DNA of 64,000 nt from Leptotrichia wadei (GTDB taxonomy: Bacteria; Fusobacteriota; Fusobacteriia; Fusobacteriales; Leptotrichiaceae): positions 124,001 to 188,000 of the forward strand of contig NZ_AP019841.1 in NCBI RefSeq assembly GCF_007990445.1. The letters are read 5' to 3'. Under the pieces are notes generated by a model that was given only the letters and a program-made list of their open reading frames with translations, had not been told where the DNA came from and did not search any database. The stretch's first letter is position 1. Each line of letters begins with the position of its first letter. Shown piece by piece: positions 1-64,000 of the stretch. The translations under genes were made by a program, and so were the position numbers.

Positions 1-139
1 CCGCTCTATCCTTTACACTTCCACCAATATTATATTTTTCAAGTTTTACATAAATATCAGCGATATTTTCATCATTTAAGAATTTTAATTTCACCACAGG
101 CGTATTTCCAATTAAGTCTAAGATATTTTCGTAAATCAT
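1..139 (-). CDS. cysK: Cysteine synthase, N-terminal part (cut by window edge)
   Basis: This PLP enzyme makes L-cysteine from O-acetylserine and sulfide in the cytoplasm. Only the first 46 codons are present; the gene runs off the left edge. Reading the minus strand from the ATG at 139 gives a start like [18 protein letters not shown], the usual beginning of the CysK/CysM fold, and then GGSVKDRA. The lysine of SVKDRA is the PLP Schiff-base residue in this family. A GGAGGTAATT ribosome site lies just upstream. The alternative, cystathionine beta-synthase of the same fold, cannot be excluded from so short a piece. Confidence 0.85.
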
Positions 140-201
140 TATAAATTACCTCCATATTTAAATATATTTATTTTTTGTTTTATTAATTTGTATCTACAAT
201 T

Positions 202-230
202 ATTATAGCACTAATTCTTTTTAAAATCAA
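202..230 (-). promoter_or_regulatory. Sigma-70-type promoter for cysK
   Basis: On the minus strand TTGATT and TATAAT are separated by 17 bases, placing a transcription start about 55 bases ahead of the cysK ATG. No T-box or riboswitch-like leader fits in that distance. The call rests on sequence match only. Confidence 0.55.
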
Positions 231-329
231 TAGAAAAATATAAATATTTTAAAAATTTTCACTTAATTCAAAATTTTTTAGGTTATATTTATAAACAATA
301 ATTATCTAAATAAATAAGTAATATCAAAT

Positions 330-2024
330 TTACAAGTTCATATCATCAACATTATCCAAATATTCCTTAATTTTTGGAATTACAAAAGCCAATGTCCCTT
401 CTTCAAACGGATTTTTCAAATTAGCTGATTTCATAAGTTCAAAGAATGGCTTGCTTCCTCCAAGTTTACATAAATTCAAATAATCTTGCCATGCTTTTTC
501 TCTGTTTTCTCTTGATTTTATCCAGAATTGGAAGGCACATACTTGAGCTAGAGTGTAGTCGATGTAGTAAAATGGCGAACTGAAAATATGCCCTTGTCTA
601 AACCAGAAAATTCCATTTTTTAATTCTTCGACTTCTCCGTAATCTCTTGTTGGTAAATATTTTTTTTCTATTTCAATCCATTTTTCACGACGTTCTTTTG
701 GCGTAACTTCTGGATTTTCATACACCCAGTGCTGAAATTCATCGACAGTTACTCCGTAAGGAATAAATAAAAGAGCTTCTGATAAATGAATAAATTTATA
801 TTTATCAGTATCATTTTCAAAAAACAAGTCCATCCACGGCCAAGTTAAAAATTCCATGCTCATCGAATGAATTTCACAAGCCTCATAAGATGGCCATAAG
901 TATTCAGGCACTTCAAATCCACGGCTTTGGTAAACTTGGAAAGCATGTCCGGCTTCATGCGTCAAAACATCAATATCGTGTGAAGTTCCATTAAAATTGG
1001 CAAAAATAAATGGTGCCTTGTGTTCTGGAATATAAGTGCAGTATCCGCCGCTCATTTTCCCCTTTTTAGAAAGCAAGTCAAGCAAATTGTTTTCAGTCAT
1101 AAATGTAAAAAATTCATCAGTTTCTTTCGATAATTCCTTATACATTGTCTTCCCATTATTTAAAATCCATTCAGGCGACCCATGCGGATCAGCATTTCCA
1201 GAATTAAATTTTATAGCTTCATCATAAAATTTAAGTTTGTCCAATCCAAGTCTTTTCCCTTGTCTTTCACGAAGTTCGGTATGTAGCGGCACAATATTTT
1301 CAAGCACTTGCTTTCTGTAGCCTTCTACCATTTTTGCATCATATTCAAGTCTTGACAGTTGTTTATATCCAAATTCCACAAAATTTTTATATCCCATCTT
1401 TTGAGCCATTCTAGTTCTGACTTTTACAAGCGAATCATAAATGTTATCAAATTCATCTTGATTTTCAGCAAAAAACTGAGCAACTTTTTTAGCCGCTTCA
1501 ATTCTTACATTTCTGTCCTTTGACTGTGTGTAGGGAACCATTTGTGACAAATTAAGCTCTTTTCCATCAAAATCTATTTTTGCACTTGCAATTAATTTTG
1601 AATATTTACTAGATAATCTGTTTTCTTCTTGAGCATCTGGGATAATTTCAGGTGAAAATGTTTTCAATGTATTTTCTGCCAAATCAAATAAAAATTTTCC
1701 ATATTTTTTAACAAGTTCATCTTTAAATTTTGAATTTACAAGAGCCTTATAAAAGTCATTCGTAAACCCAAAAAGAATAGGGCTGATTTCATCCATATAC
1801 TCATTTTCCTTATCATAAAACTCATCATTTGTGTCAATGCTATGGCGAACCGAAACAAGTGTCTGCATAGTTTCAATATGATTTCTCAGTTTTATAATTT
1901 CATCAAATGCAGTAATCTGTCCTTCCACATTTTCAGCCTTTTCAAAACTTTCTATAAGCTCCGAAAAAATTTTTTTTATTTTTTCCAAATCCAAATGTTC
2001 GTATTTGTATTCATTAAATTTCAT
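330..2024 (-). CDS. M3-family oligoendopeptidase (PepF-like)
   Basis: This is a cytoplasmic zinc metallopeptidase of family M3, which degrades short peptides. The HEAGH zinc motif is at about residues 356-360 and the third zinc ligand is probably the glutamate of CEIH near residue 384. The 564-residue length is typical of the M3 oligoendopeptidase F group, and no signal peptide is visible. The start follows an AGGGAG-type ribosome site. It stands alone between cysK and the divergent integrase gene. Family assignment is firm; the exact substrate range cannot be read from sequence. Confidence 0.9.
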   Translation of the reverse strand: MKFNEYKYEHLDLEKIKKIFSELIESFEKAENVEGQITAFDEIIKLRNHIETMQTLVSVRHSIDTNDEFYDKENEYMDEISPILFGFTNDFYKALVNSKFKDELVKKYGKFLFDLAENTLKTFSPEIIPDAQEENRLSSKYSKLIASAKIDFDGKELNLSQMVPYTQSKDRNVRIEAAKKVAQFFAENQDEFDNIYDSLVKVRTRMAQKMGYKNFVEFGYKQLSRLEYDAKMVEGYRKQVLENIVPLHTELRERQGKRLGLDKLKFYDEAIKFNSGNADPHGSPEWILNNGKTMYKELSKETDEFFTFMTENNLLDLLSKKGKMSGGYCTYIPEHKAPFIFANFNGTSHDIDVLTHEAGHAFQVYQSRGFEVPEYLWPSYEACEIHSMSMEFLTWPWMDLFFENDTDKYKFIHLSEALLFIPYGVTVDEFQHWVYENPEVTPKERREKWIEIEKKYLPTRDYGEVEELKNGIFWFRQGHIFSSPFYYIDYTLAQVCAFQFWIKSRENREKAWQDYLNLCKLGGSKPFFELMKSANLKNPFEEGTLAFVIPKIKEYLDNVDDMNL

Positions 2025-2163
2025 ATTTTATATTCTCCCTTCAGTTTTTTTCTGATTTAATTATATCATAAAAAAATGGAAATTAAGTATATTTTTATAT
2101 TTTCAGTTTCAAAGATTTACTCTATGATTCTCAAACATCAAATTTATATATTTTTTGATAATT

Positions 2164-2229
2164 TATTGTTATAGTTTAAATTTTTTTTAAACTTAATTTT
2201 TAAAGTTGTATTACTATAGTTTAAGTTTT
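2164..2229 (+). repeat. Direct repeat of 21 bp upstream of integrase
   Basis: Two copies of a TATTNNTATAGTTTAARTTTT sequence lie at 2164-2184 and 2209-2229 (18 of 21 bases identical, 45 bp period), ending about 17 bp before the recombinase start codon. They could be an autoregulatory operator or recombinase arm sites; neither is shown. Confidence 0.4.
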
Positions 2230-2246
2230 ATGTTCAGGAGGGCAAA

Positions 2247-3200
2247 ATGAGAACAATGAATAAAAATATGAGTATATCTAAATGTATGGATATTTGGCTA
2301 AAAAATGAGCATAATTATATAAAGGAATCAACTTATTTTCTTTATTTGACAATTATTGAAAATCATTTGAAAACGTATTTTAAAAAAAGAAAGGTTAGTA
2401 CAATTTCAAATAAGGATTTTCAGTCTTTCGTTTTAGACAAGTTAAGTTGCGGAAGACTGGATGGCAGAGGAGGGCTGTCAAAAAAAACTGTAAAAGATAT
2501 GACAGTTGTGTTAAAGTCTGTGCTGACATTTGCGATGAAGCATAAAATTATAGACAGGATGGAATTTGAATTTAAAATTCCTAAGAAAGAGAAAACTAAA
2601 GAAGTTGAAGTGTTTAATTTTGAAGAGAGAAGAAAAATTTGCAAGTATGTGAAAAATAATCTGTGTAATCAGACACTAGGAATACTTATTTGTATATGCA
2701 CTGGGCTTAGAATAGGAGAAATATGTGCATTAAAGTGGGAGGATGTGGATTTAAAGACAGAAGTCATTAATATCAATCATACGATTCAAAGAATATATAT
2801 CAGTACAGCTAAAAAGAGCAAAGTCATCATTTCTTCACCAAAAACAGAAAGCTCAAGACGTAAAATTCCTATTGCCTCTGAATTAGTGCCTTTATTGCAG
2901 CAGTTTAAATCTAATAGTGATTTTTACGTTATTTCTGGCGAGAAAAAATATATTGAGCCAAGGACCTATAGAAAATTTTTCAAGAAGATGTTAAATATTT
3001 TAAAAATTTCAAAGCTGAAATTTCATTCGCTAAGACACACTTTTGCAACGCAGGCTATTGAAAATGGCATAGATTACAAGACTGTATCTGAAATTTTAGG
3101 ACATGCCTCTATTGGAATAACTTTAAATTTATATGTTCATCCTGATTTAAAGCACAAAAAAGAATGTCTGAACAAAATTTTTAATAATTTGGCAAAATAA
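2247..3200 (+). CDS. Tyrosine recombinase / phage-type integrase
   Basis: Site-specific recombinase of the tyrosine integrase family, 317 residues. An N-terminal SAM-like core-binding domain occupies roughly residues 5-110, followed by the catalytic domain. Visible catalytic residues are Arg in TGLRIGE (about 155), HSLRH (His 260, Arg 263), the histidine of GHAS (about 286) and Tyr about 296 in LNLYVHPD. The set is complete, so the enzyme is probably active. An AGGAGGG ribosome site precedes the ATG. No excisionase, phage or conjugation gene is next to it, so it is either an orphan from a lost element or a stand-alone recombinase. The neighbouring polysaccharide locus makes a role in DNA rearrangement possible but unproven. 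Confidence 0.9.
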   Translation: MRTMNKNMSISKCMDIWLKNEHNYIKESTYFLYLTIIENHLKTYFKKRKVSTISNKDFQSFVLDKLSCGRLDGRGGLSKKTVKDMTVVLKSVLTFAMKHKIIDRMEFEFKIPKKEKTKEVEVFNFEERRKICKYVKNNLCNQTLGILICICTGLRIGEICALKWEDVDLKTEVININHTIQRIYISTAKKSKVIISSPKTESSRRKIPIASELVPLLQQFKSNSDFYVISGEKKYIEPRTYRKFFKKMLNILKISKLKFHSLRHTFATQAIENGIDYKTVSEILGHASIGITLNLYVHPDLKHKKECLNKIFNNLAK

Positions 3201-3347
3201 TTTTAAAATCCAATTTATGAAAATGGTTAAATAAAAAAATTAATTAAAATAAAAAATAAAACTAAGACTTGTAGCAGTACAGCTTTAAATAATGGTAAAA
3301 TTATTTTTATTTGTTAATTCAAAAAATTTTTTTAAAGGTTGGTTTAC

Positions 3348-3376
3348 TTGAATTTGGGAATAAAATGTGATATACT
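3348..3376 (+). promoter_or_regulatory. Candidate promoter of the polysaccharide operon
   Basis: TTGAAT and TATACT are spaced by 17 bases, with TG upstream of the -10 box. Transcription from here would give a leader of about 180 bases before the first gene at 3564. Confidence 0.55.
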
Positions 3377-3383
3377 CATACTG

Positions 3384-3563
3384 TAATTATTTGTAAATTA
3401 TAGCAGTTTTATTTTGAATAAAAAGGTAAAAAAAATATTAAAAATTTTATAAAGGAAGCAAGGTATTATTGCTCCTGTTTTAAGGTAAAATTACTATAAT
3501 GCCGAGATACTTGTGGTTTATTGCCGTAATTTTAGATCAACGGCTGTTAAGTGAGGATGAACT
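3384..3563 (+). other. Long 5' leader of the polysaccharide operon
   Basis: About 180 bases without an ORF separate the predicted start of transcription from the first gene. It holds small inverted repeats: GGAAGCAA with TTGCTCC around 3454-3476, and GCCGT with ACGGC around 3522-3545. A piece resembling the dispersed intergenic repeat (GTTTTAAGG...TTTACTATA-like) lies at about 3478-3500. Long polysaccharide operons often carry antitermination signals in such leaders, but no recognised motif such as ops was seen. Confidence 0.3.
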
Positions 3564-4859
3564 ATGAAATTAAATAAAGATATTCGGATACGTATACTTT
3601 ATATACTTATTTTATATGTTATTTACAGTTTTTTACTAGATAAATATAATTATGTAGCAAAGTATCTGACCAATTTTATATTTATCCTGTTCATATTTAT
3701 AAAATTTATATTCGGACAGCTTGATTTTTATGCAGAACGTTTTAGATATAAGGACGTATTTATAACATTGGGAATTGATGTGATATTTTCAGTTGTGCTA
3801 TATGCTTTCTGGAAGCAGTTTAATATTTTTTATATCTATTTGTTAATTTTTTTATTCCAAGTAATTTTCAGAAAAATAGTATGCTCCATTTATATGAAAA
3901 AGCAAAATGTGCTGATATTTGGTTCAAATCATATAAGAAATAATGTTCAGGAAGATATTATCAATACTCTTGACTACAATTATGTTGGATACATTTCAAA
4001 CAATAAAAGCGGGGCAACAAAATATTTAATTGGAAATTATGATCAGATGGAAGAAATTATATCTAAAAAGGAAATTGATGTATTGGTAATTGTAAAGGAT
4101 ATAAAAAGTCCTGATTTTAAAAAATATTTGAAGCGAATTTTTGATTTGAAGATTAACGGACTGAAAATAATAAATTATGAAGAATTTAACGAAGATATTC
4201 AAAAAAAAATAGATATAAATCAGATAAATGAAGAATGGCTTTTACAGTCAAATGGATTTGATATTTTAAGTAACGAGATGCAGAAAAATATGAAACGTGG
4301 AATGGATTTAATTCTTGCACTAACTCTAATGGTGCTTCTGTCACCACTTGCATTAATTACTGCAATAATTATTAAGATAGAATCTAAAGGACCAGTCATA
4401 TTCAAGCAGACCAGAATAGGCGAAAACATGAAGCCCTTCAGAGTCTATAAGTTCAGAAGCATGAGAATACACGATCCAAAAAAATATTCAAAGTACACGC
4501 TGGACAACGACACAAGGGTTACAAAATTTGGAAAGTTCATGAGAAAGACAAGGATTGACGAACTTCCTCAACTCTGGAACATCCTGAAAGGGACAATGAG
4601 TTTCATAGGTCCACGTCCAGAATGGGATATTTTAGCAAAGGACTATGCTGAAAAGATAAGCCATTACAACCTGAGACACCTTATAAAGCCAGGAATAACA
4701 GGCTGGGCACAGGTAATGTTTCCCTATGGGGAAAGCCTGGAGGATGCGAAGAGGAAACTCGAGTATGATTTGTACTATTTGAAGCATCAAGATCTTATAC
4801 TCGATGTACTTATTATTATGAAGACAGTTAAAGCTGTCTTATTCGGAAAAGGGAAATAA
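3564..4859 (+). CDS. Polyprenyl glycosylphosphotransferase (WbaP/WcaJ-like), initiating transferase
   Basis: Membrane enzyme that moves a sugar-1-phosphate onto undecaprenyl phosphate and so starts synthesis of a lipid-linked glycan. About four N-terminal hydrophobic segments lie in residues 10-110, then a CoA-binding-like Rossmann region, then the bacterial sugar transferase domain from about residue 245. Its landmarks are visible: KRGMDLI, FKQTRIG, KFRSM, RIDELPQLWN, SFIGPRPE and KPGITGWAQV. The Asp-Glu pair of RIDELPQ is the catalytic dyad of this family. At 431 residues it is of normal length. First gene of the plus-strand polysaccharide locus. Sugar specificity (Glc, Gal or another) cannot be told from sequence. 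Confidence 0.92.
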   Translation: MKLNKDIRIRILYILILYVIYSFLLDKYNYVAKYLTNFIFILFIFIKFIFGQLDFYAERFRYKDVFITLGIDVIFSVVLYAFWKQFNIFYIYLLIFLFQVIFRKIVCSIYMKKQNVLIFGSNHIRNNVQEDIINTLDYNYVGYISNNKSGATKYLIGNYDQMEEIISKKEIDVLVIVKDIKSPDFKKYLKRIFDLKINGLKIINYEEFNEDIQKKIDINQINEEWLLQSNGFDILSNEMQKNMKRGMDLILALTLMVLLSPLALITAIIIKIESKGPVIFKQTRIGENMKPFRVYKFRSMRIHDPKKYSKYTLDNDTRVTKFGKFMRKTRIDELPQLWNILKGTMSFIGPRPEWDILAKDYAEKISHYNLRHLIKPGITGWAQVMFPYGESLEDAKRKLEYDLYYLKHQDLILDVLIIMKTVKAVLFGKGK

Positions 4860-4880
4860 ACTAATTTAAGGAGAATTCTT

Positions 4881-5783
4881 ATGAAGGGAATTATTTTAGC
4901 CGGAGGCAGCGGAACTAGATTATATCCGCTTACAAAGTCTATTTCCAAGCAAATTCTGCCTGTTTACGATAAGCCCATGATTTATTATCCTTTATCAGTA
5001 TTAATGTTAGCAAATATAAAAGAAATTTTAATTATTTCAACTCCTAGAGATTTGCCAGTGTTTGAAGAATTGCTGGGAGATGGAAGTCAATTGGGAATTA
5101 AGTTGGAATATAAAATACAAGAATATCCAAATGGATTGGCAGAAGCCTTTCTAATTGGAAAAGAATTTATTGGTAATAATAATGTAGCTTTAATTTTAGG
5201 GGATAATATATTTTATGGAAATGGATTTTCAAAAGTTCTTGAAGATTCTGTTGATTATTTTGAAAATTTTAAAGGGGAAAAATCAAACAATGCTGGTGCA
5301 ATGATATTCGGATACCCAGTGAAAAATCCTGAAGATTATGGTGTCGTTGAGTTTAATAAAAATAATAAGGTAATTTCATTAGAAGAAAAACCAATAGATC
5401 CTAAATCAAGTTTCGCAGTGCCAGGATTATATTTTTATGATAATACAGTTATTAAAAAAGCTGAAATGTTAAAGCCGTCAGATCGAAATGAACTTGAAAT
5501 AACCTCTATTAATGAATTTTATTTATCTTGCGATAAACTAAAAGTAAAAACTCTTGGACGTGGAATGAGCTGGTTTGACACAGGAACGCCAAAAGGACTG
5601 ATGGAAGCGGCAAACTTTGTGGAAGCTATTCAAAATAGGCAAGGATTTTACATCGCCTGTCTTGAGGAAATTTCCTATACAAAAGGATGGATATCAAAAG
5701 GAGAACTTGCTGAAATAATAGAAAAATTGAGAAAATGCGATTATAAAAAATATTTAGAAAGTTTATTGCTATTATCTATTTAA
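4881..5783 (+). CDS. rmlA: Glucose-1-phosphate thymidylyltransferase
   Basis: Makes dTDP-glucose from glucose-1-phosphate and dTTP. The nucleotide-binding signature GGSGTRLYPLT stands at residues 8-18, followed by SKQILPVYDKPMIYYPLS, which is diagnostic for RmlA; the 300-residue length fits. The usual partners RmlB, RmlC and RmlD are not in the window, so dTDP-rhamnose synthesis would need genes elsewhere, or dTDP-glucose feeds another route. It follows the initiating transferase by 21 bp with its own GGAG site. Confidence 0.93.
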   Translation: MKGIILAGGSGTRLYPLTKSISKQILPVYDKPMIYYPLSVLMLANIKEILIISTPRDLPVFEELLGDGSQLGIKLEYKIQEYPNGLAEAFLIGKEFIGNNNVALILGDNIFYGNGFSKVLEDSVDYFENFKGEKSNNAGAMIFGYPVKNPEDYGVVEFNKNNKVISLEEKPIDPKSSFAVPGLYFYDNTVIKKAEMLKPSDRNELEITSINEFYLSCDKLKVKTLGRGMSWFDTGTPKGLMEAANFVEAIQNRQGFYIACLEEISYTKGWISKGELAEIIEKLRKCDYKKYLESLLLLSI

Positions 5784-5839
5784 ATAGCAAATTTAAAATT
5801 ATAAACTATATTAATTAAAATAAAAAAGGAGGAATAGTA

Positions 5840-7971
<2,132 letters not shown>

Positions 7972-7980
7972 GGAGAACGA

Positions 7981-8910
7981 ATGAAAGCATTAATAACAGG
8001 TGTTGATGGTTTTGTAGGGAAATATTTATCTGAATATCTTTTAGAACAAGGTTATAAAGTATATGGAACAATAATAGCAGAAAATTATAAAAATGATAAA
8101 ATTAATGTAAAAAAAATGAATTTATTGGATACAGAACAGGTGAATGAAGTTATAAATGATGTAAAACCAGATAAAATATTTCATTTGGCAGGACAAAGCG
8201 CTGTAGGACTTTCATGGGAAAAGCCTGTTTTGACTGTAGATATAAATGTAAATGGAACATTGAATTTACTTGAAGCAGTAAGAAATTACAGTAAAGATTC
8301 TAAAATATTAATCATTGGTTCAAGTGATCAATATGGTCCAATAAAACCAGAAGAGTGTCCAATCAAAGAAAATAAAATTCAAAATCCACAAAGTCCTTAT
8401 GGTGTAAGTAAAAAAGCACAGGAAGAAATGTGTAAACTTTATGTGAATGCTTATAACATGAATATAGTAATGGTAAGAGCTTTTAATCATATTGGAGCAG
8501 GGCAAAGTAAAAACTTTGTTGTAGCTGATTTTGCAAGTAAAATTGCTCAGATTGAAAAAGGAAGTGAGCCTGTATTAAAAGTGGGGAATTTAGAAACTTT
8601 TAGAGATTTTACAGATGTCAGGGATATTGTTAGAGGTTATGCTCTGCTTTTAGAAAAGGGAAAAATTGGAGAGATTTACAATATCGGTTCAGGTAAAGAA
8701 ATAAAAGTAAGTGAACTTTTAAATAAGTTGGTAAGTATGTCAAAGGAAAAAATAAAAATAGAGATTGATCCTAATAAGTTTAGACCTGTGGATGTGCCGC
8801 TTGTAGTGTGTGATAACAGTAAAATTAGAAAGGATACAGGGTGGAAAACAGAATTTTTTATTGATGATACATTGAGAGAAGTATTGGAATATTGGAGAAA
8901 TTTAGTTTAA
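7981..8910 (+). CDS. rmd: GDP-4-keto-6-deoxy-D-mannose reductase (GDP-D-rhamnose forming)
   Basis: Probably reduces the Gmd product to GDP-D-rhamnose. It is an extended SDR of 309 residues with GVDGFVG near the start, SSDQYG at about 114-119 and YxxxK at Tyr 140/Lys 144. The SSDQYGPI and IGAGQS segments resemble Rmd rather than the epimerase-reductase Fcl/WcaG that yields GDP-fucose. The closely related reductase that makes GDP-6-deoxy-D-talose is the main alternative. Its position 9 bp behind gmd fixes the substrate with good confidence. Confidence 0.85.
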   Translation: MKALITGVDGFVGKYLSEYLLEQGYKVYGTIIAENYKNDKINVKKMNLLDTEQVNEVINDVKPDKIFHLAGQSAVGLSWEKPVLTVDINVNGTLNLLEAVRNYSKDSKILIIGSSDQYGPIKPEECPIKENKIQNPQSPYGVSKKAQEEMCKLYVNAYNMNIVMVRAFNHIGAGQSKNFVVADFASKIAQIEKGSEPVLKVGNLETFRDFTDVRDIVRGYALLLEKGKIGEIYNIGSGKEIKVSELLNKLVSMSKEKIKIEIDPNKFRPVDVPLVVCDNSKIRKDTGWKTEFFIDDTLREVLEYWRNLV

Positions 8911-8938
8911 TTATTATGAATGAAGTGAAAGGAATTAT

Positions 8939-9712
8939 ATGAAAATTATAAAAGAGTTGTATGATTATCGGGAGATGCTTTCAAATTTGGTAAAGAAGGA
9001 TTTAAAAGTTAGATACAAAGGTTCAGTATTGGGATTTTTGTGGACTTTTTTAAATCCGCTTTTGCAGTTAATTGTTTATACGATAGTATTTTCAACAATT
9101 ATGAAAGTTAATATAGATAAATTTTATATATATTTATTTATTGGATTAATTCCTTGGTTGTTTTTTGCTACTTGTATTCAAGCAGGGTCTACAAGTATTT
9201 TGATGAATAAAGATTTGATAAAAAAAATATACTTTCCAAGAATTATACTACCTATTTCAACAGTAAATTCTGCTTTCATGAATATGTTTTACAGTATGAT
9301 AGTTGTGTTATTGACAATATTGGTCAGTGGTATTGGGTTTAGCAAATATGTATTACTTTTACCACTTGCTATGATTATGCAATATATTCTAGTATTAGGA
9401 ATGACTTTTATATTTTCTGCTTTAAATGTATATTTTAGAGATTTAGAATATATTTTAAATATTATAGTGATGATATGGTTTTATTTAACTCCAATAGTTT
9501 ATGAAATTAAAATGATACCAGAAAGATTTCGTTTTTGGTTTTATTTGAATCCGATGACAGGAATAATTAATTTTTATAGAAATATTCTATATTATAAACG
9601 AATGCCAAGTTTTAATGCATTTGGTGGAATATTAATTTATGGAATAATTATGATTATCATTGGATATTTTGTATTTGAAAAATTACAAAAAAACTTTGCG
9701 GAGGAACTATAA
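8939..9712 (+). CDS. wzm: Polysaccharide ABC exporter, permease
   Basis: Membrane half of an ABC-2 type exporter that carries lipid-linked polysaccharide across the inner membrane. It has about six hydrophobic segments and the family N-terminal pattern KKDLKVRYKGSVLGFLWTFL followed by NPLLQLIVYTIVF. The 257-residue length is usual for Wzm/TagG/KpsM relatives. Its stop overlaps the ATG of the ATPase gene by one base, which indicates translational coupling. Together with the next gene it shows export by the ABC route rather than Wzx/Wzy. Confidence 0.93.
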   Translation: MKIIKELYDYREMLSNLVKKDLKVRYKGSVLGFLWTFLNPLLQLIVYTIVFSTIMKVNIDKFYIYLFIGLIPWLFFATCIQAGSTSILMNKDLIKKIYFPRIILPISTVNSAFMNMFYSMIVVLLTILVSGIGFSKYVLLLPLAMIMQYILVLGMTFIFSALNVYFRDLEYILNIIVMIWFYLTPIVYEIKMIPERFRFWFYLNPMTGIINFYRNILYYKRMPSFNAFGGILIYGIIMIIIGYFVFEKLQKNFAEEL

Positions 9713-10929
9713 TGGCGAAAGATATTGTAATAAATGTAAAGAATGTAGAAAAGAGCTTTAAAATATATAGTGATAAAGGACATACTTTAAAAGAAAGATT
9801 GCTTTTTTTTAAACAGAGAAATAGTTATACAAGACATGAAGTTTTAAAAGGAGTAACGTTAGAAATTGAAAAAGGAGAAGTTGTTGGATTAGTTGGACAT
9901 AATGGCTGTGGAAAAAGTACATTATTAAAATTGATGACAAAAATAATTTATCCTGATAAAGGGAAAATAGAAATAAATGGAAAGATTTCAAGTCTTTTGG
10001 AATTAGGAGCAGGATTTCATCCTGATATGACTGGAAGAGAAAACATTTATACAAATGCTTCTATTTTTGGACTTACGAAAAAAGAAATAGATGCTAGATT
10101 AGATGATATCATAGAATTTTCTGAATTAGAAGAGTTTATAGATAGTCCTGTTAGAACATATTCTTCAGGAATGTATATGAGACTGGCTTTTTCTGTTGCG
10201 ATAAACGTTGATGCGGATATTTTGTTGATTGATGAAATTTTAGCAGTTGGTGATGCTAGGTTTCAAGCTAAGTGTTTTAATAAAATGTTGGAGTTAAAAA
10301 AAAGTGGTATTACAATCGTGATAGTATCACATGATTTGGGATCAATTGAAAGATTATGTAATAGGGCTATATGGATTGAAAAAGGCGTAATAACCAAAGA
10401 AGGGAATCCTCATGATATAGTTAATTTATATTTAAACAGAATTATGTCTAAAGAAAAGACTGAGGGAAATTTTGAATCAATTGAAACTGATAATAGATTT
10501 GGGAATAAAGAGATTGAAATTGTTGATGTAAAAATATGTAATTTTAATTATGAAAATACCAATGTTTATAATTCAAATGAAGGGCTAATAATTCAAATAA
10601 ATTATAAAAAAAATAAAGTAGATTTAAAAGATACTGTAGTAGGATTCGGTATTTTTAGAGATGACGGATTAAATTGTTATGGAACTAATACATACATTGA
10701 TAATTTTAAAAAAATTAGTATATTTGAAAATGGAATAATAGAAATAAGAATTAACGAATTACAATTATTACGAGGAGAATACTTTATTGATATTTCTTTA
10801 CATGATGAGTTTGGATTACACTATGATTTTATAAAAAAAATAAAAAAAATAAGAGTATATAGTAAACTAAATGATATAGGAATTTATAGAATAAAACATG
10901 AATTTAAACATTTAAAGGAGAAAAATTGA
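9712..10929 (+). CDS. wzt: Polysaccharide ABC exporter, ATPase with C-terminal substrate domain
   Basis: ATPase partner of the permease. Walker A is GHNGCGKST at residues 62-70, the ABC signature lies in YSSGMYMRLAF and Walker B in ILLIDEILAVGD. Beyond residue 250 the chain carries an extra beta-rich domain of about 150 residues, as in Wzt proteins whose C-terminal domain recognises the non-reducing end modification of the glycan. This suggests that chain termination and export are linked. The stop overlaps the TTG start of the next gene. Confidence 0.93.
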   Translation: MAKDIVINVKNVEKSFKIYSDKGHTLKERLLFFKQRNSYTRHEVLKGVTLEIEKGEVVGLVGHNGCGKSTLLKLMTKIIYPDKGKIEINGKISSLLELGAGFHPDMTGRENIYTNASIFGLTKKEIDARLDDIIEFSELEEFIDSPVRTYSSGMYMRLAFSVAINVDADILLIDEILAVGDARFQAKCFNKMLELKKSGITIVIVSHDLGSIERLCNRAIWIEKGVITKEGNPHDIVNLYLNRIMSKEKTEGNFESIETDNRFGNKEIEIVDVKICNFNYENTNVYNSNEGLIIQINYKKNKVDLKDTVVGFGIFRDDGLNCYGTNTYIDNFKKISIFENGIIEIRINELQLLRGEYFIDISLHDEFGLHYDFIKKIKKIRVYSKLNDIGIYRIKHEFKHLKEKN

Positions 10930-11408
10930 ATATAAATAATGAAGATTTTGAAATAAATATAGATTTATTAGAAAAAGAAAAACTAGTAAAAAAAATTAAT
11001 GAGAATATAAATAGTAGAGATTATATAGGAAATGTTAATTTTGAAAAATCAGATATCTATATTGAAGAGGAAGATAGTATTGAAAAGGATATATTAGAAT
11101 TATATTTATTATCTGAAATTGAATTAGAAAAAAAAATACAAAAAAGTAAAGGTTTATTAGGTAATTTAAAATATTTTGGAAAAAAGATAATAAAAAAATT
11201 AGTTCGACCATATGTAAAACCAATTTATGAAGAACAAAATACTATTAATGGGAATATAGTTAGAATTCTAGATTGTTATAATGAAAAGTTAGAAAAATTA
11301 GAAAAAAGTTTGGTTATAAAAGAAAAAGAAATACAAGAAATAAAAAATAGAGTATACGCAAAAGAAAAGGAGGGAAAACAAAATGAAAATAATACAGGTT
11401 CTATCTAA
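10926..11408 (+). CDS. Unknown coiled-coil protein between wzt and a glycosyltransferase
   Basis: No enzyme domain is recognised. The 160-residue protein is highly charged, with a predicted helical or coiled-coil tail from about residue 115. The stretch KLVRPYVKPIYEEQNTINGN resembles a short segment (basic helix, then Q..(F/I)N) that, from memory, precedes methyltransferase or glycosyltransferase domains in other Wzm/Wzt clusters. The TTG at 10926 overlaps the wzt stop and follows AAAGGAG; the ATG at 10938 is an alternative start. The 3' end overlaps the next gene by 26 bp. A role as scaffold or chain-length ruler is possible but only inferred. Confidence 0.6.
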   Translation: MNINNEDFEINIDLLEKEKLVKKINENINSRDYIGNVNFEKSDIYIEEEDSIEKDILELYLLSEIELEKKIQKSKGLLGNLKYFGKKIIKKLVRPYVKPIYEEQNTINGNIVRILDCYNEKLEKLEKSLVIKEKEIQEIKNRVYAKEKEGKQNENNTGSI

Positions 11409-12447
11409 TATAAGTTACGGAGATGCAGTAAGTAACGATGCGCTAAATATAGATAGAATTCTTAAAAAAAAAGGATATCTTACTAGTATTTATTCAATTG
11501 GAATAGACAACAGATTAAAAAATAGAGTTAAAGAATATAAAGATATAGAAAAAGAAAATTTAAAAGAATCAGATGTAGTAATATATCATAAAGCTATTGG
11601 AACTAAAATAACTTATGATTTACAAAAATTAAAATGTAAAAAAGTTATGCGCTATCATAATATAACTCCTAGTAAATATTTTAAAAATTATAATAAAATT
11701 GCTTATAATAGTGTTAAATATGGAAGAAAAGGATTAAAATATGCACAAAAATATATCGATTATAGTATTGCAGATTCAACATATAATAAAAATGAACTTT
11801 TAGAATTGGGATATAAGAATGTAGAAGTAGTTCCTGTTTTTATATCTTTTGAAGATTATAAAAAAGATGCAAATCTCAAAATATTACAAAAATATAATGA
11901 TAATAAAATAAACATTTTATTTGTTGGAAGGATTGCTCCAAATAAATCACAAGAAGATGTAATAAAATCTTTTTATTTTTATAACAAATATATTAACAAA
12001 AACTCGAGATTAATTTTAGTAGGAAATGATAGTGGTTTTGAAAAATACTCTAAATTATTAAAAAATTTAGTTAAAGATTTATATTTAGAAGAAGATGTAA
12101 TATTTTCTGGACATATAAAATTTGATGAACTTTTAGCTTATTATAAAATATCGGATTTATTTTTATGTATGAGCGAACATGAAGGATTTTGTGTACCTTT
12201 AGTTGAAAGTATGTATTTTAATATTCCAATTTTAGCATATAACAGTAGTGCCATAAAAGAAACATTAGGTGGATCGGGTATTTTAGTAAATAAGAAAAAT
12301 TACTTAATGATAGCAGAATTAATAAATCAAATAATTGAAAACAAAGAATTAAAAGAGCAAATTATTCAAAACCAAAAAAAACAATTAAATAATTATAAAT
12401 TAGTTAATGTAGAAAAAAAGTTTTTAGAAATAATAGAAAATAAGTAA
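11383..12447 (+). CDS. Glycosyltransferase, GT4 family
   Basis: Cytoplasmic retaining glycosyltransferase of the GT-B fold, 354 residues. The C-terminal half carries the nucleotide-sugar binding pattern: FVGRIAPNKSQEDVIKSF, then SEHEGFCVPLVESM with the EX7E-type glutamates, then a glycine-rich GGSGILV. The start has an AAGGAGG site and lies inside the preceding gene. Base composition is even more AT-rich than the operon's first genes. Donor and acceptor are unknown; a GDP-sugar made in this locus is likely. Confidence 0.85.
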   Translation: MKIIQVLSNISYGDAVSNDALNIDRILKKKGYLTSIYSIGIDNRLKNRVKEYKDIEKENLKESDVVIYHKAIGTKITYDLQKLKCKKVMRYHNITPSKYFKNYNKIAYNSVKYGRKGLKYAQKYIDYSIADSTYNKNELLELGYKNVEVVPVFISFEDYKKDANLKILQKYNDNKINILFVGRIAPNKSQEDVIKSFYFYNKYINKNSRLILVGNDSGFEKYSKLLKNLVKDLYLEEDVIFSGHIKFDELLAYYKISDLFLCMSEHEGFCVPLVESMYFNIPILAYNSSAIKETLGGSGILVNKKNYLMIAELINQIIENKELKEQIIQNQKKQLNNYKLVNVEKKFLEIIENK

Positions 12448-12474
12448 AAAATTAAATTAAGATTGGAGGAACAT

Positions 12475-14772
12475 ATGACTTTATTATTAGGAATAATATT
12501 ATTTTTGTTTTTTATATTGGTTGGAATTATTTTTTTATCAATTATAGGAATAGAAAAAAAATATTTAACAAATGCTAATTTTTTATTAATAACACCCATT
12601 TTAGGTGCTTTAACGATGGTTTGTTTTGGAGAATTCTTAATTTTTATTTTCTCAATGAAATATACTTCTTGGTTATTTTTAATAATTCTTTCAATTATAG
12701 GATATATTAATAGGAAAAAAGTTTTTATCGCACTAGAAGTTTTTTATAAAAAAATGAAAGGGTATTTATTATTATCTCTACTAGCAGGAATAATTGTATC
12801 AATACCTTCATTAAAAATTTTCTCACTAAATAGTCCAAGAATTATAAACAATGATATTGCATTTTATCTAAGTAGTATGGATTGGTTACTACATAATAGT
12901 TTTAGAAATTTTAAAAGTTTATTATCAATAAATCCTAATGTACCTTATTATTCCTTAGCTACATATATGATAAGAGAAACTAGAACAGGAACAGAATTTT
13001 TAGGTTCTCAAATAATGGGACTTTTATTTTTGGAACCTCATCAAGTTTATTATTCATTAGGTATAGCAATTAGTTGTATTCTTCCTATGACATCAGCATT
13101 TTTTTTAAAATATGTACTTGGAATAAAGAAAAAAACAGTCTTATTTTATATGTTAATTTGTTCTAGCAGTTTATTAATATTTGAGTTACAAAGAATGCAA
13201 TATACACCACAACTCTTTGGAATTTCTGGAATGATTTTATTTTTAGGAATTATGATAGATTTTGTAAAAAATAAGCAAATAAAAAAAGAAAAATTTTTAT
13301 TAGGTTTTTCTCTTGCAGGAGTTTTAAGTATATATGCAGAATTTGGAACAATATTATTCACATATTTTTTTATTACCTGTAGTGTTATTTTTTTAGGAAA
13401 CAAAAATAAGAAGGAATCTTTAAAAAAAATATATGAACTTATATTAGGATGCTTACTATCATTTCCTATTTCTCCACTAGGAATGTTTAAAGCTGTTAAA
13501 TTCAATCTAGTAGTCTTAACTCAAGTTTTTCAAAAAGTAAGTAATATTGACCCTTTTGAAGGAACTATGATTTCACCAAGTTTATATATTCCTAATATAT
13601 TAGGATTTTTAATTAGAAGTAAAACTATTTATAATATTAAAATATCTGCTAAAGATTTTAATACATGGGAAAGAGTAGTATTAGGATTATCAATATGTTA
13701 TCTTTTAATTGGTATTTGTGTAGTATTTTTCATACTATTTAAAAGGATTAATAAATTAAACATAATTTTTATTCTTATATTACTTTTCTTTATTTCATAT
13801 GGTTATTATTTTAGAAAAGTAAATTTTGCATATGGAGAATATAAATTTTTATTAGGTATCATACCTGTTGCTTTTATGATAATAACTTATTTTATACAAC
13901 AATTTTTTGACTTTTTAAAAAATGAAAAAATAAAAAATGTATTAGAAATAATTGCAGTTGAATTGATAATTCTATTTGTAATTTTAAATTTAAGCAATAC
14001 ATTATTTTTATCAAGACAAAAATATTTTTTTTATGATAAAAGTCTAATGGAACTAAGAAAAGTAGGCGAAAAACTTCCAAAAGGTAGCATTGTAGATATA
14101 CCTGGTACTGGAAATGATGTACATGCTGGAGTGTATGCGTTAAAAAATAATAAAGTGAGAATCAAGGGATTTTCTTATTATACAGATTTTTTAAATCCAG
14201 AAAAACTAGCTATAACAGGGAGAAGTTATTATACAGGAACATTAGAACAAATGAAAAATATTCCAATGAAAGACAGTGATTATTATCTTGAAATAAAAGA
14301 TAATGATTCAGATGCTTTAGATATAATAAAAGAAAACAAAAAAATCTATTGGGAAAATCGAAAATATAGATTAGTTCAAAAATCAAGCAAAATAGATAAC
14401 ATAAGTCTAAAAATTGGAAAAGGATTTGATATAGTTGAAATAGAAGGCAAAACTGGTATCCCATTTAGATGGATAACTAATAAAGAAGCAGAAATATCAT
14501 TAAAAAATCATTCAAATAATAATATAACTATTCAACTAGTAATTGAAATTAAAGGAATAAAAAATATTCATAAAAGTATTGATATTTTTATGAATAATCA
14601 ATTAATCGGCAGTGGAAAATCTCCTAACCAAGTAAAAACTAAATATTTTATTTTAAAACCAAATAAAAATTACAAGATTTTATTAAAAATGAAAGATCCT
14701 TTAACATCTGTAAAAAATGATACAAGAAATTTCGGAGTTCAAGTTAGAGGAATAAAGATAAATGTAAAATAA
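12475..14772 (+). CDS. Large polytopic membrane protein, possible GT-C-type glycosyltransferase
   Basis: No close family is recognised. The first about 500 residues contain roughly a dozen hydrophobic segments; the remaining about 260 are soluble and probably extracytoplasmic. This topology is like GT-C enzymes that take sugars from polyprenyl-phosphate donors, and like some O-antigen membrane proteins, but no clear DxD or ligase motif was identified. I start it at the ATG at 12475 (765 residues): an in-frame TTG at 12463 would lie inside the GGAGG ribosome site. It sits between two GT4 genes, and the locus contains a predicted polyprenyl-phosphate-pentose pathway that could supply it. Confidence 0.7.
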   Translation: MTLLLGIILFLFFILVGIIFLSIIGIEKKYLTNANFLLITPILGALTMVCFGEFLIFIFSMKYTSWLFLIILSIIGYINRKKVFIALEVFYKKMKGYLLLSLLAGIIVSIPSLKIFSLNSPRIINNDIAFYLSSMDWLLHNSFRNFKSLLSINPNVPYYSLATYMIRETRTGTEFLGSQIMGLLFLEPHQVYYSLGIAISCILPMTSAFFLKYVLGIKKKTVLFYMLICSSSLLIFELQRMQYTPQLFGISGMILFLGIMIDFVKNKQIKKEKFLLGFSLAGVLSIYAEFGTILFTYFFITCSVIFLGNKNKKESLKKIYELILGCLLSFPISPLGMFKAVKFNLVVLTQVFQKVSNIDPFEGTMISPSLYIPNILGFLIRSKTIYNIKISAKDFNTWERVVLGLSICYLLIGICVVFFILFKRINKLNIIFILILLFFISYGYYFRKVNFAYGEYKFLLGIIPVAFMIITYFIQQFFDFLKNEKIKNVLEIIAVELIILFVILNLSNTLFLSRQKYFFYDKSLMELRKVGEKLPKGSIVDIPGTGNDVHAGVYALKNNKVRIKGFSYYTDFLNPEKLAITGRSYYTGTLEQMKNIPMKDSDYYLEIKDNDSDALDIIKENKKIYWENRKYRLVQKSSKIDNISLKIGKGFDIVEIEGKTGIPFRWITNKEAEISLKNHSNNNITIQLVIEIKGIKNIHKSIDIFMNNQLIGSGKSPNQVKTKYFILKPNKNYKILLKMKDPLTSVKNDTRNFGVQVRGIKINVK

Positions 14773-14824
14773 GTATTAACTATCTAATAGATAACTAAAT
14801 TAAAAAATAAGTAAAGGAGAAAAA

Positions 14825-15970
14825 ATGAAAAAAAAAATACTATTTATAGTTAATTATTATTATCCATATATAAGTGGTTTATCTGAAACTGTCAGAATAT
14901 TAGCAGAATACTTTGCGGAAAAAGGTCATGAAGTTACAGTCTTATGTGAAAATCATAATTCAAAAGAAATTTTAAGTGAAGAAATTATAAATAAAGTAAG
15001 AATAGTAAGAGCAAAAATATTATTTAAAATAAATAAAGGAATGGTAAGTACAGATTTTATTTTTAAAGCTATTAAAATTTCTAATGAATTTGATGTTATT
15101 AATATGCATATTCCAATGTTAGAAGCAGGATTAATCAGTACATTTTTAAAGAAAAAAAGGATCATTACAACATATCATTGTGATATTGATTTAGAAAAGG
15201 GCATTTTTAATAGTTTTATAAAAATTATAATGAATTTTTCAAATTCATTATGTTTAAAAAATTCTTATAAAATCTTAAATGCTAGTCTTGATTACGGAAA
15301 ACATTCAAAATTAGCTTCAAGATATACTGAAAAATTAGTAGAAGTTGGAACAACTATAAAAGAATTTTTTCCAGTAGAAATTAAGAAGAATAAAAATAAG
15401 AAAATCATTGGATTTTGTGGAAGAATTGTTATGGAAAAGGGAATAGATGTGCTAATAAAAGCTTATCAAATAATTCAAACAAAAAGGAGTGATGTAGAAC
15501 TATTAATAGGAGGAGATTATAAAAATATAGCAGGAGGAAGTATTTATCCTAAATTAAAAAAGTTTATAAATGACAATAATTTAAAAAATATAAGATTCTT
15601 AGGAAAAATATCTGATGATGAAATGCAATTTTTTTATTCTTCACTTGATGTTTTTGTATTACCAAGTGTTAATCCGTTGGAGGCTTTTGGTTTAGTTCAA
15701 GTCGAAGCAATGTTATGTGGGACTCCTGTTGTATCTTCTGATTTATACGGAGTAAGAACAATTGTTCAAAATACAGGTATGGGACTTATACATGAACGAG
15801 GAAATGCAAATCAACTTGCTGAATGTATTTTAAAAATTCTAGAAGATCCATCTAAATATACAAAAACTAGAGAAGAAATATTAAAAATTTATAATACAAA
15901 AAAGTGTGCTTTAGGATATGAGACATATTTTGATGAAGCAATTAAGGAGAGAAATGACAAAAGATGCTAA
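14825..15970 (+). CDS. Glycosyltransferase, GT4 family (PimA-like)
   Basis: A 381-residue GT-B glycosyltransferase. The N-terminus has the YPYISGLSETVRILAE pattern of GT4 acceptor domains, followed in the C-terminal domain by GFCGRIVMEKGIDVLIKA and LPSVNPLEAFGLVQVEAM with the paired glutamates. Sequence style is close to mannosyl- or glucosyltransferases acting at the membrane. Its end overlaps the next gene by 17 bp. Confidence 0.87.
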   Translation: MKKKILFIVNYYYPYISGLSETVRILAEYFAEKGHEVTVLCENHNSKEILSEEIINKVRIVRAKILFKINKGMVSTDFIFKAIKISNEFDVINMHIPMLEAGLISTFLKKKRIITTYHCDIDLEKGIFNSFIKIIMNFSNSLCLKNSYKILNASLDYGKHSKLASRYTEKLVEVGTTIKEFFPVEIKKNKNKKIIGFCGRIVMEKGIDVLIKAYQIIQTKRSDVELLIGGDYKNIAGGSIYPKLKKFINDNNLKNIRFLGKISDDEMQFFYSSLDVFVLPSVNPLEAFGLVQVEAMLCGTPVVSSDLYGVRTIVQNTGMGLIHERGNANQLAECILKILEDPSKYTKTREEILKIYNTKKCALGYETYFDEAIKERNDKRC

Positions 15971-16349
15971 AGAGTTAATAAGATATCTATTTTTTGGTGC
16001 AATAACAGTTGGAATAAATATACTACTATTAAAATTATTTATTGATCTAGGAGTATATTATATCTTATCAAATATAATATCCTACTTTATAGCAGTTGTA
16101 ATTAACTATATTTTCAATAAATATTATGTGTTCAAAAGTTTTGAAATAAAAAAAACTAAAATTATAAATGAGCAATTTTTAAAATTTGTTGGAATGCGAA
16201 TAGTTTCTTTAATTTTAGATAATTTTTTATTTTATATATGTGTAAGTATATTGCAATATCCAATATATTTGAGCCGAATTGTTTTAACAATCATTATTAT
16301 TGCATTAACTTTTATTTTAAATAAATTTTTTATATTTGTAAACAAATAA
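15954..16349 (+). CDS. GtrA-family membrane protein (putative polyprenyl-linked sugar flippase)
   Basis: Four hydrophobic helices in 131 residues, with the GtrA pattern RYLFFGAITVGINILLLKL at the start and FNKYYVFKS after the second helix. GtrA proteins are thought to help move polyprenyl-phosphate sugars across the membrane. The start is set at the ATG at 15954, because AAGGAGA lies just upstream and a longer reading from 15918 would fall within the previous glycosyltransferase and adds no membrane segment. A decayed second gtrA copy lies at 21352-21743. Confidence 0.85.
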   Translation: MTKDAKELIRYLFFGAITVGINILLLKLFIDLGVYYILSNIISYFIAVVINYIFNKYYVFKSFEIKKTKIINEQFLKFVGMRIVSLILDNFLFYICVSILQYPIYLSRIVLTIIIIALTFILNKFFIFVNK

Positions 16350-16397
16350 AATAAAATTATTACACGAAATATTATTAAAAAGAAAGGAGTAATAAAA

Positions 16398-17435
16398 ATG
16401 GTAATTAGAAGTAAAGCCCCTTTAAGATTAGGGTTAGCAGGTGGTGGAACAGATGTGTCTCCATACAGCGATGAATTTGGAGGTTATGTATTAAATGCAA
16501 CTATTAATATGCATTCTTATTGTACAATAGAAGAAACTGATAATGGAAATATAACTTTTGAAGCAATTGACCGTAATGAAAAATATGAAACAAATATCAA
16601 GAGTTACATTGAATTAGATGGATTATTGGATTTACATAAAGGTGTATATAATAGAATAGTTAAAGACTTTAATAGAGGAGAACCGTTACCGGCTTTTAAA
16701 ATGACTACGTTTTCAGAAGCGCCAGCTGGTTCAGGATTAGGGTCCTCATCAACAATGGTAGTTGCTATACTTAATGCATATGTAGAATGGCTAAAATTAC
16801 CTTTAGGGGAATATGATATTGCTAATTTAGCATATAAAATAGAAAGAATTGATATAGGATTAAGTGGTGGGAAACAGGATCAATATGCCGCTACATTTGG
16901 TGGTTTTAATTTTATGGAATTTTATGAGAAAGACAGGGTTATTGTAAATCCATTAAGAATAAAAAATTGGATAAAAAATGAGTTGGAACATAGAATGCTA
17001 TTATTTTATACAGGAACTTCTAGAGATTCTGCAAAAATAATAGATGAACAGGTAAAAAATGCAACTAAAAAAGATAATAGGAGTATAGAAGGAATGCATG
17101 AACTAAAGAAAAATGCATTGATAATGAAAGAAGCTGTTTTAAAAGGAGATTTTGAGTTGTTTACTGAATGTCTTGGAAATGGATGGAATGCGAAGAAAAA
17201 GACAGCTTCTGTAATTTCAAATCCTTTAATAGAAGAAATTTATGAGGAAGCTATAAAAAACGGAGCGAAAGCCGGGAAAATTTCTGGAGCAGGAGGAGGA
17301 GGATTTATGATGTTTGTAATTGATCCTTTGAAACGTATTCAGATAAAAAAAGCATTAAAGAAATATGAAGGCAATGTAATGGAATTTTCATTTTCTGATA
17401 AGGGAATTGAAGCCTGGACATTGAATGATAAATAA
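16398..17435 (+). CDS. hddA: D-glycero-alpha-D-manno-heptose 7-phosphate kinase
   Basis: GHMP kinase that phosphorylates heptose 7-phosphate at C1 to give the 1,7-bisphosphate for the GDP-heptose pathway. Visible landmarks are [17 protein letters not shown] at the start, the ATP loop [11 protein letters not shown], and the third GHMP motif [14 protein letters not shown] near the C-terminus. At 345 residues it has the usual size. It is followed at 17 bp by gmhA and then hddC, which fixes its role better than sequence alone. Strong AAAGGAG site. Confidence 0.93.
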
Positions 17436-17452
17436 ACAAGGAGGTAAAAGTT

Positions 17453-18037
17453 ATGAAAAATTTTATAAAGAAGCAAATTGAAGATTCTTATAAAACAAAA
17501 AAAATGATATTAGAAAATGAGGAAATAATAGAATTAATAAAAGAAGTTGGAGAAAAAACAATAGAAGTTTATAAGAATGGTAAAAAAACAATAATTGCTG
17601 GAAACGGAGGAAGTGCAGCAGATGCTCAACATATGGCAGGAGAATTTGTAAGCAAATTCTATTTTGATAGACCAGGATTGAAATCATTAGCAATAACGAC
17701 AGATACTTCGATTTTAACAGCAATTGGGAATGATTATGGATATGATAGAGTTTTTGCAAGACAATTAGAAGCAAATGGAGATGAAGGAGATATATTTTTT
17801 GCTATTTCAACTTCTGGAAATTCTAAAAATATAGTTGAAGCATTAAAAGTGTGCAAAGAAAAAGGTATACTAACAGTTGGATTGACAGGAGAAAAAATTG
17901 GGAAAATGGATGAACTTTGTGATTATGTTATTAAAGTACCATCAACTGAAACACCAAGAATTCAAGAATCTCATCTTCTGATTGAACATATGATATGTGC
18001 AATTGTAGAAGAAGCTATATTTGGGAAAGGTTTTTAG
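17453..18037 (+). CDS. gmhA: Sedoheptulose-7-phosphate isomerase
   Basis: SIS-domain isomerase that converts sedoheptulose 7-phosphate to D-glycero-D-manno-heptose 7-phosphate. GNGGSAADAQHMAGEFV is the classic GmhA substrate loop and SGNSKN follows in the middle. The C-terminal TPRIQESHLLIEHMICA carries the glutamate and histidine of the active site. 194 residues, full length, with an AAGGAGG site. It starts the GDP-heptose route encoded here. Confidence 0.96.
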   Translation: MKNFIKKQIEDSYKTKKMILENEEIIELIKEVGEKTIEVYKNGKKTIIAGNGGSAADAQHMAGEFVSKFYFDRPGLKSLAITTDTSILTAIGNDYGYDRVFARQLEANGDEGDIFFAISTSGNSKNIVEALKVCKEKGILTVGLTGEKIGKMDELCDYVIKVPSTETPRIQESHLLIEHMICAIVEEAIFGKGF

Positions 18038-18041
18038 TAAT

Positions 18042-18722
18042 ATGGAAGCTATAGTATTAGTAGGAGGAAAAGGGACTAGACTAAGATCAGTTGTTTCTGA
18101 TGTTCCTAAACCAATGGCTCCTGTGAAGGATAAACCGTTCCTGGAGTATTTATTAAATGAGTTAATTGATCAAGGAATAAGTAAAGCAGTATTAGCAGTC
18201 GGTTATAAAGCAGAAATAATTATAGAATATTTTGGAAATAGGTATAAGAACATTGAAATTGAATATTCAATAGAGGAAAACTCTTTAGGAACTGGCGGAG
18301 CAATAAAAAAAGCATTGGAATTAACTACAGAAAGCAACATCGTAATCGTTAATGGCGATACATTTTCAAAGGTCAATTTAGTGGAAATGATGAGAAAACA
18401 TTTAAAGAATAGAGCAGACTTAACAATAGCAACAAAGACTATGAGAAAATTTGACAGATATGGCCAAGTTTTAAGTGAAAATGATAAAATAGTAGGTTTC
18501 AGGGAAAAACAGTATTGTGATGAAGGAAATATAAATATAGGAACATATATAATAAAGAAAAATTTTTTTAAAGATGTAAAAACAGAGGAAATTTTTTCTT
18601 TTGAAAATGATATTATGGAAAAATATTTTGATGAAATGAATTTTATAAGTTATTTGTCAGATACAATATTTATTGATATAGGAATTCCTGAAGATTATGA
18701 AAAGATTCAAAATATTATTTAA
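18042..18722 (+). CDS. hddC: D-glycero-alpha-D-manno-heptose 1-phosphate guanylyltransferase
   Basis: Nucleotidyltransferase that makes GDP-D-glycero-alpha-D-manno-heptose. The signature VGGKGTRLRSVVSDVPKPMA is at the N-terminus, and VNGDTF supplies the metal-binding aspartate. Start set at the ATG at 18042 (226 residues), just after the gmhA stop; an in-frame TTG at 18021 would overlap gmhA. The pathway's phosphatase (HddB/GmhB type, with a DRDGT motif) is not in this window, so it must lie elsewhere or be replaced. Confidence 0.9.
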   Translation: MEAIVLVGGKGTRLRSVVSDVPKPMAPVKDKPFLEYLLNELIDQGISKAVLAVGYKAEIIIEYFGNRYKNIEIEYSIEENSLGTGGAIKKALELTTESNIVIVNGDTFSKVNLVEMMRKHLKNRADLTIATKTMRKFDRYGQVLSENDKIVGFREKQYCDEGNINIGTYIIKKNFFKDVKTEEIFSFENDIMEKYFDEMNFISYLSDTIFIDIGIPEDYEKIQNII

Positions 18723-18862
18723 TGAATTTATTTCAATAATTAATAATAGTTGTTATTTATTTTAGAAAATACACAAATGAAACAAAATAGATAACAAAAA
18801 TTAAAATATTTTTAATATATTTATTAAAAATTATCTATCTTGCCAAGAAAGGATTTATATTA

Positions 18863-19753
18863 ATGATAAAAAATTATATAAAATTAATGCGTCCAAAACA
18901 TTATTTAAAAAATGGATTAATACTTGCACCTTTATTTTTTTCAAAAGAAATTAACATTTTAAACAAAATAATTGATGTTTTATTTGCTTTTTTAGCATTT
19001 TCACTTATTTCTTCAACAATTTATATTATAAATGACACTATGGATGCTGAAAAAGATAGACAGCATCCTAAAAAATGTAAGAGACCAATAGCCTCAGGAC
19101 AAATATCTAAAAGAAATGCTATTATTTTTTCAATATTTTTATTTATATTATCACTCACTTTCCACTATTTTGGAAATAGAAATAAATTATTTTCCATATC
19201 AACGATATATTTAATAAGTTATTTTTTTATAAATTTATCTTACAGTTTAGGATTAAAAAATAAACCTATCTTAGACTTAGTACTTTTATCTGCAGGTTTT
19301 TTACTTAGAGTTTTATATGGTGGAGAAATTACAGATGTACCAATATCATATTGGTTATATTTAATAGTTATAACGTTTTCATTTTATATGGGATTTGGTA
19401 AAAGACGAGGCGAATTAGAAATAAAAGGGGATAAAAATACTAGGGAAGTTTTGAAAAAATATTCTTATGAATTTTTAGATAAAAAAATGAGTATTTTTAT
19501 GGCATTAACATTGGTATTCTACTCTTTATGGACTGTTGACAAAAAAACAACTGACGTTGTTGGAAGTGATTTATTTATATGGACAGTTCCTTTAGTAATT
19601 ATCATTTTTTTACGATATAGTTATGTTATTGAATTGGGAGAAAGCGATGGAGATCCTGTTGAAGTACTTTTATCGGATAAAGTGTTAATAAGTTTAGTTA
19701 TAGTTTATATTTTAGTAACAATAATATTTTTTTATAAAAATTTTATTTTTTAG
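18863..19753 (+). CDS. UbiA-family polyprenyl-phosphate phosphoribosyltransferase (DPPR synthase-like)
   Basis: Polytopic membrane prenyltransferase of 296 residues with about eight or nine helices. The start KNYIKLMRPKHYLKNGLI and the first metal motif NDTMDAEKDRQHP followed by RPIASG match decaprenyl-phosphate 5-phosphoribosyltransferase (the mycobacterial Rv3806c type) rather than quinone UbiA enzymes; GFGKRRGEL is the second motif region. The predicted reaction is PRPP plus polyprenyl phosphate giving polyprenyl-phosphate-ribose-5-phosphate. The two genes directly downstream, a HAD phosphatase and a PRPP synthetase, fit as the following and preceding steps. The biochemical role here is inference from family and context. 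Confidence 0.85.
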   Translation: MIKNYIKLMRPKHYLKNGLILAPLFFSKEINILNKIIDVLFAFLAFSLISSTIYIINDTMDAEKDRQHPKKCKRPIASGQISKRNAIIFSIFLFILSLTFHYFGNRNKLFSISTIYLISYFFINLSYSLGLKNKPILDLVLLSAGFLLRVLYGGEITDVPISYWLYLIVITFSFYMGFGKRRGELEIKGDKNTREVLKKYSYEFLDKKMSIFMALTLVFYSLWTVDKKTTDVVGSDLFIWTVPLVIIIFLRYSYVIELGESDGDPVEVLLSDKVLISLVIVYILVTIIFFYKNFIF

Positions 19754-19766
19754 GAGTTAAGTATTA

Positions 19767-20342
19767 ATGAATGTATATGACTTTGATAAAACAATATATG
19801 ATGGTGATAGCACATTAGATTTTTATATTTTCTCAATAAAAAGAAATTTACTATTATTAAGATATTTTCCTAAACAGTTTTCGGGGATAATTTTATATCA
19901 TTTAAAAATTATAAATAAAGAAAGATATAAAGAATTTTTCTTTTTATTTTTAAACGGAATTAAAAACATAGATGATGAAATAAAAAAATTTTGGGAAAGA
20001 AATGAAAAAAAAATAAAAAATTGGTATTTAAATCAAAAAAATGAAAAAGATGTTGTCGTTTCAGCTTCGCCTGAATGGCTGTTAAAACCAATAACTGACA
20101 AATTAGAAATTAATTTAATTGCAACTAAAGTTGATAAGAGAACAGGGAAATTTAATAGTTTAAATTGTTATGGAAATGAGAAAGTAAAAAGATTTAAAGA
20201 AAAATTTCCAAATGGAGAAATAGAAAATTTTTATTCAGATCATCATTCTGATACGCCAATGTTTTTGATTTCTAAAAATGCTTGGATTGTAAAAGGAGAA
20301 AAAATAGAAAAATGGACTGATGGAAAGGAACAAATAAAATGA
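19767..20342 (+). CDS. HAD-IB phosphatase, predicted polyprenyl-phosphate-ribose-5-phosphatase
   Basis: HAD-superfamily phosphatase of 191 residues. Motif I is [11 protein letters not shown] at the N-terminus, motif II VSASPEW near residue 95, and the motif III/IV region is [10 protein letters not shown] near residue 153. Members of this subfamily are often annotated beside UbiA-type phosphoribosyltransferases and probably remove the 5-phosphate of the polyprenyl-linked ribose. It lies 13 bp after that gene, and its stop overlaps the prs ATG by ATGA. A heptose-bisphosphatase role is unlikely, since the GmhB DRDGT motif is absent. Confidence 0.8.
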
Positions 20343-21325
20343 TAGCTTTGAGTAAAGAAGATAAAGAAAAAATAAGAATTTTTGCGGGGTCATCGAGTAA
20401 AGAATTAGCAAAAAAAATAGCAGAGTACCTTGAAATAGATTTATCTTCAAATCAGATAGTAAAATTTGCAGATGGAGAAACTTTTGTAAAATCGAATGAA
20501 AGTGTTAGAGGTTGTAAAGTATTTATTATTCAATCAACTTCAAAACCAGTAAATGAAAGTTTAATGGAATTATTGATATTTATTGATGCGTTGAGAAGAG
20601 CTTCAGCAAGAGAAATAACAGCAGTAATTCCATATTACGGATATGCAAGACAAGATAGAAAAGCAAGTCCAAGAGAGCCAATTACATCAAAATTAGTTGC
20701 AAATTTATTGACAGTAGCAGGAGCGACAAGAGTAATTACAATGGATTTACACGCAAGACAAATTCAAGGATTCTTCGATATTCCAGTAGACCATATGGAA
20801 GCATTGCCAATTTTAGCAAAACACTTTATAAAATACGGATTCAGTCCAGAAGATACAGTTGTAGTATCGCCTGATGTTGGAGGAGTAAAAAGAGCTAGAG
20901 GATTGGCAAACTGGTTGCATACACCACTTGCAATAATTGATAAACGAAGAGCAAAAGCGAATGTATCAGAAGTTATGAACATAATTGGAGATGTAAAAGG
21001 TAAGAAAGCAATTTTGATAGATGATATGATCGACACAGCTGGAACAATTTGTAATGCAGCTCAGGCATTGATAGACAAAGGTGCGACAGAAGTTTATGGA
21101 TGTGCAACTCACGCAGTATTTTCAGGTCCAGCAATTGAAAGATTAAAAAATTCAGCATTTACAGAAGTTGTAATAACAGATAGTATAGAATTGCCTGAAG
21201 ACAAGATTTTTAATAAGTTAAGAATACTTACAACTAGTAAAATGTTTGCTGAGATAATAAAAAGAATAGCAACAAATGAGGCAATTAGTGACTTATTTAA
21301 AATACCTAAAGAAGACAATTTATAA
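20339..21325 (+). CDS. prs: Ribose-phosphate pyrophosphokinase (PRPP synthetase)
   Basis: Makes PRPP from ribose 5-phosphate and ATP. The class I signatures are all visible: [24 protein letters not shown], the [10 protein letters not shown] catalytic region, [11 protein letters not shown] and the PRPP loop [11 protein letters not shown]. 328 residues, somewhat longer at both ends than the usual 310-318. It is translationally coupled to the HAD phosphatase gene, suggesting that it feeds the pentose-donor pathway, though it may also be the cell's only PRPP synthetase. An additional copy elsewhere would favour a dedicated role. Confidence 0.95.
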
Positions 21326-21351
21326 TTTCTGGTAATAAAATAATTTAAAAT

Positions 21352-21743
21352 AAAGAAACTCTTCTATAACTTATTTTCGGAATAACAGTTATGCTATTAA
21401 ACATTAGTTTATTAAAATATCAACAGGTCTCGGAAATGTATTAGACACTATTATTTGTATTTTATTTCAATACTTTACTAATAAAATATGGGTTTTTGAA
21501 AGTAAAAATAATGGTAAAAAGGCTATCAAAGAATTTATATAATTTATATTAGCAAGAGGTTTAACTGCGATTATTGATCAGATTTTTGTTGTAGTTGGGA
21601 TAGATTGTTTTGTGGTAAAAGACATTAGTTATTCACAACAGGGAATATTTAGTGTGGGAATCAAGATTTTATCAAATATTATTGTAATTGTATTGAATTA
21701 TATCTTTTCTAAATTATTTGTATTCAACAAAAAAAAACAATAA
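21352..21743 (+). pseudogene. Decayed GtrA-family gene
   Basis: Two reading-frame pieces of one GtrA-like protein remain. From 21352 the frame reads KETLL, stop, LIFGITVMLLNISLL, the usual first helix. From 21420 another frame reads to NKIWVFESK (21480-21506), hits a TAA at 21540-21542, then continues IIDQIFVVVG and ends with NYIFSKLFVFNKKK at the TAA at 21741-21743. Two stops, a frame change and a missing segment of about 25 residues show it is not functional. It follows prs directly, so the pentose module may once have had its own flippase. Confidence 0.75.
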
Positions 21744-21889
21744 ATCACTAACAGCACAATGACAACTAAATAACCGTGATCAAAAATATTTTACTCTCAT
21801 TCTTTAAAATTTGCAATATAATAGATTTTTCTTATCAAAAATAGTATAATAAACTATAAGCAAAAATGAAAAAAGGCTGGAGGTTTATT

Positions 21890-23527
21890 ATGAAAAGAGG
21901 ATTACCAATAGGTACTGAAGATTTTGGAGAAATTATTGAACAAGGAAGTTTTTATGTTGATAAGACTGCATTTATAGAAGAGATATTGAAAGACAGTGCT
22001 AAGGTAAAGTTATTTACACGTCCTAGAAGATTTGGGAAAACATTGACTTTGTCTATGTTGAGATATTTTTTTAATATTGAAAATAAAGAAGAGAATGAGA
22101 AATTTTTTTCTGAATTATATATTTCAAATAGTGAATATATGAAATATCAAGGGAAATATCCTGTGATTTTTATTACACTTAAAGATCTGAAGCACGATAC
22201 ATGGAAAGAATGTCTTAAAGGTATAAAATCAGTGATTTCAGATTTGTATGATGGATATAGTTTTATACGAGAAAGTCTTGATGATAGAAACAAAAAGAAA
22301 TTTGATAAAATATTTTATGAAGAAGATGGAAATTATGAAAAGGGATTGTTGGATATTTCTAAATATCTATATCGTTATTATAATAAGAAAGTTATTCTTT
22401 TGATAGATGAGTATGATGCTCCTCTTATAAATGCTTATGAGAAAGGATTTTATGATGAGGCAATAAATTTTTTTAGTGCACTTTATAGTTCTGTGTTAAA
22501 AACGAATGATTATCTCCAAATGGGAGTTCTTACAGGTATTTTAAAGGTTGTAAAAGAAGGAATATTTTCAGGACTCAATAATATCGAGACTTATACGGTG
22601 CTTGATGATCACTATTCTGACACTTTTGGATTTACTGAAAAGGAAGTGGAAAAAGCTGTTAGAGAATATGGATTGAAAGATGAAATTGGAGAAGTTAAAA
22701 AATGGTATAATGGGTATAAATTTGGAAATTTTGAAATTTATAATCCTTGGAGCATATTAAAATACTTAAAAAACGGAAAAACCGAATCATACTGGATAAA
22801 TACAGCATCAGATCTTACAATATTAAGATTGCTAAAAGAGGCAAATGAATCAATGTTTGATGGATTATTAAATATTTTTAATGGAAAAAGTTCAATACAG
22901 TCAATAAATGTATCTTCTGAAATGAACAATATGCAAAATTCTCAAGAAATATGGCAATTAATGCTATTTAGTGGCTATTTGACAATTGATAAAAAAATAG
23001 ATGAATATACGTATTCTTTAAAACTTCCGAATTATGAAGTGAAATCATTTTTTAAAGAAAAATTTTTGGAGTATAATTATACTGAAAACAAAAGTTTATT
23101 CAAAAAAATGATAAATGCGTTATTGTTAAAAGATATTGATAAATATGCAGAACTTTTACAAAAGATATTATTAAATTCTATGAGTTATCATGATGGTGCA
23201 AAAGAAGAAAAATTTTATCATAATCTAATTTTAGGAATGCTTTTGTATTTAGACAGTGAATATAGCATAAAATCAAATATAGAAGAAGGATATGGAAGAA
23301 CAGATGTACTAATGTTTCCTTTAAATAAATTGCAGCCAGGATTTATATTTGAATTTAAGGTATCTGAAACAGATGATAACAAATCCATGGAAAAAGCTGC
23401 AGATGAAGCATTAAATCAAATAAAAGACAGAAAATATGAAACAGAAATGAAACAAAGAAAAGTAAAGGATATTTTACATTTAGGAATAGCATTTAATGGA
23501 AAAAAAGTAAAAGTAAAATTAGGATAA
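21890..23527 (+). CDS. AAA-ATPase-like protein with C-terminal PD-(D/E)XK nuclease-like domain
   Basis: This belongs to a large, poorly understood family common in anaerobic bacteria. The N-terminus LPIGTEDFGEII and YVDKTAFIEEIL lead into the P-loop variant RPRRFGKTLTLSML, and Walker B is ILLIDEYDAPL. The C-terminal region GRTDVLMFP...FIFEFKV carries the Asp and Glu-x-Lys of a PD-(D/E)XK fold. The start is set at the ATG at 21890 (545 residues), since the upstream in-frame ATG at 21866 precedes the GGAGG site. Function is unknown; a role in mobile DNA or defence has been suggested for relatives. It splits the polysaccharide locus in two. Confidence 0.85.
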   Translation: MKRGLPIGTEDFGEIIEQGSFYVDKTAFIEEILKDSAKVKLFTRPRRFGKTLTLSMLRYFFNIENKEENEKFFSELYISNSEYMKYQGKYPVIFITLKDLKHDTWKECLKGIKSVISDLYDGYSFIRESLDDRNKKKFDKIFYEEDGNYEKGLLDISKYLYRYYNKKVILLIDEYDAPLINAYEKGFYDEAINFFSALYSSVLKTNDYLQMGVLTGILKVVKEGIFSGLNNIETYTVLDDHYSDTFGFTEKEVEKAVREYGLKDEIGEVKKWYNGYKFGNFEIYNPWSILKYLKNGKTESYWINTASDLTILRLLKEANESMFDGLLNIFNGKSSIQSINVSSEMNNMQNSQEIWQLMLFSGYLTIDKKIDEYTYSLKLPNYEVKSFFKEKFLEYNYTENKSLFKKMINALLLKDIDKYAELLQKILLNSMSYHDGAKEEKFYHNLILGMLLYLDSEYSIKSNIEEGYGRTDVLMFPLNKLQPGFIFEFKVSETDDNKSMEKAADEALNQIKDRKYETEMKQRKVKDILHLGIAFNGKKVKVKLG

Positions 23528-23607
23528 AGTTTTAAGAATAAAATGTTTTTAATTATGGTTATTTAAGTTGGTTATGATTTTTTATTTAAAAAAATTCAGG
23601 AGATATT

Positions 23608-24732
23608 ATGAACAAAAAAACAATAGTTTTATCGGGAATAAACCTGATTGAAGGCGGTCCATTGACCATTTATAAGGAATGCCTTAGATGTGTAGAGAAA
23701 TATTTTTTAGAAAATTATGAAATAGTGGCTCTTGTACATAACAGGGAACTTTTTTCTGAATTTGATTCAAAAATAAAGTTTATTGAATTTATGGATTCTA
23801 AAAAAAGTTATTTAAAGAGATTTTATTATGAATATTTTTATTTCAAAAGATTGTCAAAGAAACTAAAGCCTTATTTATGGTTTTCATTGCATGATATGAC
23901 TTCGAATGTAGCAGCAGACAAAAGAGCAGTTTATTGTCATAATCCTATTATTTTTTATGATATGAAGATAAAAGATATGATTAATGAATTTAAGATGTTT
24001 ATGTTTTCTAGATTTTATAAATATATCTACAAAATTAATATTAAAAAAAATAAGTTTGTTGTGGTTCAGCAGGACTGGATTAGAAAAAGATTTAAGAAAA
24101 TTTTTAAAATAAAAAATGTGGTTGTTGCTCATCCTAATGTTGTTATAGATGATTCAAATAATAATTGTAAAAATACAAAAATAGTAAAAAATAGTTTTTT
24201 ATATCCTTCATTTCCTAGAATTTTTAAAAATTTTGAAGTCATTTGTAAAGCTGTTGAAATATTAGAAAATAAAAATATTGAAAATTTTAAGGTATATTTG
24301 ACAATAGATGGAAGTGAAAATATTTATTCAAAGGAAATTGTTGAAAAATATGGCCGTTTAAAATGTATTGAATTTATTGGATTACAAACAAGAGAAAATT
24401 TGATGAAATATTATAGTAAAATAGAAACAGTGATATTCCCTTCTAAACTAGAAACTTGGGGATTGCCTATTTCAGAAGCGAAGGCATTTGGTAAAAATAT
24501 AATTTTGGCAGATTTGGAATATGCGCATGAAACACTGGGAACTTATGAAAAAGTGATGTTTTTTGGGCCTGATAATGCTGAAAAATTAGCTGAAAAGATA
24601 GAAATGTTGATAAATGATGATGAAAATATGAAAAATATAGAATTTGATGGAAATTTTGAAAAAAATATTGAAAAACCATTTTGTAAAAATTGGAAGGAAT
24701 TATTTGATATTTTACTTTTGGATAATAGATAA
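23608..24732 (+). CDS. Glycosyltransferase, GT4 family
   Basis: A 374-residue GT-B glycosyltransferase beginning KKTIVLSGINLIEGGPLTI, with GPLTIYKE as the acceptor-side loop. The C-terminal domain has FPSKLETWGLPISEAKAFG, carrying the paired acidic residues of GT4, and IILADLEYAHETLG. The first gene after the AAA-ATPase, it begins a second run of glycosyltransferases. Sugar unknown. Confidence 0.82.
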   Translation: MNKKTIVLSGINLIEGGPLTIYKECLRCVEKYFLENYEIVALVHNRELFSEFDSKIKFIEFMDSKKSYLKRFYYEYFYFKRLSKKLKPYLWFSLHDMTSNVAADKRAVYCHNPIIFYDMKIKDMINEFKMFMFSRFYKYIYKINIKKNKFVVVQQDWIRKRFKKIFKIKNVVVAHPNVVIDDSNNNCKNTKIVKNSFLYPSFPRIFKNFEVICKAVEILENKNIENFKVYLTIDGSENIYSKEIVEKYGRLKCIEFIGLQTRENLMKYYSKIETVIFPSKLETWGLPISEAKAFGKNIILADLEYAHETLGTYEKVMFFGPDNAEKLAEKIEMLINDDENMKNIEFDGNFEKNIEKPFCKNWKELFDILLLDNR

Positions 24733-24792
24733 TTTATTTAAATTATCACAAATAATTTTTTATAAAATATAGAAAGAAGTTTAAAAAAGAGT

Positions 24793-25848
24793 ATGGGAAA
24801 AGATAAAATTGTTATATATTTTGGATTTAATAATCCACTTATATATAAACGTGGAGTAGAAAATGTTATATTATCTCAATCTATGGCATTGCCAGAAAAT
24901 GTAAAAAAATATTATTTATTTTTTGGTGAAAAAGATGAGGAATTTTTTTGGAATGATATAAAATGTATATCAATAAAGCATGATTTATTTAGATTTTTTA
25001 AATTAAATACATTTTTAAATAAATTGTGTAGAAATGCTGAATGTGTTATTCATTCTCATAATTATTTGATGAGTTTTTTTCTTTTGAAAAAAACAGATAT
25101 ATTTACTGTTCATGATGGGCTTTTTTATTTATCATCCCAAACCAATCATAGATTTAAAAATATTTTTAAATTTATTGAAAAAGCAGTCTATAAAAAAAGT
25201 AAATTAGTGCATTTTATATCGAAATTTACAAAAGAAGAATCACTTTATAATAAAGATAACTTTATTATTATTTATAACACTACTCCACTTGAAAAAGTAA
25301 AAGTAAAATTTGAAAACGAGAACTGGGATTCTAAAAAAGTAAAAATATTTACAGTAAGAAGTATTGAAGAAAGAGTAAATTTAGAATTACTTATTGAACT
25401 TGCCCAAAGAAATAAAGATTTTGAAATAAAGGTTTCTGGAAAAGGACCTTTGATTGAAAAATATAGAGATGAAATAAAAAATAAAAAATTAGATAATATT
25501 GAATTAATGGGATTTTTAGAAGATGAAAAAATAAGAAAATACTATAAAGACTGTGATATTGTTACAGTTTTGGCAAAATATGGGGAAGGTTTTGGGCTTC
25601 CTATTATCGAAGGATATTTGCATGATAAGCCTGTCTTTGCTTCAAATGTATCGGCAATTCCTGAAGTTATTATTAATAAGGAATTTTTAGTAGAGAATGA
25701 TGTTATAAATTTAGAAAATAAAATTTTAAATTATTTAAAAAAGAATAAAAGTTATAATTTTAAAGAATACTATTATAGTAATTTTGGAAATGATGTGATA
25801 AGGGATAAATATTTTAAATTGTATAATCATACTTTTAAAGTAAAGTAA
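24793..25848 (+). CDS. Glycosyltransferase, GT4 family
   Basis: A 351-residue GT-B protein. It contains HSHNYL and FTVHDGLFYLSS in the acceptor domain. The donor domain has IFTVRSIEERVNLELLIELA, KVSGKGPLIEKY and LAKYGEGFGLPIIEGYL, which match GT4 motifs. The ribosome site (GAAAGAAG) is weak. Probably adds one residue of the repeating unit; donor unknown. Confidence 0.82.
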   Translation: MGKDKIVIYFGFNNPLIYKRGVENVILSQSMALPENVKKYYLFFGEKDEEFFWNDIKCISIKHDLFRFFKLNTFLNKLCRNAECVIHSHNYLMSFFLLKKTDIFTVHDGLFYLSSQTNHRFKNIFKFIEKAVYKKSKLVHFISKFTKEESLYNKDNFIIIYNTTPLEKVKVKFENENWDSKKVKIFTVRSIEERVNLELLIELAQRNKDFEIKVSGKGPLIEKYRDEIKNKKLDNIELMGFLEDEKIRKYYKDCDIVTVLAKYGEGFGLPIIEGYLHDKPVFASNVSAIPEVIINKEFLVENDVINLENKILNYLKKNKSYNFKEYYYSNFGNDVIRDKYFKLYNHTFKVK

Positions 25849-25886
25849 TTTAAATATGGAATTTATAAAAAAGGAGTTATATAAAT

Positions 25887-27008
25887 ATGGAAAGAAAAAA
25901 AATTTCACTTGAAATTCAGTGGGCTGTAGGACCTAAAACAGGAGTTGGCTGGTATATTTTTAATATTGTAAAAGGATTGGTTCAAAATAATAAGAATGAT
26001 TATACTGGTGAATTTATAAATTTTATGAATAGGCATAATGTTAAGGAACAAATTAACTATGATATAAAAATAAAGCAAAATAAATTTATTTCATATAGAA
26101 TTTATAGCATTTTAACTCAAAAATTAAAAATAAGCCATAATTTTTTGATGAATACAAAATCTGATATATATCATTTTTTTAATTTTATAATTCCTAAAAA
26201 TATAAAAGGAAAAGTAATTGTTACAATTTACGATACTGTATTTTTTTCTGCACCTGAAACTATGGGTGGTATGAAAACTATTAGCGAATATAAATATGCT
26301 GCTGAAAGATCTGATTTAATTATAACTATTTCTGAAAGTGCTAAAGCTGATATTATTAAACATTTTAATATAGATGAAAAAAAGATAAAAATTGTAACTC
26401 CTGGAATTGATTTACAAAAATATTCTTACAAATATTCTGAATCTGAACTTGAAAATATTAGAAAAAAGTATAATTTGCCCAAAAATTATATTTTATATTT
26501 GGGAACAATTGAACCCCGAAAAAATATTGAAAGAATTGTGAAAGCGTTTAAAAAATATAAAAAGGAAATTAATGATGATTTAAAACTTGTGATTGTGGGA
26601 AGAAAAGGCTGGAAATATGATAATATTATGAAACTGATTGAATCAATGGGAACGGATATTATAATTACTGGATATATTGATGAAGAAGATAAAGTTCCTA
26701 TTTATAAACTTGCACAGATTTTTGTTTTTCCATCTTTATATGAAGGTTTTGGAATGCCGATATTAGAGGCTATGGCATCAAAAACACCGGTAATCACATC
26801 AAATATTTCTTCAATGCCTGAAGTAGCAGGAAATGCTGGAATGTTGGTAGATCCTTTTAATGAAAATGAAATTTTTGAAGCATATAAAAAAATTTTGTCA
26901 GATGATGAACTAAAAAAAGAAATGGTGCAAAAAGGATTGGAACAGGCAAAAAAATTTGAGTGGAAAAAATCTGTAGAAATGCTTGAAAAGATTTATGAGG
27001 AAATATAA
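25887..27008 (+). CDS. Glycosyltransferase, GT4 family (mannosyltransferase-like)
   Basis: A 373-residue GT4 enzyme with a textbook set of motifs: TIYDTVFF, YILYLGTIEPRKNIERIVKA, GRKGWKYDNI, FPSLYEGFGMPILEAMASK and SSMPEVAGNAG. The combination is typical of WbdA/WbaZ-like mannosyl- or rhamnosyltransferases using GDP-sugars, which fits the GDP-mannose and GDP-6-deoxyhexose made upstream. AAAGGAG site. Confidence 0.88.
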   Translation: MERKKISLEIQWAVGPKTGVGWYIFNIVKGLVQNNKNDYTGEFINFMNRHNVKEQINYDIKIKQNKFISYRIYSILTQKLKISHNFLMNTKSDIYHFFNFIIPKNIKGKVIVTIYDTVFFSAPETMGGMKTISEYKYAAERSDLIITISESAKADIIKHFNIDEKKIKIVTPGIDLQKYSYKYSESELENIRKKYNLPKNYILYLGTIEPRKNIERIVKAFKKYKKEINDDLKLVIVGRKGWKYDNIMKLIESMGTDIIITGYIDEEDKVPIYKLAQIFVFPSLYEGFGMPILEAMASKTPVITSNISSMPEVAGNAGMLVDPFNENEIFEAYKKILSDDELKKEMVQKGLEQAKKFEWKKSVEMLEKIYEEI

Positions 27009-27040
27009 TAGACTTAAAATAAAATATGGAAAGGTAAAAT

Positions 27041-27661
27041 ATGGAAAAATCATTTTATGAATTGTGGAAATTGGGAATTAATTTTATTAAAACAAAAATA
27101 TTTTTTCCAAAAGCTAGGTTAATTCGATTTCCTTTTGATATAAGAGGAAAAAAATATATAAAATTTGGAGAAAATTTTACAACTGGAACTGGCTGCAGAA
27201 TTGAAGCATATAATTTTCAAGATTCACTTAATGCTAAAAGTATAAAAAATAAAAATACACCTCAATTAATAATTGGAAATAATGTTCAAATTAACGATTA
27301 TGTCCATTTGTCATGTGCAAATTCATTAATTATAGGAGACAATGTACTGATAGCAAGCAAAGTTTATATTTCTGACTTAAATCATGGAAATTATTCATTT
27401 TCAAAAGACTTTGAACATTCTAATCCTGAAGAAATTGCAAAGGAAAGAAGAATTTTTACAAAACCAGTAAAAATTTGTGAAAATGTATGGCTTGGAGAAA
27501 ATGTATCTGTATTGCCAGGAACAGTAATTGGAAAAAATTCTATAATTGGAGCAAATTCTGTTGTTTCTAAAAATATTCCAGAAAACTGCATTGCTGTTGG
27601 AAATCCAGCAAAGGTAATAAAGAAATACAATTTTGAAACTAAAAAATGGGAAAGAATATAA
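27041..27661 (+). CDS. Hexapeptide-repeat acyltransferase (LbH family)
   Basis: Left-handed beta-helix acyltransferase of 206 residues, similar to the maltose/galactoside O-acetyltransferase group. Hexapeptide repeats run through residues 80-190, with IGDNVLIASKVYISDLNHG supplying the catalytic histidine region and ENVWLGENVSVLPGTVIG, then IGANSVVSKNIP, forming the last coils. It probably O-acetylates the polysaccharide or a precursor using acetyl-CoA. It lies between two glycosyltransferases. Confidence 0.87.
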   Translation: MEKSFYELWKLGINFIKTKIFFPKARLIRFPFDIRGKKYIKFGENFTTGTGCRIEAYNFQDSLNAKSIKNKNTPQLIIGNNVQINDYVHLSCANSLIIGDNVLIASKVYISDLNHGNYSFSKDFEHSNPEEIAKERRIFTKPVKICENVWLGENVSVLPGTVIGKNSIIGANSVVSKNIPENCIAVGNPAKVIKKYNFETKKWERI

Positions 27662-27741
27662 AAATTTTGAAATATTTAAATTGTTTGATTAAACTTAAGA
27701 TGTTATAATCTTATTAATAAAAAAAGAGTGGAGGATTTTGT

Positions 27742-28581
27742 ATGTATGACTTTACAGCTTGTATAGTGACTTATAATACTGACCAAAAGGAATTAACTCA
27801 AATCATAGGTTGTTTTCAAAAAACAAAATTAAAATTTAAATTATGGATATCAGATAATTCTGAAAAGGATACTTTGAGAAATTTTATAAAAAATCTTTCA
27901 GATGATAGAATAGAATATATCTTTAATAATTCAAATAATGGATTTGGATCAGGTCATAATATTGTGTTAAAAAAATTAATGGATGATAATTTTAAAGAAA
28001 AAGCAGAATTTCATATAATATTGAATGCTGATATAATTTTTGAAGAAAATACTATTGAAAAAATGATTGATTATATGAGAAAAAATCCTGAAATTGGGCA
28101 GATAGGACCGAAAATATATGAATCCAGTGGAGAGGTAAATAAATCCTGCAGGTTATTGCCTACACCATTAAACTTAATATTTAGAAGATTTTTTCCGATA
28201 AAATCTATTGTAGATAAAATGGATTATAATTATGAGATGAGATGGTGTGATTATAATTCAATAATGGAAGTTCCAATTCTATCTGGATGTCTTATGTTTA
28301 TAAGAACAGATATTTTGAAAAATGTTGGAATGTTTGATACTAGATATTTCATGTATATGGAAGATTATGATTTGTGTAGAAGAATTGGACAAAAATACAA
28401 AGTAATATTTTATCCTGAAGTAAAGATAATTCATAAACATGGAAAAGCATCCTATAAAACACGAAAAATGATGATGGCACATATAAACTCAGCTATAAAA
28501 TATTTTAATAAATGGGGATGGTTTTTTGATAAGGAAAGAAAAACAAGAAATAAGGAATGTATAAAAAGATATAAAAAATAA
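27742..28581 (+). CDS. Glycosyltransferase, GT2 family (rhamnosyltransferase-like)
   Basis: Inverting GT-A glycosyltransferase of 279 residues. CIVTYNTDQKELTQII starts the nucleotide-binding fold, NNGFGSGHN follows, ILNADI supplies the DxD-type metal motif, and SGCLMFIRTDIL then FDTRYFMYMEDYDLCRRI is the acceptor and catalytic-base region. The ED(Y/V)DLC pattern is typical of WbbL-like rhamnosyltransferases. It has a GGAGG site, and its own promoter may lie in the 80 bp ahead of it. Confidence 0.88.
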   Translation: MYDFTACIVTYNTDQKELTQIIGCFQKTKLKFKLWISDNSEKDTLRNFIKNLSDDRIEYIFNNSNNGFGSGHNIVLKKLMDDNFKEKAEFHIILNADIIFEENTIEKMIDYMRKNPEIGQIGPKIYESSGEVNKSCRLLPTPLNLIFRRFFPIKSIVDKMDYNYEMRWCDYNSIMEVPILSGCLMFIRTDILKNVGMFDTRYFMYMEDYDLCRRIGQKYKVIFYPEVKIIHKHGKASYKTRKMMMAHINSAIKYFNKWGWFFDKERKTRNKECIKRYKK

Positions 28582-28609
28582 TTTATTTGGTAAATGATTA
28601 GGAGAATAA

Positions 28610-29455
28610 ATGAAACGAAAGGTTTTAGTAACAGGAGCTAATGGATATATAGGAAAAAATGTTATAAATTATTTGTTAAATAATAACATTGAAGTAGTAG
28701 CTGCTGATATTTCTTTAGATAAAATAAATGATAAAGTAAAAAAAATAGAAGCTAATATATTTGAAAATACAGATTATCTTTTTTCTAATTTAGAGAATGT
28801 GAATACCTGTATTCATTTAGCATGGAGAAATGGTTTTGTACATAATTCTATTACTCATCTTGAGGATATTTCACTACATTATAAATTTTTAAGAAAAATT
28901 TATGAATTTGGTATAAAAAATATAAATGTTATAGGAACTATGCATGAAATTGGATACTGGGAAGGAGAAGTTGATAACAATACTAGTACTAATCCTATTT
29001 CTTTTTATGGTATAGCAAAAAATAGTTTGAGACAATCTTTGAAAATATTAGAAGAGAGCGATAAGGAATTATTAATAAAATGGCTTAGAGTATTTTATAT
29101 ACAAGGTGATGATAGGAATAATAATTCTATTTTTTCTAAAATATTACAAAAAGAAGAAGAAGGTGCTAAAACTTTTCCATTTACTACAGGAAAAAATAAA
29201 TATGACTTTATTAATATAGAGATATTAGCAGAGATGATTTCAAAAGCGGCTTTACAAACTGATATAACTGGAATTATAAATTGCTGTTCCGGTAAACCTG
29301 TAAGTTTAAAAGAAAAAGTTGAATCATTTTTAAAAGAAAATAACTTGAAAATAAAATTAGAGTATGGTGTATTTCTAGATCGAGCTTATGATTCTCCTGC
29401 CATATGGGGAAATAATAATATAATATCAGAAATAATAAAAAAAGAATTTTTATAA
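28610..29455 (+). CDS. NAD-dependent epimerase/dehydratase (extended SDR)
   Basis: A 281-residue extended SDR beginning KVLVTGANGYIGKNVINYLL with the GxxGxxG cofactor motif. Later FYGIAKNS carries the YxxxK catalytic pair and IQGDDRNNNSIFSKI the substrate part. It likely modifies a nucleotide sugar (epimerase, reductase or dehydratase), but the reaction cannot be read off. Last gene of the polysaccharide run, followed at once by a terminator. Confidence 0.85.
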   Translation: MKRKVLVTGANGYIGKNVINYLLNNNIEVVAADISLDKINDKVKKIEANIFENTDYLFSNLENVNTCIHLAWRNGFVHNSITHLEDISLHYKFLRKIYEFGIKNINVIGTMHEIGYWEGEVDNNTSTNPISFYGIAKNSLRQSLKILEESDKELLIKWLRVFYIQGDDRNNNSIFSKILQKEEEGAKTFPFTTGKNKYDFINIEILAEMISKAALQTDITGIINCCSGKPVSLKEKVESFLKENNLKIKLEYGVFLDRAYDSPAIWGNNNIISEIIKKEFL

Positions 29456-29460
29456 AAAAA

Positions 29461-29497
29461 AAAAAAAGGACTGCTAAGAATTTTTCAGCAGTCTTTT
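29461..29497 (+). terminator. Rho-independent terminator, probably bidirectional
   Basis: GACTGCT (29469-29475) pairs with AGCAGTC (29487-29493) around an 11-base loop. An A run lies before and a T run after, so it can end the plus-strand polysaccharide operon and the minus-strand biotin ligase transcript coming from the other side. Confidence 0.85.
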
Positions 29498-29545
29498 AAA
29501 ATTTAAAATTATTAAAAATTTAAAGTTAAAATTTTTAATTAAATT

Positions 29546-30250
29546 TTATAGAACTTTAAATTCCAACGAAGAAAATTTCAGTTCATCACTATCTCCTCTA
29601 GCAATAATTGAAATTCTGCCTCTTCTATCTACACGTAAAAATCTATATTCCTTTTCTGAAAATTTTCCATTTTTCTGAATTACTATTTTTTTGCCTTTCA
29701 AATAACTGTTTTCATTTACTATGTGCAATATGCTTTCCCATTCTCTGTTTAAACTATGGAATTCATTTTCAAAAGTTGAAACGATTTCTTCTATTATGTT
29801 TTGTACTGAGTGTTTTTTTCCTGTAATTTCCACAAGTGCGATTGCTTTTTCGCGGAATATTCCAAAATCGGTGTTGTTGATGTTTATTCCAATACCGATT
29901 ATTATGTGATCTCTTACTTTTTCACAAAGAATTCCGCATATTTTTTTGTTTTCATAATAAATGTCGTTTGGCCATTTGAAAGTCAGCTTTTCTTTATTTT
30001 CTATATAATTTTTTAGTACTTTATAGACAATATATCCTGTAAAAATTGTAATTTTTTCATCCAGTTCATAATTGTCATTGATACCGAAGGAAAAGAGGGC
30101 GGCACCTTCGCTTGAAATCCATGTGCTGTCCCTTTTTCCTTTTCCATCTGTCTGTTTTTTGGCTACGATTACTTCAAATTCTTCGATTCTTAGCTGTCGT
30201 CGTAAATATGTATTTGTTGAATTTATTTCATCAAAAAACTTAAATTTCAA
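29546..30250 (-). CDS. birA: Biotin--protein ligase, type I (first copy)
   Basis: Attaches biotin to carrier proteins through biotinyl-AMP. It starts directly in the catalytic domain (FFDEINSTNTYL), with the adenylate loop AKKQTDGKGKRDSTW, the KWPND motif and KKICGIL. At 234 residues it has no N-terminal winged-helix, so it cannot act as a DNA-binding repressor. The adenylate loop is GKGKRD rather than the usual GRGRRGR. A second ligase gene lies at 40409. It follows the FakA-FakB gene in the same direction. Confidence 0.9.
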   Translation of the reverse strand: MKFKFFDEINSTNTYLRRQLRIEEFEVIVAKKQTDGKGKRDSTWISSEGAALFSFGINDNYELDEKITIFTGYIVYKVLKNYIENKEKLTFKWPNDIYYENKKICGILCEKVRDHIIIGIGININNTDFGIFREKAIALVEITGKKHSVQNIIEEIVSTFENEFHSLNREWESILHIVNENSYLKGKKIVIQKNGKFSEKEYRFLRVDRRGRISIIARGDSDELKFSSLEFKVL

Positions 30251-30301
30251 AGCTGTACCTCTTTCTGCTTATTTATGTTTAAAATTTAATTTTGTAATTA
30301 A

Positions 30302-32806
30302 TTAACTTAATCTTGGGAATATGAATACTCCATAAACTGGGCCTGCATGAGCTCCTATTACCGCCCCGATTTCCCTATTTAATATCAATGAGTTAATTTT
30401 TGGATTATTTTCCACTTCTGAATAAATTCTCACAACATTTTCAAGTTCAGTTGGAGTTCCACCCCATCCGCTCATAAGTACGATGCTTTGTTTTTTACTT
30501 TCACGTTCAATATATTTTTCAATGTATTTTTGTGCATTGCGTTCACCAAGAACTTTTTTCTCAACTGTAACTTCCCCTTGATTTACAGTCAAGATAGGTT
30601 TCATGTTCAATGCTCCAGCTATTGTTGAACTTGCCTTTCCAATTCTTCCACCTTTTTCAAGATATTTCAAGTCTGGAATAATCATAAGAAGCTTACCTTT
30701 AGTTCTAAAGTTATTTACCCAGTTGATAATTTCTGTAAAACTTTCTCCCCTTACTGATTTTCCTGCCGCTCCCAGCACAAGGAATCCTTGCAGTAACGAA
30801 GCTCCTAAACTGTCGATTAATTCTATGTCATTTTCTCTATTTGTAAGACTTCTTCCAACTTTTGCCGCTTGTATTGTTCCGCTTAATTTTGATGATGGAT
30901 GTATTGAAATAATCTTTTTATATCCTTTTTCAAATAACTTATTATAGGCATTTAAAAAGTCTTGCGGTGATGGCTGAGATGTCTTAATTCTCGCATTATT
31001 ATCCAACATTTGATGCCAGAATTCTGATTTTGAAATTTCTACACCATCCTTATAAAGTTCCCCATTTATATCAATTCTTAAAGGAACTACCTTTATTGGA
31101 AGCCCTTCGATGTCTTCATCTGTCAAATCTGATACAGAATCTGTTAAAATAGCAATTTCAGGCATATTTGGATCTTTATTTTCAATATACAAGTAATAAT
31201 AGTAATTTTCCTGATTTCCATTAATATTTGCAGTTTTCAATCCTGCCAGTTTTTCTTCAATACTTTTTTGTGAAGCTTCATCCTTTTCATTTCCGCTTAC
31301 AACAACTGCAGTTATTGTATTTTTAGTTACCAAGTCATCTAATATTGCATCTGCCACTTCTTTTAATGATTTTTTTGCATATTTTATTTTCCCGTTTACA
31401 AGCCCGATAAAGTCATCTTTTTCTATTGACAAGTCTTCAATTTTTGTATCTCTTACAGCCTTTGTAATTTCCACGGAATAGTTTCTGGAAGCTGCTTCTT
31501 TTAACTCATCAATGTCAGTATCTTTATTTCTTAGAAAATAATATCCGTCAAGCATTGTTTTTGTATCTAGAACAACAACTGTTTTTTTAGATTTTTCAGC
31601 TGCCATTTTTGCTGTTGTAATTACATTTTTATTGTTTGGAAGAATGTAAACATTTTCCTTTTCAGTTTTTCCAATGGCATTCAATATTTCCTGAACACTT
31701 GGATTTTTACTTTGTCCTCCCAAGATTACCACATCTGCACCAAGTTTTAAAAATTCATCCTTCAAATTTTCAGAATCCGCCAAAATCACAAAGGCTGATT
31801 TTGTTTTATCAATTTTTTTATTTGCAAAAATCTTTGCTTCATCCTTTTCACTGAAAATTTGCAAATTATCGTGCTGTAACTTCATATTTTCCACCTTCAT
31901 TTTTTCCAGCGGTCCATATTCCAATGCAATTTCAATCGCTTTTCCAGGATGGTTTGTATGAATGTGAGTCTTAAACTTTTTAGAAGTTTGTGCAAATACA
32001 GCAGAATCTCCCAATTCCAGCACACGTTTTTTATATTCATCTGTATCAAAGTTACCATTTAAAATGATAAATTCAGTACAGTATTGAAAATGTATGCTTT
32101 CAGGATCATGATTAATATTTGCTATTGTCTTGTCAAATTCATTTTCCTTAACTTGAGCCTTTTGCAATTCAGCTAGCAGGTTCAATTCAGTTGTAACCTT
32201 ATAAAATCCCTCAAAAAAGAAAAACAGCCCTTTTCCACCAGCATCAACTACTCCAGCCTCTTTCAATTTTGGAAGCAGTTCAGGCGTTTCATCCACAGCC
32301 TTTTTCCCAGCCTCTACAATCTCCTTCAAAAATGCCACCAAATCTTCAAATTTTTCAGCACATTCTGTAGCCTTTTCAGAAATTTTTCTAATAACCGTAA
32401 GCATTGTCCCTTCAACAGGTTCACTTACAGCATTATAAGCAGTTTCCTTTGCGCTCACAAGAGCTTCTGCCACATCTTTTGGTAACAGCTTAACTTTTTC
32501 ACCAATCCCTCTTAAAAACCCTGTGATTACTTGTGACAAAATTGTCCCTGAATTTCCACGAGCTCCCATCAACACAGCCTCTTCAACTACATCTATAAGC
32601 TGAGGCATTTTTATTTTTTCATCTGTCTTTTCTTCCAGATCATTTATCATCGAATTTAATGTCATTGACATATTACTCCCAGTATCTCCATCAGGAACTG
32701 GATAAACATTCAGTTCATTTAAAAGCTCCTCATGTTTTGTAACCCATTTTCCACCGCCAATAAACACTAATTTTAGCCTTTTGGCATCCAAATATTTTAT
32801 TGCCAT
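30302..32806 (-). CDS. Fatty acid kinase: FakA (DAK2) fused to FakB (DegV)
   Basis: FakA phosphorylates a fatty acid held by the DegV-type protein FakB. Here both are in one chain of 834 residues. The N-terminal DAK2 domain has NVYPVPDGDTGSNMSMTL, whose aspartates (39, 41) bind Mg-ADP, and MGARGNSGTILSQ. The FakA middle and C-terminal regions follow. From about residue 548 comes a complete DegV domain: AILTDSVSDLT, KTSQPSP, PSSKLSGT, and HAGPVYGVF with the conserved histidine near the end. In Firmicutes FakA and FakB are separate proteins, often with several FakBs. Start with a GGAGG site. The fusion limits FakA to a built-in acyl carrier unless others act in trans. Confidence 0.9.
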   Translation of the reverse strand: MAIKYLDAKRLKLVFIGGGKWVTKHEELLNELNVYPVPDGDTGSNMSMTLNSMINDLEEKTDEKIKMPQLIDVVEEAVLMGARGNSGTILSQVITGFLRGIGEKVKLLPKDVAEALVSAKETAYNAVSEPVEGTMLTVIRKISEKATECAEKFEDLVAFLKEIVEAGKKAVDETPELLPKLKEAGVVDAGGKGLFFFFEGFYKVTTELNLLAELQKAQVKENEFDKTIANINHDPESIHFQYCTEFIILNGNFDTDEYKKRVLELGDSAVFAQTSKKFKTHIHTNHPGKAIEIALEYGPLEKMKVENMKLQHDNLQIFSEKDEAKIFANKKIDKTKSAFVILADSENLKDEFLKLGADVVILGGQSKNPSVQEILNAIGKTEKENVYILPNNKNVITTAKMAAEKSKKTVVVLDTKTMLDGYYFLRNKDTDIDELKEAASRNYSVEITKAVRDTKIEDLSIEKDDFIGLVNGKIKYAKKSLKEVADAILDDLVTKNTITAVVVSGNEKDEASQKSIEEKLAGLKTANINGNQENYYYYLYIENKDPNMPEIAILTDSVSDLTDEDIEGLPIKVVPLRIDINGELYKDGVEISKSEFWHQMLDNNARIKTSQPSPQDFLNAYNKLFEKGYKKIISIHPSSKLSGTIQAAKVGRSLTNRENDIELIDSLGASLLQGFLVLGAAGKSVRGESFTEIINWVNNFRTKGKLLMIIPDLKYLEKGGRIGKASSTIAGALNMKPILTVNQGEVTVEKKVLGERNAQKYIEKYIERESKKQSIVLMSGWGGTPTELENVVRIYSEVENNPKINSLILNREIGAVIGAHAGPVYGVFIFPRLS

Positions 32807-32984
32807 TATTTCCTCCTAAAAATAATTTTTTTATATTTTCTGATTATTTTTTATTTAATTAATAAATCCATTCTAAATCTATTTCCTAAAGATTCATATT
32901 TGAGATTTTTTTATAATTTACATTTTATAGATTATTTTTATGAATAATTGTTTTTCCTTTATTTCTTAATTAATTTTTTTTAAC

Positions 32985-33375
32985 GTAAGGGCGTCAAACA
33001 CCACGCCCTTACAACCCGGCTTACGCAAAACTTTATTATAAAGAAAAAATAAAACTCGATTTTGAATCAAAGTTATCTTGACACAGATAACTGAATACAA
33101 TTTAAAATATGTTCCAAAATCTCAAACAGTTATTTTTTCTTTAACGAAATTTTGCTTGATATTTGTTTTAGTCAAATAATCCATCATAATTGAATTAGAA
33201 CGTCGTGATTTTTTTGGAATGAAATTGACTGTTTGAGCTTTTTCAAAATTTTTAAATTGTAATTAGTTTAAAAATTTTATAAGAATTTTTATTAAAAAGC
33301 GAGTTTCAATTTCATTTCAAAAAAATGCTTAGACAAGCGGGGATTGTAAAGGGGATGGCGACTGATCCCCTTTAC
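32985..33375. repeat. Near-palindromic intergenic element of about 390 bp
   Basis: No gene was found between 32807 and 33486. The region is two divergent copies of one sequence in inverted orientation. The outer ends are perfect hairpins with 8-base loops: a 10-bp stem GTAAGGGCGT at 32985-33012 and an 11-bp stem GTAAAGGGGAT at 33346-33375. The stems differ at paired positions, so base pairing is kept. Moving inward, both arms share CGGG/GGGG-TTGTAA, AAACTCG, ACAATTTAAAA and a 10-bp perfect inverted pair CTCAAACAGT (33121-33130) / ACTGTTTGAG (33228-33237). A further hairpin AGTTATC/GATAACT, again with an 8-base loop, is at 33071-33092. Probably a MITE-like element; its family is unknown. Confidence 0.65.
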
Positions 33376-33486
33376 GTTTGAAAAAAACAAAAAAACAAAT
33401 ATTAATAAAAATAACTTTTGTCAATTTCAAATAAAATTCTTTAATATGAATATTTAAGGTCTTGTTTAATGAAAAAAAAATTTAAT

Positions 33487-33981
33487 TTATTTTATGATTG
33501 ATAAAAATTTTTGAAATAAATTTTCTTTTTTTAAAATAACTTCTATAAATTCACGTACTGCTCCTTCACCGCCGTTTTTAGTAGAAATAAAATCAGCGAT
33601 TGATTTTACTTCGTTTGCTCCATCTAGCGGAGTTCCAGAAAAACCGATTTTTTTTATAATTGCCATGTCATTTAGATCATCGCCCATGTAGGCTATTTCT
33701 TCTTCCTTTAGTCCTGTTTGATTTATAATTTCATCCAGTATTAAAGTCTTTTCAGAAATTCCCTGGAAAAGGTATTTTATTTTTAGTTTTTCAGCACGTC
33801 TTTTTAATAATTCAGATTTTCCACCTGTAATAATTCCAAATTCAATGCCGAGCTTTGGTACATTTACGATGGCATAGCCGTCTTTTACATTGAATTTTTT
33901 TAGTTCTTCGCCACTATTTCCAAGATAGATTCCACCATCGGTCAGTGTTCCATCTACATCTAGTAAAATTAATTTTATCAT
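33487..33981 (-). CDS. kdsC: 3-deoxy-D-manno-octulosonate 8-phosphate phosphatase (KdsC/YrbI family)
   Basis: HAD phosphatase of 164 residues that removes the phosphate from Kdo-8-phosphate for LPS core synthesis. MIKLILLDVDGTLTDGGI carries the two catalytic aspartates (8 and 10), ITGGKSELLKRRAEKL is motif II and YMGDDLNDMAII motif IV. The small, cap-less size is typical of KdsC. No kdsA, kdsB or kdsD is adjacent. A related sialic-acid or heptose HAD is possible but less likely. Confidence 0.85.
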   Translation of the reverse strand: MIKLILLDVDGTLTDGGIYLGNSGEELKKFNVKDGYAIVNVPKLGIEFGIITGGKSELLKRRAEKLKIKYLFQGISEKTLILDEIINQTGLKEEEIAYMGDDLNDMAIIKKIGFSGTPLDGANEVKSIADFISTKNGGEGAVREFIEVILKKENLFQKFLSIIK

Positions 33982-34013
33982 TTTCTCTCCATTTATGTTT
34001 ACAACTTGTTATT

Positions 34014-34043
34014 ATTATACCACAATATATGGTTGTTATTCAA
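34014..34043 (-). promoter_or_regulatory. Promoter for kdsC
   Basis: On the minus strand TTGAAT and TATAAT are 18 bases apart, with an extended -10 (TGG before TATAAT), about 33 bases ahead of the kdsC start codon. Confidence 0.5.
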
Positions 34044-34231
34044 ATTTATTTTGCAAAAAAACTAAACGAGAATATTTAAAGAGTATTTATGGATAATCTT
34101 GAATAAGTTCGATGGTTAAGGGTCTAGGGATACTTCAGATCATATTATTTTTAATTTATATCACAGTATATCTTTATAATAAATTTAATCTTTCATAGAA
34201 TATTCTTTTAATTAAAATTTTAAAAAAAATA

Positions 34232-34260
34232 TTGACTTTTAGGAAAAATGTGGGATAATA
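34232..34260 (+). promoter_or_regulatory. Promoter of predicted structured RNA upstream of pckA
   Basis: TTGACT at 34232-34237 and ATAATA or GATAAT near 34254-34260 are spaced 16-17 bases apart. No ORF follows for more than 450 bases, so the product would be an untranslated leader or small RNA. Confidence 0.55.
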
Positions 34261-34265
34261 CTAGT

Positions 34266-34568
34266 GTAGGGAAAAAATAATGTTAAATATGCTTTTAGGC
34301 AATTATATGGCTAGAATAGTGTAATGTTTGTATTAAAGATCAGTGTTAGCAGATTTTTGATACATATTAAAAAAACTGCTGGCTATAAAATTGTAATTTT
34401 TTGATATGTATCTAAATTGTAAATTTAAATTGCTTTTAAGATTTAATATCAAAAGAATTTTGTATTTATTTTTTATAAAAATATTATTATAAATTTAACA
34501 TAACCCAAACAAATTCAAAATTAAAAATATTTTGTGTTTCCCTACATAAAAGTAGGGATTTTTTGTTT
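34266..34568 (+). ncRNA. Candidate structured RNA or leader ahead of pckA
   Basis: The interval lies between a good promoter and an intrinsic terminator and has no convincing ORF. Its first bases, TGTAGGGAAA (34265-34274), are complementary to TTTCCCTACA (34537-34546), which is also the left arm of the terminator, so two folds compete. Inside, GTTAGCAG (34345-34352) pairs with CTGCTGGC (34376-34383) with G-U pairs. GATACATAT (34359-34367) pairs with ATATGTATC (34404-34412), in an interlocking, pseudoknot-like order. It does not show the marks of RNase P, tmRNA or SRP RNA. A 6S-like RNA or an attenuating leader for the pckA-oad genes are the main ideas. Confidence 0.45.
34539..34568 (+). terminator. 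Intrinsic terminator upstream of pckA
   Basis: TCCCTAC (34539-34545) pairs with GTAGGGA (34552-34558) around ATAAAA, followed by a T run. No plus-strand protein gene precedes it, so it ends the predicted RNA that starts near 34266. Confidence 0.75.
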
Positions 34569-34727
34569 TATTGGTGTTAATTGCTAATTTTATGATAGAT
34601 TGATTGTAAAAGTAAAGACTAGGAAATTTAAAGAATATTGACCTTTGTTGAAATAAAAGATATTGGTTTATTAAATACATTTATTTTTACAAATGACTAC
34701 AAATTTTTTAAATACGGAGGGAGTATT

Positions 34728-36323
34728 ATGAAAAAAGTAACAAAAGATTTGGAAAAATTAGGAATAGTAAATGTAATCCAAATTTATAGAAATTTGACAC
34801 CTGCGGAACTTGTTGAACATGCATTAAAAAGAGGAGAAGGTACATTGTCAAGCAGTGGAGCTTTGGTTGTGACGACAGGGAAGTATACAGGACGTTCGCC
34901 TAAGGATAAATATATTGTTGACACTCCAGGGGTTCATGAAAAAATTGCTTGGGGGAATGTGAATAAGCCTATTGAAAAGGAAAAATTTGATTCTATTTAT
35001 AATAAATTGATTGCATATTTGCAAAATCGGGAAATATTTATATTTGATGGAATGGCGGGAGCAGATCCAGCCTGCAGAAAGAAATTTAGAATAATAAATG
35101 AACGAGCTAGCCAAAATTTATTTATACATCAGCTTTTAATCCGTCCGACAGAGGAAGAATTAAAGGATTATGGACATGCTGATTTTACAGTAATTGCGGC
35201 GCCAGGATTTAAATGCAATGCAAAAATTGATGGAATAAATTCATCGGCTGCGATAATTATTGATTATGAAGCAAAAGTTGGGATTATTTGCGGAACAGAA
35301 TATTCGGGAGAAATAAAGAAAAGCGTATTTTCAATAATGAACTTTGTAATGCCTGAAATGGATGTATTGCCTATGCACTGTTCTGCCAATATGGATCCAA
35401 ACACTGGACAGACTGCTATATTTTTCGGGCTTTCAGGAACTGGAAAAACTACGCTTTCAACAGATCCTAACCGTAAGTTAATCGGAGATGATGAACATGG
35501 ATGGTCAGATCATAGCATTTTCAACTTTGAAGGAGGATGTTATGCAAAATGTATAAATCTTGCTCCAGAACACGAGCCTGATATTTATAATGCGATAAAA
35601 TTTGGAAGTCTTGTGGAAAATGTTGTAATGAATCCAAGTACACGTGAATTTGACTTTTATGACAAGAGCTTAACTGAAAATACAAGAGTTGGGTATCCGA
35701 TTAATCATATAAAAAATGCACAAATTCCTGGAATTGGAGGAATTCCAAATGTTGTAATATTTTTGACGGCAGATGCATTTGGTGTTTTACCGCCTGTTTC
35801 AAGACTTTCGAGAGATGCGGCAATTTATCATTTTGTAACAGGATTTACTTCTAAGCTGGCTGGAACTGAACGTGGAATTACAGAACCGCAGCCTACATTC
35901 TCAACTTGCTTTGGAGAACCATTTATGCCGCTTGATCCATCAGTTTATGCAGAAATGCTAGGTAAAAAGATAGATCTTCACAATACAAAAGTATTTTTAA
36001 TAAATACAGGTTGGTCTGGCGGACCTTACGGTGTTGGAAATCGTATGAACTTAACATATACAAGGGCGATGGTAACAGCAGCGTTAAACGGTGATTTAGA
36101 TGAAGTGGAATACAGACACGATGATATTTTCAACCTGGAAATTCCGCAATATTGCCCAAATGTTCCAAGTGAACTGTTAAATCCGGTAGATACGTGGGCA
36201 AATAAGGAAGCCTATGAAGCGGCTGCTAAAAAACTTGCTAAAATGTTTAGAGAAAATTTTGAAACAAAATATCCAAATATGCCAGAACATATTGTAAATG
36301 CTGGACCATCGTATTTTGAGTAG
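34728..36323 (+). CDS. pckA: Phosphoenolpyruvate carboxykinase (ATP)
   Basis: Interconverts oxaloacetate plus ATP with PEP, CO2 and ADP. TGKYTGRSPKDKYIVD near the start, the kinase loop FFGLSGTGKTTLSTDPNR and the metal region GDDEHGWSD are diagnostic. Start set at the ATG at 34728 after CGGAGGGAG, giving 531 residues, the normal size; a longer in-frame reading from a TTG at 34638 would add 30 unsupported residues. In a fermenter it probably works toward oxaloacetate, which the following Oad genes then decarboxylate. A weak promoter (TTGACC at 34638) may lie after the terminator at 34568. Confidence 0.96.
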   Translation: MKKVTKDLEKLGIVNVIQIYRNLTPAELVEHALKRGEGTLSSSGALVVTTGKYTGRSPKDKYIVDTPGVHEKIAWGNVNKPIEKEKFDSIYNKLIAYLQNREIFIFDGMAGADPACRKKFRIINERASQNLFIHQLLIRPTEEELKDYGHADFTVIAAPGFKCNAKIDGINSSAAIIIDYEAKVGIICGTEYSGEIKKSVFSIMNFVMPEMDVLPMHCSANMDPNTGQTAIFFGLSGTGKTTLSTDPNRKLIGDDEHGWSDHSIFNFEGGCYAKCINLAPEHEPDIYNAIKFGSLVENVVMNPSTREFDFYDKSLTENTRVGYPINHIKNAQIPGIGGIPNVVIFLTADAFGVLPPVSRLSRDAAIYHFVTGFTSKLAGTERGITEPQPTFSTCFGEPFMPLDPSVYAEMLGKKIDLHNTKVFLINTGWSGGPYGVGNRMNLTYTRAMVTAALNGDLDEVEYRHDDIFNLEIPQYCPNVPSELLNPVDTWANKEAYEAAAKKLAKMFRENFETKYPNMPEHIVNAGPSYFE

Positions 36324-36367
36324 ATTAACTGTTTATTTTATGACAGCTTTAAAACATGGAGGTTTTT

Positions 36368-37786
36368 ATGGGAAGAGTAAAAATAACAGAAACATCGCTA
36401 AGGGATGGGCATCAGTCACTTATGGCAACAAGGATGACAACTGCTGAAATGCTTCCAATAATAGAAACAATGGATAAAGTTGGATATTATGCAATGGAAG
36501 TCTGGGGTGGAGCAACTTATGATGCGGCAATTAGATTTTTACATGAAGATCCGTGGGAAAGACTGCGGGAAATTAGGAAAAGAGCTAAAAATACAAAGCT
36601 GCAAATGCTTTTGAGAGGACAAAATTTACTTGGTTATCGGCATTATGCAGATGATATTGTGGATAAGTTTGTTGAACTTTCAATAAAAAATGGAATTGAT
36701 ATTATTAGAACATTTGATGCTTTGAATGATACGAGAAATATAAGACAGGCATCTGAAAGCACTAAGAAATATGGAGGGCATAGCCAGCTTGCTATTTGCT
36801 ATACAATTAGCCCAGTTCACACGATTGAATATTATAAAAAACTGGCTTTGGAAATGCAAAGCATGGGAGCAGATTCCATCGCTATAAAGGATATGTCTGG
36901 AATTCTGCTTCCAAATATGGCTTATGAACTTGTAGGCGAGTTAAAAAGCATTTTGAAAGTTCCGCTTGAATTACATACGCATGCAACTGCGGGATTAGCT
37001 GGAATGAGCACGTTAAAGGCAATTGAGGCTGGAGTGGATATTGTAGATACGGCAATTTCGCCTTTTGGAGGTGGAACTTCACAGCCGCCTACAGAATCGC
37101 TTGTCAGAACTTTGCAAGGCTCAAAATACGATACAGGATTGGATCTTGAACTTTTAAAGGAAATTGCAGAGTATTTTAAGCCAATAAGAAAAAAATACAT
37201 TGACAATGGAACATTAAATCCAAAGGCTCTTGCGGTAGAGCCAAGCATTGTGGAATATCAGCTGCCTGGAGGAATGCTTTCAAATCTTGTGTCGCAATTG
37301 AAGGCGCAGGGAGCGGAAGATAAATATGAAGATGTGCTTCGTGAAATTCCGAAGGTAAGAAAAGATCTAGGTTATCCGCCATTAGTAACTCCAATGAGCC
37401 AAATGGTTGGAACGCAGTCAGTATTTAATGTTTTGACAGGACAAAGATATAAGATGATTCCGAAGGAAATTAAAGATTATGTGAAGGGAATGTACGGGAA
37501 ATCACCTGTGGAAATTTCTAGTGAAATTAAGTCGGTTATAATTGGAAATGATAAGGTATTTACTGGAAGACCTGCCGATTTGCTGCAAAATGAATATGAT
37601 ACGATGAAAAATGAAATTGGAAGCTTGGCAAAGTCTGATGAAGATGTATTGACTTATGCGTGTTTTCCTCAAATTGCAAAAAATTATTTGAAGGAAAAAT
37701 ATGAAGCGAAATATTTAAAGGAAACAGAAAAACAAAAAAAATCAAAAGGTGAAATAAGTGTTCAAAATATTGAAGTGATTTTTTAA
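36368..37786 (+). CDS. oadA: Oxaloacetate decarboxylase alpha subunit (carboxyltransferase)
   Basis: Transfers carboxyl from oxaloacetate to biotin; first half-reaction of the Na+-pumping decarboxylase. TETSLRDGHQSLMATRM gives the metal site, AIKDMSG the catalytic lysine, and LHTHATAGLAGM the metal-binding histidines. The chain ends at residue 472, before the biotin domain that many OadA proteins carry; that domain is a separate gene at 38783. Start set at the ATG at 36368, because the upstream ATG at 36356 precedes the GGAGG site. It follows pckA by about 45 bp. Confidence 0.94.
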   Translation: MGRVKITETSLRDGHQSLMATRMTTAEMLPIIETMDKVGYYAMEVWGGATYDAAIRFLHEDPWERLREIRKRAKNTKLQMLLRGQNLLGYRHYADDIVDKFVELSIKNGIDIIRTFDALNDTRNIRQASESTKKYGGHSQLAICYTISPVHTIEYYKKLALEMQSMGADSIAIKDMSGILLPNMAYELVGELKSILKVPLELHTHATAGLAGMSTLKAIEAGVDIVDTAISPFGGGTSQPPTESLVRTLQGSKYDTGLDLELLKEIAEYFKPIRKKYIDNGTLNPKALAVEPSIVEYQLPGGMLSNLVSQLKAQGAEDKYEDVLREIPKVRKDLGYPPLVTPMSQMVGTQSVFNVLTGQRYKMIPKEIKDYVKGMYGKSPVEISSEIKSVIIGNDKVFTGRPADLLQNEYDTMKNEIGSLAKSDEDVLTYACFPQIAKNYLKEKYEAKYLKETEKQKKSKGEISVQNIEVIF

Positions 37787-37928
37787 AAAATTAGGATGTG
37801 GTAAATTGATGACTTTTTTAGCTGTGGTGTAAGACTTCTTTAAGATCGGGACTTAAAATAGGCTATTTTTGATGAGTTCTATTATCCCGGTTCTGGAGGG
37901 GATTTGGTAACTCAAAGAGAGGTGGAAA

Positions 37929-38195
37929 ATGAATTTAGATATAGATTATTTCAAAAGAAAGTTAAAGGAAATAACAGATTGGTATGAAAATACTGCTTGG
38001 AATAAAAAAACATTACTTGAAAAAATATTAGAACTTGATACGGAAATAAATAAGACTCGTGATAAGGAAAACCTGATAGATTGGGAAAAATTAACTCATA
38101 CAGAAGAAAAAATTGTAAGTGATATGGTTCATCTTAGAAATAAAATGAAACTTTCGCATAAGGAAAAGTTTGACAGTTATTACAAAGTAAAGTAA
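37929..38195 (+). CDS. Small unknown protein within the oad cluster
   Basis: Not recognised. An 88-residue, highly charged, probably all-helical protein with no membrane segment or signal peptide. It has a good ribosome site (AGAGAGGTGG) and lies between oadA and oadG in the same direction, with 140 bp before and 194 bp after. It could be an accessory factor of the decarboxylase or an unrelated insertion. Lack of repeats or cysteines gives no hint of function. Confidence 0.55.
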   Translation: MNLDIDYFKRKLKEITDWYENTAWNKKTLLEKILELDTEINKTRDKENLIDWEKLTHTEEKIVSDMVHLRNKMKLSHKEKFDSYYKVK

Positions 38196-38250
38196 TAAAA
38201 AATATATTTGAATCCATTAAAATCGAACTTGTGAAAATTAATTAAACTAA

Positions 38251-38306
38251 ATTTTGAATAAACAGTTGTAATTTTTCAGTTCGGTTTTATATAATTTTGC
38301 TCTAAA
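38251..38306 (+). repeat. Dispersed intergenic repeat, copy 1
   Basis: The run TTTGAATAAACAGTTG...TTTTTCAGTTCGGTTTTA...AATTTTGCT matches, with gaps, the copies at 41199-41270 and 47532-47602. It lies in the noncoding gap before oadG. It encodes nothing visible. Confidence 0.55.
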
Positions 38307-38389
38307 TAATTTTGGATAAATGTTAGGTTTTTGTAATTAGAGTTGTTTTTGTGTGATATTTTATAGAAAATGAAAGGAATAATTAAAAT

Positions 38390-38752
38390 ATGAAAAGTAT
38401 TTTGTTTGGAAATTCGGCTGTAACATTTGCAGATGCGATTTATATTTCAGTTGTAAGTATGTTAATTGTTTTTTTCATATTATTTTTAATTTCATTTATG
38501 TTATCATTTTTTAAATATTTTTCAAATTTTGAGGGGAAAAATGAAGATAATAAAAAAACAAATGATAATAGAATTTTGGAAAAGTCTGAAAAATTAAGCA
38601 GTGAAAAGGAATTGGATAAAAAAGAAAAATTTAGTATGGAAAAAATAAAAGATGAAACTATGATGGCAGCAATGATGGCGGCTCTGATTGAAGCGGCCGG
38701 GGATAATAAGAATAGCCGTATAAAAATAAGAAGTATTAGGGAAATAAAATAA
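38390..38752 (+). CDS. oadG: Oxaloacetate decarboxylase gamma subunit (OadG family)
   Basis: Small membrane anchor that holds the alpha and beta subunits together. One strong hydrophobic helix at about residues 18-42 is followed by a charged cytoplasmic region and a methionine- and alanine-rich segment (MMAAMMAALIEAA) seen in this family. 120 residues. The assignment rests on topology plus position between oadA and the biotin carrier gene; the sequence itself is weakly conserved. AAAGGAAT site. Confidence 0.75.
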   Translation: MKSILFGNSAVTFADAIYISVVSMLIVFFILFLISFMLSFFKYFSNFEGKNEDNKKTNDNRILEKSEKLSSEKELDKKEKFSMEKIKDETMMAAMMAALIEAAGDNKNSRIKIRSIREIK

Positions 38753-38782
38753 AATCTGGAAATACAAAGGGGCATGACAAAT

Positions 38783-39157
38783 ATGATTAAACTGTATAAA
38801 ATCAGAATTGGAGAAAAAGTTTATGAAGTGGAAGTGGAAGAAGTTACAGAAAAAGATGGAAACATTGAAACTTCAGCTGATTCAAAAGGTAAACAAAAAA
38901 TAGACAAAAATGAAAATCCACCTTTACAAGGGGAAACTGGAAAAAATGAAGTAATAAAAGCTCCAATGCAGGGACTTATTGTGGATGTAAAAGTAAAAAC
39001 CGGAGAAAAGGTAAAAGCTGGAGATGAAATCATCATTTTAGAAGCAATGAAAATGGAAAATCCAATTGTAGCACCTTGTGATGGAGTTATAAATGAAATT
39101 AAAGTGACTAAAGGGGATAAAGTGAATACTGATGATGTTTTGGCAGTATTATCCTAA
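38783..39157 (+). CDS. Biotin carboxyl carrier protein of the decarboxylase
   Basis: Free-standing biotinyl domain with the attachment motif EAMKMEN; the second lysine-flanking Met-Lys-Met is intact. A linker of about 45 charged residues separates a short N-terminal part (KLYKIRIGEKVYEVEVEEV) from the lipoyl-like fold (APMQGLIVDVKVKTGEKV...). Start chosen at the ATG at 38783 (124 residues), which stands 10 bases after GGGG; the ATG at 38774 is too close. It supplies the domain missing from OadA. Confidence 0.92.
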   Translation: MIKLYKIRIGEKVYEVEVEEVTEKDGNIETSADSKGKQKIDKNENPPLQGETGKNEVIKAPMQGLIVDVKVKTGEKVKAGDEIIILEAMKMENPIVAPCDGVINEIKVTKGDKVNTDDVLAVLS

Positions 39158-39208
39158 ATTACTTTAAATTCAATATTACTAAAAACCTAAGGAAAGGATG
39201 GTTTTCAA

Positions 39209-40327
39209 ATGGAACTACTAAAAATTCTTTACGGGACAACAGGAATATCTATGATAACTGGAAGGCAGCTAATCATGATAATAATTTCCCTAATTTTGCT
39301 ATATTTAGCAATAAAAAAACAATACGAACCTTATTTGCTGCTCCCAATTTCATTTGGAATGCTGCTTGCAAACTTACCTGCTGTGGCAAATGAAGGACTT
39401 ATGGAAAAGGGTGGACTTCTTTACTATTTGTATCAAGGAGTAAAATTGGGAATTTATCCGCCATTAATATTTTTGGCGATAGGAGCAAGTACTGATTTTG
39501 GACCGCTTATTGCAAATCCGAAAAGCCTTTTGCTGGGAGCGGCTGCGCAGCTTGGAATTTTTGTGGCATTTCTTGGGGCAATTTTGCTGGGATTGACAGG
39601 AAAGGAAGCGGCTTCGATTGGAATTATTGGAGGAGCTGACGGACCGACTGCTATTTACTTGACAACAAAACTGGCACCGCATTTACTGGGATCAATTGCC
39701 ATTGCAGCTTATTCCTATATGGCTCTTGTGCCTGTAATTCAGCCGCCAATTATAAAATTATTGACAAGTAAAAAGGAAAGAATGGTTGAAATGAAGCAAC
39801 TTAGATTTGTGAGCCAAAGAGAAAAAATAATTTTTCCAATTGCAGTAACAATCATTGTTATTCTTTTAGTTCCATCATCAGCTCCGCTAATTGGAATGCT
39901 AATGCTTGGGAATCTAATAAAGGAAGCAGGTGTTGTTTCAAATTTAGTTGAACATGCAAGAGGAGCTATGCTATACTGTATTACAATTGTACTTGGAATG
40001 ACAGTTGGAGCAACTGCTGACGGAGAGCATTTTTTAAATTTTGTAACAATAAAAATCATTATTCTTGGATTAATTGCATTTTCTTTCGGAACAGTGGGAG
40101 GAGTGCTATTTGGGAAAATAATGTATAAATTCACAAAAGGAAAAGTAAATCCGATGATTGGAGCAGCAGGGGTTTCAGCAGTGCCAATGGCGGCAAGAGT
40201 TGTTCAAAAAATTGGGCAATCTGAAAATCCTAAAAATTTTTTGCTAATGCATGCAATGGGACCAAATATAGCTGGTGTAATTGGATCGGCTGTAGCAGCA
40301 GGAGTTCTTTTAATAATATTTAGATAA
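39209..40327 (+). CDS. oadB: Oxaloacetate decarboxylase beta subunit (Na+ pump)
   Basis: Integral membrane subunit that decarboxylates carboxybiotin and exports Na+. 372 residues with nine to eleven helices. The conserved core GGADGPTAIYLTTKLAPHLL contains the key aspartate, SYMALVPVIQPPI follows, and near the C-terminus GAAGVSAVPMAARV and MHAMGPNIAGVIGSAV are the ion-pathway helices. AAAGGATGG site. It completes the enzyme begun by oadA, oadG and the carrier gene. Confidence 0.95.
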   Translation: MELLKILYGTTGISMITGRQLIMIIISLILLYLAIKKQYEPYLLLPISFGMLLANLPAVANEGLMEKGGLLYYLYQGVKLGIYPPLIFLAIGASTDFGPLIANPKSLLLGAAAQLGIFVAFLGAILLGLTGKEAASIGIIGGADGPTAIYLTTKLAPHLLGSIAIAAYSYMALVPVIQPPIIKLLTSKKERMVEMKQLRFVSQREKIIFPIAVTIIVILLVPSSAPLIGMLMLGNLIKEAGVVSNLVEHARGAMLYCITIVLGMTVGATADGEHFLNFVTIKIIILGLIAFSFGTVGGVLFGKIMYKFTKGKVNPMIGAAGVSAVPMAARVVQKIGQSENPKNFLLMHAMGPNIAGVIGSAVAAGVLLIIFR

Positions 40328-40332
40328 ATCAT

Positions 40333-40378
40333 TACTCTCATTAATTTTGAAGTATTATATTTAATGGGAGTATTTTTT
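40333..40378 (+). terminator. Terminator after oadB
   Basis: ACTCTCATTAA (40333-40343) pairs with TTTAATGGGAGT (40359-40370), with one G-U pair, followed by a run of seven T. It separates oadB from the second biotin ligase gene. Confidence 0.75.
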
Positions 40379-40408
40379 TAAATTAATAAATAGATGGAAG
40401 GAGAAAAA

Positions 40409-41152
40409 ATGAAAAAAAATATAAATTTGTATAAATTTAATGAATTGGGTTCAACGAATGATTATTTGGAAAGAAATCATAGGAATTATGAGGAATTTGA
40501 TGTTATTTGTGCTAAAAATCAGACTCATGGAAGGGCACGTAGGCAGAATAACTGGGTTTCTATGGAGGGAATGGCTATCTTCAGCTTTTTTTTGGAGGAA
40601 AGGGAAAACTGGGAAATTGAGGATTACTTGAAATTGCCTTTAATTGCTGGGCTTGCGACAATAAGAGGATTAGGGGGAATAGAAAATTTAGAGTATAAAT
40701 TTAAATGGACAAATGATGTTTACTTGGAAAATAAGAAGTTATGCGGGATTTTGATGGAAAAAACAGATAATGTCTATATTGTTGGAATTGGGATAAATGT
40801 AAATAATATATTGCCGGAAAAATTGAAAAATAAGGCAATTTCATTGACACAGGCGACAAATAAAAAATATAAAATTGATGAAATTGTAAAAAATATTGTT
40901 TCTGAATTTCAAATATTGTGTGAAAATTTGAGAAATGGATCGTGGGAAGAGATTTTAAAGGAAATAAATGAAATAAATTATTTGAAGAATAAAAAGATAG
41001 AATTGAAATTTGGAAATGAAAAAGTTCTGGGAATTGCACAAGATATTAATGAAAATGGAGAAATTGAAGTTTTGGTAAAAAAGGATGAAGCAGGAAAAGG
41101 TGAGATTAAGAGTTTTTCAATTGGAGAGGTTTTTGAAAAAATTGTTTTTTAA
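40409..41152 (+). CDS. birA: Biotin--protein ligase, type I (second copy)
   Basis: Second ligase in the window, 247 residues, also without a DNA-binding domain. FNELGSTNDYL opens the catalytic domain, KNQTHGRARRQNNW is the adenylate loop, FKWTNDVY replaces the common KWPND, and KKLCGIL follows. Start set at the ATG at 40409; the ATG at 40394 precedes the AAGGAG site. Position right after the oad genes suggests it biotinylates the carrier protein at 38783. It differs clearly from the copy at 29546, so the two may prefer different substrates. Confidence 0.88.
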   Translation: MKKNINLYKFNELGSTNDYLERNHRNYEEFDVICAKNQTHGRARRQNNWVSMEGMAIFSFFLEERENWEIEDYLKLPLIAGLATIRGLGGIENLEYKFKWTNDVYLENKKLCGILMEKTDNVYIVGIGINVNNILPEKLKNKAISLTQATNKKYKIDEIVKNIVSEFQILCENLRNGSWEEILKEINEINYLKNKKIELKFGNEKVLGIAQDINENGEIEVLVKKDEAGKGEIKSFSIGEVFEKIVF

Positions 41153-41198
41153 ATTTTTATGTTATTTCCCATTTAAATGGTGAATTATACTGCTAAAA

Positions 41199-41319
41199 AT
41201 TATATAAATCTAGGATTTGAGTAAAATAGTCATAGTTTTTGAGTTCGGTTTTAAGGCAATTTTACTATAGTTATGAGGGTCGAAGTCCACGATATAATTT
41301 CTATTTTTAAATGGAATTT
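41199..41319 (+). repeat. Dispersed intergenic repeat, copy 2 (longest)
   Basis: The part 41199-41270 (ATTATATAAAT...TTGAGTAAAATAGTCATA...TTTTACTATA) is close to 47532-47602, with only about ten differences by eye. A second block at 41291-41319 (ATATAATTTCT...TTTTTAAATGGAATTT) recurs at 54770-54799. The two blocks together may define one element. It lies ahead of the promoter of the binding-protein gene. Confidence 0.65.
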
Positions 41320-41369
41320 AGCATTGTATATCTGTCAAAATGATTTTTTTATTTTAAAAATTTTTAGAA

Positions 41370-41398
41370 TTGACTATGAAAATAACAAATGTTATAAT
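41370..41398 (+). promoter_or_regulatory. Strong sigma-70 promoter for the binding-protein gene
   Basis: TTGACT and TATAAT with exactly 17 bases between them. Transcription would start about 30 bases ahead of the ATG at 41435, which excludes the longer in-frame reading from 41273. Confidence 0.75.
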
Positions 41399-41434
41399 AT
41401 AAAAAATTTTATATTATTTTATGGCGGAGGTATT

Positions 41435-42427
41435 ATGAAAAAAAATATTTTGAGAAGTTTGTTGCTGGTAATAGTTTTTTTATTTGCGATTAGTTGTGGG
41501 AAAAAGAATGATACGATTAAAATTGTGTTTTTGCCAAATGAAACTAATGATTCATTGAAGAAATCAAGGGAAGAATTTGCTCGGATTGTGCAGGAGGCGA
41601 CTGGGAAAAAGGTTGAGATTGTTACGACAACTGATTATAATATTACGGTGGAAAATATTGTTTCTGGACAATCACAAATTGCATATATTGGAGCAGAGGC
41701 ATATTTGAATGCTAGAAAGCGTACAAAGGATATTGAGGCTGTGCTGACAAATTCAGGAGAAAGTGGAACGTTAAAAGATGCCCTTTATTACAGCTTTATT
41801 GCAGTAAGAGGAGAAGATGCCGATAAATACCGTTCTGGAAATGGATTTGACCTGAAAAAGATTAAAGGTAAATCAATAGGATTTGTTACAAATAGTTCTA
41901 CATCTGGATTTAAAGTGCCTGGAGAGGTAATTGTAAAGGAATTTGGGCTAAAAAATACAGATGAATTATTGGGAAATAAGGTATTTTCAAAAGTTATGTT
42001 TGGAAACTCGCATCCTGGGACTCAAGTTTTATTATTTAAAGGGGATGTTGATGTTGCAACATTTGCTATTCCAAAATCATTTACGATATATGAATTAGTT
42101 GCTGGAAAAGACTTTAATTCAGGGGCTACATATAAAGTTAAAAAAGGAGCAGTTGCACCGTTTGGGGAATTTGCAGGAAAAACTTTTACAGTTATAAAAT
42201 CAATTCCTGTTTATAATGGACCAATTGTGTTTAATACAAGAACTTTATCAAAGGAAGATCAGGAAAAAATCAAAAAGGCCCTAATGGCTAAGTCAACAAC
42301 TGATAATCCGCATATTTTCAGCAATAAAAAGAGTAAAGTGAGAGGATTGTTCCTGAAGGAAAATGATAATGTAGGATTTGTAGAAACAAATACAGCATGG
42401 TATGAAGGAATGAAAAATATAAAATAA
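41435..42427 (+). CDS. PhnD-type phosphate/phosphonate binding lipoprotein
   Basis: Solute-binding lipoprotein of an ABC importer for phosphite, phosphonate or phosphate, 330 residues. The signal peptide ends in a lipobox at FAISCGK (Cys about 20). Then IVFLPNETND, TTDYNITVENIVSG and QIAYIGAEAYL match the PhnD family, as does the SIGFVTNSSTSGFKVPG ligand loop. No permease or ATPase gene is next to it, so it must share a transporter or have lost its own. Start at the ATG at 41435 with a GGCGGAGG site. Confidence 0.88.
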   Translation: MKKNILRSLLLVIVFLFAISCGKKNDTIKIVFLPNETNDSLKKSREEFARIVQEATGKKVEIVTTTDYNITVENIVSGQSQIAYIGAEAYLNARKRTKDIEAVLTNSGESGTLKDALYYSFIAVRGEDADKYRSGNGFDLKKIKGKSIGFVTNSSTSGFKVPGEVIVKEFGLKNTDELLGNKVFSKVMFGNSHPGTQVLLFKGDVDVATFAIPKSFTIYELVAGKDFNSGATYKVKKGAVAPFGEFAGKTFTVIKSIPVYNGPIVFNTRTLSKEDQEKIKKALMAKSTTDNPHIFSNKKSKVRGLFLKENDNVGFVETNTAWYEGMKNIK

Positions 42428-42524
42428 ACCTGTTTGATAACCATGAAAATTTAGAATTTAATAAAATAAAAAAATAGGGTATTGAACATGTCTAAATAAT
42501 GAAAATTTAGGAGTAAAATAAAAA

Positions 42525-42770
42525 ATGCGTTTAGATAAATTTTTAAAGGTAACAAGAATTATAAAAAGAAGAACAGTGGCAAAGGAACTTGCAGATAATG
42601 GAAACATCGTTGTAAACGGAGATCCTAAAAAATCTTCCTATGATGTGAAAAAAGGCGATATTTTTGAAATAAAGTATTTTAATAAAAATATAAAGGTGAA
42701 AGTGCTGGATTTACCGCCTGAAAGTCTGAAAAAAGAATTTATTGAAGACTATATTGAGATAATCGGATAA
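42525..42770 (+). CDS. S4-domain protein, RqcP-like
   Basis: An 81-residue protein made of one S4 RNA-binding domain: MRLDKFLKVTRIIKRRTVA followed by DNGNIVVNG and KKSSYDVKKGD. This length and sequence match the YabO/RqcP group, which helps add alanine tails in ribosome-associated quality control, rather than larger S4 proteins such as RluB. E. coli Hsp15 is a longer relative. Monocistronic, with a weak AGGAG site. Confidence 0.87.
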   Translation: MRLDKFLKVTRIIKRRTVAKELADNGNIVVNGDPKKSSYDVKKGDIFEIKYFNKNIKVKVLDLPPESLKKEFIEDYIEIIG

Positions 42771-42832
42771 TCTGTGCTTAAAGTTACTTTAAATAAATTA
42801 AGGAAATATTATATTCTTTATCATTTTCTCTC

Positions 42833-42860
42833 TTGTTTTTTACGATAAATAAGGTATAAT
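42833..42860 (+). promoter_or_regulatory. Promoter for spoVG
   Basis: TTGTTT and TATAAT are 16 bases apart, about 40 bases ahead of the spoVG start codon. The -10 box is perfect, the -35 box weak. Confidence 0.5.
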
Positions 42861-42899
42861 TGTATTGGAAAATAAAACTATAAAACAAGGAGAAGACTT

Positions 42900-43181
42900 A
42901 TGAAAGTAACTGATATTCGTATTAGAATTGGAAGACAGACAGAAAACATCGAAAGATTGAAGGCTTATGCCGACATTACATTTGACGAAAGTTTTGTCGT
43001 TCATGGATTAAAAATAATTGATGGACAAAACGGACTTTTTGTGGCAATGCCATCAAGAAGAATGCCAAATGGAGAATTTAAGGACATAGTTCATCCTATC
43101 AAACCTGAACTTCGTGCTGAAATAACAAAAGTTATTTTAGAAAAATTTGAACAAGAAAAAGCAGCTATTGAAGCTGAATAA
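42900..43181 (+). CDS. spoVG: SpoVG-family nucleic-acid-binding regulator
   Basis: A 93-residue protein beginning KVTDIRIRIGRQTENIERLK, with the conserved block FVVHGLKIIDGQNGLFVAMP and SRRMPNGEFKDIVHPI. SpoVG proteins bind DNA and RNA and affect septation, capsule and virulence genes in several bacteria; here there is no sign of sporulation genes. It has a perfect AAGGAGAAG site and is bounded by its own promoter and terminator, consistent with strong expression. Confidence 0.95.
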   Translation: MKVTDIRIRIGRQTENIERLKAYADITFDESFVVHGLKIIDGQNGLFVAMPSRRMPNGEFKDIVHPIKPELRAEITKVILEKFEQEKAAIEAE

Positions 43182-43194
43182 TATTTCCATTAAA

Positions 43195-43260
43195 AAAAGT
43201 ACACCAAAATACTAAAATCATATATACATAATAATACTAATATCAGTGGTGTACTTTTAT
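43195..43260. terminator. Bidirectional terminator between spoVG and the converging gene
   Basis: AAAAGTACACCA (43195-43206) and TGGTGTACTTTT (43247-43258) form a perfect 12-bp stem, with a 40-base AT-rich loop. A- and T-rich flanks suit termination in both directions. Confidence 0.7.
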
Positions 43261-43303
43261 TTCTTCTTAATTTTTTCACTTCTTAATCTTACAATTCAAA
43301 ATT

Positions 43304-43972
43304 TTATTTATTTTCTTTCTTAATTGGAAGATATAGCAAAAATTGTAAAAAAATCATTGTCAATATTAAAACAATATCATATAGCCAGATTGGTTTTATA
43401 AAACTCACTTGTGAAATAATATGAGTTCTTAAAAACATTGCATTTATTCCTTTAAAAATAGAGTTATAGGTAAATGCATATAAAAATATGAGAAGCAATG
43501 TAATTATTGATTGAATAAGTCCTTTTTTTGTAGGTTTTCCATCTAAATAAGCGGATCCAAAAAAAGCTGTAAATACAATAAGCGCATGCATTATCATAAA
43601 AATATACACGTAATAATTATCGTGATAATAGATTATTCCAGGTAAGATTAATGCTAAAACTGGTCCAAAAGTTAAATAGTAAACAGCATTATATAAAAAT
43701 TTTGTCCTGAAAATTAGATATAATCCTGCGAAAATTGCTGCAAAGTTACAAAGATGTATTGGCATAACGTTAGTTATAGGCTCATTTTGGTACATTAACC
43801 TGTAAATTGAGTCGATTATTTTAAATATTAATAAAAAATAACCTAAAATTGTTGAATATTTTTCTATGTTTACATTCTTAAAAATTCTTGGAATATAAAA
43901 TAAAAATATGCAAATTAAAGTTGATACTACAAAGGTTTCTATGTGAATTGGACTAAAATAACTAAAAGTCAA
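43304..43972 (-). CDS. TIGR02206/YwaF-like integral membrane protein
   Basis: A 222-residue membrane protein with about seven helices. The segment NVMPIHLCNFAAIFAG matches the LPxHLC pattern of the YwaF family, and FGPVLALILPG and YYHDNYYVYIFMIMHALIV follow as expected. Function of the family is unknown. It converges on spoVG and lies 51 bp downstream of the esterase gene in the same direction, so both may be cotranscribed. Confidence 0.82.
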   Translation of the reverse strand: MTFSYFSPIHIETFVVSTLICIFLFYIPRIFKNVNIEKYSTILGYFLLIFKIIDSIYRLMYQNEPITNVMPIHLCNFAAIFAGLYLIFRTKFLYNAVYYLTFGPVLALILPGIIYYHDNYYVYIFMIMHALIVFTAFFGSAYLDGKPTKKGLIQSIITLLLIFLYAFTYNSIFKGINAMFLRTHIISQVSFIKPIWLYDIVLILTMIFLQFLLYLPIKKENK

Positions 43973-44022
43973 AGTTTCTCCCTTCTTGTTTCCTATTTTT
44001 ATTTAAAATTTCTCAATGCTTT

Positions 44023-45324
44023 TCATTGTTTTGACTGTAAAAACATCCAGTCTTTTATTCCAGGTATGTTATAGGCTACTTTCCAAGTTCCAGAGTGTTC
44101 TAAACCTGGATTGGCATCTTTTGGCAAGTATGGATTTGTGCCCTTTTCAAGTGTTGTGTATTTTATGTTTGACTTTTGGGCAATAACCTTTCTTGCGCCT
44201 TCTAGAAATTGTGCATCTGTGTAATCGGCTCTCCAATTATCTTTTGCTACTGTGGCTCCTTTTTTTATAAGTTCGCTTGTAATTACATTCATTCCTGGAT
44301 AGGCTTTCGCATCACCAGTTGAAACTGTTATCCATAGATTATTTTTTGCCATAGTAGATACTTCTTTTGGATTCCATTGGCAAGCTACCAAATATGAAGC
44401 TGCAAACAATTCTGGATATTTGTAGTTCATGACAATAGCCATCATTCCGCCCATTGACTGTCCTGTTGCATATAATTTTTTTTCATCAATGCTATATTTT
44501 GAAATTAAATAATCTCTTATCAAATTTACGGTCGCATCCAGATCACTTGTAATATCTCCATTGTCATCCACTACTTGTCTTGAATATTGAGGAGCTAGCA
44601 CAAATGCCTCATGTCTTGCCTGTTCTTCAGGAGTTGCAAATGAAGTTGCGCCATTTCCTTGAAATAAAGCAGTTTTCGTGTCTTCGCTCAGAACTCCCTT
44701 ATCGTGCATAAACAGTACAAGCGGATATTTTTTATTCTTGTCATAATTTTTTGGAATATAAAGATTATACTTTACACTTGTCCCAGTTTTTGGATCTTTA
44801 TACACAAACTGCTTAAAGTTTTCCACAATTAGGTTTCTAGTTTTATTATTTTCAAGTATTGCAATGCTTTTTTCCAATTTTTTACCATTTGTAAATAAAA
44901 TATCTTCCTTTTGCGTTATTTTAGAAGTTGCCTTTTTCATTTGAAATCCAACTTCATCATTTCCCTCAAGGCGAAGAGAAGCACCACTGTCCTTTGGATT
45001 TAATTCAATAATGACAAATCTTCCGTCTTTTACAATATCAGTTCTTTCTGGACGGGTATTTGAATAGATTTTTTCAACAGTTCTGTCTGATACTGTAAAA
45101 GTATTCTTTGACAATTGCGAATTTACTACCCTTTCATTAAATTCCACAATAATATGCGTAATTTGCTGTCCTGTTCCAAAAACTTCCGTTACAGATGTCA
45201 CACTTCTTATCCCTCTGGGATATTTTATTTTTTCAGTCTTTAATGCAGTAGTTGTTTCTGCTGAAACAATGCCCGCTGATATTAACATACCGAAAATTGT
45301 TAAAAATAATAATATTTTTTTCAT
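44023..45324 (-). CDS. Secreted alpha/beta-hydrolase (esterase/peptidase, LpqC-like)
   Basis: A 433-residue exported hydrolase. The signal peptide is MKKILLFLTIFGMLISAGIVSAE. An N-terminal region of about 140 residues resembles the Ig-like domain of extracellular esterases. The hydrolase part follows, with PLVLFMHDKG, the nucleophile elbow ATGQSMGGMMAI and a late histidine in PGLEHSGTW. Start set at the ATG at 45324 behind GGAGGAAT; an upstream in-frame start at 45360 would hide the signal peptide. Substrate unknown; feruloyl-esterase or peptidase activity are both possible. Confidence 0.87.
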   Translation of the reverse strand: MKKILLFLTIFGMLISAGIVSAETTTALKTEKIKYPRGIRSVTSVTEVFGTGQQITHIIVEFNERVVNSQLSKNTFTVSDRTVEKIYSNTRPERTDIVKDGRFVIIELNPKDSGASLRLEGNDEVGFQMKKATSKITQKEDILFTNGKKLEKSIAILENNKTRNLIVENFKQFVYKDPKTGTSVKYNLYIPKNYDKNKKYPLVLFMHDKGVLSEDTKTALFQGNGATSFATPEEQARHEAFVLAPQYSRQVVDDNGDITSDLDATVNLIRDYLISKYSIDEKKLYATGQSMGGMMAIVMNYKYPELFAASYLVACQWNPKEVSTMAKNNLWITVSTGDAKAYPGMNVITSELIKKGATVAKDNWRADYTDAQFLEGARKVIAQKSNIKYTTLEKGTNPYLPKDANPGLEHSGTWKVAYNIPGIKDWMFLQSKQ

Positions 45325-45408
45325 AGATATTCCTCCTTTGCTATTTTTATCCAGATACATTCAATAGCTTTTTTAATTTCATTATTTTTAAAGAAAAGCC
45401 CTTGATAA

Positions 45409-45436
45409 ATTTTACCATAATTTTTTTATATTTCAA
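45409..45436 (-). promoter_or_regulatory. Promoter for the secreted hydrolase
   Basis: On the minus strand TTGAAA and TAAAAT are 16 bases apart, about 85 bases ahead of the start codon at 45324. Confidence 0.45.
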
Positions 45437-45478
45437 ATATTATTTGCCTTTAATTTTTTTCAATATTCTCAATTTAGT

Positions 45479-45507
45479 TTGTCATTTTTTTAGTTTTATG
45501 GTAAACT
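45479..45507 (+). promoter_or_regulatory. Promoter for radC
   Basis: TTGTCA and TAAACT are 17 bases apart, about 70 bases before the ATG at 45576. This supports the shorter RadC start. Confidence 0.5.
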
Positions 45508-45575
45508 ATTTGAGTAAAAGCAAGGCATTTTTAGAGAAATTTGGCTTGTATTATGATATTTTTCTGGGGGGAAAA

Positions 45576-46310
45576 ATGAAGAGGGATAATGGGAATAAAA
45601 ATAATAAAAAAATAGATTTTGAACGAATGCTGGATGAAGAAAAGGAAAAGGGGCATCGAGAAAGACTAAGGCAGCGATTTCTGTCAACAGGGGCAAAAGG
45701 ATTTACAGATTGTGAAATTTTGGAATTATTGCTTACTTATACAGTTACTAGGAAAAACTGCAGAGGAATTGCAGGGGAACTTTTAAGGAAATATCGGGAT
45801 TTGTATACGATTTTGAAACAGCCTGGGGAAGAACTTCAAAAAAATAAATATATGACTGAAAGGGCAGCCGTATTTTTTAAACTTTTATTTGAAATAATTG
45901 AAAATGAATTGTATAAAAAAGTATATAATGAGCGAATCGTACTTTCAAGCAACCTGAAATTGCTGAATTATCTGAAATTTTCCCTTTTAAGCAGGGATAT
46001 TGAAGTATTTAAGGTATTGTTTTTAAATACACAGAATGAACTGTTAAAGGAAGAGGAACTTTTTTTTGGAACGATCGACAGAAGCACGGTCTATATTCGG
46101 GAATTGGTAAAAAAAATTTTAGAATATAATGCAAAGGGAGTAATTCTGGTGCATAATCATCCATCAGGCTCGTTAAAGCCGTCAGAATCTGATATTTTGC
46201 TGACGAGAAAGGTAAAGGAAGTTTTGGAAAATATAGAAATACGGTTGCTGGATCATTTAATAATAAGTGAAAGAGGGCATTTCAGCTTTTTGGAAGGTGG
46301 GATTTTATGA
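45576..46310 (+). CDS. radC: RadC/YsxA-family JAB1/MPN metalloprotein
   Basis: A 244-residue protein of the RadC family. A helix-hairpin-helix region (EILELLLTYTVTRKNCRGIA) precedes the JAMM domain with VHNHPSGSLKPSESD, the zinc-binding HxH...D set. The once proposed DNA-repair role is doubtful; family members are seen with competence and mobile DNA. The start is set at the ATG at 45576 behind GGGGGGAAAA; a longer in-frame reading from 45402 would precede the promoter. Overlaps the next gene by ATGA. Confidence 0.92.
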   Translation: MKRDNGNKNNKKIDFERMLDEEKEKGHRERLRQRFLSTGAKGFTDCEILELLLTYTVTRKNCRGIAGELLRKYRDLYTILKQPGEELQKNKYMTERAAVFFKLLFEIIENELYKKVYNERIVLSSNLKLLNYLKFSLLSRDIEVFKVLFLNTQNELLKEEELFFGTIDRSTVYIRELVKKILEYNAKGVILVHNHPSGSLKPSESDILLTRKVKEVLENIEIRLLDHLIISERGHFSFLEGGIL

Positions 46311-46813
46311 AGATAATAAATATAAAATTTAGGAAAACAAAAAAAGTTTATCCATTTATGATAAGCGATTCGGAAGATTATAAAAAGGGAGATTACGTTC
46401 TTGTAGATACAATTCGTGGGGAACAGATAGGCATAGTTCTTGGAGTTGCATTAAATAGACAGAATGCTGATCAAGATGATTTGAAAATTAGGGAAGTAAA
46501 AAGAAAATTGACAGAGGAAGAAGTAAAAAAATTAGCAGATTTGGATAAAAAGGCTGATGAAGCATATTTTAAATGTAAAAAGATTGTAAAAAGACTGCTT
46601 CCTGAAATGAATCTTGTTATTGGAGAATATACATTTGATGAAGGAAAGCTAATTTTTTATTTTACAGCGAATAACAGGCTTGATTTTAGGGAATTGGTAA
46701 AGGAAGTAAATAAGACATTTAAAAAAAGAGTGGAATTTTATCAAATTAAGACAAATGATGAAGGAAGAATTTTGTCAGCTTTTGGGAAGTATGGACGGGA
46801 AATTTACTGGTAA
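46307..46813 (+). CDS. PSP1-domain protein, short RicT/YaaT-like form
   Basis: A 168-residue protein with the PSP1 pattern: FRKTKKVYPF, KGDYVLVDTIRGEQIGIV, then KLIFYFTANNRLDFRELV and FKKRVEFYQI. RicT proteins of about 270 residues have a GPCGRPLCC-type cysteine stretch next and further cysteines for an Fe-S cluster. Here the matching place reads FGKYGREIYW and the chain stops, so those cysteines are absent. It is translationally coupled to radC. It may act in RNA processing without the cluster, or be a shortened paralog. Confidence 0.82.
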   Translation: MKIINIKFRKTKKVYPFMISDSEDYKKGDYVLVDTIRGEQIGIVLGVALNRQNADQDDLKIREVKRKLTEEEVKKLADLDKKADEAYFKCKKIVKRLLPEMNLVIGEYTFDEGKLIFYFTANNRLDFRELVKEVNKTFKKRVEFYQIKTNDEGRILSAFGKYGREIYW

Positions 46814-46827
46814 AAAATAAAAATGAA

Positions 46828-46987
46828 GAGTGTGCAGAAATTTTTTTGTAAATAGAATACTTGAAATATGAGAAAAATATCCAGTAGTGGAGGATTTTGT
46901 AAGACATGCAAATTTTGATATATTGTTATGCAAAGTACTGAATTTACTGGATTTATCTATTAGTTTACACAAAATTCTGGACACTCC
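46828..46987. mobile_element. Small MITE-like element with IS256-type terminal inverted repeats
   Basis: The left end at 46828-46853 (GAGTGTGCAGAAA...TGTAAAT) and the right end at 46963-46987 (TTTACACAAAATTCTGGACACTCC) are imperfect inverted repeats with about 20 of 26 matches. The TTTACACAAAA...GACACTC pattern is like ends of IS256/Mutator-family elements, from memory. At about 160 bp it has no transposase, so it would be a non-autonomous remnant. No clear target duplication was seen. It fills most of the gap ahead of the tRNA genes. Confidence 0.5.
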
Positions 46988-47078
46988 TTTTAGAATTGTA
47001 AATAAGTATAATTTTTCAGGGATTTGATAACTTGAATTAAAAAAATATGGATATTTATAAAATTTTTTAAAAAAAGAG

Positions 47079-47107
47079 TTGAAATATTTGAAAATATATG
47101 TTATACT
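47079..47107 (+). promoter_or_regulatory. Promoter of the tRNA operon
   Basis: TTGAAA and TATACT with 17 bases between, ending 22 bases before the first tRNA. Confidence 0.6.
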
Positions 47108-47129
47108 TATTGAGTAATAAAGTTGATGT

Positions 47130-47205
47130 GGTCGCATAGCTCAGTTGGGAGAGCACCTGCCTTACAAGCAGGGGGTCATTGGTTCGAGCCCAATTGTGAC
47201 CACCA
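47130..47205 (+). tRNA. tRNA-Val (anticodon UAC)
   Basis: A full cloverleaf: acceptor GGTCGCA/TGTGACC, D arm with TAGCTCAGTTGG, anticodon stem CCTGC/GCAGG around CTTACAA, T arm GGTTCGAGCC, and an encoded ACCA end. Confidence 0.97.
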
Positions 47206-47212
47206 TTTTTAT

Positions 47213-47289
47213 GGAGGTGTAGCTCAGTTGGTTAGAGTGCTTGCCTGTCACGCAAGATGTCGCGAGTTCGAGTCTCGTCACTTCCGCCA
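47213..47289 (+). tRNA. tRNA-Asp (anticodon GUC)
   Basis: Acceptor GGAGGTG/CACTTCC, anticodon stem CTTGC/GCAAG around CTGTCAC, T loop GTTCGAGTC, and an encoded GCCA end. It follows tRNA-Val by 7 bases. Confidence 0.97.
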
Positions 47290-47292
47290 TTT

Positions 47293-47368
47293 GCCCAGAT
47301 AGCTCAGTCGGTAGAGCAAGGGACTGAAAATCCCTGTGTCCGTGGTTCGATTCCGCGTCTGGGCACCA
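47293..47368 (+). tRNA. tRNA-Phe (anticodon GAA)
   Basis: Acceptor GCCCAGA/TCTGGGC, anticodon loop CTGAAAA in stem GGGA/TCCC, T loop GGTTCGATT, and an encoded ACCA end. It follows tRNA-Asp by 3 bases. Confidence 0.97.
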
Positions 47369-47531
47369 TCATAACAACTAAAATTAGAATATATAGTGCA
47401 AATCAGTAATTATACTGTTTTGCATTTTTTTTTATTATTTTTTCAAATAGCAAATTTTTTTAGTAAAAGATCAATATTTTATTTAAAAAATAGAAAATAT
47501 ATTTAAACCTATTTAAAATTAAACTATAAAG

Positions 47532-47602
47532 ATTATATAAATTCAGGGCTTGAGTAAAATAGTCATAATTTTTGAGTTTAGTTTTAAAGCAGTTTTACTA
47601 TA
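47532..47602 (+). repeat. Dispersed intergenic repeat, copy 3
   Basis: It matches 41199-41270 over about 71 bp with few differences, including TTGAGTAAAATAGTCATA and a GTTTTAAAGC...TTTTACTATA tail. It lies in the noncoding gap behind the tRNA genes. Confidence 0.65.
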
Positions 47603-47621
47603 TATTTTATCTATTTCTGAT

Positions 47622-47720
47622 AAAGGATCAAGACTCTTTATTAAACAAAATTTATTAAATAGTGCAAGAACACTCGCTACTTTAGTCGTGGGAGATTCAG
47701 AGATGAATCCATTAGTTTAA
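47622..47720 (+). pseudogene. Possible 3' relic of an IS200/IS605 tnpB and its right end
   Basis: One open frame of about 30 codons ends at the TAA at 47718-47720 and reads KQNLLNSARTLATLVVGDSE then MNPLV. Such a terminal phrase, with an imperfect hairpin around CTCGCTAC...GTCGTGGGAG and a small hairpin GATTCA/TGAATC, resembles tnpB 3' ends and element right ends I recall from AT-rich anaerobes. No zinc-finger or RuvC part remains. The call is tentative. Confidence 0.35.
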
Positions 47721-47801
47721 TGGAAAATGATATTAGAATTTTTTTTGAAAAATTAACTTAACTGCTTTATCTAATAAAAAGGTATTTTACAAGGAAAAAG
47801 A

Positions 47802-47851
47802 TTGACAAATTATAAAAAAAATTATATTATAATATAATGACTTGTAAGTCA
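47802..47851 (+). promoter_or_regulatory. Promoter and TetR operator of the efflux operon
   Basis: TTGACA (47802-47807) and TATTAT (47825-47830) are 17 bases apart. Directly after the -10 box lies TGACTTGTAAGTCA (47838-47851), with perfect 6-base inverted half-sites TGACTT/AAGTCA. Its place over the transcription start and ahead of a tetR gene suggests autoregulation. Confidence 0.65.
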
Positions 47852-47873
47852 ATTTTTATTGTTAGGTAGGGAG

Positions 47874-48494
47874 ATGTTTGTAAAAGAGAAAAATATAAAA
47901 AAACAAAAAAAGAGGAAAATATTGGAAAAGGCCTTTGAATTATTTAGGAAAAATGGGTATATGGATACAAAAGTTGAGGATATAACAAAGGCATTGGGAA
48001 TTTCAAAAGGAAGTTTTTATACGTATTTCAAGACGAAAGAGGAACTTTTATGTGAATTATTAGAAAGTAAAAAAAAATCTGAAATGGAAAAATATTCGAA
48101 AGTAAAAATTGATGAAAATCCGAAAAAAACTTTAGAAAATTTTATTAAAGAAAGATTTAAAAGTATTCTAGAACTTTTGAACAATGTGGATATTGGAATA
48201 ATGAATTCTTTTACCCAGAATACAAATGTAGGGAAATTTCATGAAGAAATGACAAAATTTTTTAAGAGTTTTATCAAGGAAAATATACTTTTAAGATATG
48301 AAAGTAACAGAGAATACGATATGGAAATTATTTCAGATTTTATAATTTCGGCAATTAATAATTATTTGATTAAAAAAATTGTATGTAAAAAAGAATATAC
48401 TTTTTCCTCAAAGGGAGAGTTTGATGGGATAGTAGAGGATAATCAGAAATTAATTAATGAAATTGTAAAATTCATCGATAATGCATTAAAATAG
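47874..48494 (+). CDS. TetR/AcrR-family transcriptional regulator
   Basis: A 206-residue repressor. The N-terminal helix-turn-helix reads ILEKAFELFRKNGYMDTKV then ITKALGISKGSFYTYFKTKE, the standard TetR pattern. The C-terminal ligand domain is variable. The start is set at the ATG at 47874; an upstream TTG at 47859 is the alternative. It is the first gene of the tolC-adaptor-RND operon, 18 bp before tolC, and probably represses it through the palindrome at 47838-47851. Confidence 0.9.
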   Translation: MFVKEKNIKKQKKRKILEKAFELFRKNGYMDTKVEDITKALGISKGSFYTYFKTKEELLCELLESKKKSEMEKYSKVKIDENPKKTLENFIKERFKSILELLNNVDIGIMNSFTQNTNVGKFHEEMTKFFKSFIKENILLRYESNREYDMEIISDFIISAINNYLIKKIVCKKEYTFSSKGEFDGIVEDNQKLINEIVKFIDNALK

Positions 48495-48512
48495 ATTAAA
48501 CAGGAGGACAAG

Positions 48513-49784
48513 ATGAAAAAAAATAAATTGCGAATGATAGTGGTGCCATTATTATTGTTAATTGCAATTCCGGGTTTTGCAGAAAAAATAACGATACAGG
48601 AAGCAGCAGAAATGGCAATTAAAAATAATAAGGACATTAAGATTGAGATGTTGAAAACAGAGCAAGGGAAAATTGATGTGGATAGAGCCTGGGCTAACAG
48701 ATTTTTTACAGTAGGTTATTCTGGAAGCGCTCAAGAGCATTTGGATAAGAGTTTTAGTAGAACTGGAGAGGCTTATCAGCATTACTTGACATTGTCGCAA
48801 CCGATCTATACAGGCGGAAAATTGAAACTGAATCACGAAATTAGTAAAGAAAAATTGACATTGTCGCAGCTTAGTCTGGATAAAGTGAGAAAAGATACAG
48901 TTTTAAGTACAGTTCAAGCATATATTGATGTTTACAATGCAATGAGCACATTGGGAGTATTGCAGAAATCAAAGGAAACGTTAGATGAAAATTTAAAAAC
49001 ACAAAAAGAACTATATGATTTAAGAATGACAACTCAGCCAGAACTTACAGAAGCAGAAAGAAGCGTGGCATCCATTGAAGCACAAATTGTAGAGCAGGAA
49101 GGGAATATAGAAGTTTCAAAAGAGGCATTGGGAATTTTAATCGGAGTGAAAAATAGTTCGCAAATCGAGATAGTTCCATTTGGAGTAGAGGATAACTTTA
49201 CAAAGACAGTTAAATTGGATGAAGATTTGGCAAAATTGCCGCTGGAAAATACAGAATATAAGATAGCTGTGAAGCAAAATGATCTGAGCAAAAAAAATAT
49301 AAAAGTGCAGGAAGCAGATTTTAAGCCGACAGTTAGCGGAATGATAAATTATGGCGTATTGCAAAGTCAAGATAAGTTTGGAAATATTTTCAAGACAAAA
49401 AACTTTACAACTTCAGCAGGAGTAAAATGGAGCTGGGACATATTTGACTGGGGAGCAAGAAAAAATAATGTGAATTATGCGAAAAAGACTCAGGAAATAT
49501 CAGCTGTTCAAGTGGATCAGACTCTGGAAACTGTTCAAGCAAATATGAGAAAAACTTATTATCAGTTAAGATCGCTGGAAAAAAGTATAGCAGCATTGCA
49601 ATTAGCGGTGCAAAAAGCAGAAGAATCTTATAATTTGGAAAAAGAAAGATACTCTTACAGATTAATTACGATGGAAAATTTGTTGCAATCGGAAACTAAT
49701 TTAAGACAAGCCAGAGTAAATTATGCACAGGCTAAATTGAATTATTATTTCCTAGTTTCTAAATATGGAGCATATTTGGACTAG
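48513..49784 (+). CDS. TolC-family outer membrane efflux protein
   Basis: Outer membrane channel subunit, 423 residues. The signal peptide ends near IPGFAEK; then ITIQEAAEMAIKNNKDIKI is the usual first helix of the family, LSQPIYTGGKL the first strand motif, and WSWDIFDWGARKNN the matching place in the second repeat. Two repeats of long helices with strand pairs are evident, as in TolC. A strong CAGGAGGA site. It forms the exit duct for the pump encoded downstream. Confidence 0.93.
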   Translation: MKKNKLRMIVVPLLLLIAIPGFAEKITIQEAAEMAIKNNKDIKIEMLKTEQGKIDVDRAWANRFFTVGYSGSAQEHLDKSFSRTGEAYQHYLTLSQPIYTGGKLKLNHEISKEKLTLSQLSLDKVRKDTVLSTVQAYIDVYNAMSTLGVLQKSKETLDENLKTQKELYDLRMTTQPELTEAERSVASIEAQIVEQEGNIEVSKEALGILIGVKNSSQIEIVPFGVEDNFTKTVKLDEDLAKLPLENTEYKIAVKQNDLSKKNIKVQEADFKPTVSGMINYGVLQSQDKFGNIFKTKNFTTSAGVKWSWDIFDWGARKNNVNYAKKTQEISAVQVDQTLETVQANMRKTYYQLRSLEKSIAALQLAVQKAEESYNLEKERYSYRLITMENLLQSETNLRQARVNYAQAKLNYYFLVSKYGAYLD

Positions 49785-50009
49785 AGATAAAAAATTTTAT
49801 AGAAATGATATGAATTGGAAAAGTTGATAGAATTTAAATGGTAAAATAAAAGAACCATTTAATCTGAGAATTATAAAATAATCAAAATGAAATTTTCACT
49901 TTTTAAATAGGGAATAATATTAAATATAAAAACAGGAGAAAAATATTAATTTAATTGGATTTTAGAGGCTTTTATAAATAATTAAAGTCACTAAGAATAG
50001 GGAGGAAAA

Positions 50010-51209
50010 ATGAAAATAAATAAAAAAATAATTGTAGCGATGATGGTGCTAGCATTGCTTACTGTTTCATGCGGAAAGAAAAAACCAAAAGGAAATTCAT
50101 CTACAGCAAGACCAGTAAAAGTGCAAGTAATCGGTCAAAATCAAATGTCGTTGGGATACACGGCTAGTGGGTCGATAAAAGGGATAGAAGAAATACCGTA
50201 TACAGCGACTTCAAGTGGGGAAGTTGTAGTAATTAACGGGAAAAATGGTGATTATGTGAATGCAGGGCAAGTAATTGTGGCGATTGATAATCAAGCGGCA
50301 AGATCTGGTGTTAGAGAGGCTGTTTCAAATGTAAGAACGGCAGAATCTAATATTAGTTCGGCACATGGAGATATTAGTGCAGCTAAAGGAAATATTGCCT
50401 CAGCAGCAGCAGCAGTGGAAGAAGCGAGAATTAATTATCAAAAATATAAAATGTTGTATGATAAAAGGTTGATAACAGAAACTGATTTCTTGACAGCACA
50501 AACAAAATTAAGTTCGGCACAAGCTAACTTAAATTCGGCTAGAAGTAACTATAATACAGCGGTAAATGCATTATCTTCTAGAAGAAACAGTTTGAGTTCG
50601 GCACAAGCTAATTTAGCTACAGCAAATGATACTAACAGTAAAACCGTTATTAAAACTAAAGTTAGCGGATATATTGCGAATATGGATTTAGAAAGACATC
50701 AACAAGTATCAGCAGGAGCAAAATTGTTTACATTGGTTAATGAAAGTGAAATGAAATTGGAAATTGGAGTTCCAGCAGAAATTGTTAAAAAAATTCAAAT
50801 GGGAGCACAAGCGACTATAAAAGTTGATGAGTTGAATGGTAAGGAAATTGTTGGAACAGTTTATGAAATAGCGGCTTCAGCTGATTCAGCTAGTAGACAA
50901 TTTATTGTAAAAGTTAAATTCCCTAATCCAGATAGAGAATTAAAAAGTGGAATGTATGGAAAAGCAAATATTGCAACAGGAGCTGAAGATGGGTTGATTA
51001 TTCCTAAAAAGGCGATTGTAGTAAGAGGAGTTCAGCAAGTTATTTATGTTATTAGAGATGGAAAAGCAGTTATGATACCGATAAATATTTCTAATCAAAA
51101 TGAAACTTATGCGGCGGTGACTGGTGATGGCTTGACAGCTGGAGATCAGTTAGTCATTGATGGACAAAATGTTGTACAAGCGAATGAAAAAGTAAATATT
51201 GTGCAGTAA
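50010..51209 (+). CDS. RND efflux periplasmic adaptor lipoprotein (HlyD/AcrA family)
   Basis: Membrane-fusion protein of 399 residues. A lipoprotein signal ends at LLTVSCGKKK (Cys about 21). The lipoyl halves (SGEVVVINGKNGDYVNAGQV and TKVSGYIANMDL) flank a long alanine- and serine-rich coiled coil with repeated SSA motifs (residues 95-205). A beta-barrel and membrane-proximal domain (GLIIPKKAIVVRG) follow. The gap of 225 bp after tolC has no ORF; it contains an inverted repeat AAATGGT...ACCATTT near 49837-49861. Confidence 0.93.
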   Translation: MKINKKIIVAMMVLALLTVSCGKKKPKGNSSTARPVKVQVIGQNQMSLGYTASGSIKGIEEIPYTATSSGEVVVINGKNGDYVNAGQVIVAIDNQAARSGVREAVSNVRTAESNISSAHGDISAAKGNIASAAAAVEEARINYQKYKMLYDKRLITETDFLTAQTKLSSAQANLNSARSNYNTAVNALSSRRNSLSSAQANLATANDTNSKTVIKTKVSGYIANMDLERHQQVSAGAKLFTLVNESEMKLEIGVPAEIVKKIQMGAQATIKVDELNGKEIVGTVYEIAASADSASRQFIVKVKFPNPDRELKSGMYGKANIATGAEDGLIIPKKAIVVRGVQQVIYVIRDGKAVMIPINISNQNETYAAVTGDGLTAGDQLVIDGQNVVQANEKVNIVQ

Positions 51210-51259
51210 TAGAAAAATAGAGAAAGGAGTGTACGGTTATTGTAATCGTATGAGATAAA

Positions 51260-54200
51260 ATGACAGTAGCAGAATTTGCAACGAAGAGAGTAGTGTCGAC
51301 AACGATGATACTTATATTTATGATTTTTGCTGGTTGGGTAGCGATGACAGGTATGAAACAGGAAAGAATACCAGATTTTGATACACCGATAGTTGTTGTT
51401 AATGCCACTTGGACGGGAGCGACAGCGGAAGATGTAAAAACCCAAGTATCTAAAAAAATTGAAGATGCGGCATTGAATGTAGATGGAATTAAAAATATTA
51501 CAACATCTTCATCTTATGGTTCATCAGTAGTTACGATAGAGTTTAACTATGGTGTAGATACAGATATTAAACAAGTACAAGTTCAAACACAAATAGATAA
51601 AATAAAAGGACAATTGCCAGATGATGATAACTTTAAAGATCCTACAGTATCAAAATTAGATATGGCAGGGAGTTCCAACATGGCGTTAATGATTGGAATT
51701 ACTGGGAAAAATAAAGAGTTAATAACATCATTTGTTGAAGAAACATTACAACCTAGATTGAAGAGAAATAGAGGTATTGGTAATATTTCTGTAATGGGTA
51801 ATGCGACAAGACAAATTAAAGTTTGGCTGGATCCAGCTAGATTGAAGGAATATAATTTGTCAGCGGCAGAAATTTATAGTAAAATAAAAGCAGCTAATAC
51901 AGTAACACCAGCAGGTACAATAACTGATGGGACGAAAGAATTTATCCTAAAAGTTGATGGAGAGTTAAAAGAGCTTGATCAAATTCAGGATATCGTTATT
52001 TCAAATCAAAATAATCAAACAGTTAGATTGGCTGATGTGGCAAAAGTTGAGTACGGAACAGAGGATCCTACATCATATGTAACATATAATGGAAAAGAAA
52101 TGGTTGCCGTTATGATTCAAAAGAGTAAAGATGGTAACTTGGTAGAGGTTGCTAAAAAGGCTAAGGAAACTTTGAAAGAAGCAAAACCATTATTTCCAGA
52201 AGGTTCTAATTACAATATAATAGTTGATAACAGTGAAAAAGTTAGTGAATCGATAAAAAATGTTGCAAGTTCTGGGATACAAGCGGTTATCATTACAATT
52301 ATAGTACTTTTTGTATTCTTGAAAAACTTGCGAGCGTCATTAGTTGTGGGAACATTGATTCCTATTTCAGCAATGTTTACATTCTTTTTACTTACAACAC
52401 AAGGGATAACATTGAATATGATTTCGTTAATGGGATTATCACTTGCGGTTGGATCACTGGTAGATAACGGGGTTGTTACGCTGGATAATATTTTTGATCA
52501 CATTCAGATTAATAAGGAACCAGCAGATGTAGCAGCGATACGGGGTACAAATGAAGTAATTCTTCCGATGATGGCGTCAACAGCAACTTCAGTTTGTGTA
52601 TTTTTACCAATTATATTATTTGAAGGAATTGCTAAGGAAGTATTTAAGAGTATTGCATTTTCAATGATGTTTGCGTTGTCAGCTTCGATTATTGTTGCGA
52701 TGTTATGGGTTCCAATGGCTTCAAGTTTATTTTTAGATGTTAAAAAAATATCAGATAATGCTGAAAAAGCTGCTAAATTTAATGCATTTAGAGATAAATA
52801 TAAAGAATTAGTGGCAAAAGTATTGGAAAATAGATGGAAAATGGTAATTGGAGTTATAATAACATTTGTTATAGTCGTATTTGGAATAGGAAAAACGGTA
52901 AAAACTACGTTCTTTCCAACGATTGATGATAATCAATATTCGGTAGTTGCGACACTTGCGACAGGATTGGATTTAGATGTATCAAAGGATATTGCAAATA
53001 AAATGGAAGCTGTTGTAAAAGCAGATCCAGCGACTAAAGATATAAATGTTATTGCCTCAAAAAGTGCAGCGACAATAAATGTTGACGTAAAGAAAGATAC
53101 AATGAAGGCAATGAACCGTGTCAGAGAAAAATTAAAAGATTTACCAAATGTAACACTTGCGGTTTCACCACAAAAAGCAGGAGGTATGATGTCACAAAAA
53201 GATTATTCATTCCAAATAGAAGGTGAAGATCCACAAGAATTAAATAGAATTGCAAATTCGATAATGAATGATATGAAGAGCCAGTCTTGGTTTAAGGATG
53301 TTAAGTCATCGACTGAAGGTGGATATCCACAAGCTAAATTAGAAGTTGACAGAGTAAAAGCGGAAAGTTATGGAATAACTGTAACAGATATTACTCAAAT
53401 GTTATTTATGACAGCTTCTGGATCAGCAAATCCGATTGATGTAACTCAAAGTACAGAAACATTGGATGTAGTGTTGGAATTGGAAAAAAATCAAAAAAAT
53501 TCATTGAATAAAATTATGGATTTAGAGATAAAAACTAATAAAGGAACTTATGTTAGATTAGGAGATATTGCTACAATGCAATATGAAGAAAGTGCTTCGA
53601 CTATTTCAACAGAAAATGGTACAAGAATTGTAACAGTTGGTGCAAACTTGGATAAATCAAAAGGATTTAACGATGCAGCAGCATTTATTCAACAGTCATT
53701 CAAGAAGGCAAATCCAGCTGAAGGATATAAAATTGGAGTAGCAGGACAAGCTAAAAACCAAGCTGAAATGGGTGGACAAATTATGAAAGACTTGTTACTT
53801 GCGATTGTGTTAATTTATACAGTACTTGCAGTTCAGTTGGAATCATTCATCTTGCCACTTATGATTATGACAACATTGCCATTATCAATGATTGGAGTAA
53901 TTTTAGGATTAGCGATAACTAGAGTACAACTTAGTATGTTCGTTATGATTGGTATCTTGATGTTATTCGGTATGGCGGTTAATAATGCGATTGTAATGCT
54001 TGACTTCGTTGCGGGATTACGGAAAAAAGGCTGGTCGATACATGATGCCTTAGTAGAAGCCTGTGGTTCAAGACTTCGACCAATTTTAATGACAACGCTT
54101 ACAACAGTATTAGGTTGGTTGCCAATGGTATTCTCAAGTAAAGGAAGTTCGGGATACTATCAAGGAATGGCGATTGCAGTAATGTTTGGACTTTCATTCT

Positions 54201-54334
54201 GTACGGTCTTGACATTGTTCTTTACGCCAGTGTTGTATTCGTTGGTTGAAGAAAGAAAAGAGAGAAAACAAAAAGAAAAAGAAGAAAGAAGAAGACAAGA
54301 AAAAGAAGAAGAACGAAAAGGGTATGCAAAATAA
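51260..54334 (+). CDS. RND-family efflux pump (AcrB/MdtB-like)
   Basis: Inner membrane proton-driven exporter of 1024 residues with twelve helices and two large periplasmic loops. DFDTPIVVVNATWTGATAED is the family start. In helix 4 the relay reads LAVGSLVDNGVV, so the second Asp of the AcrB pair is Asn, and in helix 10 GMAVNNAIVML has Asn in place of the AcrB lysine. These changes are common in a non-proteobacterial RND branch. The C-terminal tail is rich in Lys and Glu. The ribosome site is weak. Substrate unknown: drugs, bile or fatty acids are candidates. Confidence 0.95.
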   Translation: MTVAEFATKRVVSTTMILIFMIFAGWVAMTGMKQERIPDFDTPIVVVNATWTGATAEDVKTQVSKKIEDAALNVDGIKNITTSSSYGSSVVTIEFNYGVDTDIKQVQVQTQIDKIKGQLPDDDNFKDPTVSKLDMAGSSNMALMIGITGKNKELITSFVEETLQPRLKRNRGIGNISVMGNATRQIKVWLDPARLKEYNLSAAEIYSKIKAANTVTPAGTITDGTKEFILKVDGELKELDQIQDIVISNQNNQTVRLADVAKVEYGTEDPTSYVTYNGKEMVAVMIQKSKDGNLVEVAKKAKETLKEAKPLFPEGSNYNIIVDNSEKVSESIKNVASSGIQAVIITIIVLFVFLKNLRASLVVGTLIPISAMFTFFLLTTQGITLNMISLMGLSLAVGSLVDNGVVTLDNIFDHIQINKEPADVAAIRGTNEVILPMMASTATSVCVFLPIILFEGIAKEVFKSIAFSMMFALSASIIVAMLWVPMASSLFLDVKKISDNAEKAAKFNAFRDKYKELVAKVLENRWKMVIGVIITFVIVVFGIGKTVKTTFFPTIDDNQYSVVATLATGLDLDVSKDIANKMEAVVKADPATKDINVIASKSAATINVDVKKDTMKAMNRVREKLKDLPNVTLAVSPQKAGGMMSQKDYSFQIEGEDPQELNRIANSIMNDMKSQSWFKDVKSSTEGGYPQAKLEVDRVKAESYGITVTDITQMLFMTASGSANPIDVTQSTETLDVVLELEKNQKNSLNKIMDLEIKTNKGTYVRLGDIATMQYEESASTISTENGTRIVTVGANLDKSKGFNDAAAFIQQSFKKANPAEGYKIGVAGQAKNQAEMGGQIMKDLLLAIVLIYTVLAVQLESFILPLMIMTTLPLSMIGVILGLAITRVQLSMFVMIGILMLFGMAVNNAIVMLDFVAGLRKKGWSIHDALVEACGSRLRPILMTTLTTVLGWLPMVFSSKGSSGYYQGMAIAVMFGLSFCTVLTLFFTPVLYSLVEERKERKQKEKEERRRQEKEEERKGYAK

Positions 54335-54379
54335 TTTGATTCTTTGATTGAAAAAAAAATAGTTAGAGAGGAGAATTTT

Positions 54380-54676
54380 GTGAAAAGATTAGAAATATAT
54401 TTTGATTCATTTTATACGGAAAAAATGAAAGAAGAATTAAGAGAGTATGGAATAGATCAATATTTTATAGTTCCAGCTGTTCATAGTTCTTGGAGTAAAA
54501 CTTTTAAACATTTTAATACACATGTTTGGCCAGGGACAGACAGTATTTTAGTTACTTATTTGGAAGACAGGCACGCACAAGAGATTATACGGATTATTAA
54601 AATTATGAAGATAGATTTAGGTCGTGGAATTTCGATGGGTGCGGTTATTTTGCCAGTAGAGGATATTATTTTGTAA
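54380..54676 (+). CDS. Small PII-like protein downstream of the pump
   Basis: A 98-residue protein, likely a ferredoxin-like or PII-like fold. It starts at the GTG at 54380, 6 bases after GAGGAG, reading MKRLEIYFDSFYTEKM; an in-frame TTG at 54344 is less likely. SSWSKTFKHFNTHVWPGTDS is a striking conserved-looking loop. Related small proteins (DUF3240 or PII-like) often follow RND genes, perhaps sensing a ligand or regulating the pump. The exact family is not certain. Confidence 0.65.
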   Translation: MKRLEIYFDSFYTEKMKEELREYGIDQYFIVPAVHSSWSKTFKHFNTHVWPGTDSILVTYLEDRHAQEIIRIIKIMKIDLGRGISMGAVILPVEDIIL

Positions 54677-54769
54677 AAAATATAATTTTATACTATCTTC
54701 CAATTAAATAGCAAATTAATTATAATTTTCTCGTAAGAGGTCAAGCTTCCTTGTCAGTAAACAGTATAA

Positions 54770-54799
54770 GATATAATTTCTGTTTTTTAAATGGAATTT
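54770..54799 (+). repeat. Short copy of the dispersed repeat's second block
   Basis: ATATAATTTCTG...TTTTTTAAATGGAATTT matches 41291-41319 with one or two differences. It lies between the PII-like gene and upp. Confidence 0.5.
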
Positions 54800-54852
54800 G
54801 GGTATTAAGTGAAAAAGTAGTTTGAATACAAAAAAGAACGGAGTGATTATTA

Positions 54853-55476
54853 ATGGCAGTTTTTGAATTGAAACATCCACTAATTGAACATAAACTTTCA
54901 AATTTGAGAAATAAACATACAGATACTAAACTTTTTAGGGAAAGCCTAAACGAAATAGCAGGACTTATGGTTTATGAAGCAACAAAACATTTGCCGCTCA
55001 AGGAGATTGAAACAGAAACTCCTATTCAGAAAACGACTACAAAAGTTCTGGATAAGCCAATAACATTAGTTCCCATCCTAAGAGCAGGACTTGGAATGAT
55101 AGATGGAATATTGCAGCTTCTTCCAAACGCAAAAGTGGGGCATCTGGGAGTTTACAGAAACGAAGAAACTTTAGAGCCGGTCTATTATTACGCAAAAATG
55201 CCAACAAACGTTGTTGAAAGTCAAGTTTTCGTAGTAGATCCAATGCTTGCAACAGGTGGTTCAATGATTTACACACTTGACTATTTGAAAGAAAAAGGTG
55301 TAAAAAATATAACTGTACTTTGTATCATTGGTGCTCCTGAAGGAATAAAGAAATTTACTGAAAAACATCCCGATGTTGACTTATACATTGCGGCAATTGA
55401 TGACGGACTTAATGAACATGCGTATATCTATCCAGGATTGGGAGATGCAGGAGATAGAATATTTGGAACAAAATAG
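54853..55476 (+). CDS. upp: Uracil phosphoribosyltransferase
   Basis: Pyrimidine salvage enzyme that makes UMP from uracil and [24 protein letters not shown] at the start, [22 protein letters not shown] (the PRPP loop) and the uracil-binding [19 protein letters not shown] near the end are all present. 207 residues, full length. Monocistronic, closed by a terminator. Confidence 0.97.
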
Positions 55477-55497
55477 TAAAATGAATTTTTTAGGAAA

Positions 55498-55531
55498 ATG
55501 CTCTAATTAAAACAATTAGGGTATTTTTTTG
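55498..55531 (+). terminator. Terminator after upp
   Basis: ATGCTCTAATT (55498-55508) pairs with AATTAGGGTAT (55514-55524) with two G-U pairs around AAAAC, followed by a T run. Confidence 0.8.
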
Positions 55532-55577
55532 TATATTTTGATTTTCCATATTACTATGTTTTTTCTTTTTTATTTCT

Positions 55578-55686
55578 GTAGGATTGCTCATTGCCGCAAA
55601 TCCTACGACCTATGGCTAGTCTACGACATTTTTCTGCACTGACAAAAAACTCGCTATGCTCAAACAGTTTTGTCAGCACAGAAAAA
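55578..55686. repeat. Two-hairpin intergenic element
   Basis: The first hairpin pairs GTAGGATT (55578-55585) with AATCCTAC (55599-55606). The second is larger: arms 55629-55647 and 55668-55686 match at 17 of 19 positions, around a loop containing AACTCGCTATGCTCAAACAG. The loop words AACTCGC and GCTCAAACAG also occur in the arms of the palindromic element at 32985-33375, suggesting a common origin. No ORF lies in the 55532-55878 gap. Confidence 0.6.
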
Positions 55687-55878
55687 TGCTCCGACGGATT
55701 TTAAAGAGTAAAAATTATATTTTAATTATTTAAAAATATTGAGTTGTTATTCTTTATTAGAAAAGTTCGTAATAAATTTCTTATTTAACCGAGATTTAGT
55801 ATAATAATAATTTTTTCTTCTTCAAAAGCAAAAAAGAAGCAGAATCTCAAAAATTCCACTTCTTCACATAATGATTTA

Positions 55879-56058
55879 TTAATAACGATTTCCATTTCCG
55901 TCTTCACAAAATATATTTCCATAGCTATTTCTATAACATCTTCTTCCGCTTCCTGCTCTATCTTTTTCATATTCTGCCCATCTTGAAGGACTAAACAGAC
56001 TGCAACTAACCACAGTCATTCCCAAAACAGTAATCAAAATCAATTTTTTCAAATCCAT
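55879..56058 (-). CDS. Tiny lipoprotein (tandem paralog 2)
   Basis: A lipoprotein of about 59 residues. The signal peptide ends at GMTVVSCSLFSPS, a good lipobox. The mature part has two further cysteines in CYRNSYGNIFCEDGNGNRY, the same CY...N..C.D..GNR(L)Y tail as its neighbour. The start is uncertain: the ATG at 56058 is close to GGAG, and a TTG at 56052 (reading KKLILITVLG next) gives better spacing and matches the paralog. Function unknown. Confidence 0.7.
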   Translation of the reverse strand: MDLKKLILITVLGMTVVSCSLFSPSRWAEYEKDRAGSGRRCYRNSYGNIFCEDGNGNRY

Positions 56059-56081
56059 CAACTCCAATCAAAAATAATTTA

Positions 56082-56255
56082 TTAATAAAGCCTATTACCA
56101 TCTCTATCTACACAATAAGCATTTCCATTTTTTATATAACATCTTTCTCCATTTTCTCTTCTGCTTTCAGTTACTCTGTTCCAATAACTTGGACTAAAAA
56201 GTTCACAACTTACTGTAGTCAGAGCAAGAATTACAATCAAAAATAACTTTTTCAT
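56082..56255 (-). CDS. Tiny lipoprotein (tandem paralog 1)
   Basis: A 57-residue lipoprotein. KKLFLIVILALTTVSCELFS is a complete lipoprotein signal, and the tail CYIKNGNAYCVDRDGNRLY mirrors the second copy. The ATG at 56255 follows GGAG by 8 bases, so I prefer it to the longer reading from 56294. It is transcribed from a promoter with an adjacent 16-T tract. The two cysteines of the mature part may form a disulfide. No known family recognised. Confidence 0.75.
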   Translation of the reverse strand: MKKLFLIVILALTTVSCELFSPSYWNRVTESRRENGERCYIKNGNAYCVDRDGNRLY

Positions 56256-56282
56256 ATTATCATCTCCGCTATATTTTTTTTG

Positions 56283-56326
56283 ATTATAACACATTTTTAT
56301 GATAATTATCTTTTTTTTTTTTTTTT
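56283..56326 (-). promoter_or_regulatory. Promoter of lipoprotein pair with a 16-base homopolymer tract
   Basis: On the minus strand an extended -10 TGTTATAAT (TATAAT at 56288-56283) lies about 28 bases before the start codon. A run of 16 T on the plus strand (A on the transcribed-sense strand) fills 56311-56326, just upstream of the -35 place, where an UP element would bind. Confidence 0.5.
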
Positions 56327-56405
56327 GGAAATTAGAATAACATTATAAAAAACTATTTTTAAACAAGAGTTCAATTTTTTGATTTTAAAAGGGATTGAGA
56401 ATACA

Positions 56406-58076
56406 TTACAAACTTGATTTAAAAGGAATTTTTATAACTACTTCCGCTCCTTCGGTTTTGCTGTCTTTATTTATAAATACTCCGTAATTTTTGCCGTAAT
56501 AGAATTTTATTCTTTTATCGACATTTTTGATTCCTACACCGCCAGTCTTGCTTTTTTTGAATTGTTTAGCTTTTTCAAAGCCTATTCCGTTGTCTTTGAC
56601 TGAGATATTGACAGTGCTGTTTTGTCTGTAAACGTCGATTGTGATGATTCCGTTTCCAGAAAGGTTTTTTATTCCGTGATAGATGGAGTTTTCTACAATT
56701 GGCTGGATTATGATTTTTGGAACTTTGATGGAAAGAAGGCTTTCGTCTTCTATGTTGAAAAAATAGGAAAGTTTGTTTTCGTATCTCTGCTTTTGTATGA
56801 ATAAATATTCTTTAGTGTGCATAATTTCATCTTTTAACGGTATTTTTTCGTGTCCGTTGCTAAGGGAGAGCCTAAAATAGTTTGCAAGTGATTTTGTAAT
56901 GCTGATTACTTTTTCATTGTCTTCAAATTCTGCCATCCAAATGATTGTATCTAGCGTGTTATACAGAAAATGTGGATTAATCTGGCTGTGAAGAGCCTTT
57001 ATTTCATATTCCCGCAAATATTTTATCTTTTCAACCATTACATTAAAATGTTCCACAAGGTTCTGAATTTCATAGCCTGTTTTTTCACTTAAATGAAATT
57101 CCCGTAGATTATTTTCAAAGTTTTGCATATGATTTTCCAGTTTTATTAAAGGCTTTAGAATCTTTGTTATTACGATAAATGTAATAATAGAGGAAAAAGC
57201 TAGTGAAAATAGGAAAATAATGATAACTATGTGAGAAAAATTTTTCTTCAACGTAACTAGGTCATTTGTGTTTGCAAGGCTTCTTAAATTCCAGTTTGTA
57301 TTTTCAATCTGTGTTTCGTATAAATATGTATCTTTATTTTTATTCTTTTCTGAAAATTTTTCAAGACATTTTTTATCAGCAAAACATTTTACATCTCTGT
57401 AATAAATCACATTGCCATGATTATCTATAATAATGCTGTCACTTTGTCTTCCAAAAGCATTAGAACGTAAATACCTTTCAAACATTTCATATTTTATATC
57501 AAATACAATAACTCCCAGATTCTCTCCTTTTGAATTTTTTATATCCCGACTAATTGACAAAAACCACGAATTAGAGTTCATGGAAGAATCTTCATCTTTT
57601 CTGACTGGATTGAAAACAGGCATATCTGAATTATTTATTGCGTCAACATACCATTTTTCCTTCATCATATTTGCTGATATTTTCATATCGTTATTTTTAT
57701 CACTGGAAATAATACTACCATTTTTTCCAATCACAGTAATATTTTTTATCCCTTTATTATTATCGAGAATTGAATAAACCATTTTTTCAATACTTTTTTT
57801 TGAATTATTATTTCCCAATGTTAAAAAATTTCTAACATCCGCATTAACGGACAAAAGATTAATTATATTTTGTAATTTCTCAACATAAAGTGTGATATAA
57901 CGTGATGTACTCATTACATTTTTGTTAGTGTACTCAATTTCTTTGTTCATTATTATATATTTTGAAGTATAATAAAAAATGCTGCTTAAAAAAAGTATAA
58001 ACAGTAAATTTCCAACAAGATAATAAAAAAATAACTGCAACAGCATTGAATTTCTCATAGTTTTTTTTAATTTCAT
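56406..58076 (-). CDS. Sensor histidine kinase (LytS/YesM type)
   Basis: A 556-residue membrane kinase. Helix 1 is at about residues 12-38 and helix 2 at about 280-305, enclosing an extracytoplasmic dCache-like sensor of about 240 residues. A HAMP region follows, then the HisKA-type motif ALHSQINPHFLYNTLD, whose PHFLYN histidine is the phospho-acceptor, and the ATPase motifs VENSIYHGIK and VSVKDNGIGF. Its ATG overlaps the regulator gene's stop by 4 bases. It ends the minus-strand operon with msrAB, ccdA and tlpA, so it may sense oxidised envelope proteins. Confidence 0.92.
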   Translation of the reverse strand: MKLKKTMRNSMLLQLFFYYLVGNLLFILFLSSIFYYTSKYIIMNKEIEYTNKNVMSTSRYITLYVEKLQNIINLLSVNADVRNFLTLGNNNSKKSIEKMVYSILDNNKGIKNITVIGKNGSIISSDKNNDMKISANMMKEKWYVDAINNSDMPVFNPVRKDEDSSMNSNSWFLSISRDIKNSKGENLGVIVFDIKYEMFERYLRSNAFGRQSDSIIIDNHGNVIYYRDVKCFADKKCLEKFSEKNKNKDTYLYETQIENTNWNLRSLANTNDLVTLKKNFSHIVIIIFLFSLAFSSIITFIVITKILKPLIKLENHMQNFENNLREFHLSEKTGYEIQNLVEHFNVMVEKIKYLREYEIKALHSQINPHFLYNTLDTIIWMAEFEDNEKVISITKSLANYFRLSLSNGHEKIPLKDEIMHTKEYLFIQKQRYENKLSYFFNIEDESLLSIKVPKIIIQPIVENSIYHGIKNLSGNGIITIDVYRQNSTVNISVKDNGIGFEKAKQFKKSKTGGVGIKNVDKRIKFYYGKNYGVFINKDSKTEGAEVVIKIPFKSSL

Positions 58077-58855
58077 ATTTTTTCCAACACACTTTTCTTA
58101 AATTCTTTTGGTGTCATTCCAAAAGTTTTTTTAAATTTTGAATTGAAATAATTAAAGTTTTCCATTCCTACAAGTTCTCCAATTTGATAATTTTTCAGAT
58201 CTGTTGTCAAAAGCAGCAGCTTTGCCTTTTCCATCCGTATATTATTCAAATAGTCCTGAAAAGGAATACCAAACAAATTTTTAAAAAGTGAACTCAAATA
58301 TCCAGAAGACAAATTCATTTCGTCAGCCAGAGAATTTAAGTTAAAGGAAATATCGCTGTATTTTTCTTCAATTTTTTTTGTTAAAATATCTTTATACTTG
58401 CTATGAAAAATATTTTTATCAGATTTCTCAATTTGACTAATTTTATTAATAATTTTTCTTGCTTCGTTATATTTTTTATCTTCTTCCAGCTTATAGATAA
58501 GTTTTGAAATTATTTCATTTATATCTGTCTTGGAAACAGGTTTTAAAATATAGTCTTCAACTCCGATTTTTAAAGCCTTTTGAGCATATTCAAAATAGTC
58601 ATATCCAGAAATAATGGCTATCTTAACATCACTTTTCAGATATTTCATTTCCTCGGCAAGAGTCAGCCCATTTTTAAAGGGAATATTTATATCCAGCAAG
58701 ACAAGGTCAGGCAAGACTTCTGAAAAAGTCTTAAAGGCAGAATTACCGTCTTCTGCCTCATAAACATCACTTATCTTATATTTTTCAAAATCAATAAAGG
58801 TTTTAATACCTCTTCTTATAATCGGTTCATCGTCAATTATTAAAATACTATACAC
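58073..58855 (-). CDS. Response regulator with AraC-type output (YesN family)
   Basis: A 260-residue two-component regulator. SILIIDDEPIIRRGIKTFID starts the receiver domain, with the phospho-acceptor aspartate in VLLDINIP (near residue 54) and the lysine of ILKPVSKTD. The C-terminal AraC helix-turn-helix pair is MNLSSGYLSSLFKNLFGIPF and then MENFNYFNSKFKKTFGMTP. Directly adjacent to the tlpA stop and overlapping the kinase start. It probably activates the msrAB operon. Confidence 0.94.
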   Translation of the reverse strand: MYSILIIDDEPIIRRGIKTFIDFEKYKISDVYEAEDGNSAFKTFSEVLPDLVLLDINIPFKNGLTLAEEMKYLKSDVKIAIISGYDYFEYAQKALKIGVEDYILKPVSKTDINEIISKLIYKLEEDKKYNEARKIINKISQIEKSDKNIFHSKYKDILTKKIEEKYSDISFNLNSLADEMNLSSGYLSSLFKNLFGIPFQDYLNNIRMEKAKLLLLTTDLKNYQIGELVGMENFNYFNSKFKKTFGMTPKEFKKSVLEKI

Positions 58856-59326
58856 TTATTTAACAGCTCCTTTGATTTGTGCGGCAGTCAGATGTCCCGG
58901 CAAAGTTTTAACAATATTCAAGTTCCCATCCAATATAATGTTTGAAGGATATCCCAAAACTTTTGCCCTTTTTAACACTTCCCCCTTTTCGTCCAGTAAA
59001 ACAGTAGTATTTTTGTAATTAAGCCCTTTATACCACTGAATAAATTTGGCTGTAGGTTTTTCTCCTTTTTGTCCTGGAGAAGCAATAGTTATAACTGTAA
59101 AATTCTTACTTTTATCTGCACTCAAAGAATTAATTTCGCTTAATCCCGAAAGACAGATAGGACACCATGAAGCCCACATTTTAATATATATTTTCTTACC
59201 TTTGTACTTGTTAAGGGAAACAGGTTTATTATTAATGTCCTTTAACTGAACTCCTTGCAATGTATTTCCAAATGAAATCAATCCAAAACTCAACAAAGTT
59301 ACAATTGTTACAATTAATTTTTTCAT
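58856..59326 (-). CDS. Periplasmic thioredoxin-like protein (TlpA/ResA family)
   Basis: A 156-residue exported thioredoxin. After a signal peptide (ending near SFGN) comes LKDINNKPVSL and the active site MWASWCPICLSG with cysteines 55 and 58; LGYPSNIILDGNL supplies the cis-proline region. The likely role is to carry electrons from CcdA to the MsrAB protein outside the membrane. It has an AAGGAAG-type site. Confidence 0.92.
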   Translation of the reverse strand: MKKLIVTIVTLLSFGLISFGNTLQGVQLKDINNKPVSLNKYKGKKIYIKMWASWCPICLSGLSEINSLSADKSKNFTVITIASPGQKGEKPTAKFIQWYKGLNYKNTTVLLDEKGEVLKRAKVLGYPSNIILDGNLNIVKTLPGHLTAAQIKGAVK

Positions 59327-59451
59327 AAAAATTACTTCCTTTCTATATTATAGCAAATTTAAAATATTTTTTGTAATTATTTTTTAAGTTATTTTGATTA
59401 CTGATTGTTTTATAAAATTTAAAAAATTATAATTTTTAAAAAATAAAATTA

Positions 59452-60090
59452 TTAAAACTTATTCATTATTAGCAAAATTCCCATAAATATAATTAGAAAT
59501 CCTCCAAAGATTTTAAAATAATTTGTGTATTGATTTAAAGCTCGTACTTTTTTTAGCAATTTCTGAGAGAAAAAGGAAAATAGAACAAATGGAGTGGCAA
59601 GTCCTAAGACGTATATAAACATCATTAGCCCTCCATAGACTGCAGATCCTTTTTCGCCTGCAAGAGTAAGCACTGAGGCAAGAATAGGGCCTACACATGG
59701 AGTCCACCCTAGACTAAATGTCAATCCTAGCAAAAAAGCCTGTAATGAAGAATTTTTCTCAATTAAATCCAAATTTACAGATTTATTTTTTTCTAAAAAG
59801 TTAAATTTTAAGATGCCTGTCTGATGTAATCCCAGTATTATTACAAGTATTCCTGCCAAAACTTTTATAGTGTCATTAAAGAAAATTCCCGTAAGAAAAC
59901 TAAAACTAAAGCCAATGCTTACAAAAGTAAGCGAAAGTCCTAAAATAAATAAAAAGGTATTAAGCACAGTTTTTTTTCCTTTGCTTAAGATTCCCAAATA
60001 TACAGGAACAATGGGAAGAATACATGGAGATAGAAAACTTGCTACTCCTCCTAAAAATACGCTTCCTACTAGTAATGGCTGATTAAACAT
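59452..60090 (-). CDS. ccdA: CcdA-family thiol-disulfide membrane transporter
   Basis: A 212-residue membrane protein of six helices that moves electrons from cytoplasmic thioredoxin outward. The conserved proline-cysteine motifs are visible: SFLSPCILPIVPVY (Cys 23) and LGWTPCVGPILASV. No cytochrome c genes are nearby, so its job here is to power TlpA and MsrAB. 24 bp after msrAB in the same direction. Confidence 0.94.
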   Translation of the reverse strand: MFNQPLLVGSVFLGGVASFLSPCILPIVPVYLGILSKGKKTVLNTFLFILGLSLTFVSIGFSFSFLTGIFFNDTIKVLAGILVIILGLHQTGILKFNFLEKNKSVNLDLIEKNSSLQAFLLGLTFSLGWTPCVGPILASVLTLAGEKGSAVYGGLMMFIYVLGLATPFVLFSFFSQKLLKKVRALNQYTNYFKIFGGFLIIFMGILLIMNKF

Positions 60091-60114
60091 AAATTCTCTC
60101 CTATCCTGTTCATT

Positions 60115-61188
60115 TTACTGAACTAATTTTATTAAATATCCGTAATGTTCTTTTTCCATATCTTTTAATGGGATAAATTTAATTGAAGCACTGTTTATGC
60201 AATAACGAAGCCCGCCTTTGTCTTTAGGCCCATCATCAAAAACATGTCCCAAGTGGGCTTTTCCGCTTCGACTAAGCACTTCTGTCCTTACCATATTAAA
60301 ACTTGTATCATTTGCATAAGTTACAACATCTTTTGAAATAGGTTTTGTAAAACTTGGCCAGCCACAGCCAGAATCATATTTATCCTTTGAGGAAAATAAT
60401 GGCTCTCCTGTCGTTATATCCACATAAATTCCAGCTTCATGATTGTCCCAGTACTCATTTGAAAAAGAATGTTCAGTATTTTTTTTCTGTGTAACGCTGT
60501 ATTGAAGTGGAGTAAGCCGTTTTTTCAATTCTTCGTCACTTGGTTTTGGATAATCTTTTGGATCAATGATAACTTCATCTGCTTTAGTAATATCAATGTG
60601 GCAATATCCGTTAGGATTTTTTCTTAAATAGTCCTGATGGTATTCTTCTGCGAGTATATAATTTTTCAAAGGCTGAACTTCAACTTGAATTTTATCTGTA
60701 TATTTTTTCTGCTCTTCTTCAATTTCCTGTAAAATAATTTCTTTATCTTTAGGATTAGTATAATAAATCCCTGTTCTGTATTGTCTGCCTCTATCATTTC
60801 CCTGCTGATTAATGCTAGTAGGATCTACAACTTGAAAGTAATATTTAAGCAGCTTGCTCAAAGAAATTTTGTTTGCGTCATATTTTACGTGAACTGTTTC
60901 TGCGTGATCCGTTGATGCGACAATGTTATAACTCGTTTTTTCAGTTTTACCGTTCGCATAGCCAACCGTAACATCCTTTACCCCGTCGATTCTTTCCATA
61001 TATGCCTCAAGTCCCCAGAAACAGCCGCCAGCAAGATAGATTTCCTTGATGTTTTCGTTCCCTGCCTGAATCATATTTTCTTTTTTCGGTTTATTTTCAT
61101 TTCTGTTTTTACGATTTTTATTTGATAATACTACTGAAAATAAAGCTAAAGATAGTATTAAAAATAATAGTAGACTTCTAGATTTCAT
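60115..61188 (-). CDS. msrAB: Fused methionine sulfoxide reductase MsrA-MsrB, membrane-anchored
   Basis: A 357-residue repair enzyme for both methionine sulfoxide stereoisomers. An N-terminal helix (residues 4-22) anchors or exports it. MsrA follows with [13 protein letters not shown] (catalytic Cys 56), then MsrB with [12 protein letters not shown] and the catalytic cysteine in [13 protein letters not shown]. From memory, fused MsrAB with a two-component regulator is known in Fusobacterium nucleatum. First gene of the operon msrAB-ccdA-tlpA-regulator-kinase, an extracytoplasmic protein repair system. GGAGGCGG site. Confidence 0.95.
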
Positions 61189-61495
61189 AAAACCGCCTCC
61201 CGATTTATATTTAAATATTTTTTGTATCTACAAGAATAGTATAGTCCAAAAATTGATAAAAAAAAATGAAATATAGTAATATTTTTCTATAATTTTATAA
61301 TATTTGTTTATTTATTTACTAATCAAATTTGATATAATTTTAAAAAAGAGTTAAGTTAAAATATAAAATCAATATTTTTAAAATAAAAAATAAAGGGTCT
61401 TGTGATATATTAAAGAATTGTGATTAAAAAATAGATTAAAGAAAAATATTAATAAATAGTGTCTTGAAATATAGATTATCTAGGAGGAAAAAATA

Positions 61496-61543
61496 GTGGG
61501 TAACATCGCTTGTAGGAACGCAGAGGTCGGGGGACTGATATGA
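61496..61543 (+). CDS. Short leader ORF coupled to FtsZ-like gene 1
   Basis: GTG at 61496 follows a near-perfect ribosome site (TAGGAGGAAAAAATA) and opens a 15-codon frame (GNIACRNAEVGGLI after the first residue). Its TGA overlaps the ATG of the next gene as ATGA. The next gene has its own weaker GGGGG site. The leader could set its translation level by coupling. The peptide itself matches nothing known. Confidence 0.4.
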   Translation: MGNIACRNAEVGGLI

Positions 61544-62475
61544 AAAACACGTTAAATGGTGTAAAAGTAAAAATAGTGGCTTTGGGAAAAACAGGAAGTA
61601 ATGTAATAAATAAAATGATATTAAATAACATTGTAAAGGCTGATTTTATAACGATAGATACGGAAAAGCTGAATTTAGACAGTTCAAAAGTTCCCAAAAA
61701 AATATTTGTGTCGTCAATAACTTCATTTGAAGCGATGGAGGATTTAAGAAAACAAACAGAAAAAGAATTTCAAAATGCAGATATGGTGTTTATAATAGCT
61801 GAAATGGGAGAAAAAACAGGAATGCTACTTTCATCAGCTGTGGCAGAAATTGCGAAATCTATGAATATACTAACGGTTGCAATAGTGTCAAAGCCTTTTG
61901 ATTTTGAAGACCTGAATAAAATAAAACTTGCTAAAAAGGGGAAGGAAAGATTAAAACATTTCGCTGATACAATAATAGTCATTCCATATCAAAGATTGAA
62001 TGATTTATACATAAATCTTCCAATGGCAAATATCTATGAAAAAGGAGAAAAAGCCTTTGTAACAATTGTAAAGGGAATACTGGACTTAATAAAAAAACAG
62101 GGAATTGTAAATTTGGACTTTGCAGACATTAAGTCTATATTGCAAAATTCAGGCAAAACAGTATTAGGCTTTGGAAAAGCAGACGGAGAGGACAGAGCAA
62201 AAAAGGCAGTAGAACAGGCACTAAATACCCCACTTCTAGAACGTCCAATAAAAGGAGCAGGAAAAATACTAATGAACATAACCTCAGGAAAAGACATACG
62301 CCTAGAAGAAATCAGCCAAATCGCCACAGCAGTAGCCAAAAGTTCGGAAAATCCAGAATTATTTCTCGCATGGGGAACAGTCTTTGAAGAAACTAAATTT
62401 GAAAATCCTGAAGATTTTGAACAAAAAGGGAGCTGTGTAAAAGTATATTTGATTGCAACAGATTTTGGCGATTAA
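61540..62475 (+). CDS. Divergent FtsZ/tubulin-like protein 1
   Basis: A 311-residue protein aligned by eye along FtsZ: KIVALGKTGSNVINKMI, DFITIDTEKL, ADMVFIIAEMGEKTG, AEIAKSMNILTVAIVSKPF, DTIIVIPYQRL, DLIKKQGIVNLDFADIKSIL and KTVLGFGKADGEDRAKKAVE. The tubulin signature GGGTG(S/T)G is replaced by AEMGEKTGM, and the first glycine loop (GGGGxGxN) reads ALGKTGSN. The T7 loop NLDFAD, which provides catalysis to the next subunit, is intact. No C-terminal FtsA-binding peptide is seen. It is unlikely to be the cell's main FtsZ. The second copy follows after a terminator. Confidence 0.82.
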   Translation: MKNTLNGVKVKIVALGKTGSNVINKMILNNIVKADFITIDTEKLNLDSSKVPKKIFVSSITSFEAMEDLRKQTEKEFQNADMVFIIAEMGEKTGMLLSSAVAEIAKSMNILTVAIVSKPFDFEDLNKIKLAKKGKERLKHFADTIIVIPYQRLNDLYINLPMANIYEKGEKAFVTIVKGILDLIKKQGIVNLDFADIKSILQNSGKTVLGFGKADGEDRAKKAVEQALNTPLLERPIKGAGKILMNITSGKDIRLEEISQIATAVAKSSENPELFLAWGTVFEETKFENPEDFEQKGSCVKVYLIATDFGD

Positions 62476-62565
62476 TAAAAATAATTTAAAAATTTATAAA
62501 TAAAAAAAAGAAAAAGTAAAAAAATAGATACTGCACTACCTTAAAATAAAGCAACTTTAAATATG

Positions 62566-62591
62566 AAGCTATCAGTTATGGTAGCTTTTTG
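62566..62591 (+). terminator. Terminator between the two FtsZ-like genes
   Basis: AAGCTATCA (62566-62574) pairs with TGGTAGCTT (62579-62587), with one G-U pair, around a GTTA tetraloop and followed by T. The second gene therefore needs its own promoter; a weak one (TTTACTG...TAAAAT near 62639-62670) lies upstream. Confidence 0.8.
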
Positions 62592-62701
62592 TTATTATTA
62601 GAAGAAAAGGCAAAATTGTATGAAAAATAGTAAAAAAATTTTACTGTATTTTGGGAAAATATGTTAAAATATAGAAAATTTTACAATTAAAGGAGAAAAA
62701 T

Positions 62702-63556
62702 ATGGACGGTATTGGAATAAAAGTTATTGGAATCGGTACGGTGGGAAATGATGTCTTGAATAAGATGATGAAAAAAGAGATTGCGGAAGTTGAATTTGTG
62801 GGAATTGACACAAATCAAGAGAATTTGGATAAATTGAATGTAGAATTAAAAATGTTGGCTTCTGAAGATTTAAGCGAGAAGGTTCAAGGTGCATTGAAAA
62901 ATACTGATTTAGTATTTATTTTGACAGAAATGTCGGAAAAGAAGAATAATGAGATAGCCTGTGTTGTTTCAGAAGTTGCAAAAACAATGGGAATATTGAC
63001 AGTAGTTCTAGTTGCTACATCAATTAATTCAAATGGAGGAACTGAAGAAATTAAGAAATTAGAAAAAATTTCTGATACTGTTATAGTTTTGCCTCTTAAA
63101 AAATTAGTGGAAGTAGATTCTAGTGCAACTTTTGATAAATTATTTGAAAAAAGAGATAAAATTTTTATAAAAAATGTAGAATTTATAACAAATCTAATAA
63201 AAAAACAAGGGGTAGTGAATCTTGTTTTTGATGATGTAAAAATAATGCTAGGAAATTCAGGAGAAGGCATAACAGCATTTGGTAAAGGTGAAGGGCAGGA
63301 TAAGGTAAAACTTGCTACAGAACAAATAATAAACAGCCCTTTTATAAAAAATCTTCCAAAAGCGAGAAAGATACTGTTAAGCATTACAGCAGGACCAGAC
63401 ATTGGATTAACGGATTTACACGAAGTAACTATGATTATAAATGAAAAATTTGCAGCAGAACAAACAAATATACTATGGGGATACATTATGGATGTTGAGC
63501 TTGAAGATAAAATTGAAGTGGAAATGCTGATAACAGATTTAAAGGAATTACTTTAA
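62702..63556 (+). CDS. Divergent FtsZ/tubulin-like protein 2
   Basis: A 284-residue paralog of the preceding gene with further decay of FtsZ motifs. The start reads IKVIGIGTVGNDVLNKMMK, ADMVFI becomes TDLVFILTEMSEKKN, so the GTP-loop glycines are gone, and the T7 loop reads NLVFDDVKIML, losing the first catalytic aspartate. The later part KQGVVNLVFDD...GITAFGKGEGQDKVKLATEQ still follows FtsZ. It keeps the fold but probably does not hydrolyse GTP like FtsZ. It ends without a C-terminal tail. AAAGGAG site. Confidence 0.78.
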   Translation: MDGIGIKVIGIGTVGNDVLNKMMKKEIAEVEFVGIDTNQENLDKLNVELKMLASEDLSEKVQGALKNTDLVFILTEMSEKKNNEIACVVSEVAKTMGILTVVLVATSINSNGGTEEIKKLEKISDTVIVLPLKKLVEVDSSATFDKLFEKRDKIFIKNVEFITNLIKKQGVVNLVFDDVKIMLGNSGEGITAFGKGEGQDKVKLATEQIINSPFIKNLPKARKILLSITAGPDIGLTDLHEVTMIINEKFAAEQTNILWGYIMDVELEDKIEVEMLITDLKELL

Positions 63557-63572
63557 CATACAATGTATAAAA

Positions 63573-63756
63573 TAAAGATGATGTAGATAAAATTGTTGAA
63601 TTTGTAAAAAAGCAGGAGTGACGATTGTAAAAGAACCTTAAGATGTATTTTTGGGTGGATATCATGTGTATTTTTGTAATTTAGACGGGATATTATTGGG
63701 AAGTGGCTTGGGAACCAGATTTTAAATCTGATGAAAATGGATTATTACAATTTTAG
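63573..63756 (+). pseudogene. Broken VOC/glyoxalase-family gene
   Basis: Fragments of a VOC protein remain in successive frames: KDDVDKIVEFVKK from 63573, then after a frame change KAGVTIVKEP, a TAA, DVFLGGYHVYFCNLDG, and after another change EVAWEPDFKSDENGLLQF to the TAG at 63754-63756. The pattern GGY..YF.(D)PDG...EVAWNP is the usual C-terminal half of these proteins. The N-terminal half is missing, so the gene is dead. Confidence 0.75.
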
Positions 63757-63802
63757 TAAATATATTCTAATTTGTAAAATAGATAAAAATGTTATAAATG
63801 TT

Positions 63803-63848
63803 AGAAGAAGTAAAAGCAGTAAGTTGATACTTCTTTTTCTTTTTTGAT
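63803..63848 (+). terminator. Terminator downstream of FtsZ-like gene 2 and the VOC relic
   Basis: AGAAGAAGTA (63803-63812) pairs with TACTTCTTTTT (from 63828) around a loop of about 15 bases, followed by a T-rich run. Confidence 0.6.
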
Positions 63849-63935
63849 GAAAAATTGTCAGAATATACTTAAAACTTCTTAAAACAAAATTATTGAAATT
63901 AGAAAAAATAAAAGTTGAAAAAAAATAGAAAAATT

Positions 63936-63964
63936 TTCTTTTTTTGGAAAAAATGTGGTATAAT
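63936..63964 (+). promoter_or_regulatory. Promoter at the right edge
   Basis: A perfect TATAAT at 63959-63964 with TGG before it (extended -10); the -35 region (TTCTTT) is weak. It should drive a gene beyond the window. Bases 63965-64000 show no start codon I can support. Confidence 0.4.
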
Positions 63965-64000
63965 TTGATGTATGCTCAAACCTTTTTAAAATTAAATAAA

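Follow-up and report, generated by a model that had tools for sequence, protein, structure and literature searches.

The interval 34232–34568 of the Leptotrichia wadei DNA analysed here (a stretch of 64,000 nucleotides, hereafter the window) probably encodes the 5′ leader of the pckA-oad operon, acting as a conditional transcription terminator. A promoter is followed by an ORF-poor RNA of about 300 nt, an intrinsic terminator and then pckA. This element occurs as a single copy in 10 of 13 species of Leptotrichia, an abundant oral genus, always immediately upstream of pckA. As a conserved leader that is clearly built like a switch but lacks a known aptamer, it is a candidate orphan riboswitch for which a short-list of ligands is obvious, and three congeners that keep the promoter without the leader provide a natural control.

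Genomic setting and distribution

Coordinates are those of the window, and features lie on its plus strand unless stated otherwise. The studied interval is situated between a divergent kdsC-like phosphatase gene (33487–33981, minus strand) and pckA, which encodes phosphoenolpyruvate (PEP) carboxykinase (ATP) (34728–36323, ATG at 34728; TIGR00224 above cutoff). Downstream follow oadA for the oxaloacetate decarboxylase alpha subunit (36368–37786; NF008985 above cutoff), an ORF of 88 aa, the Na+ pump genes at 38390–40327, comprising a weak oadG-like gene, a biotin carrier gene and oadB (TIGR01109), and a biotin ligase gene. Judged from the pathway, PEP carboxykinase in this operon probably fixes CO2 in connection with a Na+ pump that depends on biotin. 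The 88-aa ORF (37929–38195) is without a match in Pfam or NCBIfam. The window has two biotin-ligase-like ORFs, one at 29546–30250 on the minus strand (judged by eye from its translation) and the other at 40394–41152 (TIGR00121).

A preliminary description of this DNA had proposed a good promoter followed by an intrinsic terminator ahead of pckA, and both are present, at 34232–34259 and 34539–34564. The promoter (TTGACT-16-GATAAT, its −10 box preceded by TG) is kept in all ten element-bearing species, and transcription is predicted to start at about G34266. Upstream of the −35 box, a conserved block of approximately 50 bp at 34172–34222 (CTTTATAATAAATTTAATCTTTCATAGAATATTCTTTTAATTAAAATT), which includes the palindrome-like TCTTTTAATTAAAA, is nearly invariant in the same ten species and is replaced by other sequence in the three species without the element. 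This block may be a UP element or a regulator-binding site. Further copies of it with 0–2 mismatches were absent from the genus, and a regulon sharing the block was rejected because the genus holds no second close match.

The surroundings of the element have been reshuffled on one side only. Its left neighbours are of four kinds, namely a kdsC-like gene, toxN, a HAD phosphatase and a MATE transporter (named by eye, except toxN and the kdsC-like gene), while pckA is constant on the right. In two species (G008 and G010; L004:1968-2650, also L005), the left neighbour is a type III toxin-antitoxin locus made up of tandemly repeated 38-bp units (3.2 copies in L004), a terminator hairpin and ToxN (PF13958, E = 3.5e-35). 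The element was not found in other genera by a DNA search of 60 relatives or by searching as many as 98 genomes of the phylum for sequence patterns, nor was a similar leader detected at pckA in other genera of the family. Local covariance-model searches gave strong matches at the ten known loci only. Similarly, second copies of the 5′ block, the P2 block and the P1/linker block were either absent elsewhere or present at control frequency. A recurring 33-nt match to 34352–34384 elsewhere in the genus lies inside a helicase-like coding ORF and was discarded as a chance similarity.

The three species without the element (G004, G006 and G012) form one clade of unsettled position on the pckA tree, and the comparison with them therefore counts as one event. 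Here, the same −35/−10 region is retained as the direct promoter of pckA and drives the gene via a leader of 92–98 nt without a terminator. In place of GTAGGGA, the 5′ end has GTTAGGA, GTTAGAG or GTTAGAA, and its complement is lost. By eye, an integrase-like gene is present in the left flank. Together, conservation, synteny and these species support a conditional leader of pckA-oad with mutually exclusive pairings, one of the two readings offered in the preliminary description.

Folded domain and predicted competing 5′-end pairings

The RNA body contains a conserved folded domain, as evidenced by an alignment of ten sequences from one genus. P1 pairs AUGUUAAAU (34280–34288) with AUUUAACAU (34493–34501), reads AUGUUGAAU/AUUUAACAU in the alignment, and is paired in 97% of alignment cells. 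P2 pairs CAAUU-A-UAUGG (34300–34310) with CUAUAAAAUUG (34383–34393) in 99% of cells; its consensus is CAAUU-N-UAUAG/CUAUA-A-AAUUG, in which the central mismatch is kept as non-pairing. The variable hairpin P2a (34329–34364, pairing 34329–34341 with 34352–34364) has 5 of 14 pairs changed on both sides. P4 (34516–34534, CAAAAU/AUUUUG) is a hairpin with a loop length very different among species. A linker CCC (34504–34506) is able to pair with the 5′ GGG in both the minimum-free-energy (MFE) and consensus folds, and all of its changes in relatives are C to U, which keeps a G-U pair. This pairing would keep the 5′ end off the terminator.

The structured body is conserved over 223–334 nt among species. 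The MFE of the window RNA is well below that of shuffled sequences (z = −4.2), with negative z in all ten relatives, and the consensus fold of the ten sequences (alifold) reaches z = −9.4, with 0 of 150 column shuffles as good. Across P1, P2, P2a and the terminator, 94% of cells pair, compared with 32–48% when the partners are slid. The covariation score is 0.149 vs 0.124 ± 0.008 in shuffles. Of the substitutions in P1 and P2 placed on the tree, 11 of 14 keep the pair and 3 break it (P = 4e-4 under a simple per-event model). A conserved structured domain with covariation thus lies upstream of the putative switch. Conservation of the helices in related genomes, on which the preliminary description had staked its reading, is borne out for P1, P2, P2a and the terminator in ten species. 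The two interlocking, pseudoknot-like helices that it had described, here taken to be GATACATAT/ATATGTATC, do not share this conservation; on inspection of the alignment they are confined to the window species and, partly, its near relative G002.

Two further tracts flank the P2 3′ strand, an A-run at 34369–34375 and an invariant U6 at 34397–34402 directly after P2, and both are largely invariant in the ten species with no obvious helix found to account for it. The two tracts are a possible recognition or tertiary site. Pairing between them around P2 was considered and set aside, as the runs are invariant without covariation and a connector of 3 nt appears too short to allow a classical pseudoknot.

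The intrinsic terminator (34539–34564, UCCCUAC-AUAAAA-GUAGGGA-U6) is paired in 100% of cells in ten species. The first nine bases of the predicted transcript (GUAGGGAAA, 34266–34274, from the start site proposed above) are exactly complementary to the strand containing its left arm (GTAGGGAAA / TTTCCCTAC), and form the 9-bp helix P0 with 34537–34545. A complement of ten bases had been described earlier; nine stand, while the tenth pair, T34265/A34546, falls immediately beyond the likely transcript and lacks conservation, relatives having A or T. The shared strand UUUCCCUAC (34537–34545), which would serve as antiterminator 3′ strand and as terminator left arm, shows no substitution in the ten species, whereas both of its partner strands vary, by A to G only, such that both pairings are kept. 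This invariance fits one strand serving two helices, with the reservation that invariant columns cannot prove pairing. P0 is likewise kept in 10 of 10 element-bearing species, without covariation, and with its shared strand unchanged constitutes a conserved alternative to the terminator, with which it could not coexist. When the RNA body was shuffled 1000 times, a complement of 9 nt or more arose 23 times, and none of 126 control terminators from other loci had one upstream.

P0 can be extended by a second helix, P0x, with its 5′ strand at 34275–34286, overlapping that of P1, and its 3′ strand at 34521–34533, just before the P0 3′ strand. In the 13-pair register of 34274–34286 with 34521–34533 (AAAAUAAUGUUGA and UUAAUAUUAUUUU), 93% of cells pair. 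P0 and P0x together would make an antiterminator of approximately 22 bp that would compete with P1 for the same 5′ strand. P0x is above chance in 6 of 10 species and weak in three genomes of the window's own clade (G000, G002 and G003). Neither P0 nor P0x shows compensatory changes, and their invariance could instead reflect constraints on the initial transcript or on ribosome binding. In folding energy, the terminator state is favoured over the P0 state by 0 to 5.3 kcal/mol; when the terminator 3′ arm is not yet made, forced P0 pairing gives an energy 6.6–10.1 kcal/mol lower than leaving the strand unpaired. This near-balance is what a co-transcriptional switch needs.

Proposed switch and alternative readings

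The model that we favour, in which the start site, transcription, switching, the direction of control and any ligand are inferred, gives the most conserved strand of the RNA, from +1 to about +24, two sets of partners. In one state, P1, which closes the P1/P2/P2a domain, would sequester the second half of this strand, and the GGG could pair with the linker CCC; UUUCCCUAC would then be free, the terminator would form and transcription would stop at a length of some 300 nt. In the alternative state, UUUCCCUAC would be paired with the 5′ end through P0, the terminator would be blocked and polymerase would read into pckA. In most species, P0x would add up to 13 bp with the A/U stretch just before UUUCCCUAC, displacing P1. 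The choice of state would be set by something that stabilizes or loosens the P1/P2 domain, for which our first guess is a small molecule of the PEP/oxaloacetate/CO2 node, and which may also be a protein.

Of the nine segments scored between the terminator and the pckA ATG, seven contain no promoter-like site that outscores shuffled sequence, and two contain a marginal one. At the level of sequence, a terminator thus stands between the promoter and the first gene with no later promoter, the two relatives being marginal, and pckA seems to need read-through. This apparent need, the occurrence of the element only with pckA, and the joining of promoter to gene where the element is absent argue for a leader rather than a free RNA. 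An independent sRNA gene that has its own strong promoter and terminator and precedes pckA by chance, with a 5′ end that protects the RNA or binds a target, would account for the strong conserved promoter with its dedicated upstream block and for the compact body, stable fold and real terminator. We nevertheless regard this reading as unlikely: for a free trans-acting sRNA one would expect separation from pckA, and none is seen despite the reshuffled left side; pckA mostly has no recognizable promoter of its own after the terminator, the same promoter is fused to pckA where the element is lost, and P0 is incompatible with the very terminator that would define the sRNA 3′ end. The terminated product of the leader might also act as a free sRNA. 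The element is not a 6S RNA, which the preliminary description had entertained on account of size and end pairing, and another known housekeeping RNA is hardly credible. The 6S gene is found elsewhere in this genome (G000:C1:2133854-2134056, above the gathering score), the element never occurs away from pckA and is missing from three congeners, and the Rfam search that had been suggested, with a threshold as loose as E = 10, yielded only chance matches in the interval.

Two readings remain that concern the leader itself. In the AT-rich genome, and with P0 lacking covariation, the terminator could be an unconditional, leaky one behind an AT-rich spacer and the complementarity a remnant, but the absence of such a complement at every control terminator and the conservation of a structured body make this very improbable. 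Translation-coupled attenuation deserves more weight, and still appears rather improbable. The interval is not quite the stretch of some 300 bases without an ORF that had been described, since it holds a short ORF of 14 codons at 34280–34324 behind AGGGA, probably incidental, with 4–24 codons among relatives. A ribosome on this ORF would mask the 5′ end, so that initiation would favour the terminator and its failure the antiterminator. The ATG lies at +15 in 10 of 10 species, preceded by AGGGA-like purines that resemble a Shine–Dalgarno (SD) sequence and fall within the P0 5′ strand; a 3-codon ORF occurs at nearly the same place in the three species without the element; and an SD would likewise be strengthened by the A to G changes of the P0 5′ strand. 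Against this, the stop codon is not conserved, no common codon run extends past MLN, and the AUG lies within P1. The variable length and the lack of a shared codon run reduce a leader peptide to a minor alternative.

Within the conditional-terminator model, it is plausible that the leader is a ligand-sensing riboswitch, for which it is a candidate on its sequence features. More tentatively, it may define a riboswitch class that is new and confined to the genus. Its ligand would be a metabolite or ion from the PEP-carboxykinase/oxaloacetate-decarboxylase Na+-pump branch, such as PEP, oxaloacetate, bicarbonate or Na+, and it would switch the operon via the first nucleotides of the transcript; we hold this possibility to be considerably short of even.

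Comparison with known systems

The element resembles 6S RNA (RF00013) in being a long RNA with ends able to pair; however, the two are not homologous, and the genome has its separate 6S gene. With ribosome-mediated attenuators that use leader peptides, it shares a short 5′ ORF and mutually exclusive hairpins and differs in that its ORF has neither a conserved codon run nor a conserved length. Its expression-platform logic is that of terminator/antiterminator riboswitch leaders, which likewise combine a closed aptamer-like domain (here P1/P2/P2a), an antiterminator strand shared with the terminator, and a position within the 5′ UTR that precedes metabolic genes of one operon. In comparison with these, the pckA element is without a known aptamer (Rfam 15 gave neither an aptamer family nor any other match), and its antiterminator would be formed with the very first bases of the RNA.

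A literature search on pckA leaders or riboswitches returned nothing relevant. A survey by the Breaker laboratory reported four riboswitch candidates in L. buccalis, of which the main text describes manA-II and fhsA (PMC11109978). pckA is not named in that main text; two of the four candidates go unnamed in it and may be in the supplement, so the pckA leader may already have been listed. The manA-II and fhsA motifs are associated with other genes (manA/pflA-like and fhs), and manA-II is described as a 3-stem junction with two hairpins, which sets them apart from the element (PMC11109978). All three, however, occur in Leptotrichia with a narrow distribution and place a structure ahead of an intrinsic terminator, and for fhsA, as described in the main text, the authors likewise propose a terminator-blocking interaction (PMC11109978).
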